Source: Erythrobacter sp. 3-20A1M (GTDB lineage: Bacteria; Pseudomonadota; Alphaproteobacteria; Sphingomonadales; Sphingomonadaceae). From it: 64,000 bases of DNA. Location of the stretch: assembly GCF_018636735.1 (NCBI RefSeq), contig NZ_CP045200.1:186001-250000 (forward strand), written 5' to 3'. Below, in pieces: positions 1 through 64,000 of the stretch. Below the pieces are notes generated by a model. The model searched no databases and had not been told where the DNA came from. It saw nothing but the letters and a program-made list of their open reading frames with translations. The translations under genes and the position numbers were made by a program. The stretch's first letter is position 1. Each line of letters opens with the position of its first letter.

Positions 1-397
1 CCGTGCCGATCGGGTCGCCCGCATCGGTCACCACGGACAGGCCGATCAGGTCGGCATGGTAGAACTCGCCCTCTTCGAGCGGCGGGAGGGTTTCCCGCGG
101 CACGGTAAGCACCGTGCCCCGCAGCGCTTCGGCGGCATTGCGATCGGCGATCTCGGCGAACCGGGCGATGGCCCCGCCCTTCCCGTCGTCGCGCACTTTC
201 GCAAGGGTCAGCGTGCCGTCGTTGAACCGCTTATGCGGCTTCAGCGATGCGACGCCGTCCTCGCCGAACAGCTTCAGCCGGACCTCGCCCGTCACGCCGT
301 GCGCGCCGGTAACGGCCGCGAGCGTGACGGCGCGGCCAGGAGAATTCCCCTCGCGCCCGTCGGTGGGGTTGGAGGGGGGCCTGGCGGGGCGTGTCAT
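1..397 (-). CDS. rimM: Ribosome maturation factor RimM (3' end outside window)
   Basis: RimM assists 30S maturation by binding S19 around the 16S head. About 132 residues are visible. A poorly conserved, Pro/Gly-rich N-terminal extension (about residues 1-22) is followed by the family signature TGAHGVTGEVR at about 30-40. The sequence EFYHADLIGLSVV just before the window edge is the expected entry to the PRC-barrel domain. The start is the only ATG in frame. It lies 55 bp after rpsP, and that gap holds a perfect hairpin (420-441). The gene follows ffh and rpsP in the same direction, the order usual for this operon, with trmD and rplS expected beyond the edge. Family call is firm; the start is less so because no clear Shine-Dalgarno sequence is seen. 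Confidence 0.9.
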   Translation of the reverse strand, partial: MTRPARPPSNPTDGREGNSPGRAVTLAAVTGAHGVTGEVRLKLFGEDGVASLKPHKRFNDGTLTLAKVRDDGKGGAIARFAEIADRNAAEALRGTVLTVPRETLPPLEEGEFYHADLIGLSVVTDAGDPIGT

Positions 398-419
398 AGC
401 TTCACACGCCCACCCCCGG

Positions 420-441
420 CCCCTCCCGCAAGCGGGAGGGG
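420..441. repeat. Perfect GC-rich palindrome between rpsP and rimM
   Basis: Two 10-nt arms, CCCCTCCCGC and GCGGGAGGGG, are separated by 2 nt, giving a perfect hairpin on either strand. It occupies most of the 55-bp gap between two co-transcribed genes and has no T-tract, so a repetitive extragenic palindrome or an mRNA stability element is more likely than a terminator. No second copy was seen in the window. Confidence 0.7.
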
Positions 442-452
442 AGAGAGGGCCA

Positions 453-935
453 TCAGCCCTCGGCCTTCTCGCCTTCGTCTGCAGTCGCCGCGGTTTCTTC
501 CGCAGCGCCTTCCTGGGCGGCAGGAGCCTCCTCGGCGGCCGCTTCCTCGGCCGGAGCGTTGGCTTCTTCCTCGGCGGCCTTGCGCGCTTCCTCGGCCTCG
601 GCAGCCTTCGTGGCCTTCTCCTCGGCACGTTCCTTGGCCTTCTCGCCCGGCTCGGCCTTGTTCGGGTTGTTGCGCGCGGTGCGCTCTTTCACGCCGGCGG
701 CGTCGAGGAAGCGGGCGACGCGGTCGCTCGGCTGCGCGCCGACGCCCAGCCAGTAACGCGCGCGGTCCTCGTTCAGCTGGACGCGCTTCTCGTCGTCCTT
801 CGCCAGCAGCGGGTTGTAGGTGCCGATCTGTTCCAGATAGGCGCCGTCACGCGGCTTGCGGCTGTCGGCGGCGACGATGCGGTAATAGGGACGCTTCTTC
901 GCGCCACCACGGGAGAGACGGAGGGAAATTGCCAT
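453..935 (-). CDS. rpsP: 30S ribosomal protein S16 with Ala/Glu-rich tail
   Basis: Structural protein of the 30S subunit. Residues 1 to about 82 are a standard S16 domain, beginning [20 protein letters not shown], with IGTYNPL and the [16 protein letters not shown] helix. At 160 aa the protein is almost twice the usual S16 length. From about residue 90 it becomes a low-complexity Ala/Glu/Lys tail, predicted helical and acidic. Such extensions occur in some alphaproteobacteria; their role is not known to me. It is 33 bp downstream of ffh and 55 bp upstream of rimM on the same strand, so one operon is likely. The ATG is preceded by a GGTAACA purine-poor region, but the conserved N-terminus fixes the start. 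Confidence 0.97.
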
Positions 936-968
936 GATGTGTTACCTTTCGATTCTAAACGTCTGAAA

Positions 969-2441
969 TCATTTCTTGGATTTGTTGAGCAGATTGGCGA
1001 GGTCAGCCGACATCGCGTCCTGGCCCCCAGCGCCGCCGGGCAGGCCGGGCATTCCGCCGCCACCCATTCCTCCGGGGCCGCCGGCACCACCCATGCCGCC
1101 GCCACCGCCGAACATTGCGGCGAGGCCCTTGAGCCCGCCCATCTTCTTGATCTGCTTCATCGCGCGCGCCATTTCCTGGTGCATCTTCAGCAGCTTGTTG
1201 ACGTCCTGCACCTGCACGCCGGAACCCGCCGCGACGCGCTTCTTGCGCTTCGCATTCATCAGCGCGGGGTTCGCGCGTTCCTTGCCGGTCATGGAGCCGA
1301 TGATCGCGTCCATGTGGACGAGCACCTTGTCGTCCATCCCGCTCGCCGCCATCGCCGCCTTGGCCTTCTTCATGCCCGGCATCATGCCGGCCAGCATGCC
1401 GAGGCCGCCCATCTTCTGCATCTGGGCCAGCTGCATGCGCAAATCGTTGAGGTCGAACTGCCCCTTCGACATGCGCTTGGCGAGCGCTTCGGCGTCTTCT
1501 TCCTTGATCGTCGCCGCGGCCTTTTCGACCAGACTGACGACGTCGCCCATGCCCAGGATCCGGTCGGCGACCCGCTTAGGGTGAAACGCCTCCAGCGCGT
1601 CGAGCTTCTCGCCCGTGCCCGCGAACTTGATCGGCTTGCCCGTGACCGCGCGCATGGAGAGGGCCGCGCCGCCGCGTGCATCGCCATCCATCCGGGTCAG
1701 GATCACGCCGGTCAGCGGCACCTCGTCGGAGAAGCTCTGCGCGACGTTGACCGCGTCCTGCCCGGTCAGGCTGTCGACCACCAGCAGCACTTCGGTCGGG
1801 GTCGAAACCCCGGCCACCGCCTTCATCTCGGCCATCAGCGCTTCGTCGACATGCAGGCGGCCCGCGGTGTCGAGCATCAGCACATCGGCGTTCTGCAACC
1901 GCGCCGCCTCCATCGCGCGGCGCGCGATATCGACCGGCTGCTGGCCCTCGACGATCGGCAGCGTCGCGACATCGACCTGCGTGCCGAGCACCGCCAGCTG
2001 TTCCTGCGCCGCCGGGCGATTGACGTCGAGCGAGGCCATGAGCGCGCGCTTGCCGTGCTTCTCGCGCAGATAGCGTGCCAGCTTCGCGGTTGTGGTGGTC
2101 TTGCCCGAACCCTGCAGGCCGACCATCATCACGACGACCGGCGGGCGCGCGGCGAGGTTGATATCCTCATGCCCTTCCCCGCCCAGCATCTCGACCAGCT
2201 CGTCGCTGACGATCTTGACCACCTGCTGGCCCGGGGTGACCGAGCGCAGCACGTCCTGGCCCACCGCCTTCTCGGTGACGCGGTCGATGAACTGGCGCGC
2301 GACGGGCAGCGCCACGTCCGCTTCCAGCAGCGCGACCCGCACCTCGCGCATCGCGTCGCGCACATCCTGTTCGCGCAGGGCACCACGCCCGCGGAGGCGG
2401 TCGAAAGTGCCGGTCAGGCGATCGGACAGCGCTTCAAACAT
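969..2441 (-). CDS. ffh: Signal recognition particle GTPase Ffh
   Basis: Ffh is the SRP54 subunit that binds 4.5S RNA and signal sequences and delivers ribosomes to FtsY at the inner membrane. The 490-aa product has the N-terminal four-helix bundle (1-90), the P-loop GLQGSGKTT at 108-116, the DTAGRLHVDEALM and TRMDGDARGG GTPase motifs in the G domain, and a Met-rich M domain after about residue 300 (KMGGLGMLAGMMPGM). The C-terminus is unusually rich in Gly/Met/Pro (about 440-475) before a conventional basic end. First gene of an ffh-rpsP-rimM operon on the minus strand. The start is the only plausible ATG before the conserved MFEALSDRL. Confidence 0.98.
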   Translation of the reverse strand: MFEALSDRLTGTFDRLRGRGALREQDVRDAMREVRVALLEADVALPVARQFIDRVTEKAVGQDVLRSVTPGQQVVKIVSDELVEMLGGEGHEDINLAARPPVVVMMVGLQGSGKTTTTAKLARYLREKHGKRALMASLDVNRPAAQEQLAVLGTQVDVATLPIVEGQQPVDIARRAMEAARLQNADVLMLDTAGRLHVDEALMAEMKAVAGVSTPTEVLLVVDSLTGQDAVNVAQSFSDEVPLTGVILTRMDGDARGGAALSMRAVTGKPIKFAGTGEKLDALEAFHPKRVADRILGMGDVVSLVEKAAATIKEEDAEALAKRMSKGQFDLNDLRMQLAQMQKMGGLGMLAGMMPGMKKAKAAMAASGMDDKVLVHMDAIIGSMTGKERANPALMNAKRKKRVAAGSGVQVQDVNKLLKMHQEMARAMKQIKKMGGLKGLAAMFGGGGGMGGAGGPGGMGGGGMPGLPGGAGGQDAMSADLANLLNKSKK

Positions 2442-2689
2442 CGTGTCTCGTCACTCCAAACGCCGCGAACCCGCAGCAAACGCGAAAAACGCCGGCGGAC
2501 GAAACCTCGTCGGCCAGCGTGCGGGAATATCCCGACTTCATTGCAGTCCACTTTGCCGGACTGTGGTTCTGAACGCCAGCGAAAACGGTGGTGTCGGAGA
2601 ACCGGCGCGCAGCGGACATCAAGTCCGTGAGCACCGGAAGCGGACGACACCGCCGTTTGCAGCAAGTCCAGAGCCGCAGAACGGTGAAG

Positions 2690-2765
<76 letters not shown>

Positions 2766-2888
2766 AAATCACTTGTCTTGCGCGGCGCCCTGGGAGGCAC
2801 CGCCCTTGCGGGAAGCGGCCTTTAGAAAGGCGCACCGCCCAATGCAAGCCTTATATCGTTGCAAGTTCCAGATCGGCGACGAACGCGA

Positions 2889-3218
2889 TCAGGTTTCGTC
2901 GTCGCCTTCGTCGTCGCCCTTGCCCTTCGACACGCCGAGATCGTCGTCGCCGCCCAGATCGACTTCGTTGTCGGGCGAATCGTCGTCCTCGTCGATGTCT
3001 TCCAGATCGTCGTCGGCCAGATCGGAATCGGCCTCCGCGTCCTTCTTCTTCTTCTCGTCTTCCTCGAACGGGATCGGCTGCTTCGACTTCAGCACGGGCT
3101 CGGGATCCCATTCCTCACCGCATTCGATGCAGGTGACGGGATCGTCCTTGCCCAGGTCGTAGAAACGCGTTCCGCATTTGGGGCAGCTACGCTTCGTGCC
3201 CCATTCCGGCTTTGCCAT
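2889..3218 (-). CDS. TIGR02300-type zinc-ribbon protein with acidic tail
   Basis: A 109-aa protein of unknown function in a family found across alphaproteobacteria. Residues 12-33 form a zinc ribbon with CPKC and CIEC pairs (C12, C15, C30, C33). From about residue 55 the chain is almost wholly Asp/Glu with a few Lys, so it is predicted disordered and strongly negative. The chosen ATG is preceded by GAGGAAGATAAC, a good Shine-Dalgarno site at normal spacing. A longer in-frame extension upstream has no such site and unlike composition, so I exclude it. The architecture (metal ribbon plus acidic tail) suggests contact with nucleic-acid machinery, but that is inference. Confidence 0.88.
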   Translation of the reverse strand: MAKPEWGTKRSCPKCGTRFYDLGKDDPVTCIECGEEWDPEPVLKSKQPIPFEEDEKKKKDAEADSDLADDDLEDIDEDDDSPDNEVDLGGDDDLGVSKGKGDDEGDDET

Positions 3219-3365
3219 GTTATCTTCCTCGTGCGGGCGCGGCTTGTTCGCCGCCCCTCGTGCAATTGAATTCGAATACGGGTTCGATGTGGAGGCGCAG
3301 GCGCCCCGAATCAAGCGTGGCGCGCGCCTTGCCACGCGGCCCCTGCGGTGTCAAAGCCGCGCGCC

Positions 3366-4688
3366 ATGCACGCCGCCCCCCTGCCCCGCCGCTTCGCCCC
3401 TTCCAATCCGCTGACCGGGCGCATCCGCGTGCCGGGCGACAAGTCGATCAGCCACCGCTCGCTGATGTTCGGGGCGCTCGCGATCGGAGAGACGCGCGTG
3501 ACCGGCCTGCTGGAGGGGGAGGACGTGCTCGCCACCGCCGCCGCGCTGCGTGCCATGGGCGCGCAGGTGGAGCGCGGTGAGGACGGCACCTGGTCGATCC
3601 GCGGCGTGGGCGTCGGCGGCCTGCTGCAACCGCGCACCGCGATCGAGATGGGCAATAGCGGGACGTCGACCCGGCTGCTGATGGGCCTGATCGCCAGCCA
3701 CGGCATTACCGCGACTTTCACCGGCGATGCCAGCCTGTCGAAGCGACCGATGAACCGCGTGATAGAGCCGCTTTCGCGCATGGGTGCGCAGTTCCACGGC
3801 GCGCCCGGCGGAACGCTGCCTCTGACGATGGAGGGCATGACCCCCGCCATCCCGATCGAATACCGCCTGCCCGTCGCATCGGCGCAGGTGAAGAGTGCGG
3901 TGCTGCTCGCAGGGCTCAACACGCCGGGTATCACCGGCGTGATCGAGCCGGTGCCGACGCGCGACCACACCGAGCGGATGCTGAAAGGCTTCGGCGCGGC
4001 GATCGAGGTCGAGGAAACGGGGGGCGAGCGCACGATCCGGCTGACCGGAGAAGCGGATCTTTCACCGCAGACGATCGAGGTGCCGGGCGACCCCTCCTCC
4101 GCCGCGTTCTTCATCGTCGCCGCGACGCTGGTCGAGGGAAGCGACCTGACGATCGAAAATGTCGGCCTCAATCCCACGCGCGCCGGCCTGATCGCGGTCC
4201 TGCGCGAGATGGGAGCCGATATCGAGGAGCTCGACCGGCGCGACGTCGGCGGGGAGCCGGTCGCCGACCTGCGCGTGCGCCACGCGGCGCTGACGGGGAT
4301 CGAGGTCGACCCCGCCCTCGCCCCCAGCATGATCGACGAATTTCCCGTGCTGTTCGTCGCCGCCGCGCTGGCGCGGGGCACCACCCGCACCACCGGGCTG
4401 GAGGAACTGCGGGTGAAGGAAAGCGACCGCCTGACCGCCATGGCCACCGCGCTGGCGGCCATCGGCGCGCGGGTGGAGGAAACGCCGGACGGCCTCGTCA
4501 TAGAGGGGACCGGCGGCGAGCCTCTGCCCGGCGGCGGCCCCGTCGCCACCCATCTCGACCACCGCATCGCCATGAGCATGGCGGTCGCGGGGCTTGCCAG
4601 CCGCCAAGGGGTGGAGGTGGACGACACCCGCCCGATCGCAACCAGCTTCCCGAGTTTCGAGGCGCTGCTGGCCGAGGCATCGGCATGA
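3366..4688 (+). CDS. aroA: 3-phosphoshikimate 1-carboxyvinyltransferase (class II EPSP synthase)
   Basis: Catalyses the sixth shikimate-pathway step, joining PEP to shikimate-3-phosphate. From the ATG at 3366 it is 440 aa; a GTG 18 nt upstream is also in frame. Visible motifs are GDKSISHRS (24-32), GNSGTSTRL (96-104), [10 protein letters not shown] and RDHTE (199-203). RDHTE and the SISHR form are class II signatures; class I enzymes carry GNAGTAMR instead. Class II enzymes are often naturally less sensitive to glyphosate, but this was not tested here. The stop overlaps the next gene (ATGA), starting a tightly coupled set aroA, membrane protein, cmk, membrane protein. Confidence 0.96.
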
Positions 4689-4954
4689 CCAACCTCGACA
4701 TCTACACGATCGTCGGCTTTGCCGGGATGGCCTGCATCATCGCCGCCTATGCCTATCTGACCTGGCAGCCGAAGCCGAACCCGTTCGTGCTGCACGGCAC
4801 CAATCTGGCAGGCGCGGCGCTGCTCACCGTATCGCTGCTGGTCCACACCAACTGGCCGTCGCTGGTGCTGGAGGGCTTCTGGGCCGCGATCGCGATCTAC
4901 GGCCTGGTCAAGGCGATCCGCACCGGGCGCAAGGGGCAGGAGCGCGAGGCATGA
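4685..4954 (+). CDS. Small membrane protein (CBU_0592-like)
   Basis: An 89-aa hydrophobic protein of unknown function. It has three likely membrane helices: about 7-26 ([19 protein letters not shown]), 38-55 and 60-77, and a short basic C-terminus ([10 protein letters not shown]). The pattern resembles the CBU_0592-type membrane protein family; that assignment is from memory of the family and is moderate. It overlaps aroA by ATGA at its start and cmk by ATGA at its end, so it is translationally coupled to both, yet nothing in it suggests a part in shikimate or CMP metabolism. Confidence 0.8.
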
Positions 4955-5577
4955 TCATCGCCGTCGACGGACCGACCGCCAGTGGCAAGGGCACCATCGC
5001 CAAGGCACTGGCCGCGCATTTCGGGCTGCCGCATCTCGACACCGGCCTGCTCTACCGCGCGGTGGGCTGGCAGGTCTTCCTCGAAGGTGGCAACCCGGAC
5101 GACGGGGGCGACGCGCTGGCCGCGTGCGGCTTCCCCGATGGGCTGCTGGCCGACCCCGAATTGCGGACCGAGCGGGTCGGCGGTCTCGCCAGCCGCGTCT
5201 CGATCCATACCGGCGTTCGCCAGGCGCTGTTCGAGCGCCAGCGCAGCTTCGCCACGCAGGAAGGCGGCGCGGTGCTCGACGGGCGCGATATCGGCACCGT
5301 TATCGCGCCAGATGCCGAGGTGAAGCTGTTCATCACCGCCAGCACGCAGGCGCGCGCGGAGCGCCGCTGGGCCGAGATGCGCGGGCGCGGGCAGGACGTC
5401 TCGCTGGAGGACATCGTCGCCGATCTGGAGGCGCGCGACCGGCGCGACCGCAGCCGCGCCGTCGCCCCGCTGGCCCCCGCGCCCGACGCGCAGGTGATCG
5501 ACACCACCGCGCTCGACCGCGATCAGGCGATCCGCTTCACCATCGAGGCGGTCGAAACCGCGATCCGCGGCGAGTGA
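4951..5577 (+). CDS. cmk: Cytidylate kinase
   Basis: Phosphorylates CMP and dCMP using ATP, in the cytoplasm. The 208-aa sequence has the P-loop GPTASGKGT at 7-15, HLDTGLLYRAVGW, GRDIGTVIAPDAEVKLFITAS in the middle, and ARDRRDRSRAVAPL in the lid region. The length is normal for a short Cmk. Start and stop both overlap neighbours (ATGA with the upstream membrane-protein gene, GTGA with the next gene). aroA-cmk-rpsA proximity is common in bacteria, and rpsA is indeed 1.9 kb downstream here, separated by two unrelated genes. Confidence 0.96.
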   Translation: MIIAVDGPTASGKGTIAKALAAHFGLPHLDTGLLYRAVGWQVFLEGGNPDDGGDALAACGFPDGLLADPELRTERVGGLASRVSIHTGVRQALFERQRSFATQEGGAVLDGRDIGTVIAPDAEVKLFITASTQARAERRWAEMRGRGQDVSLEDIVADLEARDRRDRSRAVAPLAPAPDAQVIDTTALDRDQAIRFTIEAVETAIRGE

Positions 5578-6197
5578 CGACGGCGAGAGGCCCCTCGTCC
5601 AGACGATTGTGGCTCCTCACCGCGGTATGGGCCGTCGCGCTGATCTGGTCCGGATGGGCGCCCTACGACCGGGCGACATGGTGGATGAAGGTCGCGCCGG
5701 CGCTGATCGCGCTCCCGGTCCTGTGGACCACGCGGCGGCGCTTCCCGCTCACGACGCTAGCACTGGTGCTGATCGGCCTGCACGGCCTCGTCCTGATGCT
5801 CGGCGGAGCCTACACCTACGCGCGCGTTCCGGCAGGTTTCGCGGTGCAGGACTCGCTGGGCCTCGCGCGCAATCCCTACGACCGGTTCGGCCACCTGATG
5901 CAGGGCTTCGTCCCCGCCATCGTCTTTCGCGAATTGCTGCTGCGCCTTAGCGCGCTGGGCCGCGGAACCCTGCTCACCGTGCTCGTGCTCGCCTGCTGCC
6001 TCGCGGTCAGCGCCTCCTACGAACTGATAGAGTTCGGTGCGGCCATGGCACTAGGCCAAGGCGCGGACGAGTTCCTCGGGACGCAGGGCGACCCGTGGGA
6101 TACCCAGTGGGACATGCTGATGTGCCTGGTCGGCGCGGCGGCGGCCCTGCTGTTCCTGTCGCGCCCGCATGACCGGCAATTGGCGCGGCTGACCTGA
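5574..6197 (+). CDS. DUF2238 (YjdF-type) membrane protein
   Basis: A 207-aa integral membrane protein of unknown function. Five or six hydrophobic helices are visible, with the conserved NPYDRFGHLMQGFVPAI stretch in the centre and GDPWDTQWDMLMCLVGA near the end, both typical of the DUF2238/YjdF family. The GTG start overlaps the cmk stop (GTGA), which fixes it well. It ends 18 bp from the convergent EAL gene. Confidence 0.87.
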   Translation: MTTARGPSSRRLWLLTAVWAVALIWSGWAPYDRATWWMKVAPALIALPVLWTTRRRFPLTTLALVLIGLHGLVLMLGGAYTYARVPAGFAVQDSLGLARNPYDRFGHLMQGFVPAIVFRELLLRLSALGRGTLLTVLVLACCLAVSASYELIEFGAAMALGQGADEFLGTQGDPWDTQWDMLMCLVGAAAALLFLSRPHDRQLARLT

Positions 6198-6215
6198 CTT
6201 GCGCCCGCGGTTCCG

Positions 6216-6980
6216 TCAGGCGACGGCGGCGTAGCTTTCCACAGGGCCGATCGCGGGCAATTCGCGAAAACCCGGGCGGGCGAAGTGATAGCCCTGCAGA
6301 TAGCGCACGCCCAGCACCCGCAGCGTCTCGTATTCTGCGGCCGTCTCGATCCCCTCGGCGATCACCGCGATGCCCAGCGAGCGCGCCATGCGCACCACGC
6401 CTTCCACGATCAGGCGGCGCGGGCGCGAGGCATCGATACCGCGCACCAGTTCCATATCGAGCTTCAGGTAGTCGGTCTGGATGCCCGCGAGCAGGCCCAG
6501 CCCCGCATAGCCCGCGCCGAAATCGTCGATCGCGGTACCGAAGCCCATGTTCTGGTACGTCTCGATGATCAGCTTCACATGGTCGGTGTCGGCCATGTGC
6601 TCGTCCTCGGTGAATTCGAAAATCAGCCGATCCGTGGGGAAGCCGCAAGCGCGGGCGGTCTTCAGCGTCAGCTGGATACAGGCAAGCGGCGAATAGACCG
6701 CATTGGGCAGGAAATTGATCGAAAGCTTCGCATCCGTGTCCATAATGCCAGCGGCCACCGCACCTTCGATCGCGGCGACGCGGCATTTCTGGTCGAAGGC
6801 GTAGCGGTTGTCGGCATGAACGCGGGAGAGGACGCTGTGCGCGCTTGCCCCGTCGGCCCCGCGAACCAGCGCCTCGTACGCGAAAGGCGCACCGGTTTCG
6901 CAATCGACGATGGGCTGGAACGCCATCGCGATATCGAACGCGTGGTCTTCCCCGCGACAACCTTGACACCCAGTAACCAT
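6216..6980 (-). CDS. EAL-domain cyclic-di-GMP phosphodiesterase
   Basis: Stand-alone EAL domain, 254 aa, predicted to hydrolyse c-di-GMP to pGpG in the cytoplasm. Catalytic elements all appear intact: EAL at 36-38, the Asn in SINFLPNA, FEFTED, AIDDFGAGYAGL, YLKLDMELVRGID and VIAEGIET. There is no GGDEF, PAS or membrane segment. A short Cys motif, CQGC at 5-8, precedes the domain and could bind metal or be redox-active; this is speculative. The ATG at 6980 is preceded by AGGAGACGAAG, an excellent ribosome site, so the long in-frame extension upstream is rejected. A 13-bp palindrome CGATA-AAA-TATCG sits at 7016-7028, within its leader. Confidence 0.93.
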   Translation of the reverse strand: MVTGCQGCRGEDHAFDIAMAFQPIVDCETGAPFAYEALVRGADGASAHSVLSRVHADNRYAFDQKCRVAAIEGAVAAGIMDTDAKLSINFLPNAVYSPLACIQLTLKTARACGFPTDRLIFEFTEDEHMADTDHVKLIIETYQNMGFGTAIDDFGAGYAGLGLLAGIQTDYLKLDMELVRGIDASRPRRLIVEGVVRMARSLGIAVIAEGIETAAEYETLRVLGVRYLQGYHFARPGFRELPAIGPVESYAAVA

Positions 6981-7015
6981 CTTCGTCTCCTGTCGGTCGC
7001 GGATTAATCGCCAGT

Positions 7016-7028
7016 CGATAAAATATCG
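7016..7028. promoter_or_regulatory. Short palindrome upstream of the EAL gene
   Basis: CGATA and TATCG flank AAA, 36-48 bp before the EAL-gene ATG. It could be an operator or a chance match; no second copy was found near other genes. Confidence 0.25.
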
Positions 7029-7095
7029 TGAACGCTGGCATTTTCGCCTCCAGCCGACCCTTTGCGGCCACCGGCGCGGAACGATATGGCGCGCC

Positions 7096-7236
7096 TGTCC
7101 TACCCTTCCGCTTTCCACTATGCGGATCGGCGATGCAGTCTTGTGCTCCCTCCTTTTCAAACGCTCTCTTGCCGGGCCATTGGGCGGGTTCGATTTCCCG
7201 CCCAAGGCACTGTTCCATGTGTTCCATCGTGTAGGA
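7096..7236 (+). repeat. Dispersed 141-nt structured element, copy 1
   Basis: Copy 1 of an element also present at 21254-21394. It begins TGTCCTAC and ends GTGTAGGA, so its ends can pair (TCCTAC with GTAGGA). A strong hairpin, TTGGGCGGG/CCCGCCCAA with an 8-nt loop, lies at 7180-7205. It is followed by the block CACTGTTCCATGTGTTCC and onward to the end, which matches copy 2 at 28 of 29 positions. The middle is pyrimidine-rich, including CTCCCTCCTTTTC. The orientation given assumes transcription toward rpsA; the opposite strand would place it in the EAL-gene leader. Whether it is an RNA, a mobile miniature element or a protein-binding site is not decided. Confidence 0.6.
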
Positions 7237-7430
7237 TTCGGATAGCCAGCAGCGCTACCTTTCCGCTTGCCAAATCGGCCCGTTTTGCCTATGTGCGCGC
7301 CCGTCCGACGGACGCTTTCCTGACCGATGCCCGTTAGCCGCTGGCGCACTCACGCGCCGCCGCATCGCATTTCGGCCAGGGTGGCGCGCCCGAGGGCCTT
7401 CGCCACGGCATCCGGCCCGGCGGAGAGTCT

Positions 7431-7460
7431 GGCCACAAGACCCCGGTAAAACCGGTGGCC
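7431..7460 (+). promoter_or_regulatory. Stem-loop in the rpsA leader
   Basis: GGCCA (7431-7435) can pair with TGGCC (7456-7460), enclosing CCGGT-AAA-ACCGG (7443-7455). The structure ends about 30 nt before the rpsA ATG. Leaders of S1 genes can mediate autogenous control, so a role there is possible but only inferred. Confidence 0.35.
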
Positions 7461-7491
7461 GGAAATGACTGAAACAGGACTGAACCCCATT

Positions 7492-9195
7492 ATGGCAACA
7501 GCAGCCAATCCCACTCGCGCCGATTTCGAGGCGCTGCTCAACGAACAGCTCGGCAATGTCGACGACGGCGGCTTCGAAGGCCGCGTGGTCAAGGGCACCG
7601 TCACCGCGATCGAGGCCGGCATGGCCGTGATCGACGTGGGCCTGAAGAGCGAAGGCCGCGTCGACCTCAAGGAATTCGAGCGTAACAAGGACGAGCACGG
7701 TCTGACGGTCGGCAGCGAAGTCGAAGTCTATGTCGACCGCGTCGAGAACGCCGACGGCGAAGCGATGCTGTCGCGCGACCGCGCCCGCCGCGAAGCCGCG
7801 TGGGACAAGCTGGAAAGCGAATTCGGCGAAGGCAAGCGCGTCGAAGGCCGCATCTTCGGCCGCGTCAAGGGCGGCTTCACCGTCGACCTCGACGGCGCCG
7901 TGGCCTTCCTCCCCGGCAGCCAGGTCGACATCCGCCCCGTGCGCGACGTCACCCCGCTGATGGATCAGCCGCAGCCGTTCCAGATCCTCAAGATGGATCG
8001 CCGCCGCGGCAACATCGTCGTGTCGCGCCGCGCCGTGCTGGAAGAGACGCGCGCCGAACAGCGCAGCGAGCTCATCAGCGATCTGGCCGAGGGCCAGGTG
8101 ATCGACGGCGTGGTCAAGAACATCACCGATTACGGCGCGTTCGTGGACCTGGGCGGCATCGACGGCCTGCTCCACGTCACCGACATGAGCTACAAGCGGA
8201 TCAACCACCCCAGCGAAGTGGTCGAGATCGGCCAGACCGCCACGGTGCAGATCATCCGCATCAATGCCGATACCCAGCGCATCAGCCTGGGCATGAAGCA
8301 GCTCGAGAGCGATCCGTGGGAAGGCGTCAGCCAGAAGTACCCGGTGGGCATGAAGCTGACCGGTACCGTCACCAACATCACCGAATACGGCGCCTTCGTG
8401 GAGCTGGAGCCGGGGATCGAGGGCCTGGTCCACGTTTCCGAAATGAGCTGGACCAAGAAGAACGTCCATCCGGGCAAGATCGTCTCGACCAGCCAGGAAG
8501 TCGAAGTGATGGTGCTGGAAGTCGATTCCGAGAAGCGCCGCATCTCGCTCGGCCTCAAGCAGGCCCAGCGCAATCCGTGGGAAGAGTTCGCCGAGGCGCA
8601 CCCGGTCGGCTCCAAGGTCGAGGGCGAAGTCAAGAACGCCACCGAGTTCGGCCTGTTCATCGGCCTGCCCGGCGACGTCGACGGCATGGTCCACATGTCC
8701 GACATCGCCTGGGGCATCTCGGGCGAGGACGCGCTGGCGCTGCACCGCAAGGGTGAAGAGGTCGAGGCCATCGTGCTCGACGTCGACATCGACAAGGAGC
8801 GCATCAGCCTCGGCATGAAGCAGCTCGAAAAGGGTGCACCGACCGAATCGGGCATGGAAGGCACGCTGCGCCGCGGCGAGACCGTGACCGTCACGGTTCT
8901 CGAAGTGCGCGACGGCGGACTGGAAGTGCAGGTCGGCGAAGACGGCGCGACCGGCTTCATCAAGCGTTCCGACCTCGGCCGCGACCGCGACGAACAGCGT
9001 CCCGATCGCTTCCAGACCGGCCAGAAGGTCGACGCCATGGTCACCGGGTTCGACCGCTCGAAGAAGCCGAACTTCTCGATCAAGGCCTACCAGATCGCCG
9101 AAGAGAAGCAGGCGGTGGCGCAGTTCGGTTCGTCCGACAGCGGCGCGTCGCTGGGCGACATCCTGGGCGAAGCGCTCAAGAAGGCCGACGACTAA
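7492..9195 (+). CDS. rpsA: 30S ribosomal protein S1
   Basis: S1 binds mRNA on the 30S subunit and helps initiation on weak or structured messages. From the ATG at 7492 (MATAANPTRADF) the product is 567 aa with six S1/OB repeats. The strongest matches to the S1 pattern are repeats 3-5: VVKNITDYGAFVDLGGIDGLLHVTDMS, TVTNITEYGAFVELEPGIEGLVHVSEMSW and the equivalent beginning VKNATEFGLFIGL. ERISLGMKQLE-like linkers recur between them. An ATG 27 nt upstream is in frame, but the conserved N-terminus favours 7492. Two strong hairpins follow the stop. Single-gene unit, as usual. Confidence 0.97.
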   Translation: MATAANPTRADFEALLNEQLGNVDDGGFEGRVVKGTVTAIEAGMAVIDVGLKSEGRVDLKEFERNKDEHGLTVGSEVEVYVDRVENADGEAMLSRDRARREAAWDKLESEFGEGKRVEGRIFGRVKGGFTVDLDGAVAFLPGSQVDIRPVRDVTPLMDQPQPFQILKMDRRRGNIVVSRRAVLEETRAEQRSELISDLAEGQVIDGVVKNITDYGAFVDLGGIDGLLHVTDMSYKRINHPSEVVEIGQTATVQIIRINADTQRISLGMKQLESDPWEGVSQKYPVGMKLTGTVTNITEYGAFVELEPGIEGLVHVSEMSWTKKNVHPGKIVSTSQEVEVMVLEVDSEKRRISLGLKQAQRNPWEEFAEAHPVGSKVEGEVKNATEFGLFIGLPGDVDGMVHMSDIAWGISGEDALALHRKGEEVEAIVLDVDIDKERISLGMKQLEKGAPTESGMEGTLRRGETVTVTVLEVRDGGLEVQVGEDGATGFIKRSDLGRDRDEQRPDRFQTGQKVDAMVTGFDRSKKPNFSIKAYQIAEEKQAVAQFGSSDSGASLGDILGEALKKADD

Positions 9196-9205
9196 GTAGA
9201 CCCCA

Positions 9206-9276
9206 AGGCGCCGTCCGTCGGCGCCTGAAGGTAACAAGAAAGGCCCGCCCTCCCTGCCCGGGAGCGGCGGGCCTTT
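9206..9276 (+). terminator. Tandem hairpins after rpsA
   Basis: Hairpin 1 is AGGCGCC/GGCGCCT (9206-9226). Hairpin 2 is AAAGGCCCGCC/GGCGGGCCTTT (9239-9276), followed by CCTACTCT rather than a pure T-run. Position 11 bp after the stop and the strength of hairpin 2 support termination of rpsA. Confidence 0.8.
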
Positions 9277-9309
9277 CCTACTCTACCCTCCGTTCCTACA
9301 TCGAAGGGT

Positions 9310-10071
9310 ATGGCCGACCTCCAAATTCACCAGTTCCCCTGCCTCTCCGACAATTACGGGTTCCTGCTCCACGATCCCGCCAGCGGAGAGACCGCGGCGA
9401 TCGATACGCCAGATGGCGCGGAATATCTGCATCAGGCCGAAAGCAAGGGCTGGCGCATCACGGAGATCTGGAACACGCACTGGCATCCCGACCACGCGGG
9501 CGGGAACAAGGCTATTGTGGAGGCGACCGGCGCGCGGGTGATCGCGCCCGCCGAGGTCGAGAAGATCTCTCCTATCGACAGCGTTGTGGGGCATGACGAC
9601 ACCGTGACCCTGGGATCGCACGAAGCGCGCGTGATCGACGTGTCCGGCCACACCAATGGCCACATCGCCTACCACCTTGCCGACGACGCCATCGCCTTCG
9701 TCGGCGACAGCGTCTTCGCGCTGGGCTGCGGGCGGATGTTCGAGGGCGAGCCGGAGCAGTTCTGGGCCGCGCTGGAACGGATCAAGGCCCTGCCGCCCGA
9801 AACCACGCTCTACTGCGCGCATGAATACACCGCGGCGAATGCGAAATTCGCGCGCCATGCCGATCCCGACAACCGGGCGCTGGCAGTCTATGCGGCGGAG
9901 GTCGATACGAAGCGGCTGCACGGCGAGCCGACCGTGCCCACCGTGCTGTCGCGCGAGCTAGCCACCAATCCCTTCCTGCGCGCCGACGAGCCCGCCATGC
10001 GGAAACGCTGGGGCGGGGAAACACCGGCGCAGACCTTTGCCGCGCTGAGGGCTGCCAAGGACGCGTTCTAG
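9310..10071 (+). CDS. gloB: Hydroxyacylglutathione hydrolase (glyoxalase II)
   Basis: Hydrolyses S-lactoylglutathione to lactate and glutathione, completing methylglyoxal detoxification. The 253-aa protein is a metallo-beta-lactamase fold with the binuclear metal motif THWHPDH at 56-62, GHTNGHIAYH, the bridging Asp in FVGDSVFALGCGRMFEG, and CAHEYTAANAKFA, all GloB-specific. The length is normal for the family. It stands alone between the rpsA terminator and a bidirectional terminator shared with the ATP synthase operon. Confidence 0.95.
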   Translation: MADLQIHQFPCLSDNYGFLLHDPASGETAAIDTPDGAEYLHQAESKGWRITEIWNTHWHPDHAGGNKAIVEATGARVIAPAEVEKISPIDSVVGHDDTVTLGSHEARVIDVSGHTNGHIAYHLADDAIAFVGDSVFALGCGRMFEGEPEQFWAALERIKALPPETTLYCAHEYTAANAKFARHADPDNRALAVYAAEVDTKRLHGEPTVPTVLSRELATNPFLRADEPAMRKRWGGETPAQTFAALRAAKDAF

Positions 10072-10113
10072 CGGGACCGGCGGGTTCGGCGAGGTGCACA
10101 CGCCGCGCATACG

Positions 10114-10141
10114 AAAAGGCCCCGCCGAAGCAGGGCCTTTT
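10114..10141. terminator. Bidirectional terminator between gloB and the atp operon
   Basis: AAAAGGCCC (10114-10122) and GGGCCTTTT (10133-10141) form a hairpin with T-runs on both strands. It lies between two convergent genes, ending both gloB and the F0 operon. Confidence 0.85.
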
Positions 10142-10162
10142 GCAATCTCTACTATTGGAAGG

Positions 10163-10740
10163 TTAGATGCCCGCGATCAGCTCGTCGGCAAGGCGGCTGT
10201 CGGCGCTCGCATCGTGCTTCTCGGCGATCAGGCCCCGGCTCGCGGCAGCAGCGGCGCTCGCCGCGCGGTTGCGCACGTCCTCGACCGCTTCGCGCTCGGC
10301 GGCGGCGATCTTCTCGTCCGCCATCCGTTTGCGCCGCTCGACCAGCGCCTTGCTGTCTTCCTCGGCCTTCTCGAGCAGGGCGTCGGCTTCGTGCCGCGCA
10401 TTCTCGAGCATCGCCTCGGCGTCCTTCTCCGCATTGGCGATCTTGGTCGTGTATTCGTCGCGCAGCGCTTCAGCCTCGGCACGCAGCTTCTTCGCTTCGT
10501 CGAGCTGTTCGCGAATGGCGGCGATGCGCGAATCGAGCCCGCCGGTCATCGCCTGAGCCCGCCTTTCCAGATCAGGATCAGAAGCAGGACGAGCATCGAG
10601 GCACCGACCCACCCGCCGGGCGTCAGGCCGAGCGCGCTCGGCTCGGCATGCGGCGCATCCTTGACCATGTGGCCTTCGGCAACCTGCTCCGCCACGGCGG
10701 GGTTCTCAGGAACGAATGGATCGGTGGTGGGCTCAGCCAT
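10163..10740 (-). CDS. atpF: ATP synthase F0 subunit b, reading frame broken by a 1-nt deletion
   Basis: Subunit b forms the peripheral stalk linking F1 to F0. Translation from ATG 10740 gives 64 aa: an acidic N-terminus, the family segment AEPSALGLTPGGWVG, then a membrane helix ending LILIWKGGL, and stops at TGA 10548-10546. The rest of the protein (TGGLDSRIAAIREQLDEA onward, a long coiled coil to ELIAGI) is open in the -1 frame, with no homologous start of its own. Adding one base near 10551-10563 (for example C to give CTCCAGG) restores a single 192-aa protein of normal layout with continuous membrane-to-stalk spacing. I see no canonical slippery heptamer. A sequencing error or a very recent mutation is most likely, since the gene should be essential. 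Confidence 0.88.
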
Positions 10741-11227
10741 GGGCCATGACCTTCCTTACGGCGGCGTTGGCATCACCCGCGCTGACATCCACACCGGCGA
10801 GGCGGCGCACGATGTCCTGCGCAGCGTCCGCCGCAACGGTTTCGACCTCGGCCATTGCGGCATCGCGCGACTGCGCGATCCGCTCTTCGGCCTCGGCGAT
10901 CTTCTTGTCGATCCGACCCTGCGCCGCGGAGAGCTTCTTCTCGCTCTTGGCGGCGGCTTCGGCCTTGGCCTCGGCAACGATGCCCTGCGCCTTCACACGA
11001 TTTTCGTTCTCGCGCTGACGCCAGGCTTCCTCTTCCTCGTCCGCCTTGTCGCGCGCGGCCTGCGCGGCGGCCAGGTCGGCCGAGATCTGCTCGTCACGCT
11101 GGGCGACGGTCGCCACGACCTTGGGCACCATGCCCCGGCCGACGACGAAGAAAACCAGGCCGAAAATCACCAGCAGCCAGAATATCTGGCTGGAATAGGT
11201 TTCGGTCAGCTGGGCTATCTGGGGCAT
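10733..11227 (-). CDS. atpF2: ATP synthase F0 subunit b'
   Basis: Second, diverged stalk subunit, typical of photosynthetic and alphaproteobacterial ATP synthases where b and b' form a heterodimer. The 164 aa comprise one N-terminal membrane helix (about 13-31, SQIFWLLVIFGLVFFVVG), the polar MVPKVVATVAQRDEQISADL, then a long Ala/Glu/Lys coiled coil. Its stop overlaps the atpF start by 8 nt, so the two subunits are coupled. A 10-bp GC hairpin (11274-11299) lies between it and atpE. Confidence 0.94.
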   Translation of the reverse strand: MPQIAQLTETYSSQIFWLLVIFGLVFFVVGRGMVPKVVATVAQRDEQISADLAAAQAARDKADEEEEAWRQRENENRVKAQGIVAEAKAEAAAKSEKKLSAAQGRIDKKIAEAEERIAQSRDAAMAEVETVAADAAQDIVRRLAGVDVSAGDANAAVRKVMAHG

Positions 11228-11273
11228 GGGTCGGGTCCGGTCAGATCGATCGCAAGTCTAGGATGGGTGCACC

Positions 11274-11299
11274 GCCGGCCGGGCGCGAACCCGGCCGGC
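11274..11299 (-). promoter_or_regulatory. Strong intra-operon hairpin between atpE and b'
   Basis: GCCGGCCGGG and CCCGGCCGGC flank a 6-nt loop: ten uninterrupted G-C pairs, with no T-run. It lies downstream of atpE and before the b' gene in the transcript. Subunit c is needed in about ten times more copies than b or b', so an mRNA-processing or 3'-protecting role is plausible but inferred. Confidence 0.55.
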
Positions 11300-11317
11300 A
11301 CTGTGCGTATCCGTCGA

Positions 11318-11545
11318 TCAGGCGACGAAGATCAGGATGATCGCGATAAGGAACGCGAGCAGGCCGAGAAGTTCGGCGGCGGCGAAGCCGATGAACAGGC
11401 GGCCCTGCTGGCCGTCGGCGGCACCCGGGTTGCGCAGCGCGCTCTCGAGGAACGAACCGAACACGTTGCCCACGCCGATCGAGGCGAGGCCCGCACCGAT
11501 GGCCGCGAGACCGGCACCGATCAGCTTGGCAGCTTCCATATCCAT
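11318..11545 (-). CDS. atpE: ATP synthase F0 subunit c
   Basis: Proteolipid that forms the rotating c-ring. The 75-aa hairpin has two hydrophobic helices around the polar loop [12 protein letters not shown]. The ion-binding carboxylate is E58 in [10 protein letters not shown]. The absence of the Na+ ligand set around it suggests proton coupling. Helix 1 carries the GxGxGxG-type packing motif ([14 protein letters not shown]). It lies 39 bp downstream of atpB. Confidence 0.97.
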
Positions 11546-11584
11546 GACAAAACTCCTTTGGGTAAAATACGTTGGTTGAAAGGC

Positions 11585-12379
11585 TTAGTGAAGGTTTTCC
11601 GCGTCGTTGATATAGAGCGCGGAAAGCAGTGCGAAGACGTAGGCCTGGATCGCAGCGACCAGCAGTTCCAGCGCGCAGATCGCCAGCATCAGCAGGAAGC
11701 TGGGCGTGCCGATGGCAAGGCCCCAGCCCGCGCCCGCATTGGTGCTGTCGATGATGAAGCTGCCCAGGATTTCCAGCAGGACGTGCCCGGCCATCATTGC
11801 CACGAACAGTCGCAGGCCGAGGCTGAAGGGCCGCATCATGAAGCTGAACAGCTCGATCAGGAAGATCAGCGGGATCATCGGCACCGGGGTGCCGTGCGGG
11901 ATGAACAGGCTGAAGAAGTGGAACCCGTGCTTCCAGAAACCGACCACCAGCACGATCAGGAAGCTCATGATCGCGAGGATCCCGGTGATCGTGAAGTGGC
12001 TGGTGAAGGTGAACGGGTGGATGCCCGCCATGGCCAGCGGCAGCGGCACCAGGCCCAGCAGGTTCGCGAACAGGATGAACATGAACAGGCTGAAGATGTA
12101 GGGGACGTATTTACGTCCCGCCTCGCCGATATTGGCGCGCAGCAGGTCCTCGATGAAGCCGGTGCAGCTTTCCACCATCATCTGCCAGCGGCCGGGCACC
12201 AGCTCACGCTTCATGCCGCCATAGACGAAGATGCCCAGCGCGATCGCCGCGATCAGCATCCACAGCGCGCTGTTGGTGAAGGAGATGTTGAAGCCGGCCA
12301 GCTCCCACGTCCGCGAACCGAACAGGGGTTCGATCGCGAACTGGTGCATCGGGTCGACCTTGGCATGTTCTGCCGCCAC
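11585..12379 (-). CDS. atpB: ATP synthase F0 subunit a
   Basis: Stator subunit that forms the proton half-channels against the c-ring. The 264-aa membrane protein has about five or six helices. The essential Arg is R190 in SLGLRLFVAMMAGH, and the C-terminal helices (LLMLAICALELLVAAIQAYVFALLSALYI) carry the conserved Glu and Gln. It begins 12 bp after atpI, in the order atpI, a, c, b', b, with no F1 genes attached; those are expected elsewhere, as usual in alphaproteobacteria. Confidence 0.97.
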   Translation of the reverse strand: MAAEHAKVDPMHQFAIEPLFGSRTWELAGFNISFTNSALWMLIAAIALGIFVYGGMKRELVPGRWQMMVESCTGFIEDLLRANIGEAGRKYVPYIFSLFMFILFANLLGLVPLPLAMAGIHPFTFTSHFTITGILAIMSFLIVLVVGFWKHGFHFFSLFIPHGTPVPMIPLIFLIELFSFMMRPFSLGLRLFVAMMAGHVLLEILGSFIIDSTNAGAGWGLAIGTPSFLLMLAICALELLVAAIQAYVFALLSALYINDAENLH

Positions 12380-12391
12380 TTGCGCTATTCC

Positions 12392-12760
12392 CTATCGCGT
12401 CTGATCCCGATCGTGCCCCTGGTCCCGTTCTTCCTGGGAAGAACCGCCGGAGGGCCCGCTCGCGATCCGGAAAACGTTCCTGAAGGCCACGACTATTCCT
12501 GCGAACAGCCCCACCAACAGACCCCAGGGCAGCGTCCCGAACAAGGCGTCGAAGCCGTATCCGATCAGCGCACCGCCGAGAAGCCCGCCAAGAAGATCGG
12601 CCAGTACCCGGTTGCCCATGCGATAACTCGCATCGGGATCATCCGTCCTGGACCGGTTGCGCTCATCTTCCCGCTCGCGTGCGGCCTTCAGCCGCGCCTC
12701 GAGCGCATCGATCCGCGCATCCTCGGCAATGGGTTCCCGTGCGGGCTTCTCATCGCTCAT
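12392..12760 (-). CDS. atpI: AtpI / F0F1 assembly protein
   Basis: A small membrane protein thought to help c-ring assembly or Mg2+ supply. From ATG 12760, which follows AAGGAG at good spacing, it is 122 aa. A charged N-terminus (about 1-45) is followed by two membrane helices, about 54-73 (LLGGLLGGALIGYGFDALFG) and 76-96 (LPWGLLVGLFAGIVVAFRNVF), and a polar tail. This is the first gene of the F0 operon, and its promoter should lie in 12761-12934. Confidence 0.9.
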   Translation of the reverse strand: MSDEKPAREPIAEDARIDALEARLKAAREREDERNRSRTDDPDASYRMGNRVLADLLGGLLGGALIGYGFDALFGTLPWGLLVGLFAGIVVAFRNVFRIASGPSGGSSQEERDQGHDRDQTR

Positions 12761-12934
12761 GCCAAGCTCCTTTCCGTGTAGAAGGGGTGCGCGGCATAGG
12801 CGAGAGCTGCCCGCCGAGGGCGCCGCCCCCTTAGAAGGGGGGTAAATCCGAGTCAACCGGAGCGGTGCCCGCGAAGCCATTCAATTCGCTCCACTTGCGC
12901 ACTCGCGTGACAGCCGTCATGCCGCTCCCACGCA

Positions 12935-13666
12935 TTGCAGCGGGGGCGCGACGAATTGAGCGGAAACCAGGAAACCGGGAAAACCCCGCCCCCCGCCCAT
13001 GGCGGCGCGGGGCATCGCGAACGCCTCCGCCGCCGCCTGCTGACCGGAGGAGCGGAGGCGCTGGCCGATTACGAGGTCCTCGAATACCTGCTGTTCGCCG
13101 CCTTCCGGCAAGGCGATACCAAGCCGCTAGCCAAGCGCCTGATCGAGCATTTCGGCTCGCTTCCCGGCGCGCTCGACGCCGATCCCGCTGCGCTCGCCGC
13201 GGTCAAGGGCATGGGCGAGACCAGCGCCGCCGCGCTCAAGGCCGTGGCGCTTGCCGCGCGGCGCATGGCCCGCGCACAAGTGGAACAGCGACCGGTCCTG
13301 AGCAGCTGGCAGGCGCTGCTCGACTATCTCACCATCGACATGGGCAATCTGACGGTGGAGCGGGTGCGCGTGCTGTATCTCAATGCGCGTAACCAGCTCA
13401 TCCGCGACCATCATGTGGGCGATGGATCGGTGGACGAGGCGGCGATCCACCCGCGCGAGGTCATTCGCCGCGGGCTCGACCTGGGGGCTACGGCCATGAT
13501 CCTGGTCCACAACCATCCCAGCGGCAATCCGGAGCCGAGCCGGGCCGACATCCAGATCACGCAGAGGATCATGGAGGCCGGCCGTCTGCTCGGCATGACC
13601 GTGCACGATCATGTGATCGTCGGGCGCGAAGGCCATGTCAGCCTCCGCGCCAAGGGGCTTATCTGA
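12935..13666 (+). CDS. radC: RadC / YeeS-type JAB metalloprotease-like protein
   Basis: Despite its name, RadC has no established repair role; the fold is a JAB/MPN+ metalloprotease. The 243-aa product carries a UPF0758 N-terminal domain (YEVLEYLLFAAFRQGDTKP) with a helix-hairpin-helix-like KGMGETSAAALKAV, and the zinc motif HNHPSGNPEPSRAD at 192-205. It diverges from atpI. No ATG is available near the conserved N-terminus: the start is TTG at 12935 or TTG at 12956, and I cannot choose firmly. The family call is secure. Confidence 0.9.
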   Translation: MQRGRDELSGNQETGKTPPPAHGGAGHRERLRRRLLTGGAEALADYEVLEYLLFAAFRQGDTKPLAKRLIEHFGSLPGALDADPAALAAVKGMGETSAAALKAVALAARRMARAQVEQRPVLSSWQALLDYLTIDMGNLTVERVRVLYLNARNQLIRDHHVGDGSVDEAAIHPREVIRRGLDLGATAMILVHNHPSGNPEPSRADIQITQRIMEAGRLLGMTVHDHVIVGREGHVSLRAKGLI

Positions 13667-13694
13667 CCGGCGTCCGGCCCCGCCCCCGGTCCGA

Positions 13695-16490
13695 TCAGGG
13701 CTCGATGCCGTAGGCCTTGTTGATCCGCGCCACGCTCGGCTGAATGCGTTGGGCCAGCTCGATGTCCTTGCGGCCACCCTTGTCGCCCATCCGCAGGCGG
13801 ACGATACCGCGCAGGAACATCGACTGCGCCAGTTCGGGCGCACTGGCGAGCACGGCGTCGAGGTCGGTCAGCGCCTCCTCCATTTCGCCCAGCCGGAAAT
13901 GGACCATCGCCCGGCTGTCGAGCTTGTCTGCCGACCAGTCCGACTTGGCGACCGCCTGGTCGCAGACGCTCAGCAGCGACGCGTCGGCCGCGTTCCAGAT
14001 GCCGCCCTGCCAGCATTCGCTGTTGAGCAGGGTCGGGTCGCCGGGGCGCTTTTTCACCTCGGACGCGAGGATGGAGAGCCCCTCCTCTATCTGGCCGTTC
14101 CACATCAGCGCAGACGCCATCAGGCTGCGCGCGTCGGAGTTTTTCTCGGCAATGTCGGCGTAATCTTCCGCCAGCGTCAGTCCCTCTTCCGGCCGACCCA
14201 GCAGGCCGAGCAGATCGACCTGCGACCAATAGGTCGATCCGTCGGCATTCAGCGCTTCGGCCTGCTGGTAATCCGCCAGGCTGGCTTCGAAATCGCCCAT
14301 GCGATAGGCGAGGCCCGCCCGTTCGGAATACATGTCGGCCGAGGCCTCCGCCTCGATCGCCTTGGTCAGGTCGTCGCGCGCACCGGAATAGTCGTAAACC
14401 GAGCTACGCAACGCCGCCCGCCCGTAATAGGCACCGGCAAGCTCGCGCTCGTCGGCTTTGGCGATGATCTTGGCGAAGGCGTCCTCGAGCGGTTTCATGC
14501 GCGCCGGATCGAGTTTCGCACCGGTCCAGGTCAGCGCGAGATCGGCAGGCGCGATAATGGTCGGCAGCTTGCGCTGCAAGACCGCCGTATCGCGCTTCGC
14601 GCCAACCAGGTCCCCGACCGCCAGCTCGCCCCCGGTCGAGCGCAGGCTCTGCTTCAGTTCGAACACGTCCCCGGTGATCGCGGCGGAGGAGTCCACCTCC
14701 ACGACGGAAATCGTCTGGTCGATATCGGGCTCGCCCTCGATCGTGAAACCCTTCCCGCCGTCGGGCAGCAGCACCTTGAGATCGACCGTCTCGTAAGTCG
14801 GAGCGCCCAGCGCCAGCGGGATATCGCGCCACGCGGCACGCGCACGATCGGCGTCGAACGAAACGGACGCGGCTGGCTGGCCCGGCGGCTCGAGCTGATA
14901 CACCTCTTCCTGGCGAGACCACGGCGAATCGATCACGCCGGTCGCGCGAAGCGTGCCGCGCCCGGTCTCGTCGTCGAATTCGAGCGAGCGATCGACGATC
15001 CGCGCATTCCCGAGGTAACTGCGCACGGCGGCGTTCGCGACATTGTCCACGATCTCCTTGCCCATCTGGTCGTTGACCACGCGCAACTGCCCCGCGGCCG
15101 CACCCGAAAGGCCCAGCTCGATATCGAACAGCGTGGGCAGGTTCGGCCCGGCCCGGCTGTCGAGCGTCACCCTGGCAGTCGCATCGGGAACCGGTGGGAC
15201 GCGCGCCTCCAGCTCGATCAGATCCGCACCCCCGGCGCGCAGGGGCAGGCCGTAGGAGAAGGCGGGAACGGCGGACACATTGGCGAGGCGCGTCCCGGCG
15301 GTCGTGCCGTCCAGCCAGTAGTCCTCACCCCCGATCACGGCATGGGCGATGACGTGGTTGAAATTGCCCGGCGTGGGCAGCAGCGTTGGGATCGCGTCGC
15401 CCTGTATCGTGGACACCAGGACCAGCTCGGCGTCGATGTCCATCGCGCGCAGCATGGCGACGAGCAGCACCGACTTCGCCTTGCAATCGCCATACCGCTC
15501 GCGCCAGGTAACGTCCGGGGCCTGGGGCAGGTAATTGCCCCCGTCCATGCCGTTCAGCATATAGCTGATCCGGTCCTGCACCAGCTGCGTTGCCAGCGCC
15601 GCACGCTCCAGCGGATCGGAGGTCTTCCCCTCGATCTCGCGCACCTGCTCCATGATCGGGCCGTCGGCGGCGAGGGACAGCTTGTCGAGGTAGTGCGGCG
15701 CCATCACGCTCGAGACCTGCTTCCAGTCGGCGAAAGTGCTCGCCTCCACGAACGCGCCCAGGCGATAGCGAAGGGGCGAATCGAACGGCATCTCGTCGGG
15801 CTTGGGCAAGGGCAGCGGCACCGACAGGAAACGATAGCCATCGCGAGCCACGGGTGCCTGATCGCCAGCCGCGCCGCGCAGCATCCAGTCGACGTCCTCT
15901 CCTTCCGGCCAGGAGATGATCAAGCGGCCGTCCGCGATCGGGACCGGCTCTGTTGGAAGGGGAGAGACGAACTCGGCATTCTCGCCCAACGCCTGATCCT
16001 TCTGCGTGGTGCTGTAGGAGAACCGCAGAACGTCGCCGACGCGCGCGCCGGGCAGCACCAGCGTGGCGGTGCGGGCACCATCCACGATCCGGCGCTCCAG
16101 CTGCGCCTCGCGCCGCAGCACGTCGAACTTCGCCCCGCCCGCGATCACGTCGACGATCTCGTCGCCGCGGATCAGCTTCACGTCGTGGATGATGAGATCG
16201 CCCTTGTCGGGCATCCAGCTCGCGGTCAGAGTGCTCGCATTGGTGATCATTTCCGGGGAATTGAGGCGCAGCGCGGTCTCGCGGTAGGTGGAGACGGTGC
16301 CGCCTTCCAGCCGGACCTGCTGTTCCACGTTCACGATCGGCGGTCCGTCGGCGAGATCCTTCGCCGTCAGCGTCTTCACCTCGACCCAGTCCGGAGCCGG
16401 GCGGTACAGCACCTCTTCCCCGGCGATCGCCGCCGGAGCCGCCACGCAAGCCAGCACCGTGCCGGCCACGAAATACGTCGTCCTGTTCAT
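13695..16490 (-). CDS. Secreted DUF3857 / transglutaminase-like protein with TPR region
   Basis: A large exported protein of 931 aa. ATG 16490 opens a clear signal peptide (NRTTYFVAGTVLACVAAPAAIAGEE), so an in-frame start 42 nt upstream is rejected. An N-terminal DUF3857 domain (about 40-250) leads into a transglutaminase-like core with an intact Cys-His-Asp set: C336 in RYGDCKAKS, H379 in FNHVIAH and D394 in YWLDGT. The last 300 residues contain tetratricopeptide-like helices (AYRMGDFEASLADYQQAEALN, LGEMEEALTDLDAVL). Such proteins are common in sphingomonads and may process periplasmic peptides or cell-wall material, but substrates are unknown. The leader contains the ATACCCC inverted repeat. 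Confidence 0.85.
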   Translation of the reverse strand: MNRTTYFVAGTVLACVAAPAAIAGEEVLYRPAPDWVEVKTLTAKDLADGPPIVNVEQQVRLEGGTVSTYRETALRLNSPEMITNASTLTASWMPDKGDLIIHDVKLIRGDEIVDVIAGGAKFDVLRREAQLERRIVDGARTATLVLPGARVGDVLRFSYSTTQKDQALGENAEFVSPLPTEPVPIADGRLIISWPEGEDVDWMLRGAAGDQAPVARDGYRFLSVPLPLPKPDEMPFDSPLRYRLGAFVEASTFADWKQVSSVMAPHYLDKLSLAADGPIMEQVREIEGKTSDPLERAALATQLVQDRISYMLNGMDGGNYLPQAPDVTWRERYGDCKAKSVLLVAMLRAMDIDAELVLVSTIQGDAIPTLLPTPGNFNHVIAHAVIGGEDYWLDGTTAGTRLANVSAVPAFSYGLPLRAGGADLIELEARVPPVPDATARVTLDSRAGPNLPTLFDIELGLSGAAAGQLRVVNDQMGKEIVDNVANAAVRSYLGNARIVDRSLEFDDETGRGTLRATGVIDSPWSRQEEVYQLEPPGQPAASVSFDADRARAAWRDIPLALGAPTYETVDLKVLLPDGGKGFTIEGEPDIDQTISVVEVDSSAAITGDVFELKQSLRSTGGELAVGDLVGAKRDTAVLQRKLPTIIAPADLALTWTGAKLDPARMKPLEDAFAKIIAKADERELAGAYYGRAALRSSVYDYSGARDDLTKAIEAEASADMYSERAGLAYRMGDFEASLADYQQAEALNADGSTYWSQVDLLGLLGRPEEGLTLAEDYADIAEKNSDARSLMASALMWNGQIEEGLSILASEVKKRPGDPTLLNSECWQGGIWNAADASLLSVCDQAVAKSDWSADKLDSRAMVHFRLGEMEEALTDLDAVLASAPELAQSMFLRGIVRLRMGDKGGRKDIELAQRIQPSVARINKAYGIEP

Positions 16491-16521
16491 ATATACCCCT
16501 GCAACCCCCAAAGCGGATGAG

Positions 16522-16545
16522 ATACCCCGCACTCCATAGGGGTAT
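16522..16545. promoter_or_regulatory. ATACCCC inverted repeat
   Basis: ATACCCC (16522-16528) and AGGGGTAT (16538-16545) form an inverted repeat. Further ATACCCC-type motifs occur at about 16492-16499 and 16572-16578. All lie between the divergent DUF3857 gene and purB. The clustering suggests an operator for the secreted-protein gene, but no family-specific match is known to me. Confidence 0.4.
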
Positions 16546-16683
16546 CACCCGCCCGGCGCGCTTGCCAAGCGGGAATACCCCATAGCCGATGCTATCGGCG
16601 CGCCGGTCGCCCCCCAAGCTTGCCATCGGCCCGGCCGCGCCCTAGCGGCTGGCGCGACAGGCCGGTTCAATGGAGTTTTACGC

Positions 16684-17994
16684 ATGGTCCCCCGCTACGC
16701 CCGCCCCGAAATGACCGCCCTGTGGGAGCCGGAGGCGAAGTACCGCATCTGGTTCGAGATCGAGGCGCACGCCACGCAAAAGCTCGCCGAGCTGGGCGTG
16801 GTGCCCGAAAGCGCGGCCAGGGCGCTGTGGGACTGGTGGGCGACGGAGCCCGCGATCGACGTCGCCGCGATCGACGCGATCGAGGCGGTGACCAAGCACG
16901 ATGTCATCGCCTTCCTCACCTGGGTGGCCGATCAGGTGGGCGACGAGGCGCGCTACATGCACCAGGGCATGACCAGCTCCGACGTGCTCGACACGACGCT
17001 GAGCATTCAGCTCGCCCGCGCCTCCGACATCCTGCTGGGCGATCTCGACCGGCTGCTGGATGCGCTGCGCACCCGGGCGCAGGAGCATAAATACACCCCC
17101 ACCATAGGGCGCAGCCATGGCATCCATGCAGAGCCCGTCACCTTCGGGCTCAAGCTGGCGCAGGCACATGCCGAATTCGCCCGCTGCCGCAAGCGGCTGG
17201 TCGCCGCGCGGGCCGAGATTGCGACCTGCGCGATCAGCGGCGCGGTCGGCACCTTCGCCAACGTCTCGCCCGAGGTGGAGCACCATGTCGCGGAGCGCCT
17301 CGGCCTCGCCCCAGAACCGGTCAGCACGCAGGTCATCCCGCGCGACCGGCATGCGATGTATTTCGCCACGCTGGCGGTGATCGCGGGCTCGATCGAGCGG
17401 CTGGCGGTGGAAATCCGCCACCTCCAGCGCACCGAAGTGCTGGAGGCGGAGGAGTATTTCAGTCCCGGGCAGAAGGGGTCGAGCGCGATGCCGCACAAGC
17501 GCAATCCGATCCTGACCGAGAACCTGACCGGGCAGGCGCGCATGATCCGCGCCTACGCCCTCCCCGCACTGGAAAACGTCGCCCTGTGGCACGAGCGCGA
17601 CATCAGCCATTCCAGCGTGGAGCGCTTCATCGGGCCGGACGCGACGATCACGCTCGACTTCGCGCTCGCCCGGCTGACCGGTGTGGTCGAGAAGCTGCTG
17701 GTCTATCCCGATCGGATGCAGGCAAACATGGACCGGATGGGCGGCCTCATCCATTCGCAGCGCGTGCTGCTGGCGCTGACGCAGGCGGGTGTCAGCCGCG
17801 AGGATGCCTATGCTCTGGTACAGCGCAACGCGATGAAGGTGTGGGCCAGCAATGGCGAGCTGTCGCTGCTCGACCTGCTCAAGAACGACGAGGAGGTGCG
17901 CGCCGCGCTTTCGGAAGAGGAACTGGAAGAGAAGTTCGACCTCGAATACCATTTCAAGCACGTCGATACGATCTTCGACCGGGTCTTCGGCTAG
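16684..17994 (+). CDS. purB: Adenylosuccinate lyase
   Basis: Catalyses two purine steps, SAICAR to AICAR and adenylosuccinate to AMP, releasing fumarate. The 436-aa sequence is full length, with MTSSDVLDT, GRSHGIHAEP (active-site His) and the superfamily signature SSAMPHKRNP at 266-275, whose Ser is the general base. GGAG stands at correct distance before the ATG. It reads away from the DUF3857 gene and is followed at 54 bp by lapA and the pyrF-trp cluster. Confidence 0.97.
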   Translation: MVPRYARPEMTALWEPEAKYRIWFEIEAHATQKLAELGVVPESAARALWDWWATEPAIDVAAIDAIEAVTKHDVIAFLTWVADQVGDEARYMHQGMTSSDVLDTTLSIQLARASDILLGDLDRLLDALRTRAQEHKYTPTIGRSHGIHAEPVTFGLKLAQAHAEFARCRKRLVAARAEIATCAISGAVGTFANVSPEVEHHVAERLGLAPEPVSTQVIPRDRHAMYFATLAVIAGSIERLAVEIRHLQRTEVLEAEEYFSPGQKGSSAMPHKRNPILTENLTGQARMIRAYALPALENVALWHERDISHSSVERFIGPDATITLDFALARLTGVVEKLLVYPDRMQANMDRMGGLIHSQRVLLALTQAGVSREDAYALVQRNAMKVWASNGELSLLDLLKNDEEVRAALSEEELEEKFDLEYHFKHVDTIFDRVFG

Positions 17995-18048
17995 ACGAAG
18001 AGGCACCCCCGCCCTAGCATCGGGTGCCACGCGCAAAGGAAATCGACC

Positions 18049-18453
18049 ATGCAGATCGTTCGCACCATCGTCTGGGTTCTGATCCTGTTCGCATTGCTGG
18101 CATTTTCGTTCTTCAACTGGCGCGAGGTCGATGTGGTCATCTGGGAGGATCTGATCCTCCAGACCAAGATCCCTGCGCTGGTCGTCGTCTCCTTCCTGCT
18201 CGGGCTGGTGCCGACCTGGCTGTGGTCGCGCGGGATCAGGTGGAGCCTGCAACGCAAGATCAACTCGCTGGAAACGGCGGCGCGGACCAATACCGCTACC
18301 GCCGCGCCCGTCGCGACGCCCACTCCCCACCCGGTCACCGTGCCCCCGCCCGCGACTGCGACCACGGTAGCGAGGGAGGATACCGACTACCGCGAGAACC
18401 ACCTCGCCCCGGCTTCTCCCAAGGCCGAACCGGACGAGAGCGAACGCCGGTGA
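18049..18453 (+). CDS. LapA-domain membrane protein
   Basis: A 134-aa protein with the two-helix LapA layout: helix 1 about 4-21 (VRTIVWVLILFALLAFSFF), the short polar NWREVDVVIWED, helix 2 about 41-60 (PALVVVSFLLGLVPTWLW). A coiled region is followed by a Thr/Pro/Ala-rich tail from about 80 that looks disordered. In E. coli, LapA takes part in lipopolysaccharide assembly with LapB; no lapB is nearby, so the name indicates the domain only. Its stop overlaps the pyrF GTG. Confidence 0.8.
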   Translation: MQIVRTIVWVLILFALLAFSFFNWREVDVVIWEDLILQTKIPALVVVSFLLGLVPTWLWSRGIRWSLQRKINSLETAARTNTATAAPVATPTPHPVTVPPPATATTVAREDTDYRENHLAPASPKAEPDESERR

Positions 18454-19124
18454 GCAACCCCATCTATCTCGCGCTCGACCTGCCGCGCATCGATGCGGCG
18501 AAGGACCTGCTGCAAAAGGTTCGCGGGCATATCGGCGGGGTCAAGCTGGGGCTCGAATTCTTCTGCGCCCACGGACATCATGGCGTGCACGAGATCGCGC
18601 AGCTCGGCCTACCGGTCTTTCTCGACCTGAAGCTGCACGACATCCCCAATACCGTCGCCGGGGCGATGCAGGCGCTCCATGTGCTGGAGCCCGCGATCGT
18701 CACCGTTCACGCCAGCGGCGGGCGCGCGATGATGGAGGATGCGAAGGCCGCGGCGGGCGAGAACACCAAGGTCGTAGCGGTCACGATGCTCACCAGCCTC
18801 GACGAGCGCGATCTCGCGCGCACCGGCGTGAACGGAGCGCCCCACGATCAGGTCATGCGGTTGGCGGAACTGGCCGAGGCGGCCGGGCTCGACGGCGTCG
18901 TATGTTCCGGGCAGGAGGTGAAGGCGGTTCACAAACAGTGGCGGGACGGCTTCTTCGTCGTCCCCGGCCTGCGCCCGACCGGCGCACCCACCGGCGACCA
19001 GAAGCGCGTCGTCACGCCCCGCCAGGCGCGCGACGATGGCGCGAGCGTCCTCGTAATCGGTCGCCCGATCAGCAAGGCCGGTGACCCGGCGAAAGCCGCG
19101 CGCGAGATCGAGGCGACGCTCTAG
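18450..19124 (+). CDS. pyrF: Orotidine 5'-phosphate decarboxylase
   Basis: Converts OMP to UMP, the last step of de novo pyrimidine synthesis. The 224-aa TIM barrel has the catalytic DLKLHDIPNT motif (D59, K61, D64), VTVHASGG, and the phosphate-gripping VPGLRPTG and VIGRPIS loops. The GTG start overlaps the lapA stop (GTGA). It is followed after only 4 nt by trpF. Linkage of pyrF with trp genes is usual in this order and presumably reflects shared demand for PRPP-derived intermediates; that reading is inference. Confidence 0.96.
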   Translation: MSNPIYLALDLPRIDAAKDLLQKVRGHIGGVKLGLEFFCAHGHHGVHEIAQLGLPVFLDLKLHDIPNTVAGAMQALHVLEPAIVTVHASGGRAMMEDAKAAAGENTKVVAVTMLTSLDERDLARTGVNGAPHDQVMRLAELAEAAGLDGVVCSGQEVKAVHKQWRDGFFVVPGLRPTGAPTGDQKRVVTPRQARDDGASVLVIGRPISKAGDPAKAAREIEATL

Positions 19125-19128
19125 CCCC

Positions 19129-19770
19129 GTGCCCACCACGCTCATCAAGATTTGCGGCATCTCGACGCCCGCAGCGCTGGACGCCGCGATCGGCGCGCGG
19201 GCGGACTTCATCGGCCTGGTCTTCTTCCCCCCTTCCCCCCGCCACGTCGATACGTGGGGGGCGTCCGCGCTGGCGGCGCGCGCGGGGCAGCGGATTGGGC
19301 GCGTCGGATTGTTCGTCGATGCCGACGATGGCCTGCTGGCGGAGGGCGTGCAAGCCGGTCGGCTCGACGCCATACAGTTACATGGGGCGGAAACGCCGCA
19401 GCGCTGCGCCGAGGTGAAGGCGCGCTTCTCCCTTCCGGTGTGGAAGGCGCTGCCGGTGGCGAAGGCGGAGGATGTTGCACGCGCCGACGGCTATCAGGGC
19501 GCGGCGGACCTGATCCTGTTCGATGCGAAAACGCCCTCGGGCTCGGCCCTTCCCGGCGGCATGGGCCTCACCTTCGACTGGAGCCTGCTCGCGCACTATC
19601 GCGGCGCGCTGCCATGGGGCCTTGCGGGCGGGCTGAACCCCGCGAACGTGGCGGAGGCGATCCGGCAAACCGCCGCGCCGCTGGTCGATACCTCCAGCGG
19701 CGTCGAAAGCGCGCCGGGCGAGAAGGATGTCGACAAGATCGTCGCCTTTTGCAAAGCGGCTCGTGCATGA
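19129..19770 (+). CDS. trpF: Phosphoribosylanthranilate isomerase
   Basis: Third tryptophan step, an Amadori rearrangement of N-(5'-phosphoribosyl)anthranilate. The 213-aa barrel opens with TLIKICGIS (catalytic Cys), has IQLHGAE, the catalytic Asp in [18 protein letters not shown] and DTSSGVES, all TrpF signatures. The GTG at 19129 is 4 nt after pyrF. A longer reading frame upstream overlaps pyrF and lacks conservation. The stop overlaps trpB by ATGA. Confidence 0.95.
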
Positions 19771-20981
19771 CCGATCAACCCAACACCTTCCGCCAGATGC
19801 CGGACGAGCGCGGCCATTTCGGCGATTACGGCGGGCGCTACGTCGCCGAGACGCTGATGCCGCTGGTGCTCGATCTGGAGCGTGAATACCGCGCGGCGCA
19901 GGCGGACCCGGCGTTCAAGGCGCAGTTCGACGACTTGCTGGAACATTATGTCGGCCGCCCCAGCCCGCTCTATTTCGCGGAACGGCTGACCGAGGCGGTC
20001 GGGGGCGCGCAGATCTGGTTCAAGCGCGACGAGCTGAACCACACCGGCGCGCACAAGATCAACAATTGCATCGGGCAAATCCTGCTCGCGATGCGGATGG
20101 GCAAGACGCGGATCATCGCGGAAACCGGCGCGGGCCAGCACGGCGTCGCCACCGCCACCGTCTGCGCGCGGTTCGGCCTGCCCTGCGTCATCTACATGGG
20201 CGCGACCGACGTGGCGCGCCAGCAGCCCAACGTATTCCGCATGAAGCTGCTCGGCGCGGAAGTAATCCCCGTCACCAGCGGCCGCGCGACGTTGAAGGAC
20301 GCGATGAACGAAGGGCTGCGCGACTGGGTCGCGAACGTCCACGACACCTTCTACATCATCGGCACCGCCGCCGGCCCGCATCCCTATCCGGAGCTGGTCC
20401 GCGACTTCCAGAGCGTGATCGGCAAGGAAGCGCGCGCGCAGATGCTGTCGCGTATCGACCGCCTGCCCGACCTGCTGGTGGCGGCGATCGGCGGCGGGTC
20501 CAACGCGCTCGGCCTGTTCCACCCTTTCCTCGACGACGCTGACGTGAAGATGCTCGGCGTCGAGGCGGCGGGGCATGGGCTCGACGGGAGCGAACACGCG
20601 GCCAGCCTGCTCGGTGGCTTCCCCGGCGTGCTCCACGGCAACAAGACCTACCTGCTGCAGGACGAGGACGGCCAGATTACCGAAGGCCACTCGATCAGCG
20701 CGGGGCTCGACTATCCCGGTATCGGCCCCGAACACGCCTGGCTGAAGGATACCGGCCGGGTCGAATACACCGCCGTCACCGATGAGGAAGCGTTGGAGGC
20801 CTTCCAGCTCCTCTGCCGGACCGAGGGCATCATCCCCGCGCTCGAGCCGAGCCACGCGATCGCCGCCGTGGCGAAGCGCGCGAAGGAAATGCCGAGGGAC
20901 AGCGTGATCCTCGCGAACCTGTGTGGCCGCGGCGACAAGGACATCTTCACCGTCGCCGAGCGGCTGGGAGTGGAGATTTGA
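19767..20981 (+). CDS. trpB: Tryptophan synthase beta chain
   Basis: PLP enzyme that joins indole and serine. The 404-aa sequence is full length: [11 protein letters not shown], the PLP lysine K97 in [22 protein letters not shown], and [10 protein letters not shown] for phosphate binding. [14 protein letters not shown] follows, consistent with the TrpB1 (alpha-dependent) type. Its start overlaps trpF. Unusually, trpA is not coupled to it: 427 bp of non-coding repeats intervene. Confidence 0.98.
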
Positions 20982-21154
20982 GCGGATTGGCAGCGGACGA
21001 AGATATCTGACATCCAGCATGCGATAGAGTGATGAGGTACAGTGTCTCGCTGACGTCATTCCGGCGGGAAAATGGCTCTCCTGTTCAGGGCTGAAGGTGA
21101 GAGAGGAACCGCACACAACACCCGTGCCAGACTCGCGCGCCCCGATCCCCGATC

Positions 21155-21238
21155 GTCATCCCGGGCTTGACCCGGGATAGTGCTTCCTTCTTGCGACGCC
21201 CAAACGAAGCACTACCCCGGCTCGAGGGCCGGGGCGAC
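21155..21238. repeat. REPIN-like inverted pair of REP sequences
   Basis: Arm 1 (21155-21186) runs from GTCATCCCGGGC to TAGTGCTTC; arm 2 (21206-21238) runs from GAAGCACTA to GGGGCGAC. The reverse complement of arm 2 matches arm 1 along nearly its whole length with a few mismatches. Each arm is itself palindromic (CCCGGG-CTTGA-CCCGGG-like and CCCCGGC/GCCGGGG). A 19-nt spacer separates them. This is the architecture of REP doublets spread by RAYT transposases. Confidence 0.75.
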
Positions 21239-21253
21239 GGTTGCGGCAGAGTA

Positions 21254-21394
21254 TGTCCTACAGCGCTCCCCACAGGCATAATCACGCCATGCCCGCAACC
21301 ATACCCTTCCCCATCCAGCCGTTCTTTGCCATGCGCACGCGGACCGGATTTTTCCGCCCCTAGGACACTGTTCCATGTGTTCCATCCTGTAGGA
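21254..21394 (+). repeat. Dispersed 141-nt structured element, copy 2
   Basis: Second copy of the element at 7096-7236, with the same end-to-end length. Its ends pair perfectly over 9 bp (GTCCTACAG at 21255-21263 with CTGTAGGAC at 21387-21395). A GCGGA/TCCGC stem (21339-21357) takes the place of the GC-rich stem of copy 1, preserving pairing with one changed pair. The 3' block from 21366 is nearly identical to copy 1, while the middle is conserved mainly as a pyrimidine-rich pattern (ACCCTTCCCC). It ends 14 nt before trpA, so it could be that gene's leader, an independent small RNA, or an inserted element. Confidence 0.6.
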
Positions 21395-21408
21395 CTTCCC
21401 GCTTCAGA

Positions 21409-22209
21409 ATGACCGCCCCGACACGCCTCGCCTCAGCCTTTGCCAAACCCCACCCCGCGCTCGTCTGCTTCCTCACGGCGGGCGATGGCGACACGGCGGC
21501 CAATCTCGATGCGCTGGTCGAGGGCGGCGCGGACGTGATCGAGCTAGGGATGCCCTTCACCGATCCGATGGCGGACGGCCCGGCGATCCAGCAGGCGAAC
21601 ATCCGCTCGCTCGGGCGTGGGACGACCACTGCGGACGTCCTGCGGATCGCGACCGCGTTCCGCCAGCGTCATGCGCAGGTGCCGCTGATCCTGATGGGCT
21701 ACGCCAACCCCATGATCCGGCGCGGACCGGAATGGTTCGCCTCCGCCGCGAAGGATGCGGGCGTCGACGGCGTGATCTGCGTCGACATCCCGCCGGAGGA
21801 GGACGATGCGCTCGGCCCCGCTCTGCGCGACACCGGGATCGCGCCGATCCGGCTCGCCACGCCGACCACGGACGACAAGCGCCTGCCCGCCGTGATCGAT
21901 GGCAGCGAGGGCTTCCTCTATTATGTCGCGGTCGCGGGTATTACGGGCATGCAGCAGGCGGCGATCGAATCGATTCGCTCCAATGTCGGCCGCATCAAGC
22001 GCGCGACCGACATCCCCGTCGCCGTGGGATTCGGTGTCAGGACACCCGAACAAGCTGCTGAAATCGCTGCGGTGGCCGATGGGGTGGTGGTCGGCTCCGC
22101 GCTGGTGGAACTGGTCGCCGAGCACGGTGCCGACGCGCCCGCCGCCATCCGCGAGCTGACCGCGGCGCTTGCCAAGGCGGTGCATTCGGCGGCAAAGGCG
22201 ACCCCATGA
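21409..22209 (+). CDS. trpA: Tryptophan synthase alpha chain
   Basis: Cleaves indole-3-glycerol phosphate and channels indole to TrpB. The 266-aa barrel has both catalytic acids, E45 (VIELGMPF) and D56 ([11 protein letters not shown]), equivalent to Glu49 and Asp60 of E. coli, plus [11 protein letters not shown] and [13 protein letters not shown] for phosphate binding. Its ATG lies 14 nt after the 141-nt element, and the only purine-rich stretch upstream, TAGGA, belongs to that element. The stop overlaps accD (ATGA). Confidence 0.97.
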
Positions 22210-23054
22210 ACTGGCTTACCCGCGTACGCAATTCGCTGCCCTTCGTCGGCAAGCGCGAAACCAAGGACCATCTGTGGGTCAAGTGCCCAGGATGCCAGGA
22301 AATGATCTTCGCCAAGGAGTACGAGGAGAACCTGCACGTCTGCCCGCGCTGCGGCCATCATGGACGCATCGGCGCGCAGGAGCGGCTTTCCCAGCTGATG
22401 GACGAAGGGTTCGAAACCCTGCCCCAGCCCGAGGTGCGGCAGGACCCGCTCAAGTTTCGCGACACCAAGAAATACACCGACCGGCTGAAGCAGGCGCGGG
22501 CAAAGACCCCGCTGCGCGACGCGTTCGTGGTCGGATCGGGTTCGATCGAGGGGCAGGACGCGGTCGTCGGCGTGCAGGATTTCGGCTTCATGGGCGGCAG
22601 CATGGGGATGGCCGTCGGCCAGGCCTTCTGCAACGGCGCGCAGCGCGCGCTCGACCGCAAATGCGGCTATATCGTGGTGACCGCCGCGGGCGGCGCGCGG
22701 ATGCAGGAGGGTATCCTCAGCCTGATGCAGATGCCCAAGGCGACCGTGATGACACGCCGCCTGCGCGAGGCCGGGCTGCCCTACATCGTGCTGCTGACCG
22801 ACCCGACCACGGGCGGCGTCACCGCCAGCTACGCCATGCTGGGCGACGTCCAGCTGGCCGAGCCGGGCGCGCTGATCGGCTTCGCCGGGCAGCGGGTGAT
22901 TCAGGACACGATCCGCGAGCAATTGCCCGACGGCTTCCAGCGCGCGGAATATCTCCACAAGCACGGCATGATCGACCGCGTGGTGGAGCGGCGCAACCTG
23001 CGCAGCGAACTGGCGACGCTGCTCGAATACATGCGGCCGCGCGCGGCGGCCTGA
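22206..23054 (+). CDS. accD: Acetyl-CoA carboxylase carboxyltransferase subunit beta
   Basis: Transfers carboxyl from carboxybiotin to acetyl-CoA, the first committed fatty-acid step, together with AccA. The 282-aa protein has the N-terminal zinc ribbon C27-P-G-C30 ... C46-P-R-C49 and a crotonase-fold core with [25 protein letters not shown] and [13 protein letters not shown]. It is coupled to trpA upstream by ATGA. The trp-accD-folC linkage is widespread in proteobacteria. Confidence 0.97.
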
Positions 23055-24355
23055 CGACGCTGAAGGACTTCGCCCGCTCCGATTCGCCCGCGGTGCAGGC
23101 GCAGCTCGACCGGCTGGCGGCGCTCTCGGTGCCGGACGGGCGGCTGGGCCTCGGCACCGTTCGCGAACTGCTGGCGCGGCTGGGCCATCCGCAGGACCGC
23201 CTGCCGCCGGTGTTCCATGTCGCGGGCACGAACGGCAAGGGGTCGGTCTGCGCCTTCCTGCGCGCCATGCTGGAGGCCGATGGCAAACGGGTGCACGTCA
23301 CCACCAGCCCGCATCTGGTGCGCTATAACGAGCGCATCCGGGTCGCTGGCGAGCTGATCTCCGACCACCGGCTGGCCGAGTTGCTGGCGCAGGTGCTGGA
23401 CGCTGGCGAGGATCTCAACCCCAGCTTCTTCGAAGTGACCATTGCCGCCGCCTTCACCGAATTCGCGCGCGTGCCCGCCGATGCCTGCGTGGTGGAGGTC
23501 GGCCTCGGCGGCCGCTTCGATGCGACCAACGTGCTGCCCCGGCCTGCGGCGTGTGGCATCGCCGCGCTGGGCATCGACCACGAGCGGTTCCTGCTGGCAC
23601 CGGAGGAGGGCACGCCCACCCTCCCCCTCGCTCGCATAGCGTTCGAGAAGGCGGGGATTGCGAAGCCGGGCTCACCGCTAATCGCCCTGTCCTATCCGCC
23701 CGAAGCATCCAGCGAGATCGAGCGCGCGGCGCGCGTGGCAGGTGCGCCCCTGCATCTGCGCGGCGGCGACTGGTCGGTCGCGGCGACGGAAGTCGAGCTG
23801 CATTATGCCGACCGCGCGGGCGAACTCGCCCTGCCTCTGCCCGCCCTGCCCGGCGCGCATCAGGCCGAGAATGCGGGCCTCGCCATTGCCATGCTGCGGC
23901 ATCAGGACCACGTGACCGTCGGCAACAAGGCGATCGCCGCCGGATTGCGCGGTGCGCGCTGGCCCGCCCGGATGCAGGCGCTGGGCGAAGGCCCGCTGGC
24001 GGCGCTGGTGCCCGGACACGACCTGTGGCTCGACGGCGGGCACAATCCGAACGCAGGCGAAGCGATCGCGCGGCATTTCGCCGGGCGGAAGCTGCATCTC
24101 GTGCTCGGGATGCTCGACAACAAGGCACCGCGCGCGCTGATCGACCCGCTGGCGGAGAACATCGTGACGCTTTCGGCAGTGGCGGTGCCGGGCCATGCCT
24201 CGCACCCCGCCGCCGCCTTCGGAGCCGCGCGCAGCTTCGACAGCGTTACCGAGGCGCTGCGTGCGATCCCGCCTGACGGGCTGCCGGTCCTGATCGCCGG
24301 ATCGCTCTACCTCGCGGGCGAGGTGCTGCGCCTGAACGGGGAGATGCCGGACTAG
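23051..24355 (+). CDS. folC: Bifunctional folylpolyglutamate / dihydrofolate synthase
   Basis: Adds glutamate to dihydropteroate and folates. The ATP site [18 protein letters not shown], the [12 protein letters not shown] substrate loop, [13 protein letters not shown], the carbamylated-lysine region [11 protein letters not shown] and [11 protein letters not shown] are all present. The start is uncertain. The nearest standard codon is GTG at 23093, but the preceding residues (DFARSDSPA) look like family sequence. The only start-like codon covering them is CTG at 23051, which would overlap the accD stop as CTGA in the style of this operon. About 434 aa from CTG. The stop shares a CTAG with convergent ampG. 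Confidence 0.93.
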
Positions 24356-26076
24356 GCCGCCGCCGCGGGGTTCTCGGGCGTGACCACGCCGGAATTGGCG
24401 CCCGCGCGCTTCTGACGGATCCATTCGGCGATACACAGCACCACCGCGCCGATGCCGATGAAGGTCGTCAGCACGAAGACGTCGTAATAGCCCCGCTCCT
24501 CGATCATCTGCCCCAGCGCGCCCCGCCCCAGCGTGCCGATCAGCAGGGTGAGGGACGACAGGAGCGCATACTGCACCGCGCTGAACTTCTTGGACACGAT
24601 CGAGGAAAGCCAGGCGATGTAGGCCGCGCCCGCGATCCCGATGGCCAGATTCTCGCCGCCGATCGTCAGCATCAGCTTGGCGAGCCTCGCACTGCCGCCC
24701 GGGAATTGCTCCACCGCCCAGGTCAGCCCGATCGCGTCGCTCGCCATACCCATGTAGCGCCCGCCCACCGCCAGATCGGCGTAGAGCAGGTTGGTCAGCG
24801 CAGCCAGCAGCGCGCCGAGCGTCAGGGTGAACATCCGACCGAACACGGTCAGCATGTATCCGCCCAGCGCGAGGCCCAGGACGATGGCGCCGACGCCGAA
24901 AAACTTCGAAGCAACCGCGACCTCGTCGTTCGTATAGTGCAACTCGCCCAGATAGAACGGGTAGGCGAACGTCCCCCAGATCGCGTCGCAAATCCGGTAG
25001 GTGAGCACCAGCGCGAGGATCAGCACCAGCGACCAGCCCAATCGGCCGACGAATTCGACCAGCGGCAGGACGAGGGCACGATAAAGGTGGTCCATCACGA
25101 AGCTGCCGCGACTGCTCGCGGGGGCGTCGGCTTCCAGCAGATAGGTGCCTTCGCGTTTCTTCGCGGCCAGCCACCCCGCGATCAGCGCAGGCAGCACGAC
25201 GGTTGCAACGATGATCCAAGGGCCGAACTGCACGGTGAAGTCGGTCGGGTTCGGGCGGTTCTCGGGCGCGCTGAACAGCGAGAGGCCCATGAAGATAAGC
25301 ACGATCGCGATCGCGACGGCCCATAGCAGCCCGACGGCCCACAATGCGCGCAAACGGATGCGGGGGTGGAGTTCGCCCGCCTTGCGCAGGGCCAGAAGGT
25401 CCTCGTCACCCCGCGAACCGACATCGCTCACCTCGGAATCGGAATCCGGTGCCCGCAATCCGACCAGCCCGATCACCAGCAGGATGCCGCCCATGATAAG
25501 ATATGTCTGCGGCCAGCCGATCCGCTCCGCGATGATCAGGCCGAACGCGCCGCCGACCAGAGCCGCGAGGCGATAGCCCATCTGGTAGATGGTGGAGAGG
25601 ATATCGAGCGTCGCGACCTCGTCCGCCACGTCAATCCGCCAGGCGTTGATCGCGATGTCCTGCGTCGCCGAAGCAAGCGCCCCGATCCCGGCGAGCAACG
25701 AGAAGAACCCGATCGTGGAATTGCTAGGATGGCTGAGCGACAGCGCGACCAGGATTATGCCGAGCAGGATCTGCGCCGGCACGATCCACTGCTTGCGTTT
25801 GCCGAGCCGCCGGAACCCGGCGATGTTGACCCGCTCGATCAACGGCGACCACATGAACTGGAAAGCGTAGGCGAGCCCGATCAGCGAGAACACGCCCATC
25901 GTTTCCAGCTCGACATCGGTTTCGCTCAACCACGCGAACAGGGTGCCCAGGAACAGCGCGAAGGGCAGGCCACTGGCAAAACCGAACAGGGCCATGAACC
26001 CGGTCTTGTGATTACGCATCGCCCGAAACAGCTCGCGCCAGCCTGGCTTACTCGATTTCGCTGCGGCGTCTGCCAT
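24352..26076 (-). CDS. ampG: AmpG-type muropeptide permease (MFS)
   Basis: Inner-membrane importer of GlcNAc-anhydroMurNAc peptides in cell-wall recycling; it can feed AmpC induction where ampR/ampC exist. The 574-aa sequence has about 12 to 14 hydrophobic helices. The opening GFMALFGFASGLPFALFLGTL with WLSE, LASATQDIAINAWRIDV (the AmpG signature) and GGENLAIGIAGAAYIAWLSS support the family. A long loop (about 205-240) is charged. Chosen ATG 26076 starts MADAAAKSSK; an upstream in-frame start would invade the divergent gene. Confidence 0.88.
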   Translation of the reverse strand: MADAAAKSSKPGWRELFRAMRNHKTGFMALFGFASGLPFALFLGTLFAWLSETDVELETMGVFSLIGLAYAFQFMWSPLIERVNIAGFRRLGKRKQWIVPAQILLGIILVALSLSHPSNSTIGFFSLLAGIGALASATQDIAINAWRIDVADEVATLDILSTIYQMGYRLAALVGGAFGLIIAERIGWPQTYLIMGGILLVIGLVGLRAPDSDSEVSDVGSRGDEDLLALRKAGELHPRIRLRALWAVGLLWAVAIAIVLIFMGLSLFSAPENRPNPTDFTVQFGPWIIVATVVLPALIAGWLAAKKREGTYLLEADAPASSRGSFVMDHLYRALVLPLVEFVGRLGWSLVLILALVLTYRICDAIWGTFAYPFYLGELHYTNDEVAVASKFFGVGAIVLGLALGGYMLTVFGRMFTLTLGALLAALTNLLYADLAVGGRYMGMASDAIGLTWAVEQFPGGSARLAKLMLTIGGENLAIGIAGAAYIAWLSSIVSKKFSAVQYALLSSLTLLIGTLGRGALGQMIEERGYYDVFVLTTFIGIGAVVLCIAEWIRQKRAGANSGVVTPENPAAAA

Positions 26077-26149
26077 ATGCGGCCCGTCCTTCCCGTAGGT
26101 TCCGATTTCTGCGACACTAGCCGCGCGGGCCAGCGATAGGGAAGTGCAC

Positions 26150-26881
26150 ATGAACCTCGGCGTCACGAACGTCCACAAGCCGGTGGCAGAGGGAGAGGAT
26201 AACGGGCGACGCTACCGCGTGGAACGTTTCGGGCGCGAGGGCGAACCGGTAATCGTGATCGACGCGTTCAGTGGGCGGATCGCGGAGCTGGAAGCGGCGG
26301 CCCGGCGCGCGCGCTATTCGCCCGTGGTCGGCTACCCCGGCCTGCGCAGCCTGCTCGACCCCAACTATCTGCGGCTGGGTGGTCCTCTGCTGGCGCGGCT
26401 CTTCGCGGAACATCTGGGGTTCGAAGGGAATTTCGGGGTGGAAAGCTGCGCCTTTTCCATCGTCGCCGCGCGGCCCGCCGACCTCACCCCGATGCAGCGA
26501 CGCCCCCACTACGATGGCACGCGGCCCGACCTCGTCGCGACCGTCCACTACACCGGCGAGGAGGGGAGTGGCGGGACCGCGTTCTACCGCCACCGGCGAA
26601 CCGGGTTCGAAACGGTGCGGCCAGAGCGGGCGGACGAATACGAGGCGGCGGTCAAGGCGGACGAAGCTGCGTTCGGCCCTCTGCCGGGCGAATACTATTA
26701 CGGCGACACCGACCGCTACGAGATGATCGGGGAGGTCGAGGCCGCGCCCGACAGGCTGGTCGCCTATCGCGGGTGGAACCTGCATTCGGGCGTCGTCCCC
26801 ACGCCTCCCCCATCGGACCCCGATGGGTTGAGAAAAAGCGGTCGCGTGACCATCAACGCCTTTCTGATCGGACAGCGTTGA
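26150..26881 (+). CDS. DUF6445-like, probable Fe(II)/2-oxoglutarate-type oxygenase fold
   Basis: A 243-aa cytoplasmic protein. The pattern H120-x-D122 (RRPHYDG), distal H212 (NLHSGV) and R232 (SGRVTINAF) matches the iron and 2-oxoglutarate ligands of double-stranded beta-helix oxygenases. GGTAFYRHR between them is typical of the family I recognise as DUF6445. The substrate is unknown. ATG 26150 has AGGGAAG upstream; a GTG 6 nt earlier is possible. It diverges from ampG, with 73 bp between. Confidence 0.75.
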   Translation: MNLGVTNVHKPVAEGEDNGRRYRVERFGREGEPVIVIDAFSGRIAELEAAARRARYSPVVGYPGLRSLLDPNYLRLGGPLLARLFAEHLGFEGNFGVESCAFSIVAARPADLTPMQRRPHYDGTRPDLVATVHYTGEEGSGGTAFYRHRRTGFETVRPERADEYEAAVKADEAAFGPLPGEYYYGDTDRYEMIGEVEAAPDRLVAYRGWNLHSGVVPTPPPSDPDGLRKSGRVTINAFLIGQR

Positions 26882-26927
26882 TCGCGCCCGCATTGCGCGT
26901 GCCGTCGCCACGGCGTAGGCGCGCGCC

Positions 26928-27692
26928 ATGACCGAGAACTCCCGACCCGAGGGCGAACGCATCGCCAAACTGCTTGCCCGCGCAGGCGTCGCCAGCCGCC
27001 GCGAAGTGGAGCGCATGATCGGCGATGGCCGGGTCGCGATCGATGGCAAGGTGCTCGATACGCCGGCGACCATCATTCCCAGTTTGCGCGGGGTGACGGT
27101 CGACGGCAAACCGATCGGCAAGGCCGAGCCCGCGCGCCTGTTCGCCTTCCACAAACCGCAGGGGCTGATCACCGCAGAGCGCGATCCGAAGGGGCGCCCG
27201 ACGATCTACACCGCGCTGCGCAACGCCCTGCCCCAGGGTGCGCCGCGTGTCATGCCGGTCGGGCGGCTCGATCTCAACACAGAGGGGTTGCTGCTGCTGA
27301 CCAACGATGGCGAGTTGAAACGCCAGATGGAGCTTCCGGCATCGGGCATCCCGCGCACCTATCGCGCTCGTGCCTTCGGCGAAGTGGCCGAAACCGCGCT
27401 GCACGATCTGATCGAAGGCGTCACGATCGAGGGCGTGCGCTACGGCCCGATCGATGCCGATATCGAACGCCGGACCGGGAGCAATCTGTGGATCGTGATG
27501 TCGATAACCGAGGGCAAGAATCGCGAGGTGCGCAAGGTGCTCGAATATCTCGGGCTCCAGGTGAACCGGCTGATCCGCACCGCTTACGGCCCCTTCGAGC
27601 TCGGCGATCTCGCGCGCGGCCAGGTGCGAGAGATACGCAAGGAGGAACTCGGTCGGTTTCGCAGCACCCTCGGCAAGGGTCGCCGACGGTGA
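26928..27692 (+). CDS. rluB: 23S rRNA pseudouridine synthase, RluB/RsuA family
   Basis: Isomerises a uridine in rRNA, by family most likely 23S position 2605. The 254-aa protein has an N-terminal S4 RNA-binding domain (about 10-60, RIAKLLARAGVASRREVERMI) and the RsuA-family core with catalytic D115 in VGRLDLNTEGLLLLTND. KNREVRKVLEYLGL and RLIRTAYGPFELGDL close the core, and the end is basic. RluB rather than RsuA is chosen on the absence of an RsuA-type short form; this is a moderate call. The stop overlaps rsmD (GTGA). Confidence 0.92.
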   Translation: MTENSRPEGERIAKLLARAGVASRREVERMIGDGRVAIDGKVLDTPATIIPSLRGVTVDGKPIGKAEPARLFAFHKPQGLITAERDPKGRPTIYTALRNALPQGAPRVMPVGRLDLNTEGLLLLTNDGELKRQMELPASGIPRTYRARAFGEVAETALHDLIEGVTIEGVRYGPIDADIERRTGSNLWIVMSITEGKNREVRKVLEYLGLQVNRLIRTAYGPFELGDLARGQVREIRKEELGRFRSTLGKGRRR

Positions 27693-28234
27693 GGATCGTC
27701 GCCGGGGATTGGCGTGGGAGGAACCTGGTCGCGCCGAAAGGCGAGGCGACCCGACCCACGGCGGATCGGACGCGCGAGACGCTGTTCAGCATGCTCGCCA
27801 GCCGGCTCGGCGGGTTCGACGGGCTCAGCGTCGTCGATCTTTTCGCCGGATCGGGCGCCCTGGGGCTGGAGGCGCTGTCGCGAGGTGCCGCGTTCTGCCT
27901 GTTCGTGGAGGAGGACAAGAACGCCGTGCGAGCCATCCGCGACAATATTACCGCGCTGGACGCCAAGACCCGCAGCGCGGTGCAGACGGGATCGGTTCTC
28001 TCGCTGGGCCCTGCCAAGCAGGCGCACGATCTGATCCTGCTCGATCCGCCGTATCACACCGGCGCGGGGGGCGTCGCCCTCGACCGGCTGGCGCGCCTCG
28101 GCTGGGTGGCACCCGCCACCTGGGTCGCGCTGGAAACGGCGTGCGACGAAGAGCCGTCCCTGCGCAGCTATTCGATAGCAGCAGAACGAAAGGTGGGTCG
28201 GGCGAAGCTCTGGCTCTTGCGCCAGGGCATATGA
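27689..28234 (+). CDS. rsmD: 16S rRNA (guanine966-N2)-methyltransferase RsmD
   Basis: Methylates G966 of 16S rRNA in the assembled small subunit. The 181-aa sequence starts VRIVAGDWRGR, has RPTADRTRETLFSML, SAM motif I VVDLFAGSGALGLEAL (about 48-63) and the catalytic DPPY at 119-122. The GTG start overlaps the rluB stop, forming a two-gene rRNA-modification operon ended by a strong hairpin 4 nt after the stop. Confidence 0.95.
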   Translation: MRIVAGDWRGRNLVAPKGEATRPTADRTRETLFSMLASRLGGFDGLSVVDLFAGSGALGLEALSRGAAFCLFVEEDKNAVRAIRDNITALDAKTRSAVQTGSVLSLGPAKQAHDLILLDPPYHTGAGGVALDRLARLGWVAPATWVALETACDEEPSLRSYSIAAERKVGRAKLWLLRQGI

Positions 28235-28237
28235 AAA

Positions 28238-28261
28238 AGGCCGCCCCGGACAGGGCGGCCT
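28238..28261. terminator. Terminator after rsmD
   Basis: AGGCCGCCC (28238-28246) and GGGCGGCCT (28253-28261) form a 9-bp stem with a 6-nt loop, followed by CTTGTT on the plus strand and preceded by five A residues, which would be a T-run for the convergent secreted-protein gene. Confidence 0.8.
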
Positions 28262-28324
28262 CTTGTTCGTTACTCGTCTCCGGTAGCCTTTGCAGGATGC
28301 CGGAGCGATACGGAATCCTAGCTC

Positions 28325-28894
28325 TTAGCGAGCGCCGGGGTTCACGCAGTTATCGGTCACTGTCTTCGAACAGGTCGGGTATTCCCCGCCGGCCGGCTTC
28401 GTTGCGGCGCCCATGTTCTGCACCATCTCGTTGCTCACATAGCGCGGCGTGCTCGCACTGGACGACATGTTGCCACTGTTCGAGGAAGACATGCCGCTGT
28501 TCGACGAAGACATTCCGCTGGAAGTGGTCGAACTGGTGGTGCTCGACGTCGCCGGCGTGCTCGCAAGCTGCGACTTGATCGAAGCCCAGGTCTGCGCCTG
28601 CTGCTCCGGAGTCATGCTGAGCACCTTGGCCTTCTGCGCGTCGGACAGGGCCCACCAGCCCTCCATCTCCATGGGGTCGAGCGTCCAGAAGTAGGTCTTG
28701 GTCTTGTCGTCCCAGGTGTCGTAGGCCTCCTGACGCGACTGGCGCCAGCCGTCATACGCGGCCTGCTGCTGTGCCGTCATCTGCATGCCGGTGGAATTCA
28801 TCTCGCCCATGCTGTCGTTGTTCATCTGCGCAACGGCAGGGACTGCGGCGATCGCGAGTCCCATGGCGGCGGTTGCTGCTAGGATCGTTTTCAT
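28325..28894 (-). CDS. Secreted Ser/Met-rich hypothetical protein
   Basis: Function not recognised. The 189-aa product starts with a clear signal peptide (MKTILAATAAMGLAIAAVPAVAQ), preceded by AAGGAG. A Met/Gln-rich segment is followed by a Trp-rich helical region (YDGWRQSRQEAYDTWDDKTK, MEMEGWWALSD). Then comes a low-complexity Ser/Thr stretch at about 122-160 containing the direct repeat GMSSSNS, and a Cys-containing tail (YPTCSKTVTDNCVN) that could form one disulphide. It is probably periplasmic or surface-exposed. Confidence 0.8.
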   Translation of the reverse strand: MKTILAATAAMGLAIAAVPAVAQMNNDSMGEMNSTGMQMTAQQQAAYDGWRQSRQEAYDTWDDKTKTYFWTLDPMEMEGWWALSDAQKAKVLSMTPEQQAQTWASIKSQLASTPATSSTTSSTTSSGMSSSNSGMSSSNSGNMSSSASTPRYVSNEMVQNMGAATKPAGGEYPTCSKTVTDNCVNPGAR

Positions 28895-28957
28895 ATGTTT
28901 GCTCCTTATTCCTGCCGTAAACCGGTTTCGCCGACATAACGGGCAAGCGCTATCAGG

Positions 28958-28972
28958 GTTCCGGACCGGTTC
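28958..28972. promoter_or_regulatory. Putative LexA (SOS) box upstream of uvrD
   Basis: GTTC-CGGACCG-GTTC is a perfect match to the alphaproteobacterial SOS consensus GTTC-N7-GTTC. It lies 61 bp before the uvrD ATG, in the 138-bp gap shared with a divergent secreted-protein gene. The same pattern occurs before recA. Confidence 0.6.
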
Positions 28973-29032
28973 CGCCGATCCACCGCTTGCCCCCAAGCGC
29001 GTCGTTCCCTACCTGTTCGCGCGACACCCGAC

Positions 29033-31336
29033 ATGACGAACGAAAGCACCCTTCCCGCCGGCACTCCGGAATCCGCCGCTCCGCCCTATGCCGCGCGGCT
29101 CAATCCGCCGCAGCGCGAGGCCGTGCTGACGACCGAGGGGCCGGTATTGATGCTGGCCGGGGCGGGAACCGGCAAGACTGCGGCGCTAACCGCACGTTTG
29201 GCACATCTCGTCGCAACCCGGCGTGCATGGCCGAGCGAAATTCTGTGCGTCACCTTCACCAACAAGGCCGCGCGGGAGATGCGCGAGCGGGTCGGGCGGC
29301 ACATCGGCGACGCGGTGGAAGGGATGCCGTGGCTCGGCACCTTCCATTCCATCTGCGCGAAGATGCTGCGCCGCCACGCCGAACTGGTCGGGCTGCAATC
29401 GAACTTTACCATCCTCGATACGGACGACCAGCTGCGGCTCCTCAAACAGCTGATCGCGCAGAACGACCTCGACGAGAAGCGCTGGCCGGCGCGGCAACTG
29501 GCCGGGCTGATCGACCGGTGGAAGAACCGGGGGCTCAATCCCCGCGATCTGGATGCGGTCGAGAACGAGGCCTACGCCAACGGTCGCGGCGCGCAGTTCT
29601 ATGGCCTGTATCAGGACCGGCTGAAGGAACTGAACGCCTGCGATTTCGGCGACCTCCTGCTCCACATGCTCAACATCTTCCGCCGCGAGCGCGAGGTGCT
29701 GGAGCAGTATCAGCGCCGCTTCAAATATATCCTGGTGGACGAATATCAGGACACCAATGCGGTCCAGTATCTGTGGCTGCGGCTGCTGGCGCAGGAGCGC
29801 AAGAATATCTGCGTGGTGGGCGACGACGACCAGTCGATCTATTCCTGGCGCGGGGCGGAGGTCGCCAACATCCTGCGCTTCGAGAAGGATTTTCCCGGCG
29901 CCAAGGTGGTCAAGCTGGAGCAGAACTATCGCTCCACGCCGCATATCCTCGCCGCGGCCTCCGGCCTGATCCGCGCCAATAGCGAGCGTCTGGGCAAGAC
30001 CTTGTGGACCGAGCTCGACGCGGGCGAGAAGGTGCGCATCATCGGCGTGTGGGACGGGCCGGAGGAGGCCCGCCGCGTCGGCGACGAAATCGAGCGGATC
30101 GAGCAAGGCGCTTCGCTGGACCAGGTCGCGATCCTCGTCCGCGCGCAATACCAGACCCGCGAGTTCGAGGACCGCTTCATCCAGATCGGCCTAAACTATC
30201 GCATCGTCGGTGGCTTCCGCTTCTACGAGCGTGCCGAGATACGCGACGCGCTGGCCTATCTGCGCGTCATTGCCCAGCCTGCGGACGATCTGGCGTTCGA
30301 GCGTATCTACAACCAGCCCAAGCGCGGGCTCGGTGCGAAGACGCTGGAGAAGATGCACCAGCATGCGCGGCGGACCGGCCTGCCGCTTGCCGCCGCTTCC
30401 CTGCAACTCGCCGACAGCGACGAACTGCCCGCCCGCGCCGCGAACACGATCGCGCGCCTGATGGTGCAGTTCCGCGACTGGCGCGAGCAGGCGGACAAGG
30501 TCACGCCGGCGGAACTGATGCGCACGCTGCTGGAGGAAAGCGGCTATAACGAGATGCTCCAGAAGGAACGCAGTGCCGAGGCGGCCGGGCGGCTGGAGAA
30601 CCTGTCCGAGCTCGCCCGCGCGATGGAAGATTACGACGATCTCGGCGATTTCCTCGAACATGTCAGCCTGGTGATGGATAACGACGCGAACGAGGACGAG
30701 GAGAAGGTCACGATCATGACCATCCACGCCGCCAAGGGCCTCGAATTCGATCACCTGTTCCTGCCCGGCTGGGAGGAAGGCGTATTCCCCAGCCAGCGCT
30801 CGCTCGACGAAGGCGGGCTTGCCAGCCTGGAGGAGGAGCGTCGGCTCGCCTATGTCGCGATCACCCGCGCCCGGCGGCGCTGCACCATCCTCCACGCCGC
30901 GAACCGTCGCATTTACGGCCAATGGACGAGTTCGATCCCCAGCCGCTTCATAGAAGAGCTGCCCCAGGAACACATCGATCAGGAAACGACGATGACCGGC
31001 GGCGCATCGCTCTGGCGCGCGAACTGGAGCGAACAGGAGGACCCCTTCGCGCACCTGTCCCAAAGCTCGCCCGATCGCGCCAGCAAGCGCGGGCCCGGAT
31101 GGCAGCGGGCGCTCTCTACCGGGTATGAAACCAAGCCGGCGCGCGTGCAGGAAAGCCGTCGCAGCGCCGCGAGCTTCGCGGCGCGGCCGCGAACCGATAT
31201 CGCGATCGGGGCGCGGGTCTTTCACGAGAAGTTCGGATACGGAACGGTGACCGATCAGGAAGGCAACAAGCTGACCATCGAGTTCGAGCAGGCCGGCGAG
31301 AAGCGCGTGATCGACAGCTTTCTCAAGCTCGCCTGA
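29033..31336 (+). CDS. uvrD: UvrD/PcrA/Rep-family DNA helicase
   Basis: Superfamily 1A 3'-5' helicase acting in nucleotide-excision and mismatch repair. The 767-aa protein has all core motifs: NPPQREAV (Q motif), AGAGTGKT at 42-49 (Walker A), VTFTNKAAREM, GTFHSICAKML, VDEYQDTN (motif II), GDDDQSIYSWRGA, KLEQNYRST, TIHAAKGLEFDHLFLPGWEEG and YVAITRARRR. The C-terminal region ends with a PcrA/UvrD-type tail (ARVFHEKFGYGTVTDQEGNKLTIEFE), which contacts RNA polymerase in homologues. A probable SOS box precedes it. Confidence 0.95.
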   Translation: MTNESTLPAGTPESAAPPYAARLNPPQREAVLTTEGPVLMLAGAGTGKTAALTARLAHLVATRRAWPSEILCVTFTNKAAREMRERVGRHIGDAVEGMPWLGTFHSICAKMLRRHAELVGLQSNFTILDTDDQLRLLKQLIAQNDLDEKRWPARQLAGLIDRWKNRGLNPRDLDAVENEAYANGRGAQFYGLYQDRLKELNACDFGDLLLHMLNIFRREREVLEQYQRRFKYILVDEYQDTNAVQYLWLRLLAQERKNICVVGDDDQSIYSWRGAEVANILRFEKDFPGAKVVKLEQNYRSTPHILAAASGLIRANSERLGKTLWTELDAGEKVRIIGVWDGPEEARRVGDEIERIEQGASLDQVAILVRAQYQTREFEDRFIQIGLNYRIVGGFRFYERAEIRDALAYLRVIAQPADDLAFERIYNQPKRGLGAKTLEKMHQHARRTGLPLAAASLQLADSDELPARAANTIARLMVQFRDWREQADKVTPAELMRTLLEESGYNEMLQKERSAEAAGRLENLSELARAMEDYDDLGDFLEHVSLVMDNDANEDEEKVTIMTIHAAKGLEFDHLFLPGWEEGVFPSQRSLDEGGLASLEEERRLAYVAITRARRRCTILHAANRRIYGQWTSSIPSRFIEELPQEHIDQETTMTGGASLWRANWSEQEDPFAHLSQSSPDRASKRGPGWQRALSTGYETKPARVQESRRSAASFAARPRTDIAIGARVFHEKFGYGTVTDQEGNKLTIEFEQAGEKRVIDSFLKLA

Positions 31337-31357
31337 TCGTCGGTCCGGCGTGAAATA

Positions 31358-31368
31358 CGTAATTTACG
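31358..31368. promoter_or_regulatory. CGTAA-T-TTACG palindrome upstream of GGDEF gene
   Basis: An 11-bp inverted repeat in the 78-bp gap before the diguanylate cyclase, followed by TTAACC (31386-31391), the half-site recognised by CtrA in alphaproteobacteria. Either could regulate the cyclase; neither is certain. Confidence 0.3.
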
Positions 31369-31414
31369 CTAAGCGGGTTACCTGGTCTTAACCAAGCTTG
31401 GGCACGGTCGGCGC

Positions 31415-33226
31415 ATGGAGAGGCGCGATCTATCCCCGTACCAGCTCTGGCTGATCTGCATTGCCACCGGTTTGACCTATTTCGCCTGTGGCGTGTTCAC
31501 CCTGGAATTGACGAAGGGCACGGGCGGAATCGCCTTCATCTGGCCTGCGAGCGGCGTAGCCGTGGCTGCGATGAGCGTGATCTGGCCGGCTTTTCGGTAT
31601 CGCCTCGCCCTGTGCATCGGGGTCGCCAGCTGCGCAGCCAATCTGCTCGAAGGCACGCCGCTGCTGGGCAGTGTCGGATTTACCGTGGCCAATGTCGCGG
31701 AATGCCTCATCGCATCGCATTACATCCTTCGCGGGACGGCCGGACTGCCCGCCTTCGACAGCCGGCTGGGCCTGATCGCTTTCGGCAAGGGAACGCTGAT
31801 CGCCGGCTTGACCAGCGCGACGATCGCGACCTCGACCGTCGTCGGTTCGGCAGAGCTGGTGCCGTTCTTTGCGGCGTGGTTCTCCACCGTCGTACTGGGG
31901 ATCCTGATCGTCACCCCGCTGCTGGTTGAACTGTTCGTGCCGTTCGTGTTCCCCGCAAAGCGTCGAACCGGATCACGATCGGTCGCCTATGCGGTCGTGA
32001 TCGCCCTGGCCGCCATCGCAGGGTTCGCCGCCTTCGCGCAGACCGCGTTTCCGCTGCTGTTCCTGGCGCTCGCGACCGTCATCCTCGCTTCCTTCGCGGC
32101 GGGAGTCGGCGGCGCGGTGCGTGCCGTGTTCATCATCGCCATCATGGGGAGCGTGATGACGAGCCATCAGCTCGGTCCCATCAATTCGATCGGGGCCGAC
32201 ATTCAGGGGCGGGTGATCTATCTGCAATTCTTCCTGCTCACTCTGCTTGCCTGCGGCCTCCCGACTGCGGCGCTCCTGTCGGAATCACGCCGTAGCGCCG
32301 CCCTGCTCGCAGAACAGAACCGCTTGCTCGCCATGGCGGAAAGGACGGCGAAGGTCGGCCATTGGCAGCTGGAGATAGGTGCGGAAGAGGTGTTCTGGTC
32401 GCAAGAGGTCTTCCGTATCCACGGGCTGGAAGTGACGGACGCGATGGTCCCGCTGGAAAACGCGATCACGGCTTATCACGAGGACGACCGGCCGATAGTG
32501 GAGAAGGCGATCGAACAGTCCCTCGCGACCCGCGATCCCTATTTCTTCCAGGCACGACTTGTCCTGCCCGACGGCACGATGCGTCGTGTCGAATGTCACG
32601 GAATCGTGGAGGTGCAGGACGACGAACCGGTGGCGATGTTCGGCACCATCGTGGACGTGACGGAAAAGGCGGAGGCGATAGACCAGCTCGAAGCCGTGCG
32701 GCGATCCGCGGAACGTCAGGCGGAACACGCGCTCAAGCTGGCCGAGACCGACCAGCTGACGGGTATCGCCAATCGTCGCAAGCTTATCGCGCGGCTGGAC
32801 GAACAGGTGGGCGAAGCCCGGGCGATGAAGGCCCCGCTCTCTTTCGTCATGTTCGATGTCGACAATTTCAAGTCGATCAACGACACTTACGGCCATCCGG
32901 AAGGGGACGCCGTGCTGGTCCGCATCGCACAGATCGCCGCGTCGTGCCTGCGCAAGGGAGACCTGGTGGGGCGGCTTGGCGGGGAGGAATTCGGCGTGAT
33001 CCTGCCCGGAACCGATCTCGAAATCGCCTCCAACGTCGCCGAGCGCATCCGGTCGCAGATCGCGGCCAAAGCCGGTCGGGGACGCCCCACCGGCCCGATA
33101 TCGGTCAGTCTGGGCGTTGCCGAACTGAAGGAAGGCGGTACCGCCGAAACCCTGCTGGGAGCAGCCGATCTCGCTTTGTACGAGGCGAAGGCCAGCGGGA
33201 AGAACTGCTACCGGCTGGCGGCCTGA
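31415..33226 (+). CDS. MASE1-PAS-GGDEF diguanylate cyclase
   Basis: Membrane sensor predicted to make c-di-GMP. The N-terminal 300 residues hold about eight hydrophobic helices of MASE1 type (FIWPASGVAVAAM is characteristic). A coiled segment leads to one PAS domain (about 310-425, KVGHWQLEIGAEEVFWS, GTIVDVTEKAEA) and a GGDEF domain with the active GGEEF at 522-526. R513-x-x-D516, five residues upstream of GGEEF, is a complete inhibitory I-site, so product inhibition is expected. With the EAL protein at 6.2 kb, the window encodes one maker and one breaker of the same messenger. Confidence 0.93.
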   Translation: MERRDLSPYQLWLICIATGLTYFACGVFTLELTKGTGGIAFIWPASGVAVAAMSVIWPAFRYRLALCIGVASCAANLLEGTPLLGSVGFTVANVAECLIASHYILRGTAGLPAFDSRLGLIAFGKGTLIAGLTSATIATSTVVGSAELVPFFAAWFSTVVLGILIVTPLLVELFVPFVFPAKRRTGSRSVAYAVVIALAAIAGFAAFAQTAFPLLFLALATVILASFAAGVGGAVRAVFIIAIMGSVMTSHQLGPINSIGADIQGRVIYLQFFLLTLLACGLPTAALLSESRRSAALLAEQNRLLAMAERTAKVGHWQLEIGAEEVFWSQEVFRIHGLEVTDAMVPLENAITAYHEDDRPIVEKAIEQSLATRDPYFFQARLVLPDGTMRRVECHGIVEVQDDEPVAMFGTIVDVTEKAEAIDQLEAVRRSAERQAEHALKLAETDQLTGIANRRKLIARLDEQVGEARAMKAPLSFVMFDVDNFKSINDTYGHPEGDAVLVRIAQIAASCLRKGDLVGRLGGEEFGVILPGTDLEIASNVAERIRSQIAAKAGRGRPTGPISVSLGVAELKEGGTAETLLGAADLALYEAKASGKNCYRLAA

Positions 33227-33241
33227 CCGCCGGGACGGCGT

Positions 33242-34624
33242 TCAGCTCGCGCTGACGCTCAGAAAATCGGGCTTGGGCCCGTTCCATTCGCCCGCAGGCA
33301 CGGAACCTTCATCGTCCCGGTCGTTCCTGCCGCCGCGGCTGGACCCGCGCCTAGTATCATTGCCCCTGTCGGAACGACGGGGTTTCGCAGCTTCGTCGCG
33401 AGGACGGTCTTCCCTTTCGGGGCGCTCGCGCTTCTCTCTCGTGGCGCGACGCGGTTTCGTAGCTTCGGCTTCCGAAGCATTGCCCTGCTCCTTCAGCTCG
33501 ACGCGGACGTCGTCCTTGCCGAACACGGGAATGGCGTTGCCGGTGAGCTTCTCGACATTCTCGATCGCCTCGGCATCCTCGGGCGTGACGAACGTAAACG
33601 CCCGCCCCTTGGCACCCGCGCGGCCCGTTCGACCGATCCGGTGAACGTAATCGTCGGGATGCCACGGCGTGTCGAAATTGAAGACGTGGCTCACGCCCTT
33701 CACGTCCAGGCCGCGGGCCGCGACGTCGCTGGCGACGAGGATGTTGACTTCCCCCGCCTTGAACCGGTCGAGTTCGCGGATACGGCTGGTCTGGTCCATG
33801 TCGCCGTGGATTTCCCCGCTGGCAAAACCGTGCTGCTGCAGGCTCTTGTTGAGCTCGCGCACCGTGGTCTTGCGGTTGGAGAACACGATCGCCGTATCGA
33901 CGTGGTCGTGGGCGAGCAGCCAGCGCAGCGTTTCGCGCTTCTGCCGCTGGCCGACCATCACCTTGAACGCGGTGATGTCCTTGTTGGTGGTCGCCGCGCG
34001 GCTGACCTCGATCCGTTTGGGATCGTCAAGGAACTTCTTCGCCAGCTTCTCGATCGGCGGCGGCATGGTGGCGGAAAACAGCATGGTCTGCCGCGTTTCG
34101 GGCAGCTTCGAACAGATGAACTCGATATCGGGGATGAACCCCATGTCGAGCATCCGGTCCGCCTCGTCGATCACCAGCAGCTCGCACCCGTTGAGGAGGA
34201 TCTTGCCCCGCTCGAACAGGTCCATCAGGCGGCCCGGCGTCGCGATCAGCACGTCGACGCCCTCGTCCAGTGCCTTCACCTGGTCGCCCATCTGCACGCC
34301 GCCGATCAGCAGCGCGAGCGTGAGGTCGTGATTGACGCCGTATTTTTCGAAGTTTTCCGCGACCTGCGCCGCCAGTTCGCGCGTCGGCGCCAGGATCAGG
34401 CTGCGCGGCATACGGGCGCGCCGCCGACCGTGATTGAGGATGTCGATCATCGGCAGCACGAAACTGGCGGTCTTGCCCGTCCCGGTCTGGGCGATGCCGA
34501 TGATGTCCTTCATCATCAGGACCGGCGGGATCGCCTGTTCCTGAATCGGCGTAGGCGTGTCGTATCCGGCGGCCTCGACCGCCTTCAGCAATTCATCAGA
34601 GAGGCCGAGATCGGCAAACTTCAT
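33242..34624 (-). CDS. DEAD-box RNA helicase with basic RGG-like tail
   Basis: ATP-dependent RNA helicase of the RhlE/DeaD group, acting in ribosome assembly or mRNA decay. The 460-aa protein has the Q motif PTPIQEQAIP, AQTGTGKT (45-52), PTRELAAQ, TPGRLMD, DEAD (153-156), SAT, ASDVAARGLDV and HRIGRTGRAG. The tail from about residue 380 is low complexity, rich in Arg/Glu/Asp with RGSSRGGRNDRDD, typical of RNA-binding extensions. It converges on the diguanylate cyclase with only 15 bp between stops. Confidence 0.94.
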   Translation of the reverse strand: MKFADLGLSDELLKAVEAAGYDTPTPIQEQAIPPVLMMKDIIGIAQTGTGKTASFVLPMIDILNHGRRRARMPRSLILAPTRELAAQVAENFEKYGVNHDLTLALLIGGVQMGDQVKALDEGVDVLIATPGRLMDLFERGKILLNGCELLVIDEADRMLDMGFIPDIEFICSKLPETRQTMLFSATMPPPIEKLAKKFLDDPKRIEVSRAATTNKDITAFKVMVGQRQKRETLRWLLAHDHVDTAIVFSNRKTTVRELNKSLQQHGFASGEIHGDMDQTSRIRELDRFKAGEVNILVASDVAARGLDVKGVSHVFNFDTPWHPDDYVHRIGRTGRAGAKGRAFTFVTPEDAEAIENVEKLTGNAIPVFGKDDVRVELKEQGNASEAEATKPRRATREKRERPEREDRPRDEAAKPRRSDRGNDTRRGSSRGGRNDRDDEGSVPAGEWNGPKPDFLSVSAS

Positions 34625-34729
34625 CCAAATGTCCGGAAAAATGCGGAACCGAACCCGGTTCCTCTTTCATATCCCGCGCCCATCGCCGCAAAGCCGCGAG
34701 TTGTCAAGGGAAGCGGTGCCCGCTCCCGG

Positions 34730-35296
34730 TCAATCGGAGACGGGGACCAGTCGCCCGAGATGCGCTATCTGGCAGCTCGCCCCGTTGCGGGACTGAAGCC
34801 GGTCGCGCCGGATGCACAGCTTGCCGTCCTTGTTCGGCTCCACATAGAATCCGGAATAGAAGTCGCGGGCGCTGCAAGACCCCTCGAGCCGGGCGGTGAA
34901 CATCGACCGGTCCCGGGTGTAGAGCAACAGCTGGTCCGCCCCGTTCACGCGCACACCGACCAGCGAAGCCATGGGAATGCAGCCGCTCGTCTTGCGCTCT
35001 TCCCATCGCGTGTTGCGCTGTCGCCGCTGAATTTCCGCGACGGCGCTTTGCATTTCCGGTGTTCGCGGAGAGATCCGGATGGTGATCCTCTGTTCGATAC
35101 GGACCTGGTGAGCGTCCGGGCGAAGGACAGCGGATAGAGGAAACCGATTGGCTGGCGGCGTCGGCTCGTCCGCCCGCGCTTCCGGCGATTTCGCAAAGCC
35201 CGGGGCGTCGGTTTCGTCCGTTTCCGCATGGCCGGAAAACGGCGCAGCGGGCAGGAGGAACACGAGGGGGGCGAGAAATGCGGCGAAAGTCGTCAT
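34730..35296 (-). CDS. Secreted hypothetical protein
   Basis: Not recognised. The 188 aa open with a signal-like N-terminus (TTFAAFLAPLVFLLPAAPFSGHAE), then a charged, probably flexible segment (about 25-60). The remainder is a mixed domain with three Cys (SGCIPM, GSCSARDF and KLCIRRDRLQ) plus one near the end (ASCQIAHLG), enough for two disulphides. It is transcribed toward the DEAD-box gene's leader and stands alone. Confidence 0.7.
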   Translation of the reverse strand: MTTFAAFLAPLVFLLPAAPFSGHAETDETDAPGFAKSPEARADEPTPPANRFPLSAVLRPDAHQVRIEQRITIRISPRTPEMQSAVAEIQRRQRNTRWEERKTSGCIPMASLVGVRVNGADQLLLYTRDRSMFTARLEGSCSARDFYSGFYVEPNKDGKLCIRRDRLQSRNGASCQIAHLGRLVPVSD

Positions 35297-35462
35297 TCTA
35301 ACCCGGTCCGTCCGTCTTGCTCGAAAGGTCTGTGCGCGGATAGTGCGTTGCCGATACCCCCACGGACCGGAACGACGCCATGATAGCGCCCGGATTTGAA
35401 TGGCGGCTTAATTGGCGCAAAGCGCTGGCGATGGCAGGGCAGCCTGTGGCATGGGAATTGAT

Positions 35463-36911
35463 ATGAGCGAAATCGAACAGTTTCTGCAACAGGCGTCCGA
35501 CCTCCTCGGGGCCAAGGGCTTCACCCGCGATGCGCAGGATATGGCGCCGTGGCTCACCGATTGGCGGGGACGGTTCAGTGGTAGCGCGCTCGCCCTCGCC
35601 TCCCCTGCAAATACGGCAGAGGTTGCCGAACTGGTGAAGCTGTGCGCGCGCCACGGCGTGCCCATCGTGCCCCAGGGCGGCAATAGCGGCATGTGCGGCG
35701 GCGCCACCCCCGACGATAGCGGGCACGCGATCCTGCTTTCCCTGCGACGCATGAACGCGATCCGCGACCTCGATACCGAATCCGGGCAGGTGGTCTGCGA
35801 AGCGGGCGTCATCCTGCAAACCCTGCACGAGCGGGTGGAGGCGGAGGGGCTGCGCTTCCCCCTCACTCTCGGCGGGAAAGGCTCTGCCACGGTGGGCGGC
35901 CTCATTTCCACCAATGCCGGTGGCACGCAGGTTCTGCGCCACGGTTCGATGCGCGCGCAGGTGCTGGGAATAGAGGCGGTGATGCCCGATGGTCAGGTGT
36001 TCTCCGCCCTCACCCCGCTCAAGAAGGACAATCGCGGCTTCGATCTGAAGCAGATGCTGATCGGGTCGGAAGGGACGCTGGGGATTGTCACGGCCGCCAC
36101 GCTGGCCCTGCAACCCGCGATCGCGGAGCGGCGGGTCATCTGGGCGGGCGTGTCGTCGCTGGAGGCGGCTCGCACCTTGCTCGTGCATTGCCAGCGCGCA
36201 TGCGGAGACGCGCTGGAGGGGTTCGAAGTCGTGTTGCAGGAAACGCTCGACGATGTCGTCGCACACCTATCGGATGCGCGCCCGCCGTTGGAGGACCGCC
36301 ATGCATGGCACGCACTGATCGAACTGGTCGCGACAGGGGCCGATGCGGATCGCCTCGGCGAACTGGCGGAAACCGTGCTGATGGATGCGCTGGAACACGA
36401 CCTGCTAGAAGACGCGGTGATCGCGGCGAACGAAAGCCAGGCCGAATATTTCTGGCTGCTGCGCGATTCGATCGCCCCGGCGGAGCGGGAGAAGGGGCCG
36501 GCGGTCCAGCACGATATCTCCGTGCCGGTAGACCGGATGCCCGCCTTCGTTACCGAAGCGGTCGCCAAGGTGGAAGCCGCCTGGCCGGGAACGCAGGCCA
36601 TCGCTTTCGGCCATCTGGGCGATGGCAACGTGCACTTCCACGTCATCGCCCCACCCGGCGTGGAGCCGATGGAATGGATGACCGGCGACGGGAAGGAGAT
36701 CAGTTCTCAGGTGTACGAACTGGTGACGCAATGGAGCGGGTCGCTCAGCGCCGAACACGGCATTGGCCAGCTCAAGCGCGAAGATTTCGCCCGGCTCGGC
36801 GACCCCGTCGCCCTGTCGATGCTGCGGCAGGTCAAGCAGGCGCTCGATCCGGCGGGCCTGATGAATCCGGGCAAACTGGTGCCGCTTGCACCGGCGCAAG
36901 CGAACTCCTAA
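35463..36911 (+). CDS. FAD-linked oxidoreductase, D-2-hydroxyglutarate/D-lactate dehydrogenase type
   Basis: Flavoprotein of the GlcD/D-2-HGDH group that oxidises a D-2-hydroxyacid, passing electrons to a quinone or flavoprotein. The 482-aa protein has the PCMH FAD domain with VPQGGNSGMCGGATPD, LTLGGKGSATVGGLISTNAGGTQVLRHG and GSEGTLGIVT. The C-terminal substrate domain has FGHLGDGNVHFHV (metal/substrate His), SAEHGIGQLKR and DPAGLMNPGKL. The substrate cannot be chosen from sequence. ATG 35463 is preferred; another in-frame ATG is 12 nt upstream. Confidence 0.88.
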   Translation: MSEIEQFLQQASDLLGAKGFTRDAQDMAPWLTDWRGRFSGSALALASPANTAEVAELVKLCARHGVPIVPQGGNSGMCGGATPDDSGHAILLSLRRMNAIRDLDTESGQVVCEAGVILQTLHERVEAEGLRFPLTLGGKGSATVGGLISTNAGGTQVLRHGSMRAQVLGIEAVMPDGQVFSALTPLKKDNRGFDLKQMLIGSEGTLGIVTAATLALQPAIAERRVIWAGVSSLEAARTLLVHCQRACGDALEGFEVVLQETLDDVVAHLSDARPPLEDRHAWHALIELVATGADADRLGELAETVLMDALEHDLLEDAVIAANESQAEYFWLLRDSIAPAEREKGPAVQHDISVPVDRMPAFVTEAVAKVEAAWPGTQAIAFGHLGDGNVHFHVIAPPGVEPMEWMTGDGKEISSQVYELVTQWSGSLSAEHGIGQLKREDFARLGDPVALSMLRQVKQALDPAGLMNPGKLVPLAPAQANS

Positions 36912-36986
36912 AGCCCTCCCGCCCTTCGACCGCGCCCCTCGGGGTTTTCGCGATCGATCCCGCTTCAGCTTTTTCGGAGATGACCG

Positions 36987-37781
36987 ATGGCCAGTGCGCC
37001 GCAGCCCAATCTGCCCCTGTTCTACAAAGATCTGATGCCGCTCAATTCGCGCGATCACGCGCAATACAAGACGCGGCAGACCGAGACTGCCTCGTGGCTG
37101 GTCGGGCAGCACGCAATCCCGCTGACCTCCGACGAGTTCGTGCCGGCCAGCCGCCATTTCCCGATCATCTTTTCGTCGGGCGATGCGCCTCTTCCGCTCG
37201 CTCTGATGGGTCTGAACGAAGGCGTGAATACCTTCGTCGACGATAGCGGAAAGGTGACCGAGCCGGTCTACATTCCGGCCTATATCCGCCGCTATCCCTT
37301 CATGCTCGCCCGGCTTCAGCCGGACAGCGAAGATCTGTCGCTGTGCTTCGATCCGACCTCCGACCTGGTGGGCGAAGATGCCGGTGGCGAGGCGGTGTTC
37401 GACGGCGAAGGCAAGCCGACCGAGGCGACCCAGGGCATTCTGGAATTCTGCCAGCAGTTCGAAGAGGCGGGGATGCGCACGCAGAACTTCATCGCTGCGC
37501 TCAAGGAAAACGACCTGCTGATCGATGGCGAAATCGGGATCGAGGAAGCCAGCAATCCCGGCAAGCCGTTCGTCTATCGCGGTTTTCAGGTGGTCGATCA
37601 GAACAAACTGCGCGAACTCGCGCCCGAGCGGCTGAAGGAATGGAACGAGAACGGCATTCTGCAGCTGATCTACGCCCATCTTTTCTCGGTCGATCTGATG
37701 CGCGTTATCTTCGCGCGGCAGGCGCAGCAGGGCAAGAAACCCGTCATGCCCGACGCGGCGACCGCCGAACTGCAGAATTGA
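36987..37781 (+). CDS. SapC family protein
   Basis: A 264-aa protein matching the SapC family, named after a gene linked to a surface-layer operon; the biochemical role is unknown. Recognisable features are PLFYKDLMPLNSRDHAQYK near the start, VPASRHFPIIFSSGDAPLPLALMGL, VYIPAYIRRYPFML and the C-terminal half around FVYRGFQVVDQNKLRELAPERL. No signal peptide or membrane segment is seen. A strong terminator follows 143 bp after the stop. Confidence 0.87.
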   Translation: MASAPQPNLPLFYKDLMPLNSRDHAQYKTRQTETASWLVGQHAIPLTSDEFVPASRHFPIIFSSGDAPLPLALMGLNEGVNTFVDDSGKVTEPVYIPAYIRRYPFMLARLQPDSEDLSLCFDPTSDLVGEDAGGEAVFDGEGKPTEATQGILEFCQQFEEAGMRTQNFIAALKENDLLIDGEIGIEEASNPGKPFVYRGFQVVDQNKLRELAPERLKEWNENGILQLIYAHLFSVDLMRVIFARQAQQGKKPVMPDAATAELQN

Positions 37782-37889
37782 CGCGATAAAGCGAAACCGA
37801 TTTGCGGTCGATGGGGACTTGATCCGCGACCCGCAATTCCCCACATATGGAGCAGCCCGGCAGCGCTCCCCTCATGGCTTGTCCGGGCC

Positions 37890-37908
37890 GGGTGCATTCG
37901 ATGCACCC
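37890..37908. repeat. GGGTGCAT/ATGCACCC hairpin
   Basis: A perfect 8-bp stem with a 3-nt loop (TCG), between sapC and its terminator. It resembles the next hairpin in sequence (both contain GTGCA), suggesting duplication or a composite 3' structure. Confidence 0.5.
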
Positions 37909-37924
37909 CCTCCCTGAACCTTGG

Positions 37925-37955
37925 CCACCCCGTGCATCGCACGGGGTGGTTTTTT
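37925..37955 (+). terminator. Intrinsic terminator after sapC
   Basis: CCACCCCGTGC and GCACGGGGTGG form an 11-bp stem around ATC, followed directly by six T. This is the most canonical rho-independent terminator in the window. Confidence 0.92.
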
Positions 37956-38002
37956 ATGTGCCATCTGAACGAGTGCATCGCACGGCAGCAGTCTTCTATG
38001 GG

Positions 38003-39061
38003 TTATTCGGCCGCCTCGGCACTGCGACCGCCGCTCTGCTGGCGATTGAGCTCGTCCGCCAGAGCGCGCACCATTCCGGCCAGCAGCCGCGCGGTCATGG
38101 GCATGCGAGCGCTCAATCCTTCCCCCCGCCGGTCGAGATAGAGGGTGCGGCACACCTCCACTTGCAACGCGTGGATGTCGAGCGAAGGTCGCCCGTGCCG
38201 ATCTAGGACGTAACCCCCCGCATAGGGGCGATTATGCGCGACGGGTCGATCCTTCCCGGAGAGATATCCGATCGCAGTGGCGCTGATCATCGGATCGCAG
38301 GATGCACCGAATCGATCGCCGAGCACGAACTCGGCCGTCACGTCCGACGGATGGCGGCGGCGCAGCGGCGGCATCGAATGCAGATCGACCAGCAGCGCCG
38401 CCCCCCACCGCGTCCGGATGTCGCGCAGGATCGTGGCGACCGCCGCGTGATAGGGTGCGTGTATGGCGGCGATCCGGTCGTCCAGTTCCGCGCTGCTCAG
38501 CCGGTCCCGCCAGATCTCCCCGATGCCGGAAATGCGCCGGGGCACGAGCCCCAGCCCGGTGCGCGCGCGGCGGTTGGCAAGCGAATGCTGCTTGCCCGCG
38601 GGCTTCTCCCCGCTCACCATCGTCCAGTCCATGTCGTCCGGCGCGCGGTTGAGGTCGAGCATCGCGCGCGGCGCGTTCGCCGCGATCAGCACCGCGCCCG
38701 TCTGGTTCGCGACCTCCTCGGCCAGCCGATCGACATAGCGATCCTCCAGCCGCAGCTTCGTGGCATCGGGCACCCGCATGCGCTCGCTCAACGCCTCGGG
38801 ATAGGCGCGCCCGCCATGGGGCGCGGCGATCAGGACCGGCAGCGCGGGGCGATCGGGCGACACCACGCGGAAAGCGGGCGTATCGAGGCCCGGAACCCTT
38901 CCGGTCTCGATCACGAATGCGATCGCCCGGTCCGCCGGAAAAGGATTGAGGTGCCGTCCATCTGCAGCAGGCTGTACCGCCGCGGGCCGGATGTCAAAAC
39001 AGGTTTTCGCGCGCCCCGGGACAGGATTTTTTAAGGGAGCGGTGCTATCGGCATCAGCCAT
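38003..39061 (-). CDS. N-formylglutamate amidohydrolase family protein
   Basis: Members hydrolyse N-formylglutamate (histidine degradation) or related amides with a metal-bound His/Glu set. The conserved parts are PVLIAAPHGGRAYPE, LRLEDRYVDRLAEE, LDLNRAPDD, the metal-binding LLVDLHSMPPL, NRPYAGGYV and ALQVEVCRTLYLD. No hut genes are nearby, so the substrate is open. The start is unsettled. ATG 39061 (352 aa) overlaps head-to-head with the CpdR-like gene; GTG 38914 (303 aa) fits the family's usual length better and would leave room for promoters. Confidence 0.82.
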   Translation of the reverse strand: MADADSTAPLKNPVPGRAKTCFDIRPAAVQPAADGRHLNPFPADRAIAFVIETGRVPGLDTPAFRVVSPDRPALPVLIAAPHGGRAYPEALSERMRVPDATKLRLEDRYVDRLAEEVANQTGAVLIAANAPRAMLDLNRAPDDMDWTMVSGEKPAGKQHSLANRRARTGLGLVPRRISGIGEIWRDRLSSAELDDRIAAIHAPYHAAVATILRDIRTRWGAALLVDLHSMPPLRRRHPSDVTAEFVLGDRFGASCDPMISATAIGYLSGKDRPVAHNRPYAGGYVLDRHGRPSLDIHALQVEVCRTLYLDRRGEGLSARMPMTARLLAGMVRALADELNRQQSGGRSAEAAE

Positions 39062-39452
39062 GAATGCTCCCCCCCTTCCCCGCCGAATCCTGCTCGCCGA
39101 AGATGACGAGGCCATGCGCACCTACCTGTCCCGCGCCCTGATCAAGGCCGGATACGAAGTCGAAAGCGTCGATCGCGGAACCGCCGCGATCCCGCTTCTG
39201 GAAGAGGGCGAGTTCGACCTGCTTTTGTCCGACATCGTAATGCCGGAAATGGACGGGATCGAACTGGCGCAGCGCTGCAACGAGGTCAGCCCCGGCACGA
39301 AGGTGATGTTCATCACCGGCTTCGCCGCCGTGACGCTGAAGGCGCAGGCCGACCAGCCGCGCGCCAAGATCCTGTCCAAGCCGTTTCACCTGCGCGATCT
39401 GGTGCTCGAGGTGGATCGCGTGTTCGAGACCGAGCGACAGGCCTCGCTTTAA
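39060..39452 (+). CDS. cpdR: CpdR-like single-domain response regulator
   Basis: A 130-aa receiver with no output domain. The phospho-acceptor is D58 (LLLSDIVMPEMDG), with the acidic pair in LLAEDDEAM, T86 and K107 (LSKPF). Length and the ending FHLRDLVLEVDRVFETE match CpdR, the ClpXP adaptor of Caulobacter that is inactivated by phosphorylation from CckA via ChpT. A cckA gene is present at 50-52.6 kb, supporting the call. The ATG lacks a good ribosome site; a GTG at 39042 just after AAGGGAG is the alternative. Confidence 0.82.
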   Translation: MNAPPLPRRILLAEDDEAMRTYLSRALIKAGYEVESVDRGTAAIPLLEEGEFDLLLSDIVMPEMDGIELAQRCNEVSPGTKVMFITGFAAVTLKAQADQPRAKILSKPFHLRDLVLEVDRVFETERQASL

Positions 39453-39526
39453 GGGTTGCGCGCCCATTCGGGCGTCGCTAAACGCCGCCTCCTTCGCGGG
39501 GCTGACCCGCGCAGGGCCGACGGTTC

Positions 39527-39601
39527 GGGCGTATAGCTCAGTGGTAGAGCACTGTGTTGACATCGCAGGGGTCGGAAGTTCAACTCTTCCTACGCCCACC
39601 A
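39527..39601 (+). tRNA. tRNA-Val (anticodon GAC)
   Basis: A 75-nt cloverleaf: acceptor GGGCGTA/TACGCCC, D-stem GCTC/GAGC, anticodon stem CTGTG/CGCAG (one G-U type mismatch) with loop TTGACAT (anticodon GAC), T-arm GGAAG-TTCAACT-CTTCC, and an encoded CCA end. Confidence 0.97.
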
Positions 39602-39613
39602 TCGGCAAGCAAG

Positions 39614-39646
39614 ACCCCGCCGGGCCCCGCGCCCCGCGGGGTTTTT
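39614..39646 (+). terminator. Terminator after tRNA-Val
   Basis: ACCCCGC and GCGGGGT pair around a 15-nt GC-rich loop and run into TTTTTC, 13 nt after the tRNA. Confidence 0.8.
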
Positions 39647-39746
39647 CTTTGCTTTCGTGCTGCGTGCCCCCTCGCCTTGCCCTCGCGCGCCGCTCTGCTA
39701 AAGCCCGCCCGCAAGAGACAACTTCAGACAAGCGGACAGGCGAAAC

Positions 39747-40967
39747 ATGGCAAAAATTCAGGTCAAGAACCCCATCGTCGAACTCGACGGCGACGAAATG
39801 ACGCGGATCATCTGGGAATGGATTCGCGAGCGGCTGATCCTCCCCTATCTCGACGTCGACCTGAAATATTACGACCTGTCGATCCAGAAGCGCGACGAGA
39901 CCGAGGACCAGATCACGGTCGATGCCGCGAACGCGATCAAGGAACACGGCGTCGGCGTGAAATGCGCCACCATCACCCCCGACGAAGCGCGGGTCGAAGA
40001 ATTCAGCCTCAAGAAGATGTGGGTCAGCCCCAACGGCACGATCCGCAACATCCTGGGCGGCGTGGTCTTCCGCGAGCCGATCGTGATCGACAACGTTCCG
40101 CGGCTCGTGCCCGGCTGGACCGATCCCATCGTGGTCGGCCGCCACGCCTTCGGCGACCAGTACCGGGCGAAGGACACGCTGATCCCCGGCAAGGGCAAGC
40201 TGCGCCTGGTCTTCGAAGGGGAGAACGGCGAGAACATCGACATCGACGTGTTCGAATTCCCGAGCTCGGGCGTCGCCATGGCGATGTACAACCTCGACGA
40301 TTCGATCCGCGACTTCGCCCGCGCCAGCATGAACTACGGGCTCGACCGCGGCTGGCCGGTCTACCTGTCGACCAAGAACACCATCCTCAAGAAGTACGAC
40401 GGTCGCTTCAAGGACCTGTTCCAGGAGGTGTTCGACAATGAATTCAAGGACAAGTTCGACAAGGCTGGCATCACCTACGAACACCGCCTGATCGACGACA
40501 TGGTCGCCTCCGCCCTCAAGTGGAACGGCAAGTTCGTCTGGGCCTGCAAGAACTACGACGGCGACGTGCAGTCCGACACCGTGGCGCAGGGGTTCGGCTC
40601 GCTCGGCCTGATGACTTCCGTTCTGATGACGCCCGACGGCAAGACGGTCGAGGCCGAGGCGGCGCACGGCACCGTCACCCGCCACTATCGCCAGCACGAG
40701 CAGGGCAAGGCGACCAGCACCAATCCGATCGCCAGCATCTTCGCCTGGACCCGCGGCCTGATGTATCGCGGCAAGTTCGACGACACCCCCGAAGTGGTGA
40801 AGTTCGCCGAAACGCTGGAGCGCGTGTGCGTCCAGACGGTGGAAAACGGCCAGATGACGAAGGATCTCGCGCTGCTCATCGGCCCCAACCAGGCATGGCT
40901 CACCACCGAGCAGTTCTTCGAGGCGATCGTGACCGGCCTCGAGAAGGAAATGGCCAACTGGAGCTGA
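39747..40967 (+). CDS. icd: NADP-dependent isocitrate dehydrogenase (homodimeric, eukaryotic-like type)
   Basis: Oxidative decarboxylation of isocitrate to 2-oxoglutarate in the TCA cycle. The 406-aa sequence starts [24 protein letters not shown] and has [24 protein letters not shown] for isocitrate binding. [43 protein letters not shown] and [10 protein letters not shown] (NADP specificity) follow. This is the IDH subfamily shared by alphaproteobacteria and eukaryotes, not the E. coli type. Monocistronic, with a terminator 26 bp after the stop. Confidence 0.97.
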
Positions 40968-40992
40968 GCCCGCCGCCATTTCGAGCAATTGC

Positions 40993-41026
40993 GAAGGCCG
41001 CCATTCCGAAAGGGACGGCGGCCTTC
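40993..41026. terminator. Terminator between icd and a convergent gene
   Basis: GAAGGCCGCC (40993-41002) and GGCGGCCTTC (41017-41026) form a 10-bp stem followed by GTCTTGTC. It lies between convergent icd and the TPR gene and may serve icd chiefly. Confidence 0.75.
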
Positions 41027-41040
41027 GTCTTGTCTGACGC

Positions 41041-41733
41041 TTAGTCGCGTGGGCGTTCGCGCGCGATGAACTCGAGCTCGTGCTGCGCCACGGCGTTGTC
41101 AGGGTCGTGATCGAGGCTCTTGCGATAGGCCGCCTCCGCCTCGTCCCAGCGCTTGAGGTCGATTAGCGCATACCCGATTCCGCGCTGCGCCACTGCGCTC
41201 CAGTGCTCTTTATCGATCTCGTCGGCCAGTAGCTCCAGCGCATCGATAACCTGTCGATACTGCGCGAGAGCCTCCTCAGGCCGGCCCGACTGTGCGAGCA
41301 CGTATCCGTATTCGGCGTGGTATTGAGGCCAGAAGGGCGCATACCTCGTAAGGCTACCCATCAACTCCATCGCTTGCGCGCGGCGGCCCAATTCCTCCAA
41401 CGCATAGGCGCGATAGAAGAGGAGGTTGCATGGTGCCGCGTTTCGCACAATCGTGCCCTGCCCATCGGGATCGGGGAGCGCGGCATACAGTACTGCTTCG
41501 ACGTCCGAATGCGCGCACAGGACCCTGCGACCCTCGCTGTCCTCCAGCGGAGGGCTATGCGCGATAGCCTCGTCCGCCAAGCGTAGCAGGTCGGCGAACC
41601 GCCGCTCACGTAGAGCGCCGCTCATCGCGTCCCAATCAGGCGAAAAAGTCTCGTCCTGCGCTGCTGCAGCCGCAGGCGTGACAGCCGTCGCGATCAGTAA
41701 AGCGGCAGCCAGCGCCCTCGATATGATACCCAT
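41041..41733 (-). CDS. Secreted tetratricopeptide-repeat protein
   Basis: A 230-aa exported protein with a signal peptide (GIISRALAAALLIATAVTPAAAAAQ). TPR-like helix pairs lie at about 105-135 (LLFYRAYALEELGRRAQAMELM), 140-165 (EYGYVLAQSGRPEEALAQYRQ) and 180-215 (GIGYALIDLKRWDEAEAAYRKSLDHDPDN). Likely a periplasmic protein-interaction module; no partner is suggested by the neighbours. It diverges from the GNAT-nitrilase gene. Confidence 0.82.
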   Translation of the reverse strand: MGIISRALAAALLIATAVTPAAAAAQDETFSPDWDAMSGALRERRFADLLRLADEAIAHSPPLEDSEGRRVLCAHSDVEAVLYAALPDPDGQGTIVRNAAPCNLLFYRAYALEELGRRAQAMELMGSLTRYAPFWPQYHAEYGYVLAQSGRPEEALAQYRQVIDALELLADEIDKEHWSAVAQRGIGYALIDLKRWDEAEAAYRKSLDHDPDNAVAQHELEFIARERPRD

Positions 41734-41872
41734 TTCAAATCCCCCTAAGAACCGCGCCAGAGCCTATCCAGCGCATCGGACTGGCGCAATTCCCTACGCG
41801 GCCCCGCGTGACTCGCAGGCCCCGCAGGGCTAGGGAGCGCCGAAAGCCAAACATCCACCGGAATTACCACAT

Positions 41873-43524
<1,652 letters not shown>

Positions 43525-43941
43525 CAGAAGGTCGCGCGCGACTTTCGCATTCGACGGGGGGCGCGGTGGAACGCGCGAAGCCAGCTTTCCTACCGGGGCG
43601 ACGGTGTGGCATTCCATGTACATGCCAGCTGCCAATTCGAACCGTGCCGATAACCGCTACCCACGCTCGGTGTATTGCGATCGCGTTGGCGATCAAGCAC
43701 CCTCGGCGGAAGGTCACACCCGGCTGCGCCTACCTATCCGTAATGCACTGACGCCGCTGCGCTTTTGTCTAAAGTCACACTTTTCAAACGGCGATTGTGC
43801 GTTCCATTGTCCTGTCCCCCATTCGGTTGGCGGTATCCGCCGCACGACGCGACGAGGCCATAGCGCGGATGCGCCTCCCGTTGGGGCGGGACGTCGGGGC
43901 CGCCGCGTGACATCCGCGTCGCTCGGAGATAGGCGGTAACG
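43525..43941. other. 417-bp non-coding region
   Basis: No protein gene with a ribosome site or recognisable family, no tRNA and no strong terminator. GC content dips near 43760-43810 (CTAAAGTCACACTTTTC), where a promoter for the antiporter could lie. GGAGATAGGCGG before 43942 is the antiporter's ribosome-binding region. Confidence 0.6.
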
Positions 43942-45705
43942 ATGGCCGGAGATCTCGCCCCCTCACCCGAACTCGCCGATGCGCTCGTGATCCTCGGCGC
44001 AGCGGGAATCGTGATCCCGGTCTTCGCCCGGTTCCGCATCACCCCCGTGATCGGCTTCATCCTGGTCGGTATCCTCGTCGGACCGTACGGGCTGGGCCAG
44101 TTCGCGTTCGAGAACCGATGGCTCGGCTACATAACCATCGACAATCCGGAGAATCTGGAGCCCTTCGCAGAGTTCGGCATCATCCTGCTGCTGTTCACGA
44201 TCGGGCTGGAGCTTTCCTTCGACCGATTATGGAAGATGCGCCGCCTCGTCTTCGGGCTCGGGGCGATGGAGTTGATCATCATCGGCAGCGTCATCGCGAT
44301 CGTGCTGGCGATGATGGGACAATACTGGACCGGTGCGCTGGGGCTGGGGCTGGCGCTGGCGCTGTCCTCCACCGCCATCGTGCTGCCGATTTCGGGCACC
44401 TCCTCCTCGGTCGGGAAGGCAGCGCTTTCCATGCTGCTGTTCGAGGATATCGCGATCGTCCCGATCATCTTCCTGCTCGGCGCGCTTGCCCCCTATGCGC
44501 AGGCGGATGGGCTGTCGGGCATCTGGGATACGCTATGGCAAGGCGCGGCGGTGATCGCGGCCCTGCTGATTTTGGGCCGTTTCGGCCTCCCCCGCCTGTT
44601 CGCGCAGGCCGCCCGCACCAAGAGCCCCGAACTGTTCCTTGCCGCCAGCCTGCTGGTGGTGATCGGCGCGAGCCTCGCCACTGCCGCCACCGGCCTGTCG
44701 CCGATCGTGGGCGCGCTGATCGCCGGATTGCTGATCGCCGAAACCGAGTTCCACGGCGAGGTCGAGACGATCATGGAGCCGTTCAAGGGCCTCGCGCTGG
44801 GCGTATTCCTGCTGACCGTGGGCATGAGCATCGACTTGGTCAGCATCTGGGAGAACTTCGGCCCGATCATGCTCGCGGTGGTCCTCGTCCTTTCGTTCAA
44901 GGCACTCGTCACCGGCGTGTTGCTGCGCCTGATGGGGGCGCGCCGCAGCACTGCGACCGAGACGGGGATCCTGATGGCGAGCCCGTCGGAAACCACGCTG
45001 ATCGTGCTCAGCGCTGCGGGCTCGGCCATGCTGATCCAGCCCGGCACCGCTGCGTTCTGGCAGATCGTGACCGCCATCGGGCTCACCATCACGCCCGTTC
45101 TGGCGATGATCGGACGCCTGGTGGGGCGGCATGTCGATCCCTCGCCCGTGGTGGAAGATGCGCTGGAGGACGATGCGCCACGCGTGTTCATCATCGGGGC
45201 GGGCCGCGTCGGGCGCCTGGTCGCGGACATGCTGGTCGCGCACGGCAAGCCCTATCTGGCGATCGATTCGGACGCCGACCTGATCGAGCGCGCACGCCGG
45301 GACGGCTATCGCGCCCTGTTCGGCAATGCGGCCCGCACGCGGACGCTGGAGGCGATGGATCTGGGCTCCGCCGCCGCGGTCGTCCTCACCATGGATCAGC
45401 CGGTGCTTGCGCAGCGCATCACCACCAAGCTGCGTCAGACGTTTCCCGACCTCCTCATCGTCGCCCGGGCGCGGGACAGCGAACACGCCGGCGCGCTGTA
45501 CCGTGCAGGGGCGAGCCATGCGGTGCCCGAGACGCTGGAAAGCTCGCTCCAGCTGTCCGAAGCGGTGCTGACCGATATCGGCGTCGCCATGGGACCGGTG
45601 ATCGCCAGCATTCATGAGAAACGCGACGAATTCCGGGCCAAAATTCAGCACGAGGGCGCGCTCGATCACACGCCCAAATTGCGGACCTCATCCGCGAACG
45701 GCTGA
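43942..45705 (+). CDS. Kef-type cation:proton antiporter (CPA2 plus RCK/TrkA-N)
   Basis: Inner-membrane K+/H+ or Na+/H+ exchange protein of the monovalent cation:proton antiporter-2 group. The 587-aa product has about 12 or 13 helices (1-400), with the CPA2 signature FRITPVIGFILVGILVGPYGLGQF, LLLFTIGLELSFDRLWKMRR and ALALSSTAIVLPIS. A cytosolic RCK domain from about 412 has a Rossmann motif VFIIGAGRVGRLVADML and the acidic IDSDADLIERARRDG. KefB/KefC would carry a longer C-terminal glutathione-regulated part; ion specificity cannot be told. Confidence 0.9.
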   Translation: MAGDLAPSPELADALVILGAAGIVIPVFARFRITPVIGFILVGILVGPYGLGQFAFENRWLGYITIDNPENLEPFAEFGIILLLFTIGLELSFDRLWKMRRLVFGLGAMELIIIGSVIAIVLAMMGQYWTGALGLGLALALSSTAIVLPISGTSSSVGKAALSMLLFEDIAIVPIIFLLGALAPYAQADGLSGIWDTLWQGAAVIAALLILGRFGLPRLFAQAARTKSPELFLAASLLVVIGASLATAATGLSPIVGALIAGLLIAETEFHGEVETIMEPFKGLALGVFLLTVGMSIDLVSIWENFGPIMLAVVLVLSFKALVTGVLLRLMGARRSTATETGILMASPSETTLIVLSAAGSAMLIQPGTAAFWQIVTAIGLTITPVLAMIGRLVGRHVDPSPVVEDALEDDAPRVFIIGAGRVGRLVADMLVAHGKPYLAIDSDADLIERARRDGYRALFGNAARTRTLEAMDLGSAAAVVLTMDQPVLAQRITTKLRQTFPDLLIVARARDSEHAGALYRAGASHAVPETLESSLQLSEAVLTDIGVAMGPVIASIHEKRDEFRAKIQHEGALDHTPKLRTSSANG

Positions 45706-45757
45706 TTTTTCGAGAACTTTCGCCCGCCCCACACATTGATGGGGAAAAGGAGAAATC

Positions 45758-45946
45758 ATGTCCGATCAAGACCCGACCAAGCCCATCCCGAACGACGAGA
45801 AGTTCAAGCCGCAAAACGTGGCCGAACCGGGCGCGCAGACCGAGCCTCCCGCTCGCGACGGGGACAAACCTGCCGATACCGGCGGGCGCGACGTGCCCAA
45901 GGGCAGCCAGCAGAAGATCGGTCGCAAGACCGGCGGGGCACGCTAG
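45758..45946 (+). CDS. Small hydrophilic hypothetical protein
   Basis: A 62-aa, Pro/Asp/Lys-rich protein without membrane segments or Cys, predicted disordered (QTEPPARDGDKPADTGGRDV, ending KIGRKTGGAR). Support for it being real: ATG preceded by AAGGAGAAATC, an excellent ribosome site, and its own small intergenic niche. Function not recognised. Confidence 0.65.
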   Translation: MSDQDPTKPIPNDEKFKPQNVAEPGAQTEPPARDGDKPADTGGRDVPKGSQQKIGRKTGGAR

Positions 45947-45962
45947 CTCCGCAACGATAGGG

Positions 45963-48614
<2,652 letters not shown>

Positions 48615-49021
48615 AAGCGGGGAGGTAAGCGCTCGCGCACGCGGTCACAAGCCGATTCGGCGCGCCTATCGTGCCGGTCGAACTCAGGCGCTAGCGGTGA
48701 CGATCCAGGCCGCGGCGGAAAAGCGGAACATGGTGCCCTGCCGGTGTTCTGCTACCCAGTCTTCCAGTCGCCTGAGGGAATCATCAAGCGCCTGATGCGA
48801 TAGAGAGCGGGCTTCGCGCGCAGCCCGGGGAGATGACCTGCAGATAAGAGGCAGCGTCCATGACCGGATCGGATCGGCCGATCACACCGACGGGCTACTG
48901 TCTCCCGCATCAAACGCGCCCAAACGGAAAAGCCGGCGCCGCACCATTGGAGCGGTGCGCGCCGGCCTTCCGTTTTTCCGGGCTCGCTGGAATGAGCAGG
49001 CCCGCTTGAGGAGCTTGTCGC
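48615..49021. other. 407-bp region between alaS and recA
   Basis: Both flanking genes are on the minus strand. The only structures seen are the recA terminator at 48924-48973 and, presumably, the alaS promoter nearer 48615-48800. I find no convincing gene in it. Confidence 0.6.
48924..48973 (-). terminator. Terminator after recA
   Basis: Core stem GCCGGCG/CGCCGGC (48932-48966) encloses CGCACC/GGTGCG; outer ACGGA/TCCGT adds further pairs. On the minus strand the core is followed by TTTTCCGT, consistent with recA termination 50 bp after its stop. A T-run also follows on the plus strand. Confidence 0.85.
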
Positions 49022-50080
<1,059 letters not shown>

Positions 50081-50118
50081 CGCATTGTCTCCCACGCTTT
50101 GAAAGGGTGCCGAATTCC

Positions 50119-50170
50119 TTTTCGACAAAAGCGTTGTACCGCGTTTGTTCTATCAGAACAAGGGGGGAAC
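50119..50170 (-). promoter_or_regulatory. recA promoter with LexA (SOS) box
   Basis: On the minus strand, GTTC-CCCCCTT-GTTC (50170-50156) matches the alphaproteobacterial SOS box GTTC-N7-GTTC exactly. Its second half-site forms part of a -35-like TTGTTC, which is followed after 17 nt by TACAAC, a fair -10. LexA bound there would block polymerase. A near-palindrome TTGTTCT-GAT-AGAACAA overlaps the downstream side. Confidence 0.8.
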
Positions 50171-50193
50171 GAATTTTTCTCTGCGCACCCCGG

Positions 50194-52629
50194 TCAGACT
50201 TCTGCACGCGCGAACCGTAAAACGTCTCCGACCTTCTCGCTGATTTGCTGAACATTGAACGGCTTGGCGATGAAATGCATGTTGGGCACATCGATTTCCG
50301 AACGCAATTGCCCTTCGGCGTAGCCGGACATGAAGAGAACCGGCAACCTGGGTTTATGGGCGCGGATAGCACGCACCATGGCAGGCCCGTCCATTCCCGG
50401 CATGACGACATCCGACACCACAAGGTCGAACGACTGGTCTCCCCGGCTGACTGCAGCCAGCCCATCCTCGCCATTGGCACAGGCCGTGACCGTATAGCCT
50501 GCCCGTGTCAGCGCTCTTTCGGCCACAAGCCGCACCGTATCTTCGTCCTCCACCAGAAGGACCTTGCCCCCTCCCGACCATTCCCTCGCAGGCTCGGAAC
50601 GCGCGGCTTCCCTTGGTTTGGGAACTTCGCCGCGATGGACCGGGAGATAGATGGTAAACCGTGCGCCCGGGTGAGAACCGGCGCTCGTTACATTGTCTGC
50701 GAAGATGAAGCCGCCCGACTGTTTCACGATGCCATAGACGGTCGACAAACCCAGTCCGGTGCCCTTCCCCTGTTCCTTGGTGGTGAAGAACGGCTCGAAA
50801 ATCTTTCCGAGAATATCGGCCGGAATGCCCCCCCCGGTGTCCTGCACGATGAGGGCGGTATAGTCCGCCACCGGGAGTATCTCCGACCCCATCTTGCGCA
50901 CGTCCTTCGCGGTCACCTGCCGGGTCGTCATGGTCAAACGACCGGTTCGCCCACCACCCGCCAGCATCGCATCGCGCGCGTTCACGGCGAGGTTCACGAT
51001 GACCTGTTCCAGCTGACCCGGATCGGCGCGCACCGGTCCCAAATCACGATCGTGACGCACTTCGAGCTCGATCTTCTCGCCGAGCAGGCGCCTCAGCAAC
51101 TGGCTCACTTCGCTGACCACGTCGGGCAGCTGCAACACCTCCGGCCGCAGCGTCTGCTGACGGCTAAAGGCGAGCAGCTGTCGCGTCAGGCTGGCCGCGC
51201 GGTTGGAATTGGTCTTGATCTGCTGGATGTCGTCGTAATCGCCATCACCCGGGGTGTGGCGCAGCAGCATGAGATCGCAATAACCGATGATGGCCGTCAG
51301 CACGTTGTTGAAATCATGCGCGACACCGCCGGCGAGCTGCCCGACCGCCTGCATTTTGGTCGCCTGCGCCATCTCTCGCCGCAACTGACCCTCTTCGCGC
51401 GAATCGACGAGGCTGATCAGGACTGCGGCCTCGCCCAACCCGCGTACGCCCGCCAAGCCGATAGACACCGGCTCGTCCGGTTCGTGCCGCAATCGGGCGG
51501 CGAAATCGCCGCTGTTCACGGAGCCCTTCCCGTAACGGCGTACCGCGTCGGCCAGCGCTGCCTTGTCCTCGCGCACCACGAGATCGGAGGGATATTGCGG
51601 CAGTCCCTCCAGCTCGCGCCCGGTTGCCCGCAGGAAAGCCTTGTTGGCAAACAGGAAGCGTCCATCCCGCTCCGTCATCGCGAGACCCATGGGCAATGCA
51701 CCGAGCAACGCTTCGAGCTGCGGAGTTGCACTGGGCGCGGATATGTCCCCGGTGCCGATACCCACTCCGGCTTCCAACAACAGCATCAGCGAAGGCGCTT
51801 CATCTGCCGCAACCGCGCCTTGGGACTCGGTCGAGAGCGGCACGTGCACCAGGCTATGTGATGGCCCCTCCCTACCCTCACGCGCAAAATAGATTCTGTC
51901 GCGCTCGTCGCTACGCAACAGCGAGCTAAAATCCTGACCGGCAAGGGTCGCGTTCCGGTCGCCAACCGCCCTCTCGGCAAAGCTCAACGATACGGAGCGG
52001 ATGATACCATCAGGGCCGACTATCGCCGCTTCGATACCTGCACGGCCCAGGACATTGCCGAATATCCCTGCAACGATTGCAGTTGCCTGGTCGACTGCAT
52101 CGCGGTCAGAACGCGGGTGGAACCCCCAGACGAGAAAGTCGTCACCCCGCCCGGCACGCTCGGCGACAACTGTCCAGGACTGGCCTTCGTCGTCCAGGGA
52201 CACCAACGCTTCCGCCCGACCATCCCGCCACGCTTCGCGCGCGAGTCTGGTCAGATCCTCCACGCTTTCGCGAGGCGCGCCGATCGCCGGGGGGGCGCAG
52301 GTTCCCCACTTGTCGGCAAAGAGGGCATTGGCACACACCAGTCGGTTGGCCCGATCGGTGATCGCCAAAGGGTGCGCGTGTTTCGCGATCGCCGCCGAAG
52401 TAACCGACCAGTCGGGGGGTGCCAGTTCGCTATCGGCACCGCTTTTCCGCCCTCGAATTCCCAGCAGCACCAAGGCCGACAGGGTCGCGAGACCCCCGGC
52501 ATAGGCCAATGCCAGCAAGGCGGATCCACTCGCTAGCCAGACCAGCGCTATGCTGCCCAACAACGCAAGGACCCAGATCATTCCCTCCTGGCCCGAACCA
52601 GAAGCGCTCCGCACCTGAAGGCTCTTCAT
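50194..52629 (-). CDS. cckA: Hybrid histidine kinase CckA
   Basis: Master cell-cycle kinase of alphaproteobacteria, phosphorylating ChpT and through it CtrA and CpdR. The 811-aa protein has two N-terminal membrane helices (about 17-60), PAS-like regions, and a DHp domain with H438 in [19 protein letters not shown]. The ATPase has [11 protein letters not shown] (N box), VQDTGGGIP (G1) and [20 protein letters not shown] (G2). The C-terminal receiver has D740 ([13 protein letters not shown]). This layout is specific to CckA. The ATG at 52629 overlaps the DUF2062 stop (ATGA). Confidence 0.93.
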
Positions 52630-53207
52630 TCGCCGGCGTCCTGCGCCAGTCGCTCGCTGAGACGGCGTTCCATCGCGCGCAAGCGACGGTTGCGACGCCG
52701 CGTCACGACGATGCGCCACAGCAATCCGGAGATCAGATAACCGAGCGCCGCCGATACGATCGCGAGGACCACAAAGCCGAAGACAGTAACGCCGGCGGCT
52801 TCGAAAAAGCCACGCAGCGTCTGGAACCCCTCGGTCTCAAGCACCGCACCGCCGATGTGGCTGTCGATCGCCAGCACGCGCGCGCCGAGCCGATTGGCGA
52901 CTACCACCCAGAAGGGAAACGTGAACGGATTAGTGATGAAGGTGACCGCTGCGGCCAGGGGGACATTGGCCCGGGCCGGCAGCGCCATGAAGGCGGCAAG
53001 GAAAATCTGCCCGATCGGCACGATGAAGCCGCAGAACAGACCCAAGGCCACCCCGCGCGGCACCGATCGGCGCGTAAAACGCCACAATTCGGGGCTGAGA
53101 AACCGGTGTGCGATCGGCGCGAGCCAGCGATTGCGGGCCAGCTCCTCCCGTTCGGGCATACGGCGCTTCGCCCAGTTCCCGAAACCGGATTCCCCCTCGC
53201 CTTTCAT
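52626..53207 (-). CDS. DUF2062 membrane protein
   Basis: A 193-aa inner-membrane protein. DUF2062 features are seen in LWRFTRRSVPRGVALGLFCGFIVPIGQIFLAA and the central VTFITNPFTFPFWVVVANRLG; a last helix (about 145-165) is followed by a very basic tail (RRRNRRLRAMERRL). Function unknown. It is translationally coupled to cckA, a linkage worth noting since both are membrane proteins. ATG 53207 is preferred over a GTG 27 nt upstream. Confidence 0.87.
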   Translation of the reverse strand: MKGEGESGFGNWAKRRMPEREELARNRWLAPIAHRFLSPELWRFTRRSVPRGVALGLFCGFIVPIGQIFLAAFMALPARANVPLAAAVTFITNPFTFPFWVVVANRLGARVLAIDSHIGGAVLETEGFQTLRGFFEAAGVTVFGFVVLAIVSAALGYLISGLLWRIVVTRRRNRRLRAMERRLSERLAQDAGE

Positions 53208-53344
53208 GACCAGCCGAGCTTGCACGAGGACCACGCGGCGATCAAACGTTCACGGTGAGAAGGCGAGCAGGCGACCATGGGCGTCGATATGGCGAAAACG
53301 CCATCAAAAACCACCCCTGAAACGAGCGAAATTGCTACGCGCGA

Positions 53345-53827
53345 TCAGTTATGGTCGCGCATGATCCGCGCCTTGTCCCGCTGCCAGTCGCGATCCTTCA
53401 GATATTCCCGCTTGTCCTGCGCTTGCCGCCCCTTGGCCAGCGCAAGTTCGACCTTCGCCCGACCCTGTCGGTTAAAATAGATGCTCAGCGGCACGAGGGT
53501 CATGCCCTTGCGCTCGGTGGCACCGACTAGCCGTTCGATTTCACGCGCGTGAAGCAACAATTTGCGCGGACGGCGCGGTTCATGATTCTGCCGGTTACCA
53601 TGGGTGTATTCGGGAATGTTGGCATTGATCAGCCACGCCTGCCCGTCCCGCACTTCGGCATAGCTTTCGGCAATCGACGCCTCGCCCGCGCGCAGAGCCT
53701 TTACTTCGGTTCCCTGCAACGCCAGGCCCGCCTCGAACTTGTCCTCCACGGCGTAATCGAACCGGGCGCGGCGATTCTCCGCCACGGTCTTCTGCTTGTC
53801 GAAAGTTTCTGGTTTGGGCTTGGCCAT
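53345..53827 (-). CDS. smpB: SsrA-binding protein SmpB
   Basis: Partner of tmRNA in rescue of stalled ribosomes. The 160-aa protein opens with [36 protein letters not shown], has [23 protein letters not shown], and the C-terminal helix [25 protein letters not shown] that enters the mRNA channel. Standard length. dapA lies 31 bp upstream in the same direction, a common pair. Confidence 0.97.
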
Positions 53828-53858
53828 GGGGAGCGCGCATGTAGGCGCTCGAGGGCGA

Positions 53859-54740
53859 CTAGACCAGCCCCGCGTGTTCGAGCGCCTGATCGACCGCCCT
53901 GCGCGCGTGTTCGCTGCAGGGGGTCAAGGGGAGGCGGACTTCGTCGGTCATCCCCTCCATCACGCGGCTGAGGGCGTATTTCACCGGCGCGGGGCTGCTG
54001 TCTTCGAACATCGCGTAATGCAGCGGATAAAGCTGGTCGTTGAGCCGCCGTGCTTCGATCAGATCATTATCGGCGCAGGCCTGTTGAAACCGGGCGCATA
54101 GTACCGGGGCGACATTGGCGGTCACAGAAATGCACCCCACCCCGCCGGCGGCGTTGAACGGCAGCGCCAGCTCGTCATTGCCCGACAACTGGCAGAATTC
54201 GCGTCCGATTCCCATCCGATGGTCGGCAACGCGTGACAAGTCCTCGCTCGCGTCCTTGATTGCCACGATTCGATCGGGATAGGTGTTTGCCAGATGACAG
54301 GTCGTCTCCGGCGCGATGTCGGTGACGGTCCGGCCGGGAACGTTGTAGAGGACTATCGGGAGTTCGCTGTTCTCGGCGAGGTGGCTGAAATGCGCGATCA
54401 GACCCGTCTGGCTGGGTTTGTTGTAGTAGGGTGCCACGCAGAGCCCGGCAGCCGCGCCCGCCTTGCGACTGAACTGCATGTGCAGGAGGGCGTTCTGCGT
54501 GTCGTTGCTGCCGCAGCCGGCGATGACCGGCACCCGGCCGGCGGCATGCTCGATACAGATTTCGATCACGCGGTGGTGTTCCGCATTCGACAGCGTGGAA
54601 GCTTCCCCGGTGGTGCCGCAGGGGACCAATGCCTTGCTACCGCTTTCGATCTGCCAGTCGACCAGCCGGCGAAACGTCGCCTCGTCGAACGTTCCGTCGC
54701 GAAAAGGAGTCACCAGAGCGGGGATCGAACCCGAGAACAT
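53859..54740 (-). CDS. dapA: 4-hydroxy-tetrahydrodipicolinate synthase
   Basis: Condenses pyruvate and aspartate semialdehyde, first step of the lysine/diaminopimelate branch. The 293-aa barrel has [10 protein letters not shown] (41-50), the catalytic YNVPGRT (Y132), the Schiff-base K162 in [11 protein letters not shown] and GNDELALP. Length and motifs are normal. It diverges from the lytic transglycosylase, and both serve peptidoglycan, though no shared operator was identified in the 82-bp gap. Confidence 0.97.
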
Positions 54741-54822
54741 TTACATTCGCCTTTCGTTGGAAGGATGACCCATCCAGGATAGGGTCCTTCATTCACTGCC
54801 TGATAAGGAGCCGCCGGGCACA

Positions 54823-56781
54823 ATGTCCAGCATGACAAGATTTAAGCTCTTCGCCGCCGGTCTGGCCAGCGCAACCATACTGGCAAACGCTGCCCCCGCT
54901 TTCGCACAGGACGGGGGCAGTTGGGATCGCGCGCGTGCCGACCTGGTCGCACGCGCGCCAAGTGGAATGGCACAGGCCATCACGCGGTGGGAATATCTGA
55001 TCCAGCGCAGGGATCTGCCGTTCGAAGACTACGCGTCGTTCCTGCTTACCTATCCCGATTTCCCGAAGGCCGACACGCTGCGTATCAGGGCCGAGAACGC
55101 CCTCGACGAAACGGCGCTGCCGCCCGAACGCCTGGTCGCGTATTTCGATGCGCTGCCGCCGCTGACCAATTCGGCCAAAGCGCGTTATGCATTGGCCCTA
55201 GCCACGCTGGATCGGCCCGAGGCGTTCGACGTGGCGCGCGCCGCGTGGCGTGGGGGAATGATGAGCGGCCCGTCCGAAGCGTACATGCTGGCTCTGTTCG
55301 GCCCGCGCCTGACACCCGAAGATCAGAATGCGCGAATGGATGCGCTGCTGTGGCAGGGCGAGGCTGAGGCCGCCGCACGACAGCTTAGCAACACTTCGCC
55401 CGCTGCAAGGGACGCCTTCGGGGCGCGTCTGGCCCTCATCCAGGGTAGCCCCCCTTCCGCAGCGGGTCTTGCCGAACCGGCCGGAGCACGCAGCGATCCC
55501 GGCTATGCTTACAACCTGGCGAATTACTACCGCAATTCGGGACAGCTTCCGTCCGCTATAAACCTGCTGGCGGGCCGCCAATCCTATGATGGGGTGGCGT
55601 TCGATCCGGAGGATTTCGTCGGCGTGATGCTGCGCGTCGCGCGTTCCGCGGGGAGCGATCCGGCAGTGCGCATCGCCGCGTCGGCTCCGACATTATTCGC
55701 GCCGGGCACCGATATCAGCACGATGAGCTATCGTTTGCGCGACGACTACACCTCGCTGATGTGGCTCGGCGGCACGAAGGCGTTGTGGACGCTGGGCGAT
55801 GGAATGCGGGCGGCACCTCTCTTCTATCAATATGGCGCGGCGGCGCAGACGCCGCAGACCCGGTCGAAGGGCTTTTACTGGGCGGGCCTGGCTTCGCAGC
55901 GGGCAGGCGACACGGCGGAGGCCCAGCGCTATTGGAACCTCGCAGCGGCCTATCCAGACCGCTTTTACGGCCAACTCGCCTTGGCGAAGCTCGGCCGCGG
56001 CGTCCCTTCCCTCGGTCCGCAGGACGCGGTGCTGCCCGACGAGCAATCGCGGCGCGAGTTCGCCAACCGGCCCCTGACGCGCGCGGTTCGAGAGGTCGCC
56101 GTCGATGCGCCTTGGAGCACCGGCATCCAGTTCTATCGTGCCATCGCAGATCAGGCCGACACGCTGGAAGAACATCAGCTCGTGGCCGATCTGGCGCGCG
56201 ACATCGGCCGGCGCGACCTGGCGGTAAATGTGGCTGAGGCTGCCGCTGCCGATGGCTACGACCGGTTCGCGGCGCAGGGTTTTCCGACCATTCCCCTGCC
56301 GGCCAATATCGACTGGACCATGACCCACGCCATCGCACGACAGGAAAGCCAGTTCGCGCAAAACGCGATCAGCCATGCGGGCGCCCGGGGCCTGATGCAG
56401 CTGATGCCCGGCACGGCACGCGAACAGGCGGGCAAGCAGGGCATTGCCTATATGTCGGCCAATCTCATCAGCGATCCGGTATACAACATGCAGCTGGGGG
56501 CCGGCTATTTCGCGCGGATGATGGACTATTTCGGGGGGTCCTATCCACTTGCCGTGGCTGCCTACAACGCCGGTCCCGGCAATGTGAACAAGTGGATTCG
56601 CGCCAACGGCGATCCGCGCACGGGTGGCATCGACTGGGTCACGTGGATCGAGCAGATTCCGATCTACGAAACCAAGAACTACGTGCAACGGGTGCTGGAA
56701 AACGCCGCGGTTTACGAACAACTCTATCCGGACAAGGCGAGCTGGAACCGGCCCCGCATGGTCGGCGACTTCCTGCGCTGA
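54823..56781 (+). CDS. Soluble lytic murein transglycosylase (Slt70-like)
   Basis: Periplasmic enzyme cleaving peptidoglycan to 1,6-anhydromuropeptides. The 652-aa protein has a signal peptide (RFKLFAAGLASATILANAAPAFAQ), a long superhelical alpha domain (about 30-480) and a C-terminal SLT domain. That domain has catalytic E508 in AIARQESQF, then AISHAGARGLMQLMPGTAREQA and NMQLGAGYFARMMDYFGGSYPLAVAAYNAGPGNV. Products would be substrates for the AmpG permease at 24 kb. An ATG three codons in is an alternative start. Confidence 0.93.
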   Translation: MSSMTRFKLFAAGLASATILANAAPAFAQDGGSWDRARADLVARAPSGMAQAITRWEYLIQRRDLPFEDYASFLLTYPDFPKADTLRIRAENALDETALPPERLVAYFDALPPLTNSAKARYALALATLDRPEAFDVARAAWRGGMMSGPSEAYMLALFGPRLTPEDQNARMDALLWQGEAEAAARQLSNTSPAARDAFGARLALIQGSPPSAAGLAEPAGARSDPGYAYNLANYYRNSGQLPSAINLLAGRQSYDGVAFDPEDFVGVMLRVARSAGSDPAVRIAASAPTLFAPGTDISTMSYRLRDDYTSLMWLGGTKALWTLGDGMRAAPLFYQYGAAAQTPQTRSKGFYWAGLASQRAGDTAEAQRYWNLAAAYPDRFYGQLALAKLGRGVPSLGPQDAVLPDEQSRREFANRPLTRAVREVAVDAPWSTGIQFYRAIADQADTLEEHQLVADLARDIGRRDLAVNVAEAAAADGYDRFAAQGFPTIPLPANIDWTMTHAIARQESQFAQNAISHAGARGLMQLMPGTAREQAGKQGIAYMSANLISDPVYNMQLGAGYFARMMDYFGGSYPLAVAAYNAGPGNVNKWIRANGDPRTGGIDWVTWIEQIPIYETKNYVQRVLENAAVYEQLYPDKASWNRPRMVGDFLR

Positions 56782-56800
56782 TACCGCGCGCGATCGATCA

Positions 56801-57283
56801 ATGAGGGCGACGCAGGGAAATCCCATAACTCCCGGTGGGTTCACCGCTATGAAGGCGCGCTATGACCACCTGCTGGGCACCGAACGGCCCCAGATCGTGG
56901 AGATCGTCAGCTGGGCCGCGGGAAATGGCGACCGGTCGGAGAACGGAGACTATCTCTATGGCCGCAAGAGGATGCGAGAGATCGATCGCGAGCTGGCCCA
57001 TCTGGCCCGCCGGATGAAATCCGCTCGGGTCATCGATCCCGCACAGCAAACCGACACCGACCGCGCCTTCTTCGGCGCGACGGTCACACTGGCCGACGAG
57101 GACGATCGCGAGACCCGCGTGACCTTGGTCGGTGACGACGAGCAGGATGCAGGGGCCGGTCGCATCGGCTGGTCCAGTCCGCTTGCGCGCGCGATCCGCG
57201 GCGCGCAGGTCGGCGACCTCCGGACGGTGCATTTGCCTTCCGGCCCGAAGGAATGGGAAGTGGTCGAAATCGCCTATGGTTAG
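56801..57283 (+). CDS. greB: Transcription elongation factor GreB
   Basis: Stimulates RNA-cleavage rescue of backtracked RNA polymerase. From ATG 56801 the product is 160 aa: an N-terminal coiled coil starting NPITPGGFTAMKARYDHLLGTERPQ, the tip GNGDRSENGDYLYGRKRMREID with the catalytic Asp-Glu pair region, and the FKBP-like C-domain (GRIGWSSPLARAI, PSGPKEWEVVEIAY). The YGRKRMREID form favours GreB over GreA. It starts 19 bp after slt and overlaps the next gene by 8 bp. Confidence 0.92.
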   Translation: MRATQGNPITPGGFTAMKARYDHLLGTERPQIVEIVSWAAGNGDRSENGDYLYGRKRMREIDRELAHLARRMKSARVIDPAQQTDTDRAFFGATVTLADEDDRETRVTLVGDDEQDAGAGRIGWSSPLARAIRGAQVGDLRTVHLPSGPKEWEVVEIAYG

Positions 57284-57770
57284 GCTCGCGACAACTTTTG
57301 CCATTCTCGCACTGGCCGCATTGTCGGCCCCGGCCTTTGCCAGAGACACGCTGGGCGTATTCGAAAACTGGGCGGCGTTTCGCGACCCGGAGGCACCACG
57401 CTGCTATGCCATTGCCATGCCGCGGCCCAGCCGGCTCGCTCGCGACTTCGAGCCCTATGCGAGCGTTGCAACGTGGCCCCGGCGCGATATTCGCGGCCAG
57501 GTCCATGTGCGCCTGTCCCGCAAGCTGGCGGAAGGCAAGCCGATCACCCTCATTATCAACGATCGACGCTTCCGGCTTACCGGCGGCGAAGGCGACGCTT
57601 GGGCGCAGGACGCGCGGATGGATGCAGCCATTATCTCCGCGATGCGATCGGGGGTGCGAATGATCGTGAGCGCGACCGATCTGCGCGGTCGTCGCTTTTC
57701 GGACATCTACGATCTTTCGGGGGTAGCGACGGCAATGGACGCCGCCAGCGTGGGCTGCGTGCGACGCTGA
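57276..57770 (+). CDS. Secreted hypothetical protein (possibly IalB-like)
   Basis: A 164-aa exported protein with a signal peptide (VRLATTFAILALAALSAPAFARD). The mature part begins TLGVFENWAAFRDPEAPRCYAIAMPR and later has RRDIRGQVHVRLSR. Two Cys, in PRCYAIA and at the end in VGCVRR, could form a disulphide. The size and the W...C start recall invasion-associated-locus-B-type proteins, but I would not assign it. The start overlaps greB by 8 bp, implying co-transcription. Confidence 0.75.
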   Translation: MVRLATTFAILALAALSAPAFARDTLGVFENWAAFRDPEAPRCYAIAMPRPSRLARDFEPYASVATWPRRDIRGQVHVRLSRKLAEGKPITLIINDRRFRLTGGEGDAWAQDARMDAAIISAMRSGVRMIVSATDLRGRRFSDIYDLSGVATAMDAASVGCVRR

Positions 57771-57787
57771 CTTGAGCTCGAAAGCAA

Positions 57788-57813
57788 ACGGCCGGAGCAA
57801 ATGCCCCGGCCGT
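57788..57813 (-). terminator. Terminator of the outer-membrane protein gene
   Basis: ACGGCCGG and CCGGCCGT form an 8-bp stem with a 10-nt loop. On the minus strand it is followed by TTGCTTT, so it serves chiefly the gene at 57836-58504; on the plus strand there is no T-run. Confidence 0.7.
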
Positions 57814-57835
57814 CCTGCGTACATAATTTCAGGTA

Positions 57836-58504
57836 TTAGAAGCGTACGCCGACGCCCGCGACGACCTGATGCCGGTCGGTATCGACGTCGAACCGATCGC
57901 TGTCCGGCAGACTGCCGCCGAAATCCACTTTCGCGTCGCTATAGTTCGAATAGCGATACTCGAGCTTCGCATACATGCGCGGGTTGAAGGCGTATTCCAC
58001 GCCCGCGCCCAGACGGTATCCGTCCAGCTTGTAATTGTCGTCGAAGGTCGCGGTGCCGTCATTGCTGCGAACGTTGAGCTTGGCATTGGTGTAGCCACCC
58101 TTGGCATAGATCAGCGCCTGCGGGCCGACCTTCGCGCCAACGCGCGCGCCGAGATAGATATCGCGCCCGGCCGAGACATTGCCGTAGCCGAAACCTTCGA
58201 AATCGCCGTTATCGTAGTCGGTATCGGCGGAGGAACCCATAAGTTCCGCTTCGGCACCGACGACCACCGCGCCGAGATCGACGTCGTAACCGACGGCACC
58301 GCCGTAAGTCACGCCCTCGGCCGACTGATCGTTGTCCACGTTCACATCGTCATCCACGCTGCTTCCGGCACGCAACTGATCGTAACCGGCCAGGGCCTCG
58401 ACGCGCAGGCCTGTAAAAGGCGCATCGCCGACTGACTGGGCTGCGGCGGGGGACGCGACTGCAGCGACGGCAACGGCGGCGAAGAGGGGAATGGACTTTT
58501 TCAT
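57836..58504 (-). CDS. Outer-membrane beta-barrel protein
   Basis: A 222-aa porin-like protein of the OmpA/OMP_b-brl type (eight strands). It has a signal peptide (KKSIPLFAAVAVAAVASPAAAQ), alternating-residue strands (VEALAGYDQL, GVTYGGAVGYDVDL, IYLGARVGAKVG, YRLGAGVEYAF, MYAKLEYRYSNYS), and a last strand HQVVAGVGVRF ending in the C-terminal Phe needed by the BAM complex. Asp-rich extracellular loops (DDDVNVDNDQ, DTDYDNGDFEG) could bind cations. No peptidoglycan-binding OmpA domain, so a small surface or heat-resistance-type protein. Confidence 0.87.
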   Translation of the reverse strand: MKKSIPLFAAVAVAAVASPAAAQSVGDAPFTGLRVEALAGYDQLRAGSSVDDDVNVDNDQSAEGVTYGGAVGYDVDLGAVVVGAEAELMGSSADTDYDNGDFEGFGYGNVSAGRDIYLGARVGAKVGPQALIYAKGGYTNAKLNVRSNDGTATFDDNYKLDGYRLGAGVEYAFNPRMYAKLEYRYSNYSDAKVDFGGSLPDSDRFDVDTDRHQVVAGVGVRF

Positions 58505-58722
58505 GTATGTTCTCCGTCAAAGTTCTCACGCGGTCACGACCGCATGTGAGCCAAAACGGAGCGCCGGGACAGAAAGTTTCATTAACGTAACACAACAGCA
58601 AAGCGTGACATTCTTATCACAATGGCTGGTTGAAACGTTCACCGGGTACGATGGATAGCTCAATCGGTCCTGAGCGGTGCGCCCGGCTTGGTTCCTAGGC
58701 AATCCGTCCCTATAAGACGTCG

Positions 58723-59970
58723 ATGGCCGACACAGCGTTGATGAGCATCCCGGGACAGGTCGACCCCGTTCCCGCACCGCGCGACATAACCCCGCGCGCG
58801 GACGGTCGAAGCGATCTGATGGGGCTTCCCAAGGATCGCATCCGGGATCTGTTCGAGCAGGCGGGCCTCGATCCGAAGCAGGCGAAGCTGCGCGCCAAGC
58901 AGGTCTACCACTGGCTGTATCATCGGGGCGTCACCGATTTTGCGGAGATGACCGATATCGCCAAATCGATGCGTCCCTGGCTGACGGAGCGTTTTGTCGT
59001 CGGTCGGCCCGACGTGGTCGAGGCGCAGCACTCCTCCGACGGGACGCGCAAGTGGCTCCTCAGAACCGCCGACGGTCATGATTTCGAGATGGTGTTTATT
59101 CCTGACGCGGACCGCGGCACCTTGTGCATCTCCAGCCAGGTCGGTTGTACGCTCAATTGCCGGTTCTGCCACACCGGCACGATGCGGCTGGTTCGCAACC
59201 TCACACCTGGCGAGATTGTCGGCCAGGTGATGCTAGCGCGCGATTCACTCGGCGAATGGCCGAAGGGGCGCATGGACGGGCTCGACGAGGCCGAGACCAG
59301 CGCGCAATACACCTCCGACGGTCGGCTGCTGACCAATATCGTGCTGATGGGCATGGGTGAGCCGCTCTACAATTTCGACAATGTGCGCGATGCGATGCGG
59401 CTGGTCATGGATGGCGAGGGGCTCGCCCTGTCCAAACGCCGCATCACGCTTTCCACCAGTGGTGTGGTGCCGATGATGGACCGTTGCGGAGAAGAGATCG
59501 GCGTCAATCTCGCAGTGTCGCTTCACGCCGTGACCAAGGAGGTGCGCGACGAAATCGTGCCGATCAACCGCAAGTACGGAATCGAAGAATTGCTCGCCGC
59601 CTGCGCCGCTTACCCCGGTGCCTCGAACGCCCGGCGGATAACGTTCGAATATGTCATGCTGGACGGCAAGAACGACAGCGATGCCGACGCGCACGAACTT
59701 GTCCGGCTCCTGCGCAAGTACAACCTTCCGGCAAAGGTGAACCTGATCCCCTTCAACCCATGGCCGGGCGCGCCCTACGAATGCTCCAGTCCGGAGCGGA
59801 TCCGTCGCTTCTCCGATATCGTATTCGAGGCGGGCATCAGCGCGCCGGTCCGTACCCCGCGAGGCCGCGACATCGATGCTGCCTGCGGTCAGCTCAAAAC
59901 CTCCGCCCAGAAGAAAACCCGTGCGGAACGCGATCGTGACGCCGCAGCAGAGGTCGTCGAAGCAGGATGA
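58723..59970 (+). CDS. rlmN: Dual-specificity 23S rRNA/tRNA (adenine-C2) methyltransferase RlmN
   Basis: Radical-SAM enzyme methylating A2503 of 23S rRNA and A37 of some tRNAs. The 415-aa sequence has the FeS motif C142-TLN-C146-RF-C149, both catalytic cysteines (C135 in TLCISSQ and C388 in DAACGQL), [13 protein letters not shown] and [19 protein letters not shown]. It carries an insertion after [19 protein letters not shown] (about 190-205) common in alphaproteobacteria. The stop overlaps the SDR gene (ATGA), the first of three couplings in this operon. Confidence 0.96.
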
Positions 59971-60752
59971 CGCCGCGCGCGGTACTCGTGACCGGCGGGG
60001 CCAAACGCATTGGAGCGACGCTGAGCCGCGCCTTTGCCGCGCGGGGCTGGCATGTGCTAATCCATTACAATTCCAGCGCGCGCGCCGCACGCGAGCTGGC
60101 GGACAGTCTGCCGAGCGCGGAGCCTGTACGGTGCGACCTGTCCGATGCCGGAGCCGCCTCTGCATTCGTCGAAGACCTTGCCGGAAAGCTTTCCGACTGG
60201 CCTCTCCTCGTCAATTCCGCGGCGGTATTCGAACCGGACACGGTCGACGCGCTCGACGAGGGTATCTTCAAGAAGGCGATGCGGGTGAACGCGCAGGCCG
60301 GAGCCGTTCTCGCACAAGCATTTTTCCGCCACGCGCGAGCCCGGTCCGGCAGGCGGTTCATTCAGTTCACCGATCAGAAGATCGAGAACATCAATCCCGA
60401 TTTCTTTAGCTACACCATGAGCAAATGCGCGGCGAACGCGGAGATCGCCATGCTTTCTTCCGCGCTGTCCGACCCGCGAGACCGCGTTTACGGCCTGGCC
60501 CCCGGGGCCATTCTCGAAAGTCACGACCAGACCGAGGAGGAGGTGGCCATCTCCCATCGACTGAACCTGCTCAGACGCCGGACCGAACCCGCGGAACTGG
60601 CCGACGCAGCCCTGTTTCTCGCGGAAGGCTGGCTGGCGTCGGGGCAGACTCTGTTCGTCGACAGCGGTCAGCATCTAATGCGGCAGCCGCGCGACGTGAT
60701 CTACCTCGCGCGCGAACTGATGGGCCGACCGGTCGAGGCGGCGCGGCTGTGA
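59967..60752 (+). CDS. Short-chain dehydrogenase/reductase (FolM/pteridine-reductase-like)
   Basis: A 261-aa NAD(P)-dependent oxidoreductase. It has the Rossmann motif VTGGAKRIG (8-16), LVNSAAVF in place of NNAG, and the catalytic Y149-x-x-x-K153 (FSYTMSKCA). The usual catalytic Ser position reads FTDQK, as in FolM and pteridine reductases, which suggests a pterin substrate. A pterin reductase beside a molybdopterin enzyme is suggestive but not proof of a link. Coupled upstream (ATGA) and downstream (GTGA). Confidence 0.85.
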
Positions 60753-61414
60753 ACCGCCATGCCCTCTCCACCCGCGTTTGGCACTGGCTGAACTTCGCCT
60801 CCCTTGTGGTCCTGTTCATGTCGGGCCTTAACATTTCCAACGCGCATCCGTGGCTGTACTGGGGGGAGTACGGCTTCGTACCCGACAATGCCTGGGCGGC
60901 CGTTCCGCGCTTCCCCGGCTGGGCGACCATTCCGGGGTACTACAGCCTGGCGGCGGCGCGCGACTGGCACATCCTCTTTGCCTGGATATTCGCCCTCACC
61001 CTCCTGTTTGGGTGGATCGCCATGCTGATGAACGGCCATTTTCGCCGAGACATCACCACGTACAGGCGCGAATGGCGCTGGCCCGCCATCCGGCGCGATA
61101 TCGCGGCGCATCTGCGCCTCGATTTCGACCACGGGAAGAGCAAGTACAACTTCCTGCAGAAGGTCGCCTACGGGATCGTCCTGGGCATATTGCTGCCGGT
61201 GATGGTGCTGACCGGGATGGGAATATCGCCGGGATGGGAGCCCACGTTTTCCCCCGTCATCGAACTGCTCGGCGGCAGGCAAAGCGTGCGGTCCATACAT
61301 TTCATAAGCGCCTGGGCTCTGTTCGCCTTCTTCGTGCTGCATGTTCTGCTCGTCCTCGTCTCAGGGCCGGTGCGGCAATTAAAGGCGATGATCGTCGGAG
61401 GCCGACAGGCATGA
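60749..61414 (+). CDS. Cytochrome b561-type membrane subunit
   Basis: A 221-aa di-heme cytochrome b with four membrane helices: about 12-32 (HWLNFASLVVLFMSGLNIS), 76-97 (DWHILFAWIFALTLLFGWIAML), 147-170 and 190-212 (FISAWALFAFFVLHVLLVLV). Heme-ligand His candidates are RVWHW, RDWH, IHF and LHV. It passes electrons from the quinone pool, or to it, for the following molybdoenzyme. The GTG start overlaps the SDR stop; the end overlaps the molybdoenzyme start (ATGA), strongly suggesting one complex. Confidence 0.9.
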   Translation: MNRHALSTRVWHWLNFASLVVLFMSGLNISNAHPWLYWGEYGFVPDNAWAAVPRFPGWATIPGYYSLAAARDWHILFAWIFALTLLFGWIAMLMNGHFRRDITTYRREWRWPAIRRDIAAHLRLDFDHGKSKYNFLQKVAYGIVLGILLPVMVLTGMGISPGWEPTFSPVIELLGGRQSVRSIHFISAWALFAFFVLHVLLVLVSGPVRQLKAMIVGGRQA

Positions 61415-62160
61415 GCGGGTTCGGGCGGCGCGGCGTGATCGCCGGTATGGGAGCGCTGTTCCTTGGCGCATGCAGCAAGGTCGGCGATAGCGCCGCGGGC
61501 CGCTCGGCCTTCGCGACGGCGCAGGCTTGGCACCGGCGGGTGCAGCGCCTCGTGGGCGGTCGCGGCGGGTTGGTAAAGGAATACGCTGCCTCGCAGATTT
61601 CCCCGAGCTTCCGGGGCAACGGGACGACGGAGCCGTCTTCTCTCAGCTATCAAGCCCATGCCGCGACCGGCTTCGCCGACTGGCGGCTCCACGTGCGCGG
61701 GCTGGTCGAGCATCCGCTCAGCCTGTCGCTGGCAAATCTTCGCGGCCTCCCGCAGCGAACCCAGATCACGCGTCACGATTGCGTGGAGGGGTGGAGCGCG
61801 ATCGGCCAGTGGACGGGTCCGCGCCTCTCCGTACTGCTCGAGGCGGCGGGCCTGCGGCCCGAAGCACGCTTCATCGTGTTTCGCTGCGCCGATACGTTGA
61901 ACGGCACACCCTATTACGAAAGCGTCGACATGATCGACGCCTTCCATCCGCAGACGATCGTTGCCCACTCGCTCAATGGCGAGCCCCTGCCGGTGAAGAA
62001 CGGCGCGCCGCTCCGCATGCGAATCGAGCGACAGCTCGGCTACAAGCATGCGAAATATCTTACCGCGATCGAGGCGGTCGCTTCGCTTGACGATATTGCG
62101 GGCGGCCAAGGCGGGTATTGGGAGGATACCACCGGCTATCAATGGTATGCTGGCGTCTGA
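61411..62160 (+). CDS. Molybdopterin-dependent oxidoreductase, MsrP/YedY-like, Tat lipoprotein
   Basis: A 249-aa sulfite-oxidase-family enzyme. The N-terminus holds a twin Arg (GRRGVIAG, R6-R7) and a lipobox LGAC with C21, so it should be exported folded by Tat and anchored by lipid. The molybdenum ligand is C124 in TRHDCVEGWSAIGQW. Further family motifs are LHVRGLVEHPLSLSLANL, DMIDAFHPQTIVAHSLNGEPLPVKNGAPLRM and LGYKHAKYL. MsrP repairs methionine sulfoxide in the periplasm, but this protein differs in being a lipoprotein and having a dedicated cytochrome b; its substrate is uncertain. Confidence 0.88.
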   Translation: MSGFGRRGVIAGMGALFLGACSKVGDSAAGRSAFATAQAWHRRVQRLVGGRGGLVKEYAASQISPSFRGNGTTEPSSLSYQAHAATGFADWRLHVRGLVEHPLSLSLANLRGLPQRTQITRHDCVEGWSAIGQWTGPRLSVLLEAAGLRPEARFIVFRCADTLNGTPYYESVDMIDAFHPQTIVAHSLNGEPLPVKNGAPLRMRIERQLGYKHAKYLTAIEAVASLDDIAGGQGGYWEDTTGYQWYAGV

Positions 62161-62276
62161 TCGCTTCGCCGCCCCGACGCCCAATATTTTCTTTTCCGCA
62201 AACCGGTTGATTATCACGCGCGCCATAGGCAGCGAACGCGTCGTGGGGAGGAGATAACGGCAAATGCGGGCACGTA

Positions 62277-63530
62277 ATGAGCAAGACACTCCTCAAGCAG
62301 GTTCTGGGCAAGATCGTCACCGATGGGCAATTGCTCGTCGGCTTCGCTGATGGGGAGATTGCCGAGTTCGGTCGCCCGGCCGCGGGCTATCCAAATGTGA
62401 CCATCCGCTTCGCCGATCGCCGGGTCCCGCGCGATATCGTGCTCGATCCACGCCTCGGCGTCGGCGAGGCATACATGGACGGGCGGTTGATCGTCGAGGA
62501 AGGCGACATCCTCGATCTGGTGACCCTCTTTCGTGCCAACACGCGGTGGGAAGATGGCAGGCGCATTGCCGCGCCAGCGACCTTGCGCCGACTGCGGGAA
62601 ACGATTGAGTTCGCCGTCAGCCAGATCAACAATGCGACTTCGTCGAAACGCAATGTCGCCGCACATTACGATATTGGAAACGCCCTCTACGAGCTGATGC
62701 TCGATGCGGAGCACATGCAATACAGCTGCGCCTACTGGCCGCGCGACGACATGACGCTTGCGCAGGCGCAAGAGGCGAAGCTGGCGCATATCACTGCCAA
62801 GCTTTCGATCGAGCCCGGCAACGAGATCCTCGACATTGGATGCGGCTGGGGTGGCATGGCGATCTACCTCGCCCGCCACTTCGATTGCCGGGTGACCGGC
62901 ATCACGCTGTCCGAGGAACAGGCGGCGCTCGCGCGCGAGCGGGTAGCCGAGGCCGGTCTTGCGGATCGGATCACGATCGAGTTGACCGATTACCGGGATA
63001 TTCCGGGCCAGGCGCGCCAGTTCGACCGCATCGTCTCGGTCGGCATGTTCGAACATGTCGGTCGGTCCCAGTTCGACACGTTCTTCCGCACCTGCGCAGA
63101 GATACTGCGACCCAAAGGGGTGATGCTGCTGCATTCCATCGTGCGCTTCGGTCCTCCGGGATCCACCGACGCCTTTACGCGCAAGTACATATTCCCCGGA
63201 GGCTACATCCCGGCGTTGTCGGAGACCCTGGCCGCAAGCGAGAAATATCGCCTGATCGCCAGCGACGTCGAAGTACTTCGGGTTCACTACGCCAAGACGC
63301 TGCGCGAGTGGTATCGCCGGTGCATGGCGCATCGCGAGGAGATAGAGGCGCTGTTCGATGCGCGCTTCTTCCGCATGTGGACGTTCTATCTCGCAGGGGC
63401 CGCCACGGTGTTCGAGTATGGTGGGATGGGCAATTTCCAGATCCAGTATGTGCGCGACCGCCACGCCGTGCCGCTGACACGCGACTACATGGGCGAAGCG
63501 GAAAGCTCCCTTCTGCCCGTGGAAAGCTGA
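62277..63530 (+). CDS. cfa: Cyclopropane-fatty-acyl-phospholipid synthase family methyltransferase
   Basis: Transfers a methylene from SAM to unsaturated acyl chains of membrane lipids. The 417-aa protein has the N-terminal lipid-contact domain (about 1-120), AHYDIGNALYELMLD, the SAM site DIGCGWGG at 186-193, the catalytic-region EHVG (SVGMFEHVGRSQFDTFF), and KYIFPGGYIPALSE, all of CFA-synthase type. Related methyltransferases use the same fold, so the exact product (cyclopropane or methyl-branched) is open. It follows the molybdoenzyme after 116 bp and may have its own promoter. Confidence 0.9.
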   Translation: MSKTLLKQVLGKIVTDGQLLVGFADGEIAEFGRPAAGYPNVTIRFADRRVPRDIVLDPRLGVGEAYMDGRLIVEEGDILDLVTLFRANTRWEDGRRIAAPATLRRLRETIEFAVSQINNATSSKRNVAAHYDIGNALYELMLDAEHMQYSCAYWPRDDMTLAQAQEAKLAHITAKLSIEPGNEILDIGCGWGGMAIYLARHFDCRVTGITLSEEQAALARERVAEAGLADRITIELTDYRDIPGQARQFDRIVSVGMFEHVGRSQFDTFFRTCAEILRPKGVMLLHSIVRFGPPGSTDAFTRKYIFPGGYIPALSETLAASEKYRLIASDVEVLRVHYAKTLREWYRRCMAHREEIEALFDARFFRMWTFYLAGAATVFEYGGMGNFQIQYVRDRHAVPLTRDYMGEAESSLLPVES

Positions 63531-63593
63531 CCTGCGATTGCAGCCTGCCAGCGGCGCTGTTACCGGCGCGCGATCCATCGGAGTACGACAATC

Positions 63594-64000
63594 ATGACCA
63601 ACGACACCCCCTCCTCCGTCAAGCGGGTTGTGCTCGCCTATTCCGGCGGACTCGACACCAGCGTCATCGCGAAATGGCTGGAGGTCGAGCGAGGCTGCGA
63701 GGTCGTGACCTTCACCGCCGATCTCGGTCAGGGCGAGGAACTGGAGCCGGCGCGCGCCAAGGCCCGGGCCATGGGTATCCCGGACGCGCATATCTTCATC
63801 GAGGATTTGCGCGAGGAGTTCGTGCGCGATTTCGTCTTCCCGATGATGCGCGCCAACGCCCGGTACGAGGGTGACTATCTGCTCGGCACCTCGATAGCGC
63901 GGCCGCTGATATCGAAGCGCCTGGTCGAGATAGCCCACGAAACCGGGGCCGATGCGATCGCCCATGGCGCGACCGGCAAGGGGAACGACCAGGTCCGCTT
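63594..64000 (+). CDS. argG: Argininosuccinate synthase (3' end outside window)
   Basis: Joins citrulline and aspartate in arginine synthesis. The 135 visible residues begin [22 protein letters not shown], containing the PP-loop SGGLDTS (17-23), then [33 protein letters not shown] and [14 protein letters not shown], all diagnostic. GGAG lies at good spacing before the ATG. The gene runs off the window. Confidence 0.96.

Follow-up and report, generated by a model that had tools for sequence, protein, structure and literature searches.

Tandem-heptamer modules upstream of rpsA and trpA in Erythrobacter sp. 3-20A1M: members of a family of probable control elements in Erythrobacteraceae

The window analysed here is a stretch of 64,000 nucleotides (positions 186001-250000) of the 3,116,220-base genome of Erythrobacter sp. 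3-20A1M. It contains two 141-nt stretches, 7096-7236 (copy 1) and 21254-21394 (copy 2), which start with TGTCCTAC, end with TGTAGGA and are identical at 28 of their final 29 positions, just as the initial annotation had described them. The sequence CACTGTTCCATGTGTTCC, with up to three mismatches allowed, occurs in the window at these two sites alone, compared to an expectation of 0.01. Each copy consists of a promoter-like 5' box, a short upstream open reading frame (ORF) and a 3' block with two TGTTCCA heptamers, and is followed by a housekeeping gene (Table 1).

Table 1. Features of the two copies and the genes downstream of them (window coordinates)
Feature	Position	Strand	Basis
Copy 1, 5' box TGTCCTAC, -35-like	7096..7103	+	TCCTAC invariant in box-anchored alignment, n=110 copies
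Copy 1, leaderless-type upstream ORF, 33 codons, MQSCAPSF...CSMCSIV(stop)	7133..7234	+	
Copy 1, hairpin GGGCGGG/CCCGCCC, loop with TTT (7194-7196)	7182..7203	+	sequence
Copy 1, block: AGGCAC, then TGTTCCA (7211-7217) and TGTTCCA (7220-7226)	7205..7226	+	
Copy 1, 3' end TGTAGGA, frequent in TGTTCCA dialect	7230..7236	+	
rpsA (30S ribosomal protein S1), downstream of copy 1	7492..9195	+	NCBIfam
Copy 2, 5' box TGTCCTAC	21254..21261	+	invariant in the genus's orthologous trpA elements
Copy 2, -10-like CATAAT	21277..21282	+	ATAATC invariant, 8 orthologues
Copy 2, leaderless-type upstream ORF, 24 codons, MPATIPFPIQPFFAMR...	21289..21363	+	ATG invariant in genus
Copy 2, T-tract	21349..21353	+	sequence; anatomy alignment
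Copy 2, block GGACAC-TGTTCCA-TG-TGTTCCA (heptamers 21369-21375 and 21378-21384)	21363..21384	+	
Copy 2, 3' end TGTAGGA	21388..21394	+	
trpA, downstream of copy 2	21409..22209	+	element also precedes trpA in the genus's other genomes

The upstream ORF of copy 1 begins with an ATG located 37 nt from the first base of the box, and its frame stays open across the block, the prefix of which is a variant (GGCAC in place of GGACAC). The start of rpsA lies 281 nt past the first heptamer, and rpsA also neighbours the element in another genus (locus L032). In copy 2 the upstream ORF stops just 5' of the heptamers; the orthologous ORF crosses them in seven of ten genomes of the genus. A further reading frame crosses the copy 2 block, and its TGA overlaps the ATG of trpA.

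A genome-wide search with the 16-mer core TGTTCCATGTGTTCCA yields 22 matches at up to two mismatches, all of them with none or one, while the reversed control yields none. The 22 copies of TGTTCCA[T/A/G]GTGTTCCA are divided equally between the strands (11 each) and align as ...TTTTTyCGCCCCAGGACAC-TGTTCCA-NG-TGTTCCA-TCCTGTAGGA, and most of them carry T[GT]TCCTAC about 110 nt upstream. The strict pattern TGTTCCANGTGTTCCA is absent from the nine other genomes of the genus; with the two variable heptamer positions left open, each of the ten genomes contains 10-29 copies. Related elements are present in many genera of the Erythrobacteraceae, a group of mostly marine bacteria, including Qipengyuania, Erythrobacter, Pontixanthobacter and Aurantiacibacter. 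The initial annotation had proposed an intergenic family that it did not recognise and had recommended a search for further copies in this genome and its relatives; both the family and the additional copies are thus borne out. No paper containing the TGTTCCA or TGTGTCA block string was found in the literature, and keyword searches returned nothing relevant.

The genes 3' of the copies include rpsA, trpA, purA, queE, pdxH, pyrC, ruvA, ispG, lpd, moaC, folP and ppdK, as well as genes for an ArsC-family protein, an ammonia-lyase and an enoyl-CoA hydratase; chpT, an egtB-like gene and several fragment genes were assigned from matches under the curated cut-off. In several genera, a small holin-like gene (recognised by inspection, no NCBIfam match) ends with its stop codon shortly before the block, which occurs there in differing heptamer versions (loci L012, L036, L181, L188 and L249). 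One copy adjoins a yybP-ykoY manganese riboswitch (48.8 bits) at L009:1240-1347 on the minus strand.

The anatomy of the module emerges from an alignment of 110 boxed copies. The box has the consensus C-T-[GT]-TCCTAC-a and is -35-like; it is followed by a GCTAR-like motif about 21 nt past it, by either ATG or boxA about 35-37 nt past it, by a C-rich and G-poor interior that gives way to a G-rich stretch, by a T-tract at -18 to -14 relative to the heptamers and by CCC[A/T]GGACNN directly before the heptamers. The spacing of box, TA and ATG is fixed and suggests that T[GT]TCCTAC and the -10-like motif act as a promoter. From locus to locus, the columns of the interior are low in information, and the distance from box to heptamers ranges from 92 to 134 nt (n=110), so that the equal length of the two copies in the window, initially taken as meaningful, is a coincidence. 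The paired ends are not general: TGTAGGA is common among TGTTCCA copies and absent from TGTGTCA copies of the same genus. The block is always found on the sense strand of the predicted transcript, and it also occurs between cistrons and after stop codons. The box is missing in 79 of 255 copies, and only 22 of these 79 sit less than 60 nt past the stop codon of a gene.

Two versions of the module start are distinguished by what occupies the position at or near the predicted transcription start (+1). They exclude each other among copies with TGTGTCA heptamers, where 32 have an ATG without boxA (class A), 26 have boxA without an ATG (class B), nine have neither and none has both. In class B, boxA is similar to the one that a congener carries in its rrn leader (GGCTCTTTGAAATCGTTGG), a comparison based on the one genome among six searched in which a 16S gene was found, and the spacing from box to boxA is 35-37. 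The gene that follows a class A copy is co-oriented in 107 cases and otherwise placed in 20; the gene that follows a class B copy is convergent in 18 cases and co-oriented in eight.

In class A, the frame set by the ATG is open through the block in 115 of 127 copies, compared to 48 and 82 for the other two frames (p = 2e-15). In 34 of the 127 copies, the stop codon of the ORF and the predicted start of the following gene share exactly 4 nt, compared to two and three in the control frames (p = 3e-13). The copy statistics, these two tests included, pool related genomes, and hence comprise fewer independent events than copies. Overlaps were counted against gene starts predicted by a simple codon-usage script, with the other frames as control; a plain count of 'ATGA' was dropped, since NTGA is common by chance. 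Relative to the block, the ORFs are spread about evenly over the three frames, and the peptides differ between loci, which led us to reject a conserved peptide. An open, overlap-coupled ORF in any of three frames implies that translation matters while the peptide does not, and that the block is selected as nucleic acid. The original view that the copies share no coding potential therefore stands as regards a conserved peptide, but each of the two copies does possess a leaderless-type ORF with its ATG about 35-37 nt past the box, in a frame that differs between them relative to the block.

Nearly all copies within a genome share one version, or dialect, of the heptamer, and the two heptamers of a copy are identical in 137 of 145 cases. 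Between congeneric species, dialects switch at identical loci among TGTTCCA, TGTGTCA, TGTAACA, TGTGACA, TGGTCCA and the mixed TGTAACA/CGGTCCA. A search of 200 genomes of the family with the pattern GGACNNTGTNNCANNTGTNNCA delineated the dialects TC, GT, AA, CT and GA. One genome (G070) uses TGGTCCA-NN-TGGTCCA throughout, another (G137) has 17 copies of the asymmetric TGTAACA-NN-CGGTCCA, and a third (G011) contains five TGTAACA/CGGTCCA and five TGGTCCA/CGGTCCA copies, a mixture that looks like a transition. The spacer between heptamers is 2 or 3 nt; tandem arrays of three or four units instead of two occur at L108, L137, L328 and L230.

The trpA, chpT, moaC, pyrC and ruvA loci and the spacer before ppdK (pyruvate phosphate dikinase) are occupied across species and genera. 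In other genomes of the genus, the trpA element is found at the same place with TGTGTCA-GG-TGTGTCA instead, and this locus is known in three dialects altogether (TGTTCCA, TGTGTCA and TGTAACA/CGGTCCA). Similarly, chpT carries TGTTCCA, TGGTCCA or TGTAACA/CGGTCCA, moaC carries TGTGTCA, TGTTCCA or TGTAACA, and folP carries TGTTCCA or TGTAACA. The ppdK spacer, which is orthologous across genera and bounded on its other side by a gene read as glyS by inspection, holds at least eight block variants. That orthologous loci carry differing dialects is evidence for inheritance with regulon-wide recoding, and counts against a main origin by random insertion. A heptamer code that is uniform within a species and differs between close relatives suggests a putative, fast-evolving regulator.

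That the copies form one module family is strongly supported, and the modules are probably short transcribed control elements located before or between genes. As the best single explanation, to which we assign a probability of roughly 0.45, we propose that they are a vertically inherited regulatory boundary module of the Erythrobacteraceae, which gates the next gene through a putative dialect-specific factor and of which the window holds two of 22 copies. RNA polymerase would start at the T[GT]TCCTAC/-10 promoter. In class A, a ribosome on the leaderless upstream ORF would keep the transcript productive, mostly before a co-oriented gene whose start often overlaps the ORF stop; in class B, boxA would do so, mostly before a convergent gene. 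The transcript would next meet the T-tract and then the block GGACNN-heptamer-NN-heptamer, which a putative trans-acting factor of matching dialect may bind as DNA or as RNA. The bound factor would form a conditional gate on transcription, or on coupled translation, into the following gene, and a block between two cistrons or just past a stop codon would gate read-through at that site. The gate we infer would account for the sense-strand block, the ribosome or boxA from about +1, the T-tract 14-18 nt upstream, the genome-specific heptamers and the coupled starts; counting against it, 18 of the 26 class B copies have no co-oriented gene available to gate, and 79 of the 255 copies lack the box. 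A wider proposal, which we consider tentative and on the doubtful side, is that gating operates lineage-wide with one tandem heptamer code per genome, read by a rapidly diversifying putative trans factor and replaceable genome-wide between sister species. Such codes could coexist as parallel families or swap at a locus, and protection by ribosome or boxA would be a built-in requirement of the gate.

Two rivals to the gate remain live. A conventional repressor or activator might recognise the heptamers as sites in DNA, its motif having turned over between species, with ORF and boxA as incidental promoter parts. Tandem direct repeats, arrays of two to four units and a dialect switching similar to the motif turnover of regulons are all in keeping with an operator, as is the TTGACACGGTGTCAA block family, which has palindromic flanks, looks like the binding site of a dimer on DNA and can occupy the same locus. 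However, the sites lie about 75-100 nt past the predicted start in constant orientation to the transcript and coupled to an ORF or boxA, their repeat period of 9 bp (in some cases 10 bp) is atypical of a dimeric HTH protein, and no theme common to the downstream genes is evident; we regard an operator as unlikely, if the foremost of the alternatives. Only slightly behind, an endoribonuclease or RNA-binding protein could act on UGUNNCA-NN-UGUNNCA in the RNA and process or silence the leader, thereby setting the expression of the next cistron. The sense-strand block in any reading frame, its occurrence between cistrons and after stop codons, and the tolerance for spacers of 2 or 3 nt would suit such a site, yet most class A blocks lie within an ORF that is translated, so that the protein would have to compete with ribosomes, and neither a conserved RNA fold nor a small RNA with two complementary heptamers was found. 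Matches to the latter were at chance level, except in arrays of three to four tandem units, and the candidate was discarded; a MucR-like gene lies behind one of the chance matches.

The remaining explanations are much less probable. Class B copies, or perhaps all, might be small-RNA genes from which class A derived, with the block belonging to the 3' end: class B looks like untranslated transcripts that begin with boxA and end close to a hairpin and a T-tract, but the interiors vary between loci, class A overlaps the next start and many copies lack the box, which makes this reading improbable. The initial annotation had favoured a structured RNA family or a non-autonomous mobile element, and both fare worse still. 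A riboswitch or similar RNA conserved by its fold would suit the many intergenic copies in leaders, but is very improbable: Rfam scans of the window at gathering thresholds, of one element at E<=5 and of 20 loci at E<=1 matched nothing at the elements, RNAalifold predicted no pairs over 34 dialect-diverse blocks, and the interiors are non-homologous. The candidate helix between GGACNN and the second heptamer is perfect (GGACCG/CGGTCC) in the TGTAACA/CGGTCCA dialect and fails elsewhere, with 57.8% paired cells compared to 59.7% in shuffles and no double change; among orthologous trpA elements, one of 23 pairs shows a double change. Least credible is a MITE-like element with TGTCCTAC ends. The several intergenic copies and the TGTCCTAC and TGTAGGA ends in this genome invite the comparison, but these ends are not kept as inverted repeats in other dialects, the interiors are non-homologous, and different genera have the element at the same loci, with coordinated changes of the heptamers. 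Moreover, 2.9 million viral contigs contained two matches to the TC dialect and none to the GT dialect.

Termination may contribute in part of the family. In classes A and B, about 40% of the copies have a hairpin with a folding energy below -10 kcal/mol right next to the T-tract, versus 15% of shuffles, an excess that makes a terminator-like step plausible for part of the family. Intrinsic termination cannot explain everything, since not every copy has such a hairpin, and the GGGCGGG/CCCGCCC hairpin of copy 1 is not conserved family-wide. A role of the block as terminator of rRNA operons was rejected, as it is absent 3' of the rrn operon of a congener.

The modules share features with several known systems. 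Like the leader ORFs and attenuators of the trp/his type, they place a short ORF before a gene, with a stop that overlaps the next start as in translationally coupled leader ORFs, and part of the copies have a terminator-like hairpin with a T-tract. Unlike them, the module start is leaderless at +1, peptide and frame are not conserved, runs of regulatory codons are absent, and a genome-specific tandem heptamer block as well as an untranslated boxA version are added. The class B boxA, near the predicted start, recalls the rrn-type leaders that employ boxA and Nus factors for antitermination; the modules, in contrast, are short, intergenic and unrelated to rRNA, their boxA exchanges with an ATG, and a heptamer block follows. 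The alphaproteobacterial LexA operator, GTTC-N7-GTTC, is likewise a motif that turns over between clades, and in this genome the module also contains a direct repeat with GTTC. Yet the module spacing is GTTC-N5-GTTC, several other dialects lack GTTC, the genes are biosynthetic rather than SOS genes, and the sites lie within predicted transcripts. Finally, the tandem terminator boxes of RNA polymerase I (Sal boxes with TTF-I, or Reb1) resemble the module in having a T-rich element just 5' of tandem protein-binding boxes of species-specific sequence, whereas the modules are bacterial, dispersed at many genes and often located before a co-oriented gene, and their factor is putative.

The modules constitute an undescribed cis-regulatory set at housekeeping genes (purA, trpA, pyrC, ruvA, rpsA, chpT and others). 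Their natural variants allow one to ask whether ribosome and boxA can replace each other in protecting a transcript, and how a recognition code changes throughout a regulon between sister species. Since dialects changed naturally at fixed loci, the putative factor should be genetically tractable.

The box is more widespread than the TGTTCCA block. A survey of 1.26 Mb of this genome identified 51 T[GT]TCCTA[CA] boxes, 18 of them with an ATG at +33 to +36, and only six of these 18 lead to TGTTCCA blocks. At 9274-9312 of the window, a box (TTTCCTAC) with an ATG about 36 nt on precedes an ordinary gene (MADLQIHQFPCLSDNYG..., ORF 9310-10071), and thus the leaderless promoter type is not confined to the elements. 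Other conserved 3' blocks behind the box are AAAGTTTTNCAAA...CGGTGTTCCA, with one copy upstream of folP, and AAAGTCACAC...GCGTTCCA. The TGTCANNTTCGTCA family, which has a palindromic flank and 3-12 copies in several genomes, can replace the heptamer block in the spacer before ppdK. Block families that are interchangeable at a locus suggest a general task, for instance gating or insulation, and not one tied to a particular gene. Members of the TGTCANNTTCGTCA family were seen at L365, L366, L367, L375 and L379 (about 1500), in some cases preceded by the same box and boxA. The window itself holds a further box-plus-ATG element at 43586-43830, with the 3' block GGAAGGTCACAC ... AAAGTCACACTTTTCAAA ... 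GCGTTCCA and a second copy elsewhere in the genome.
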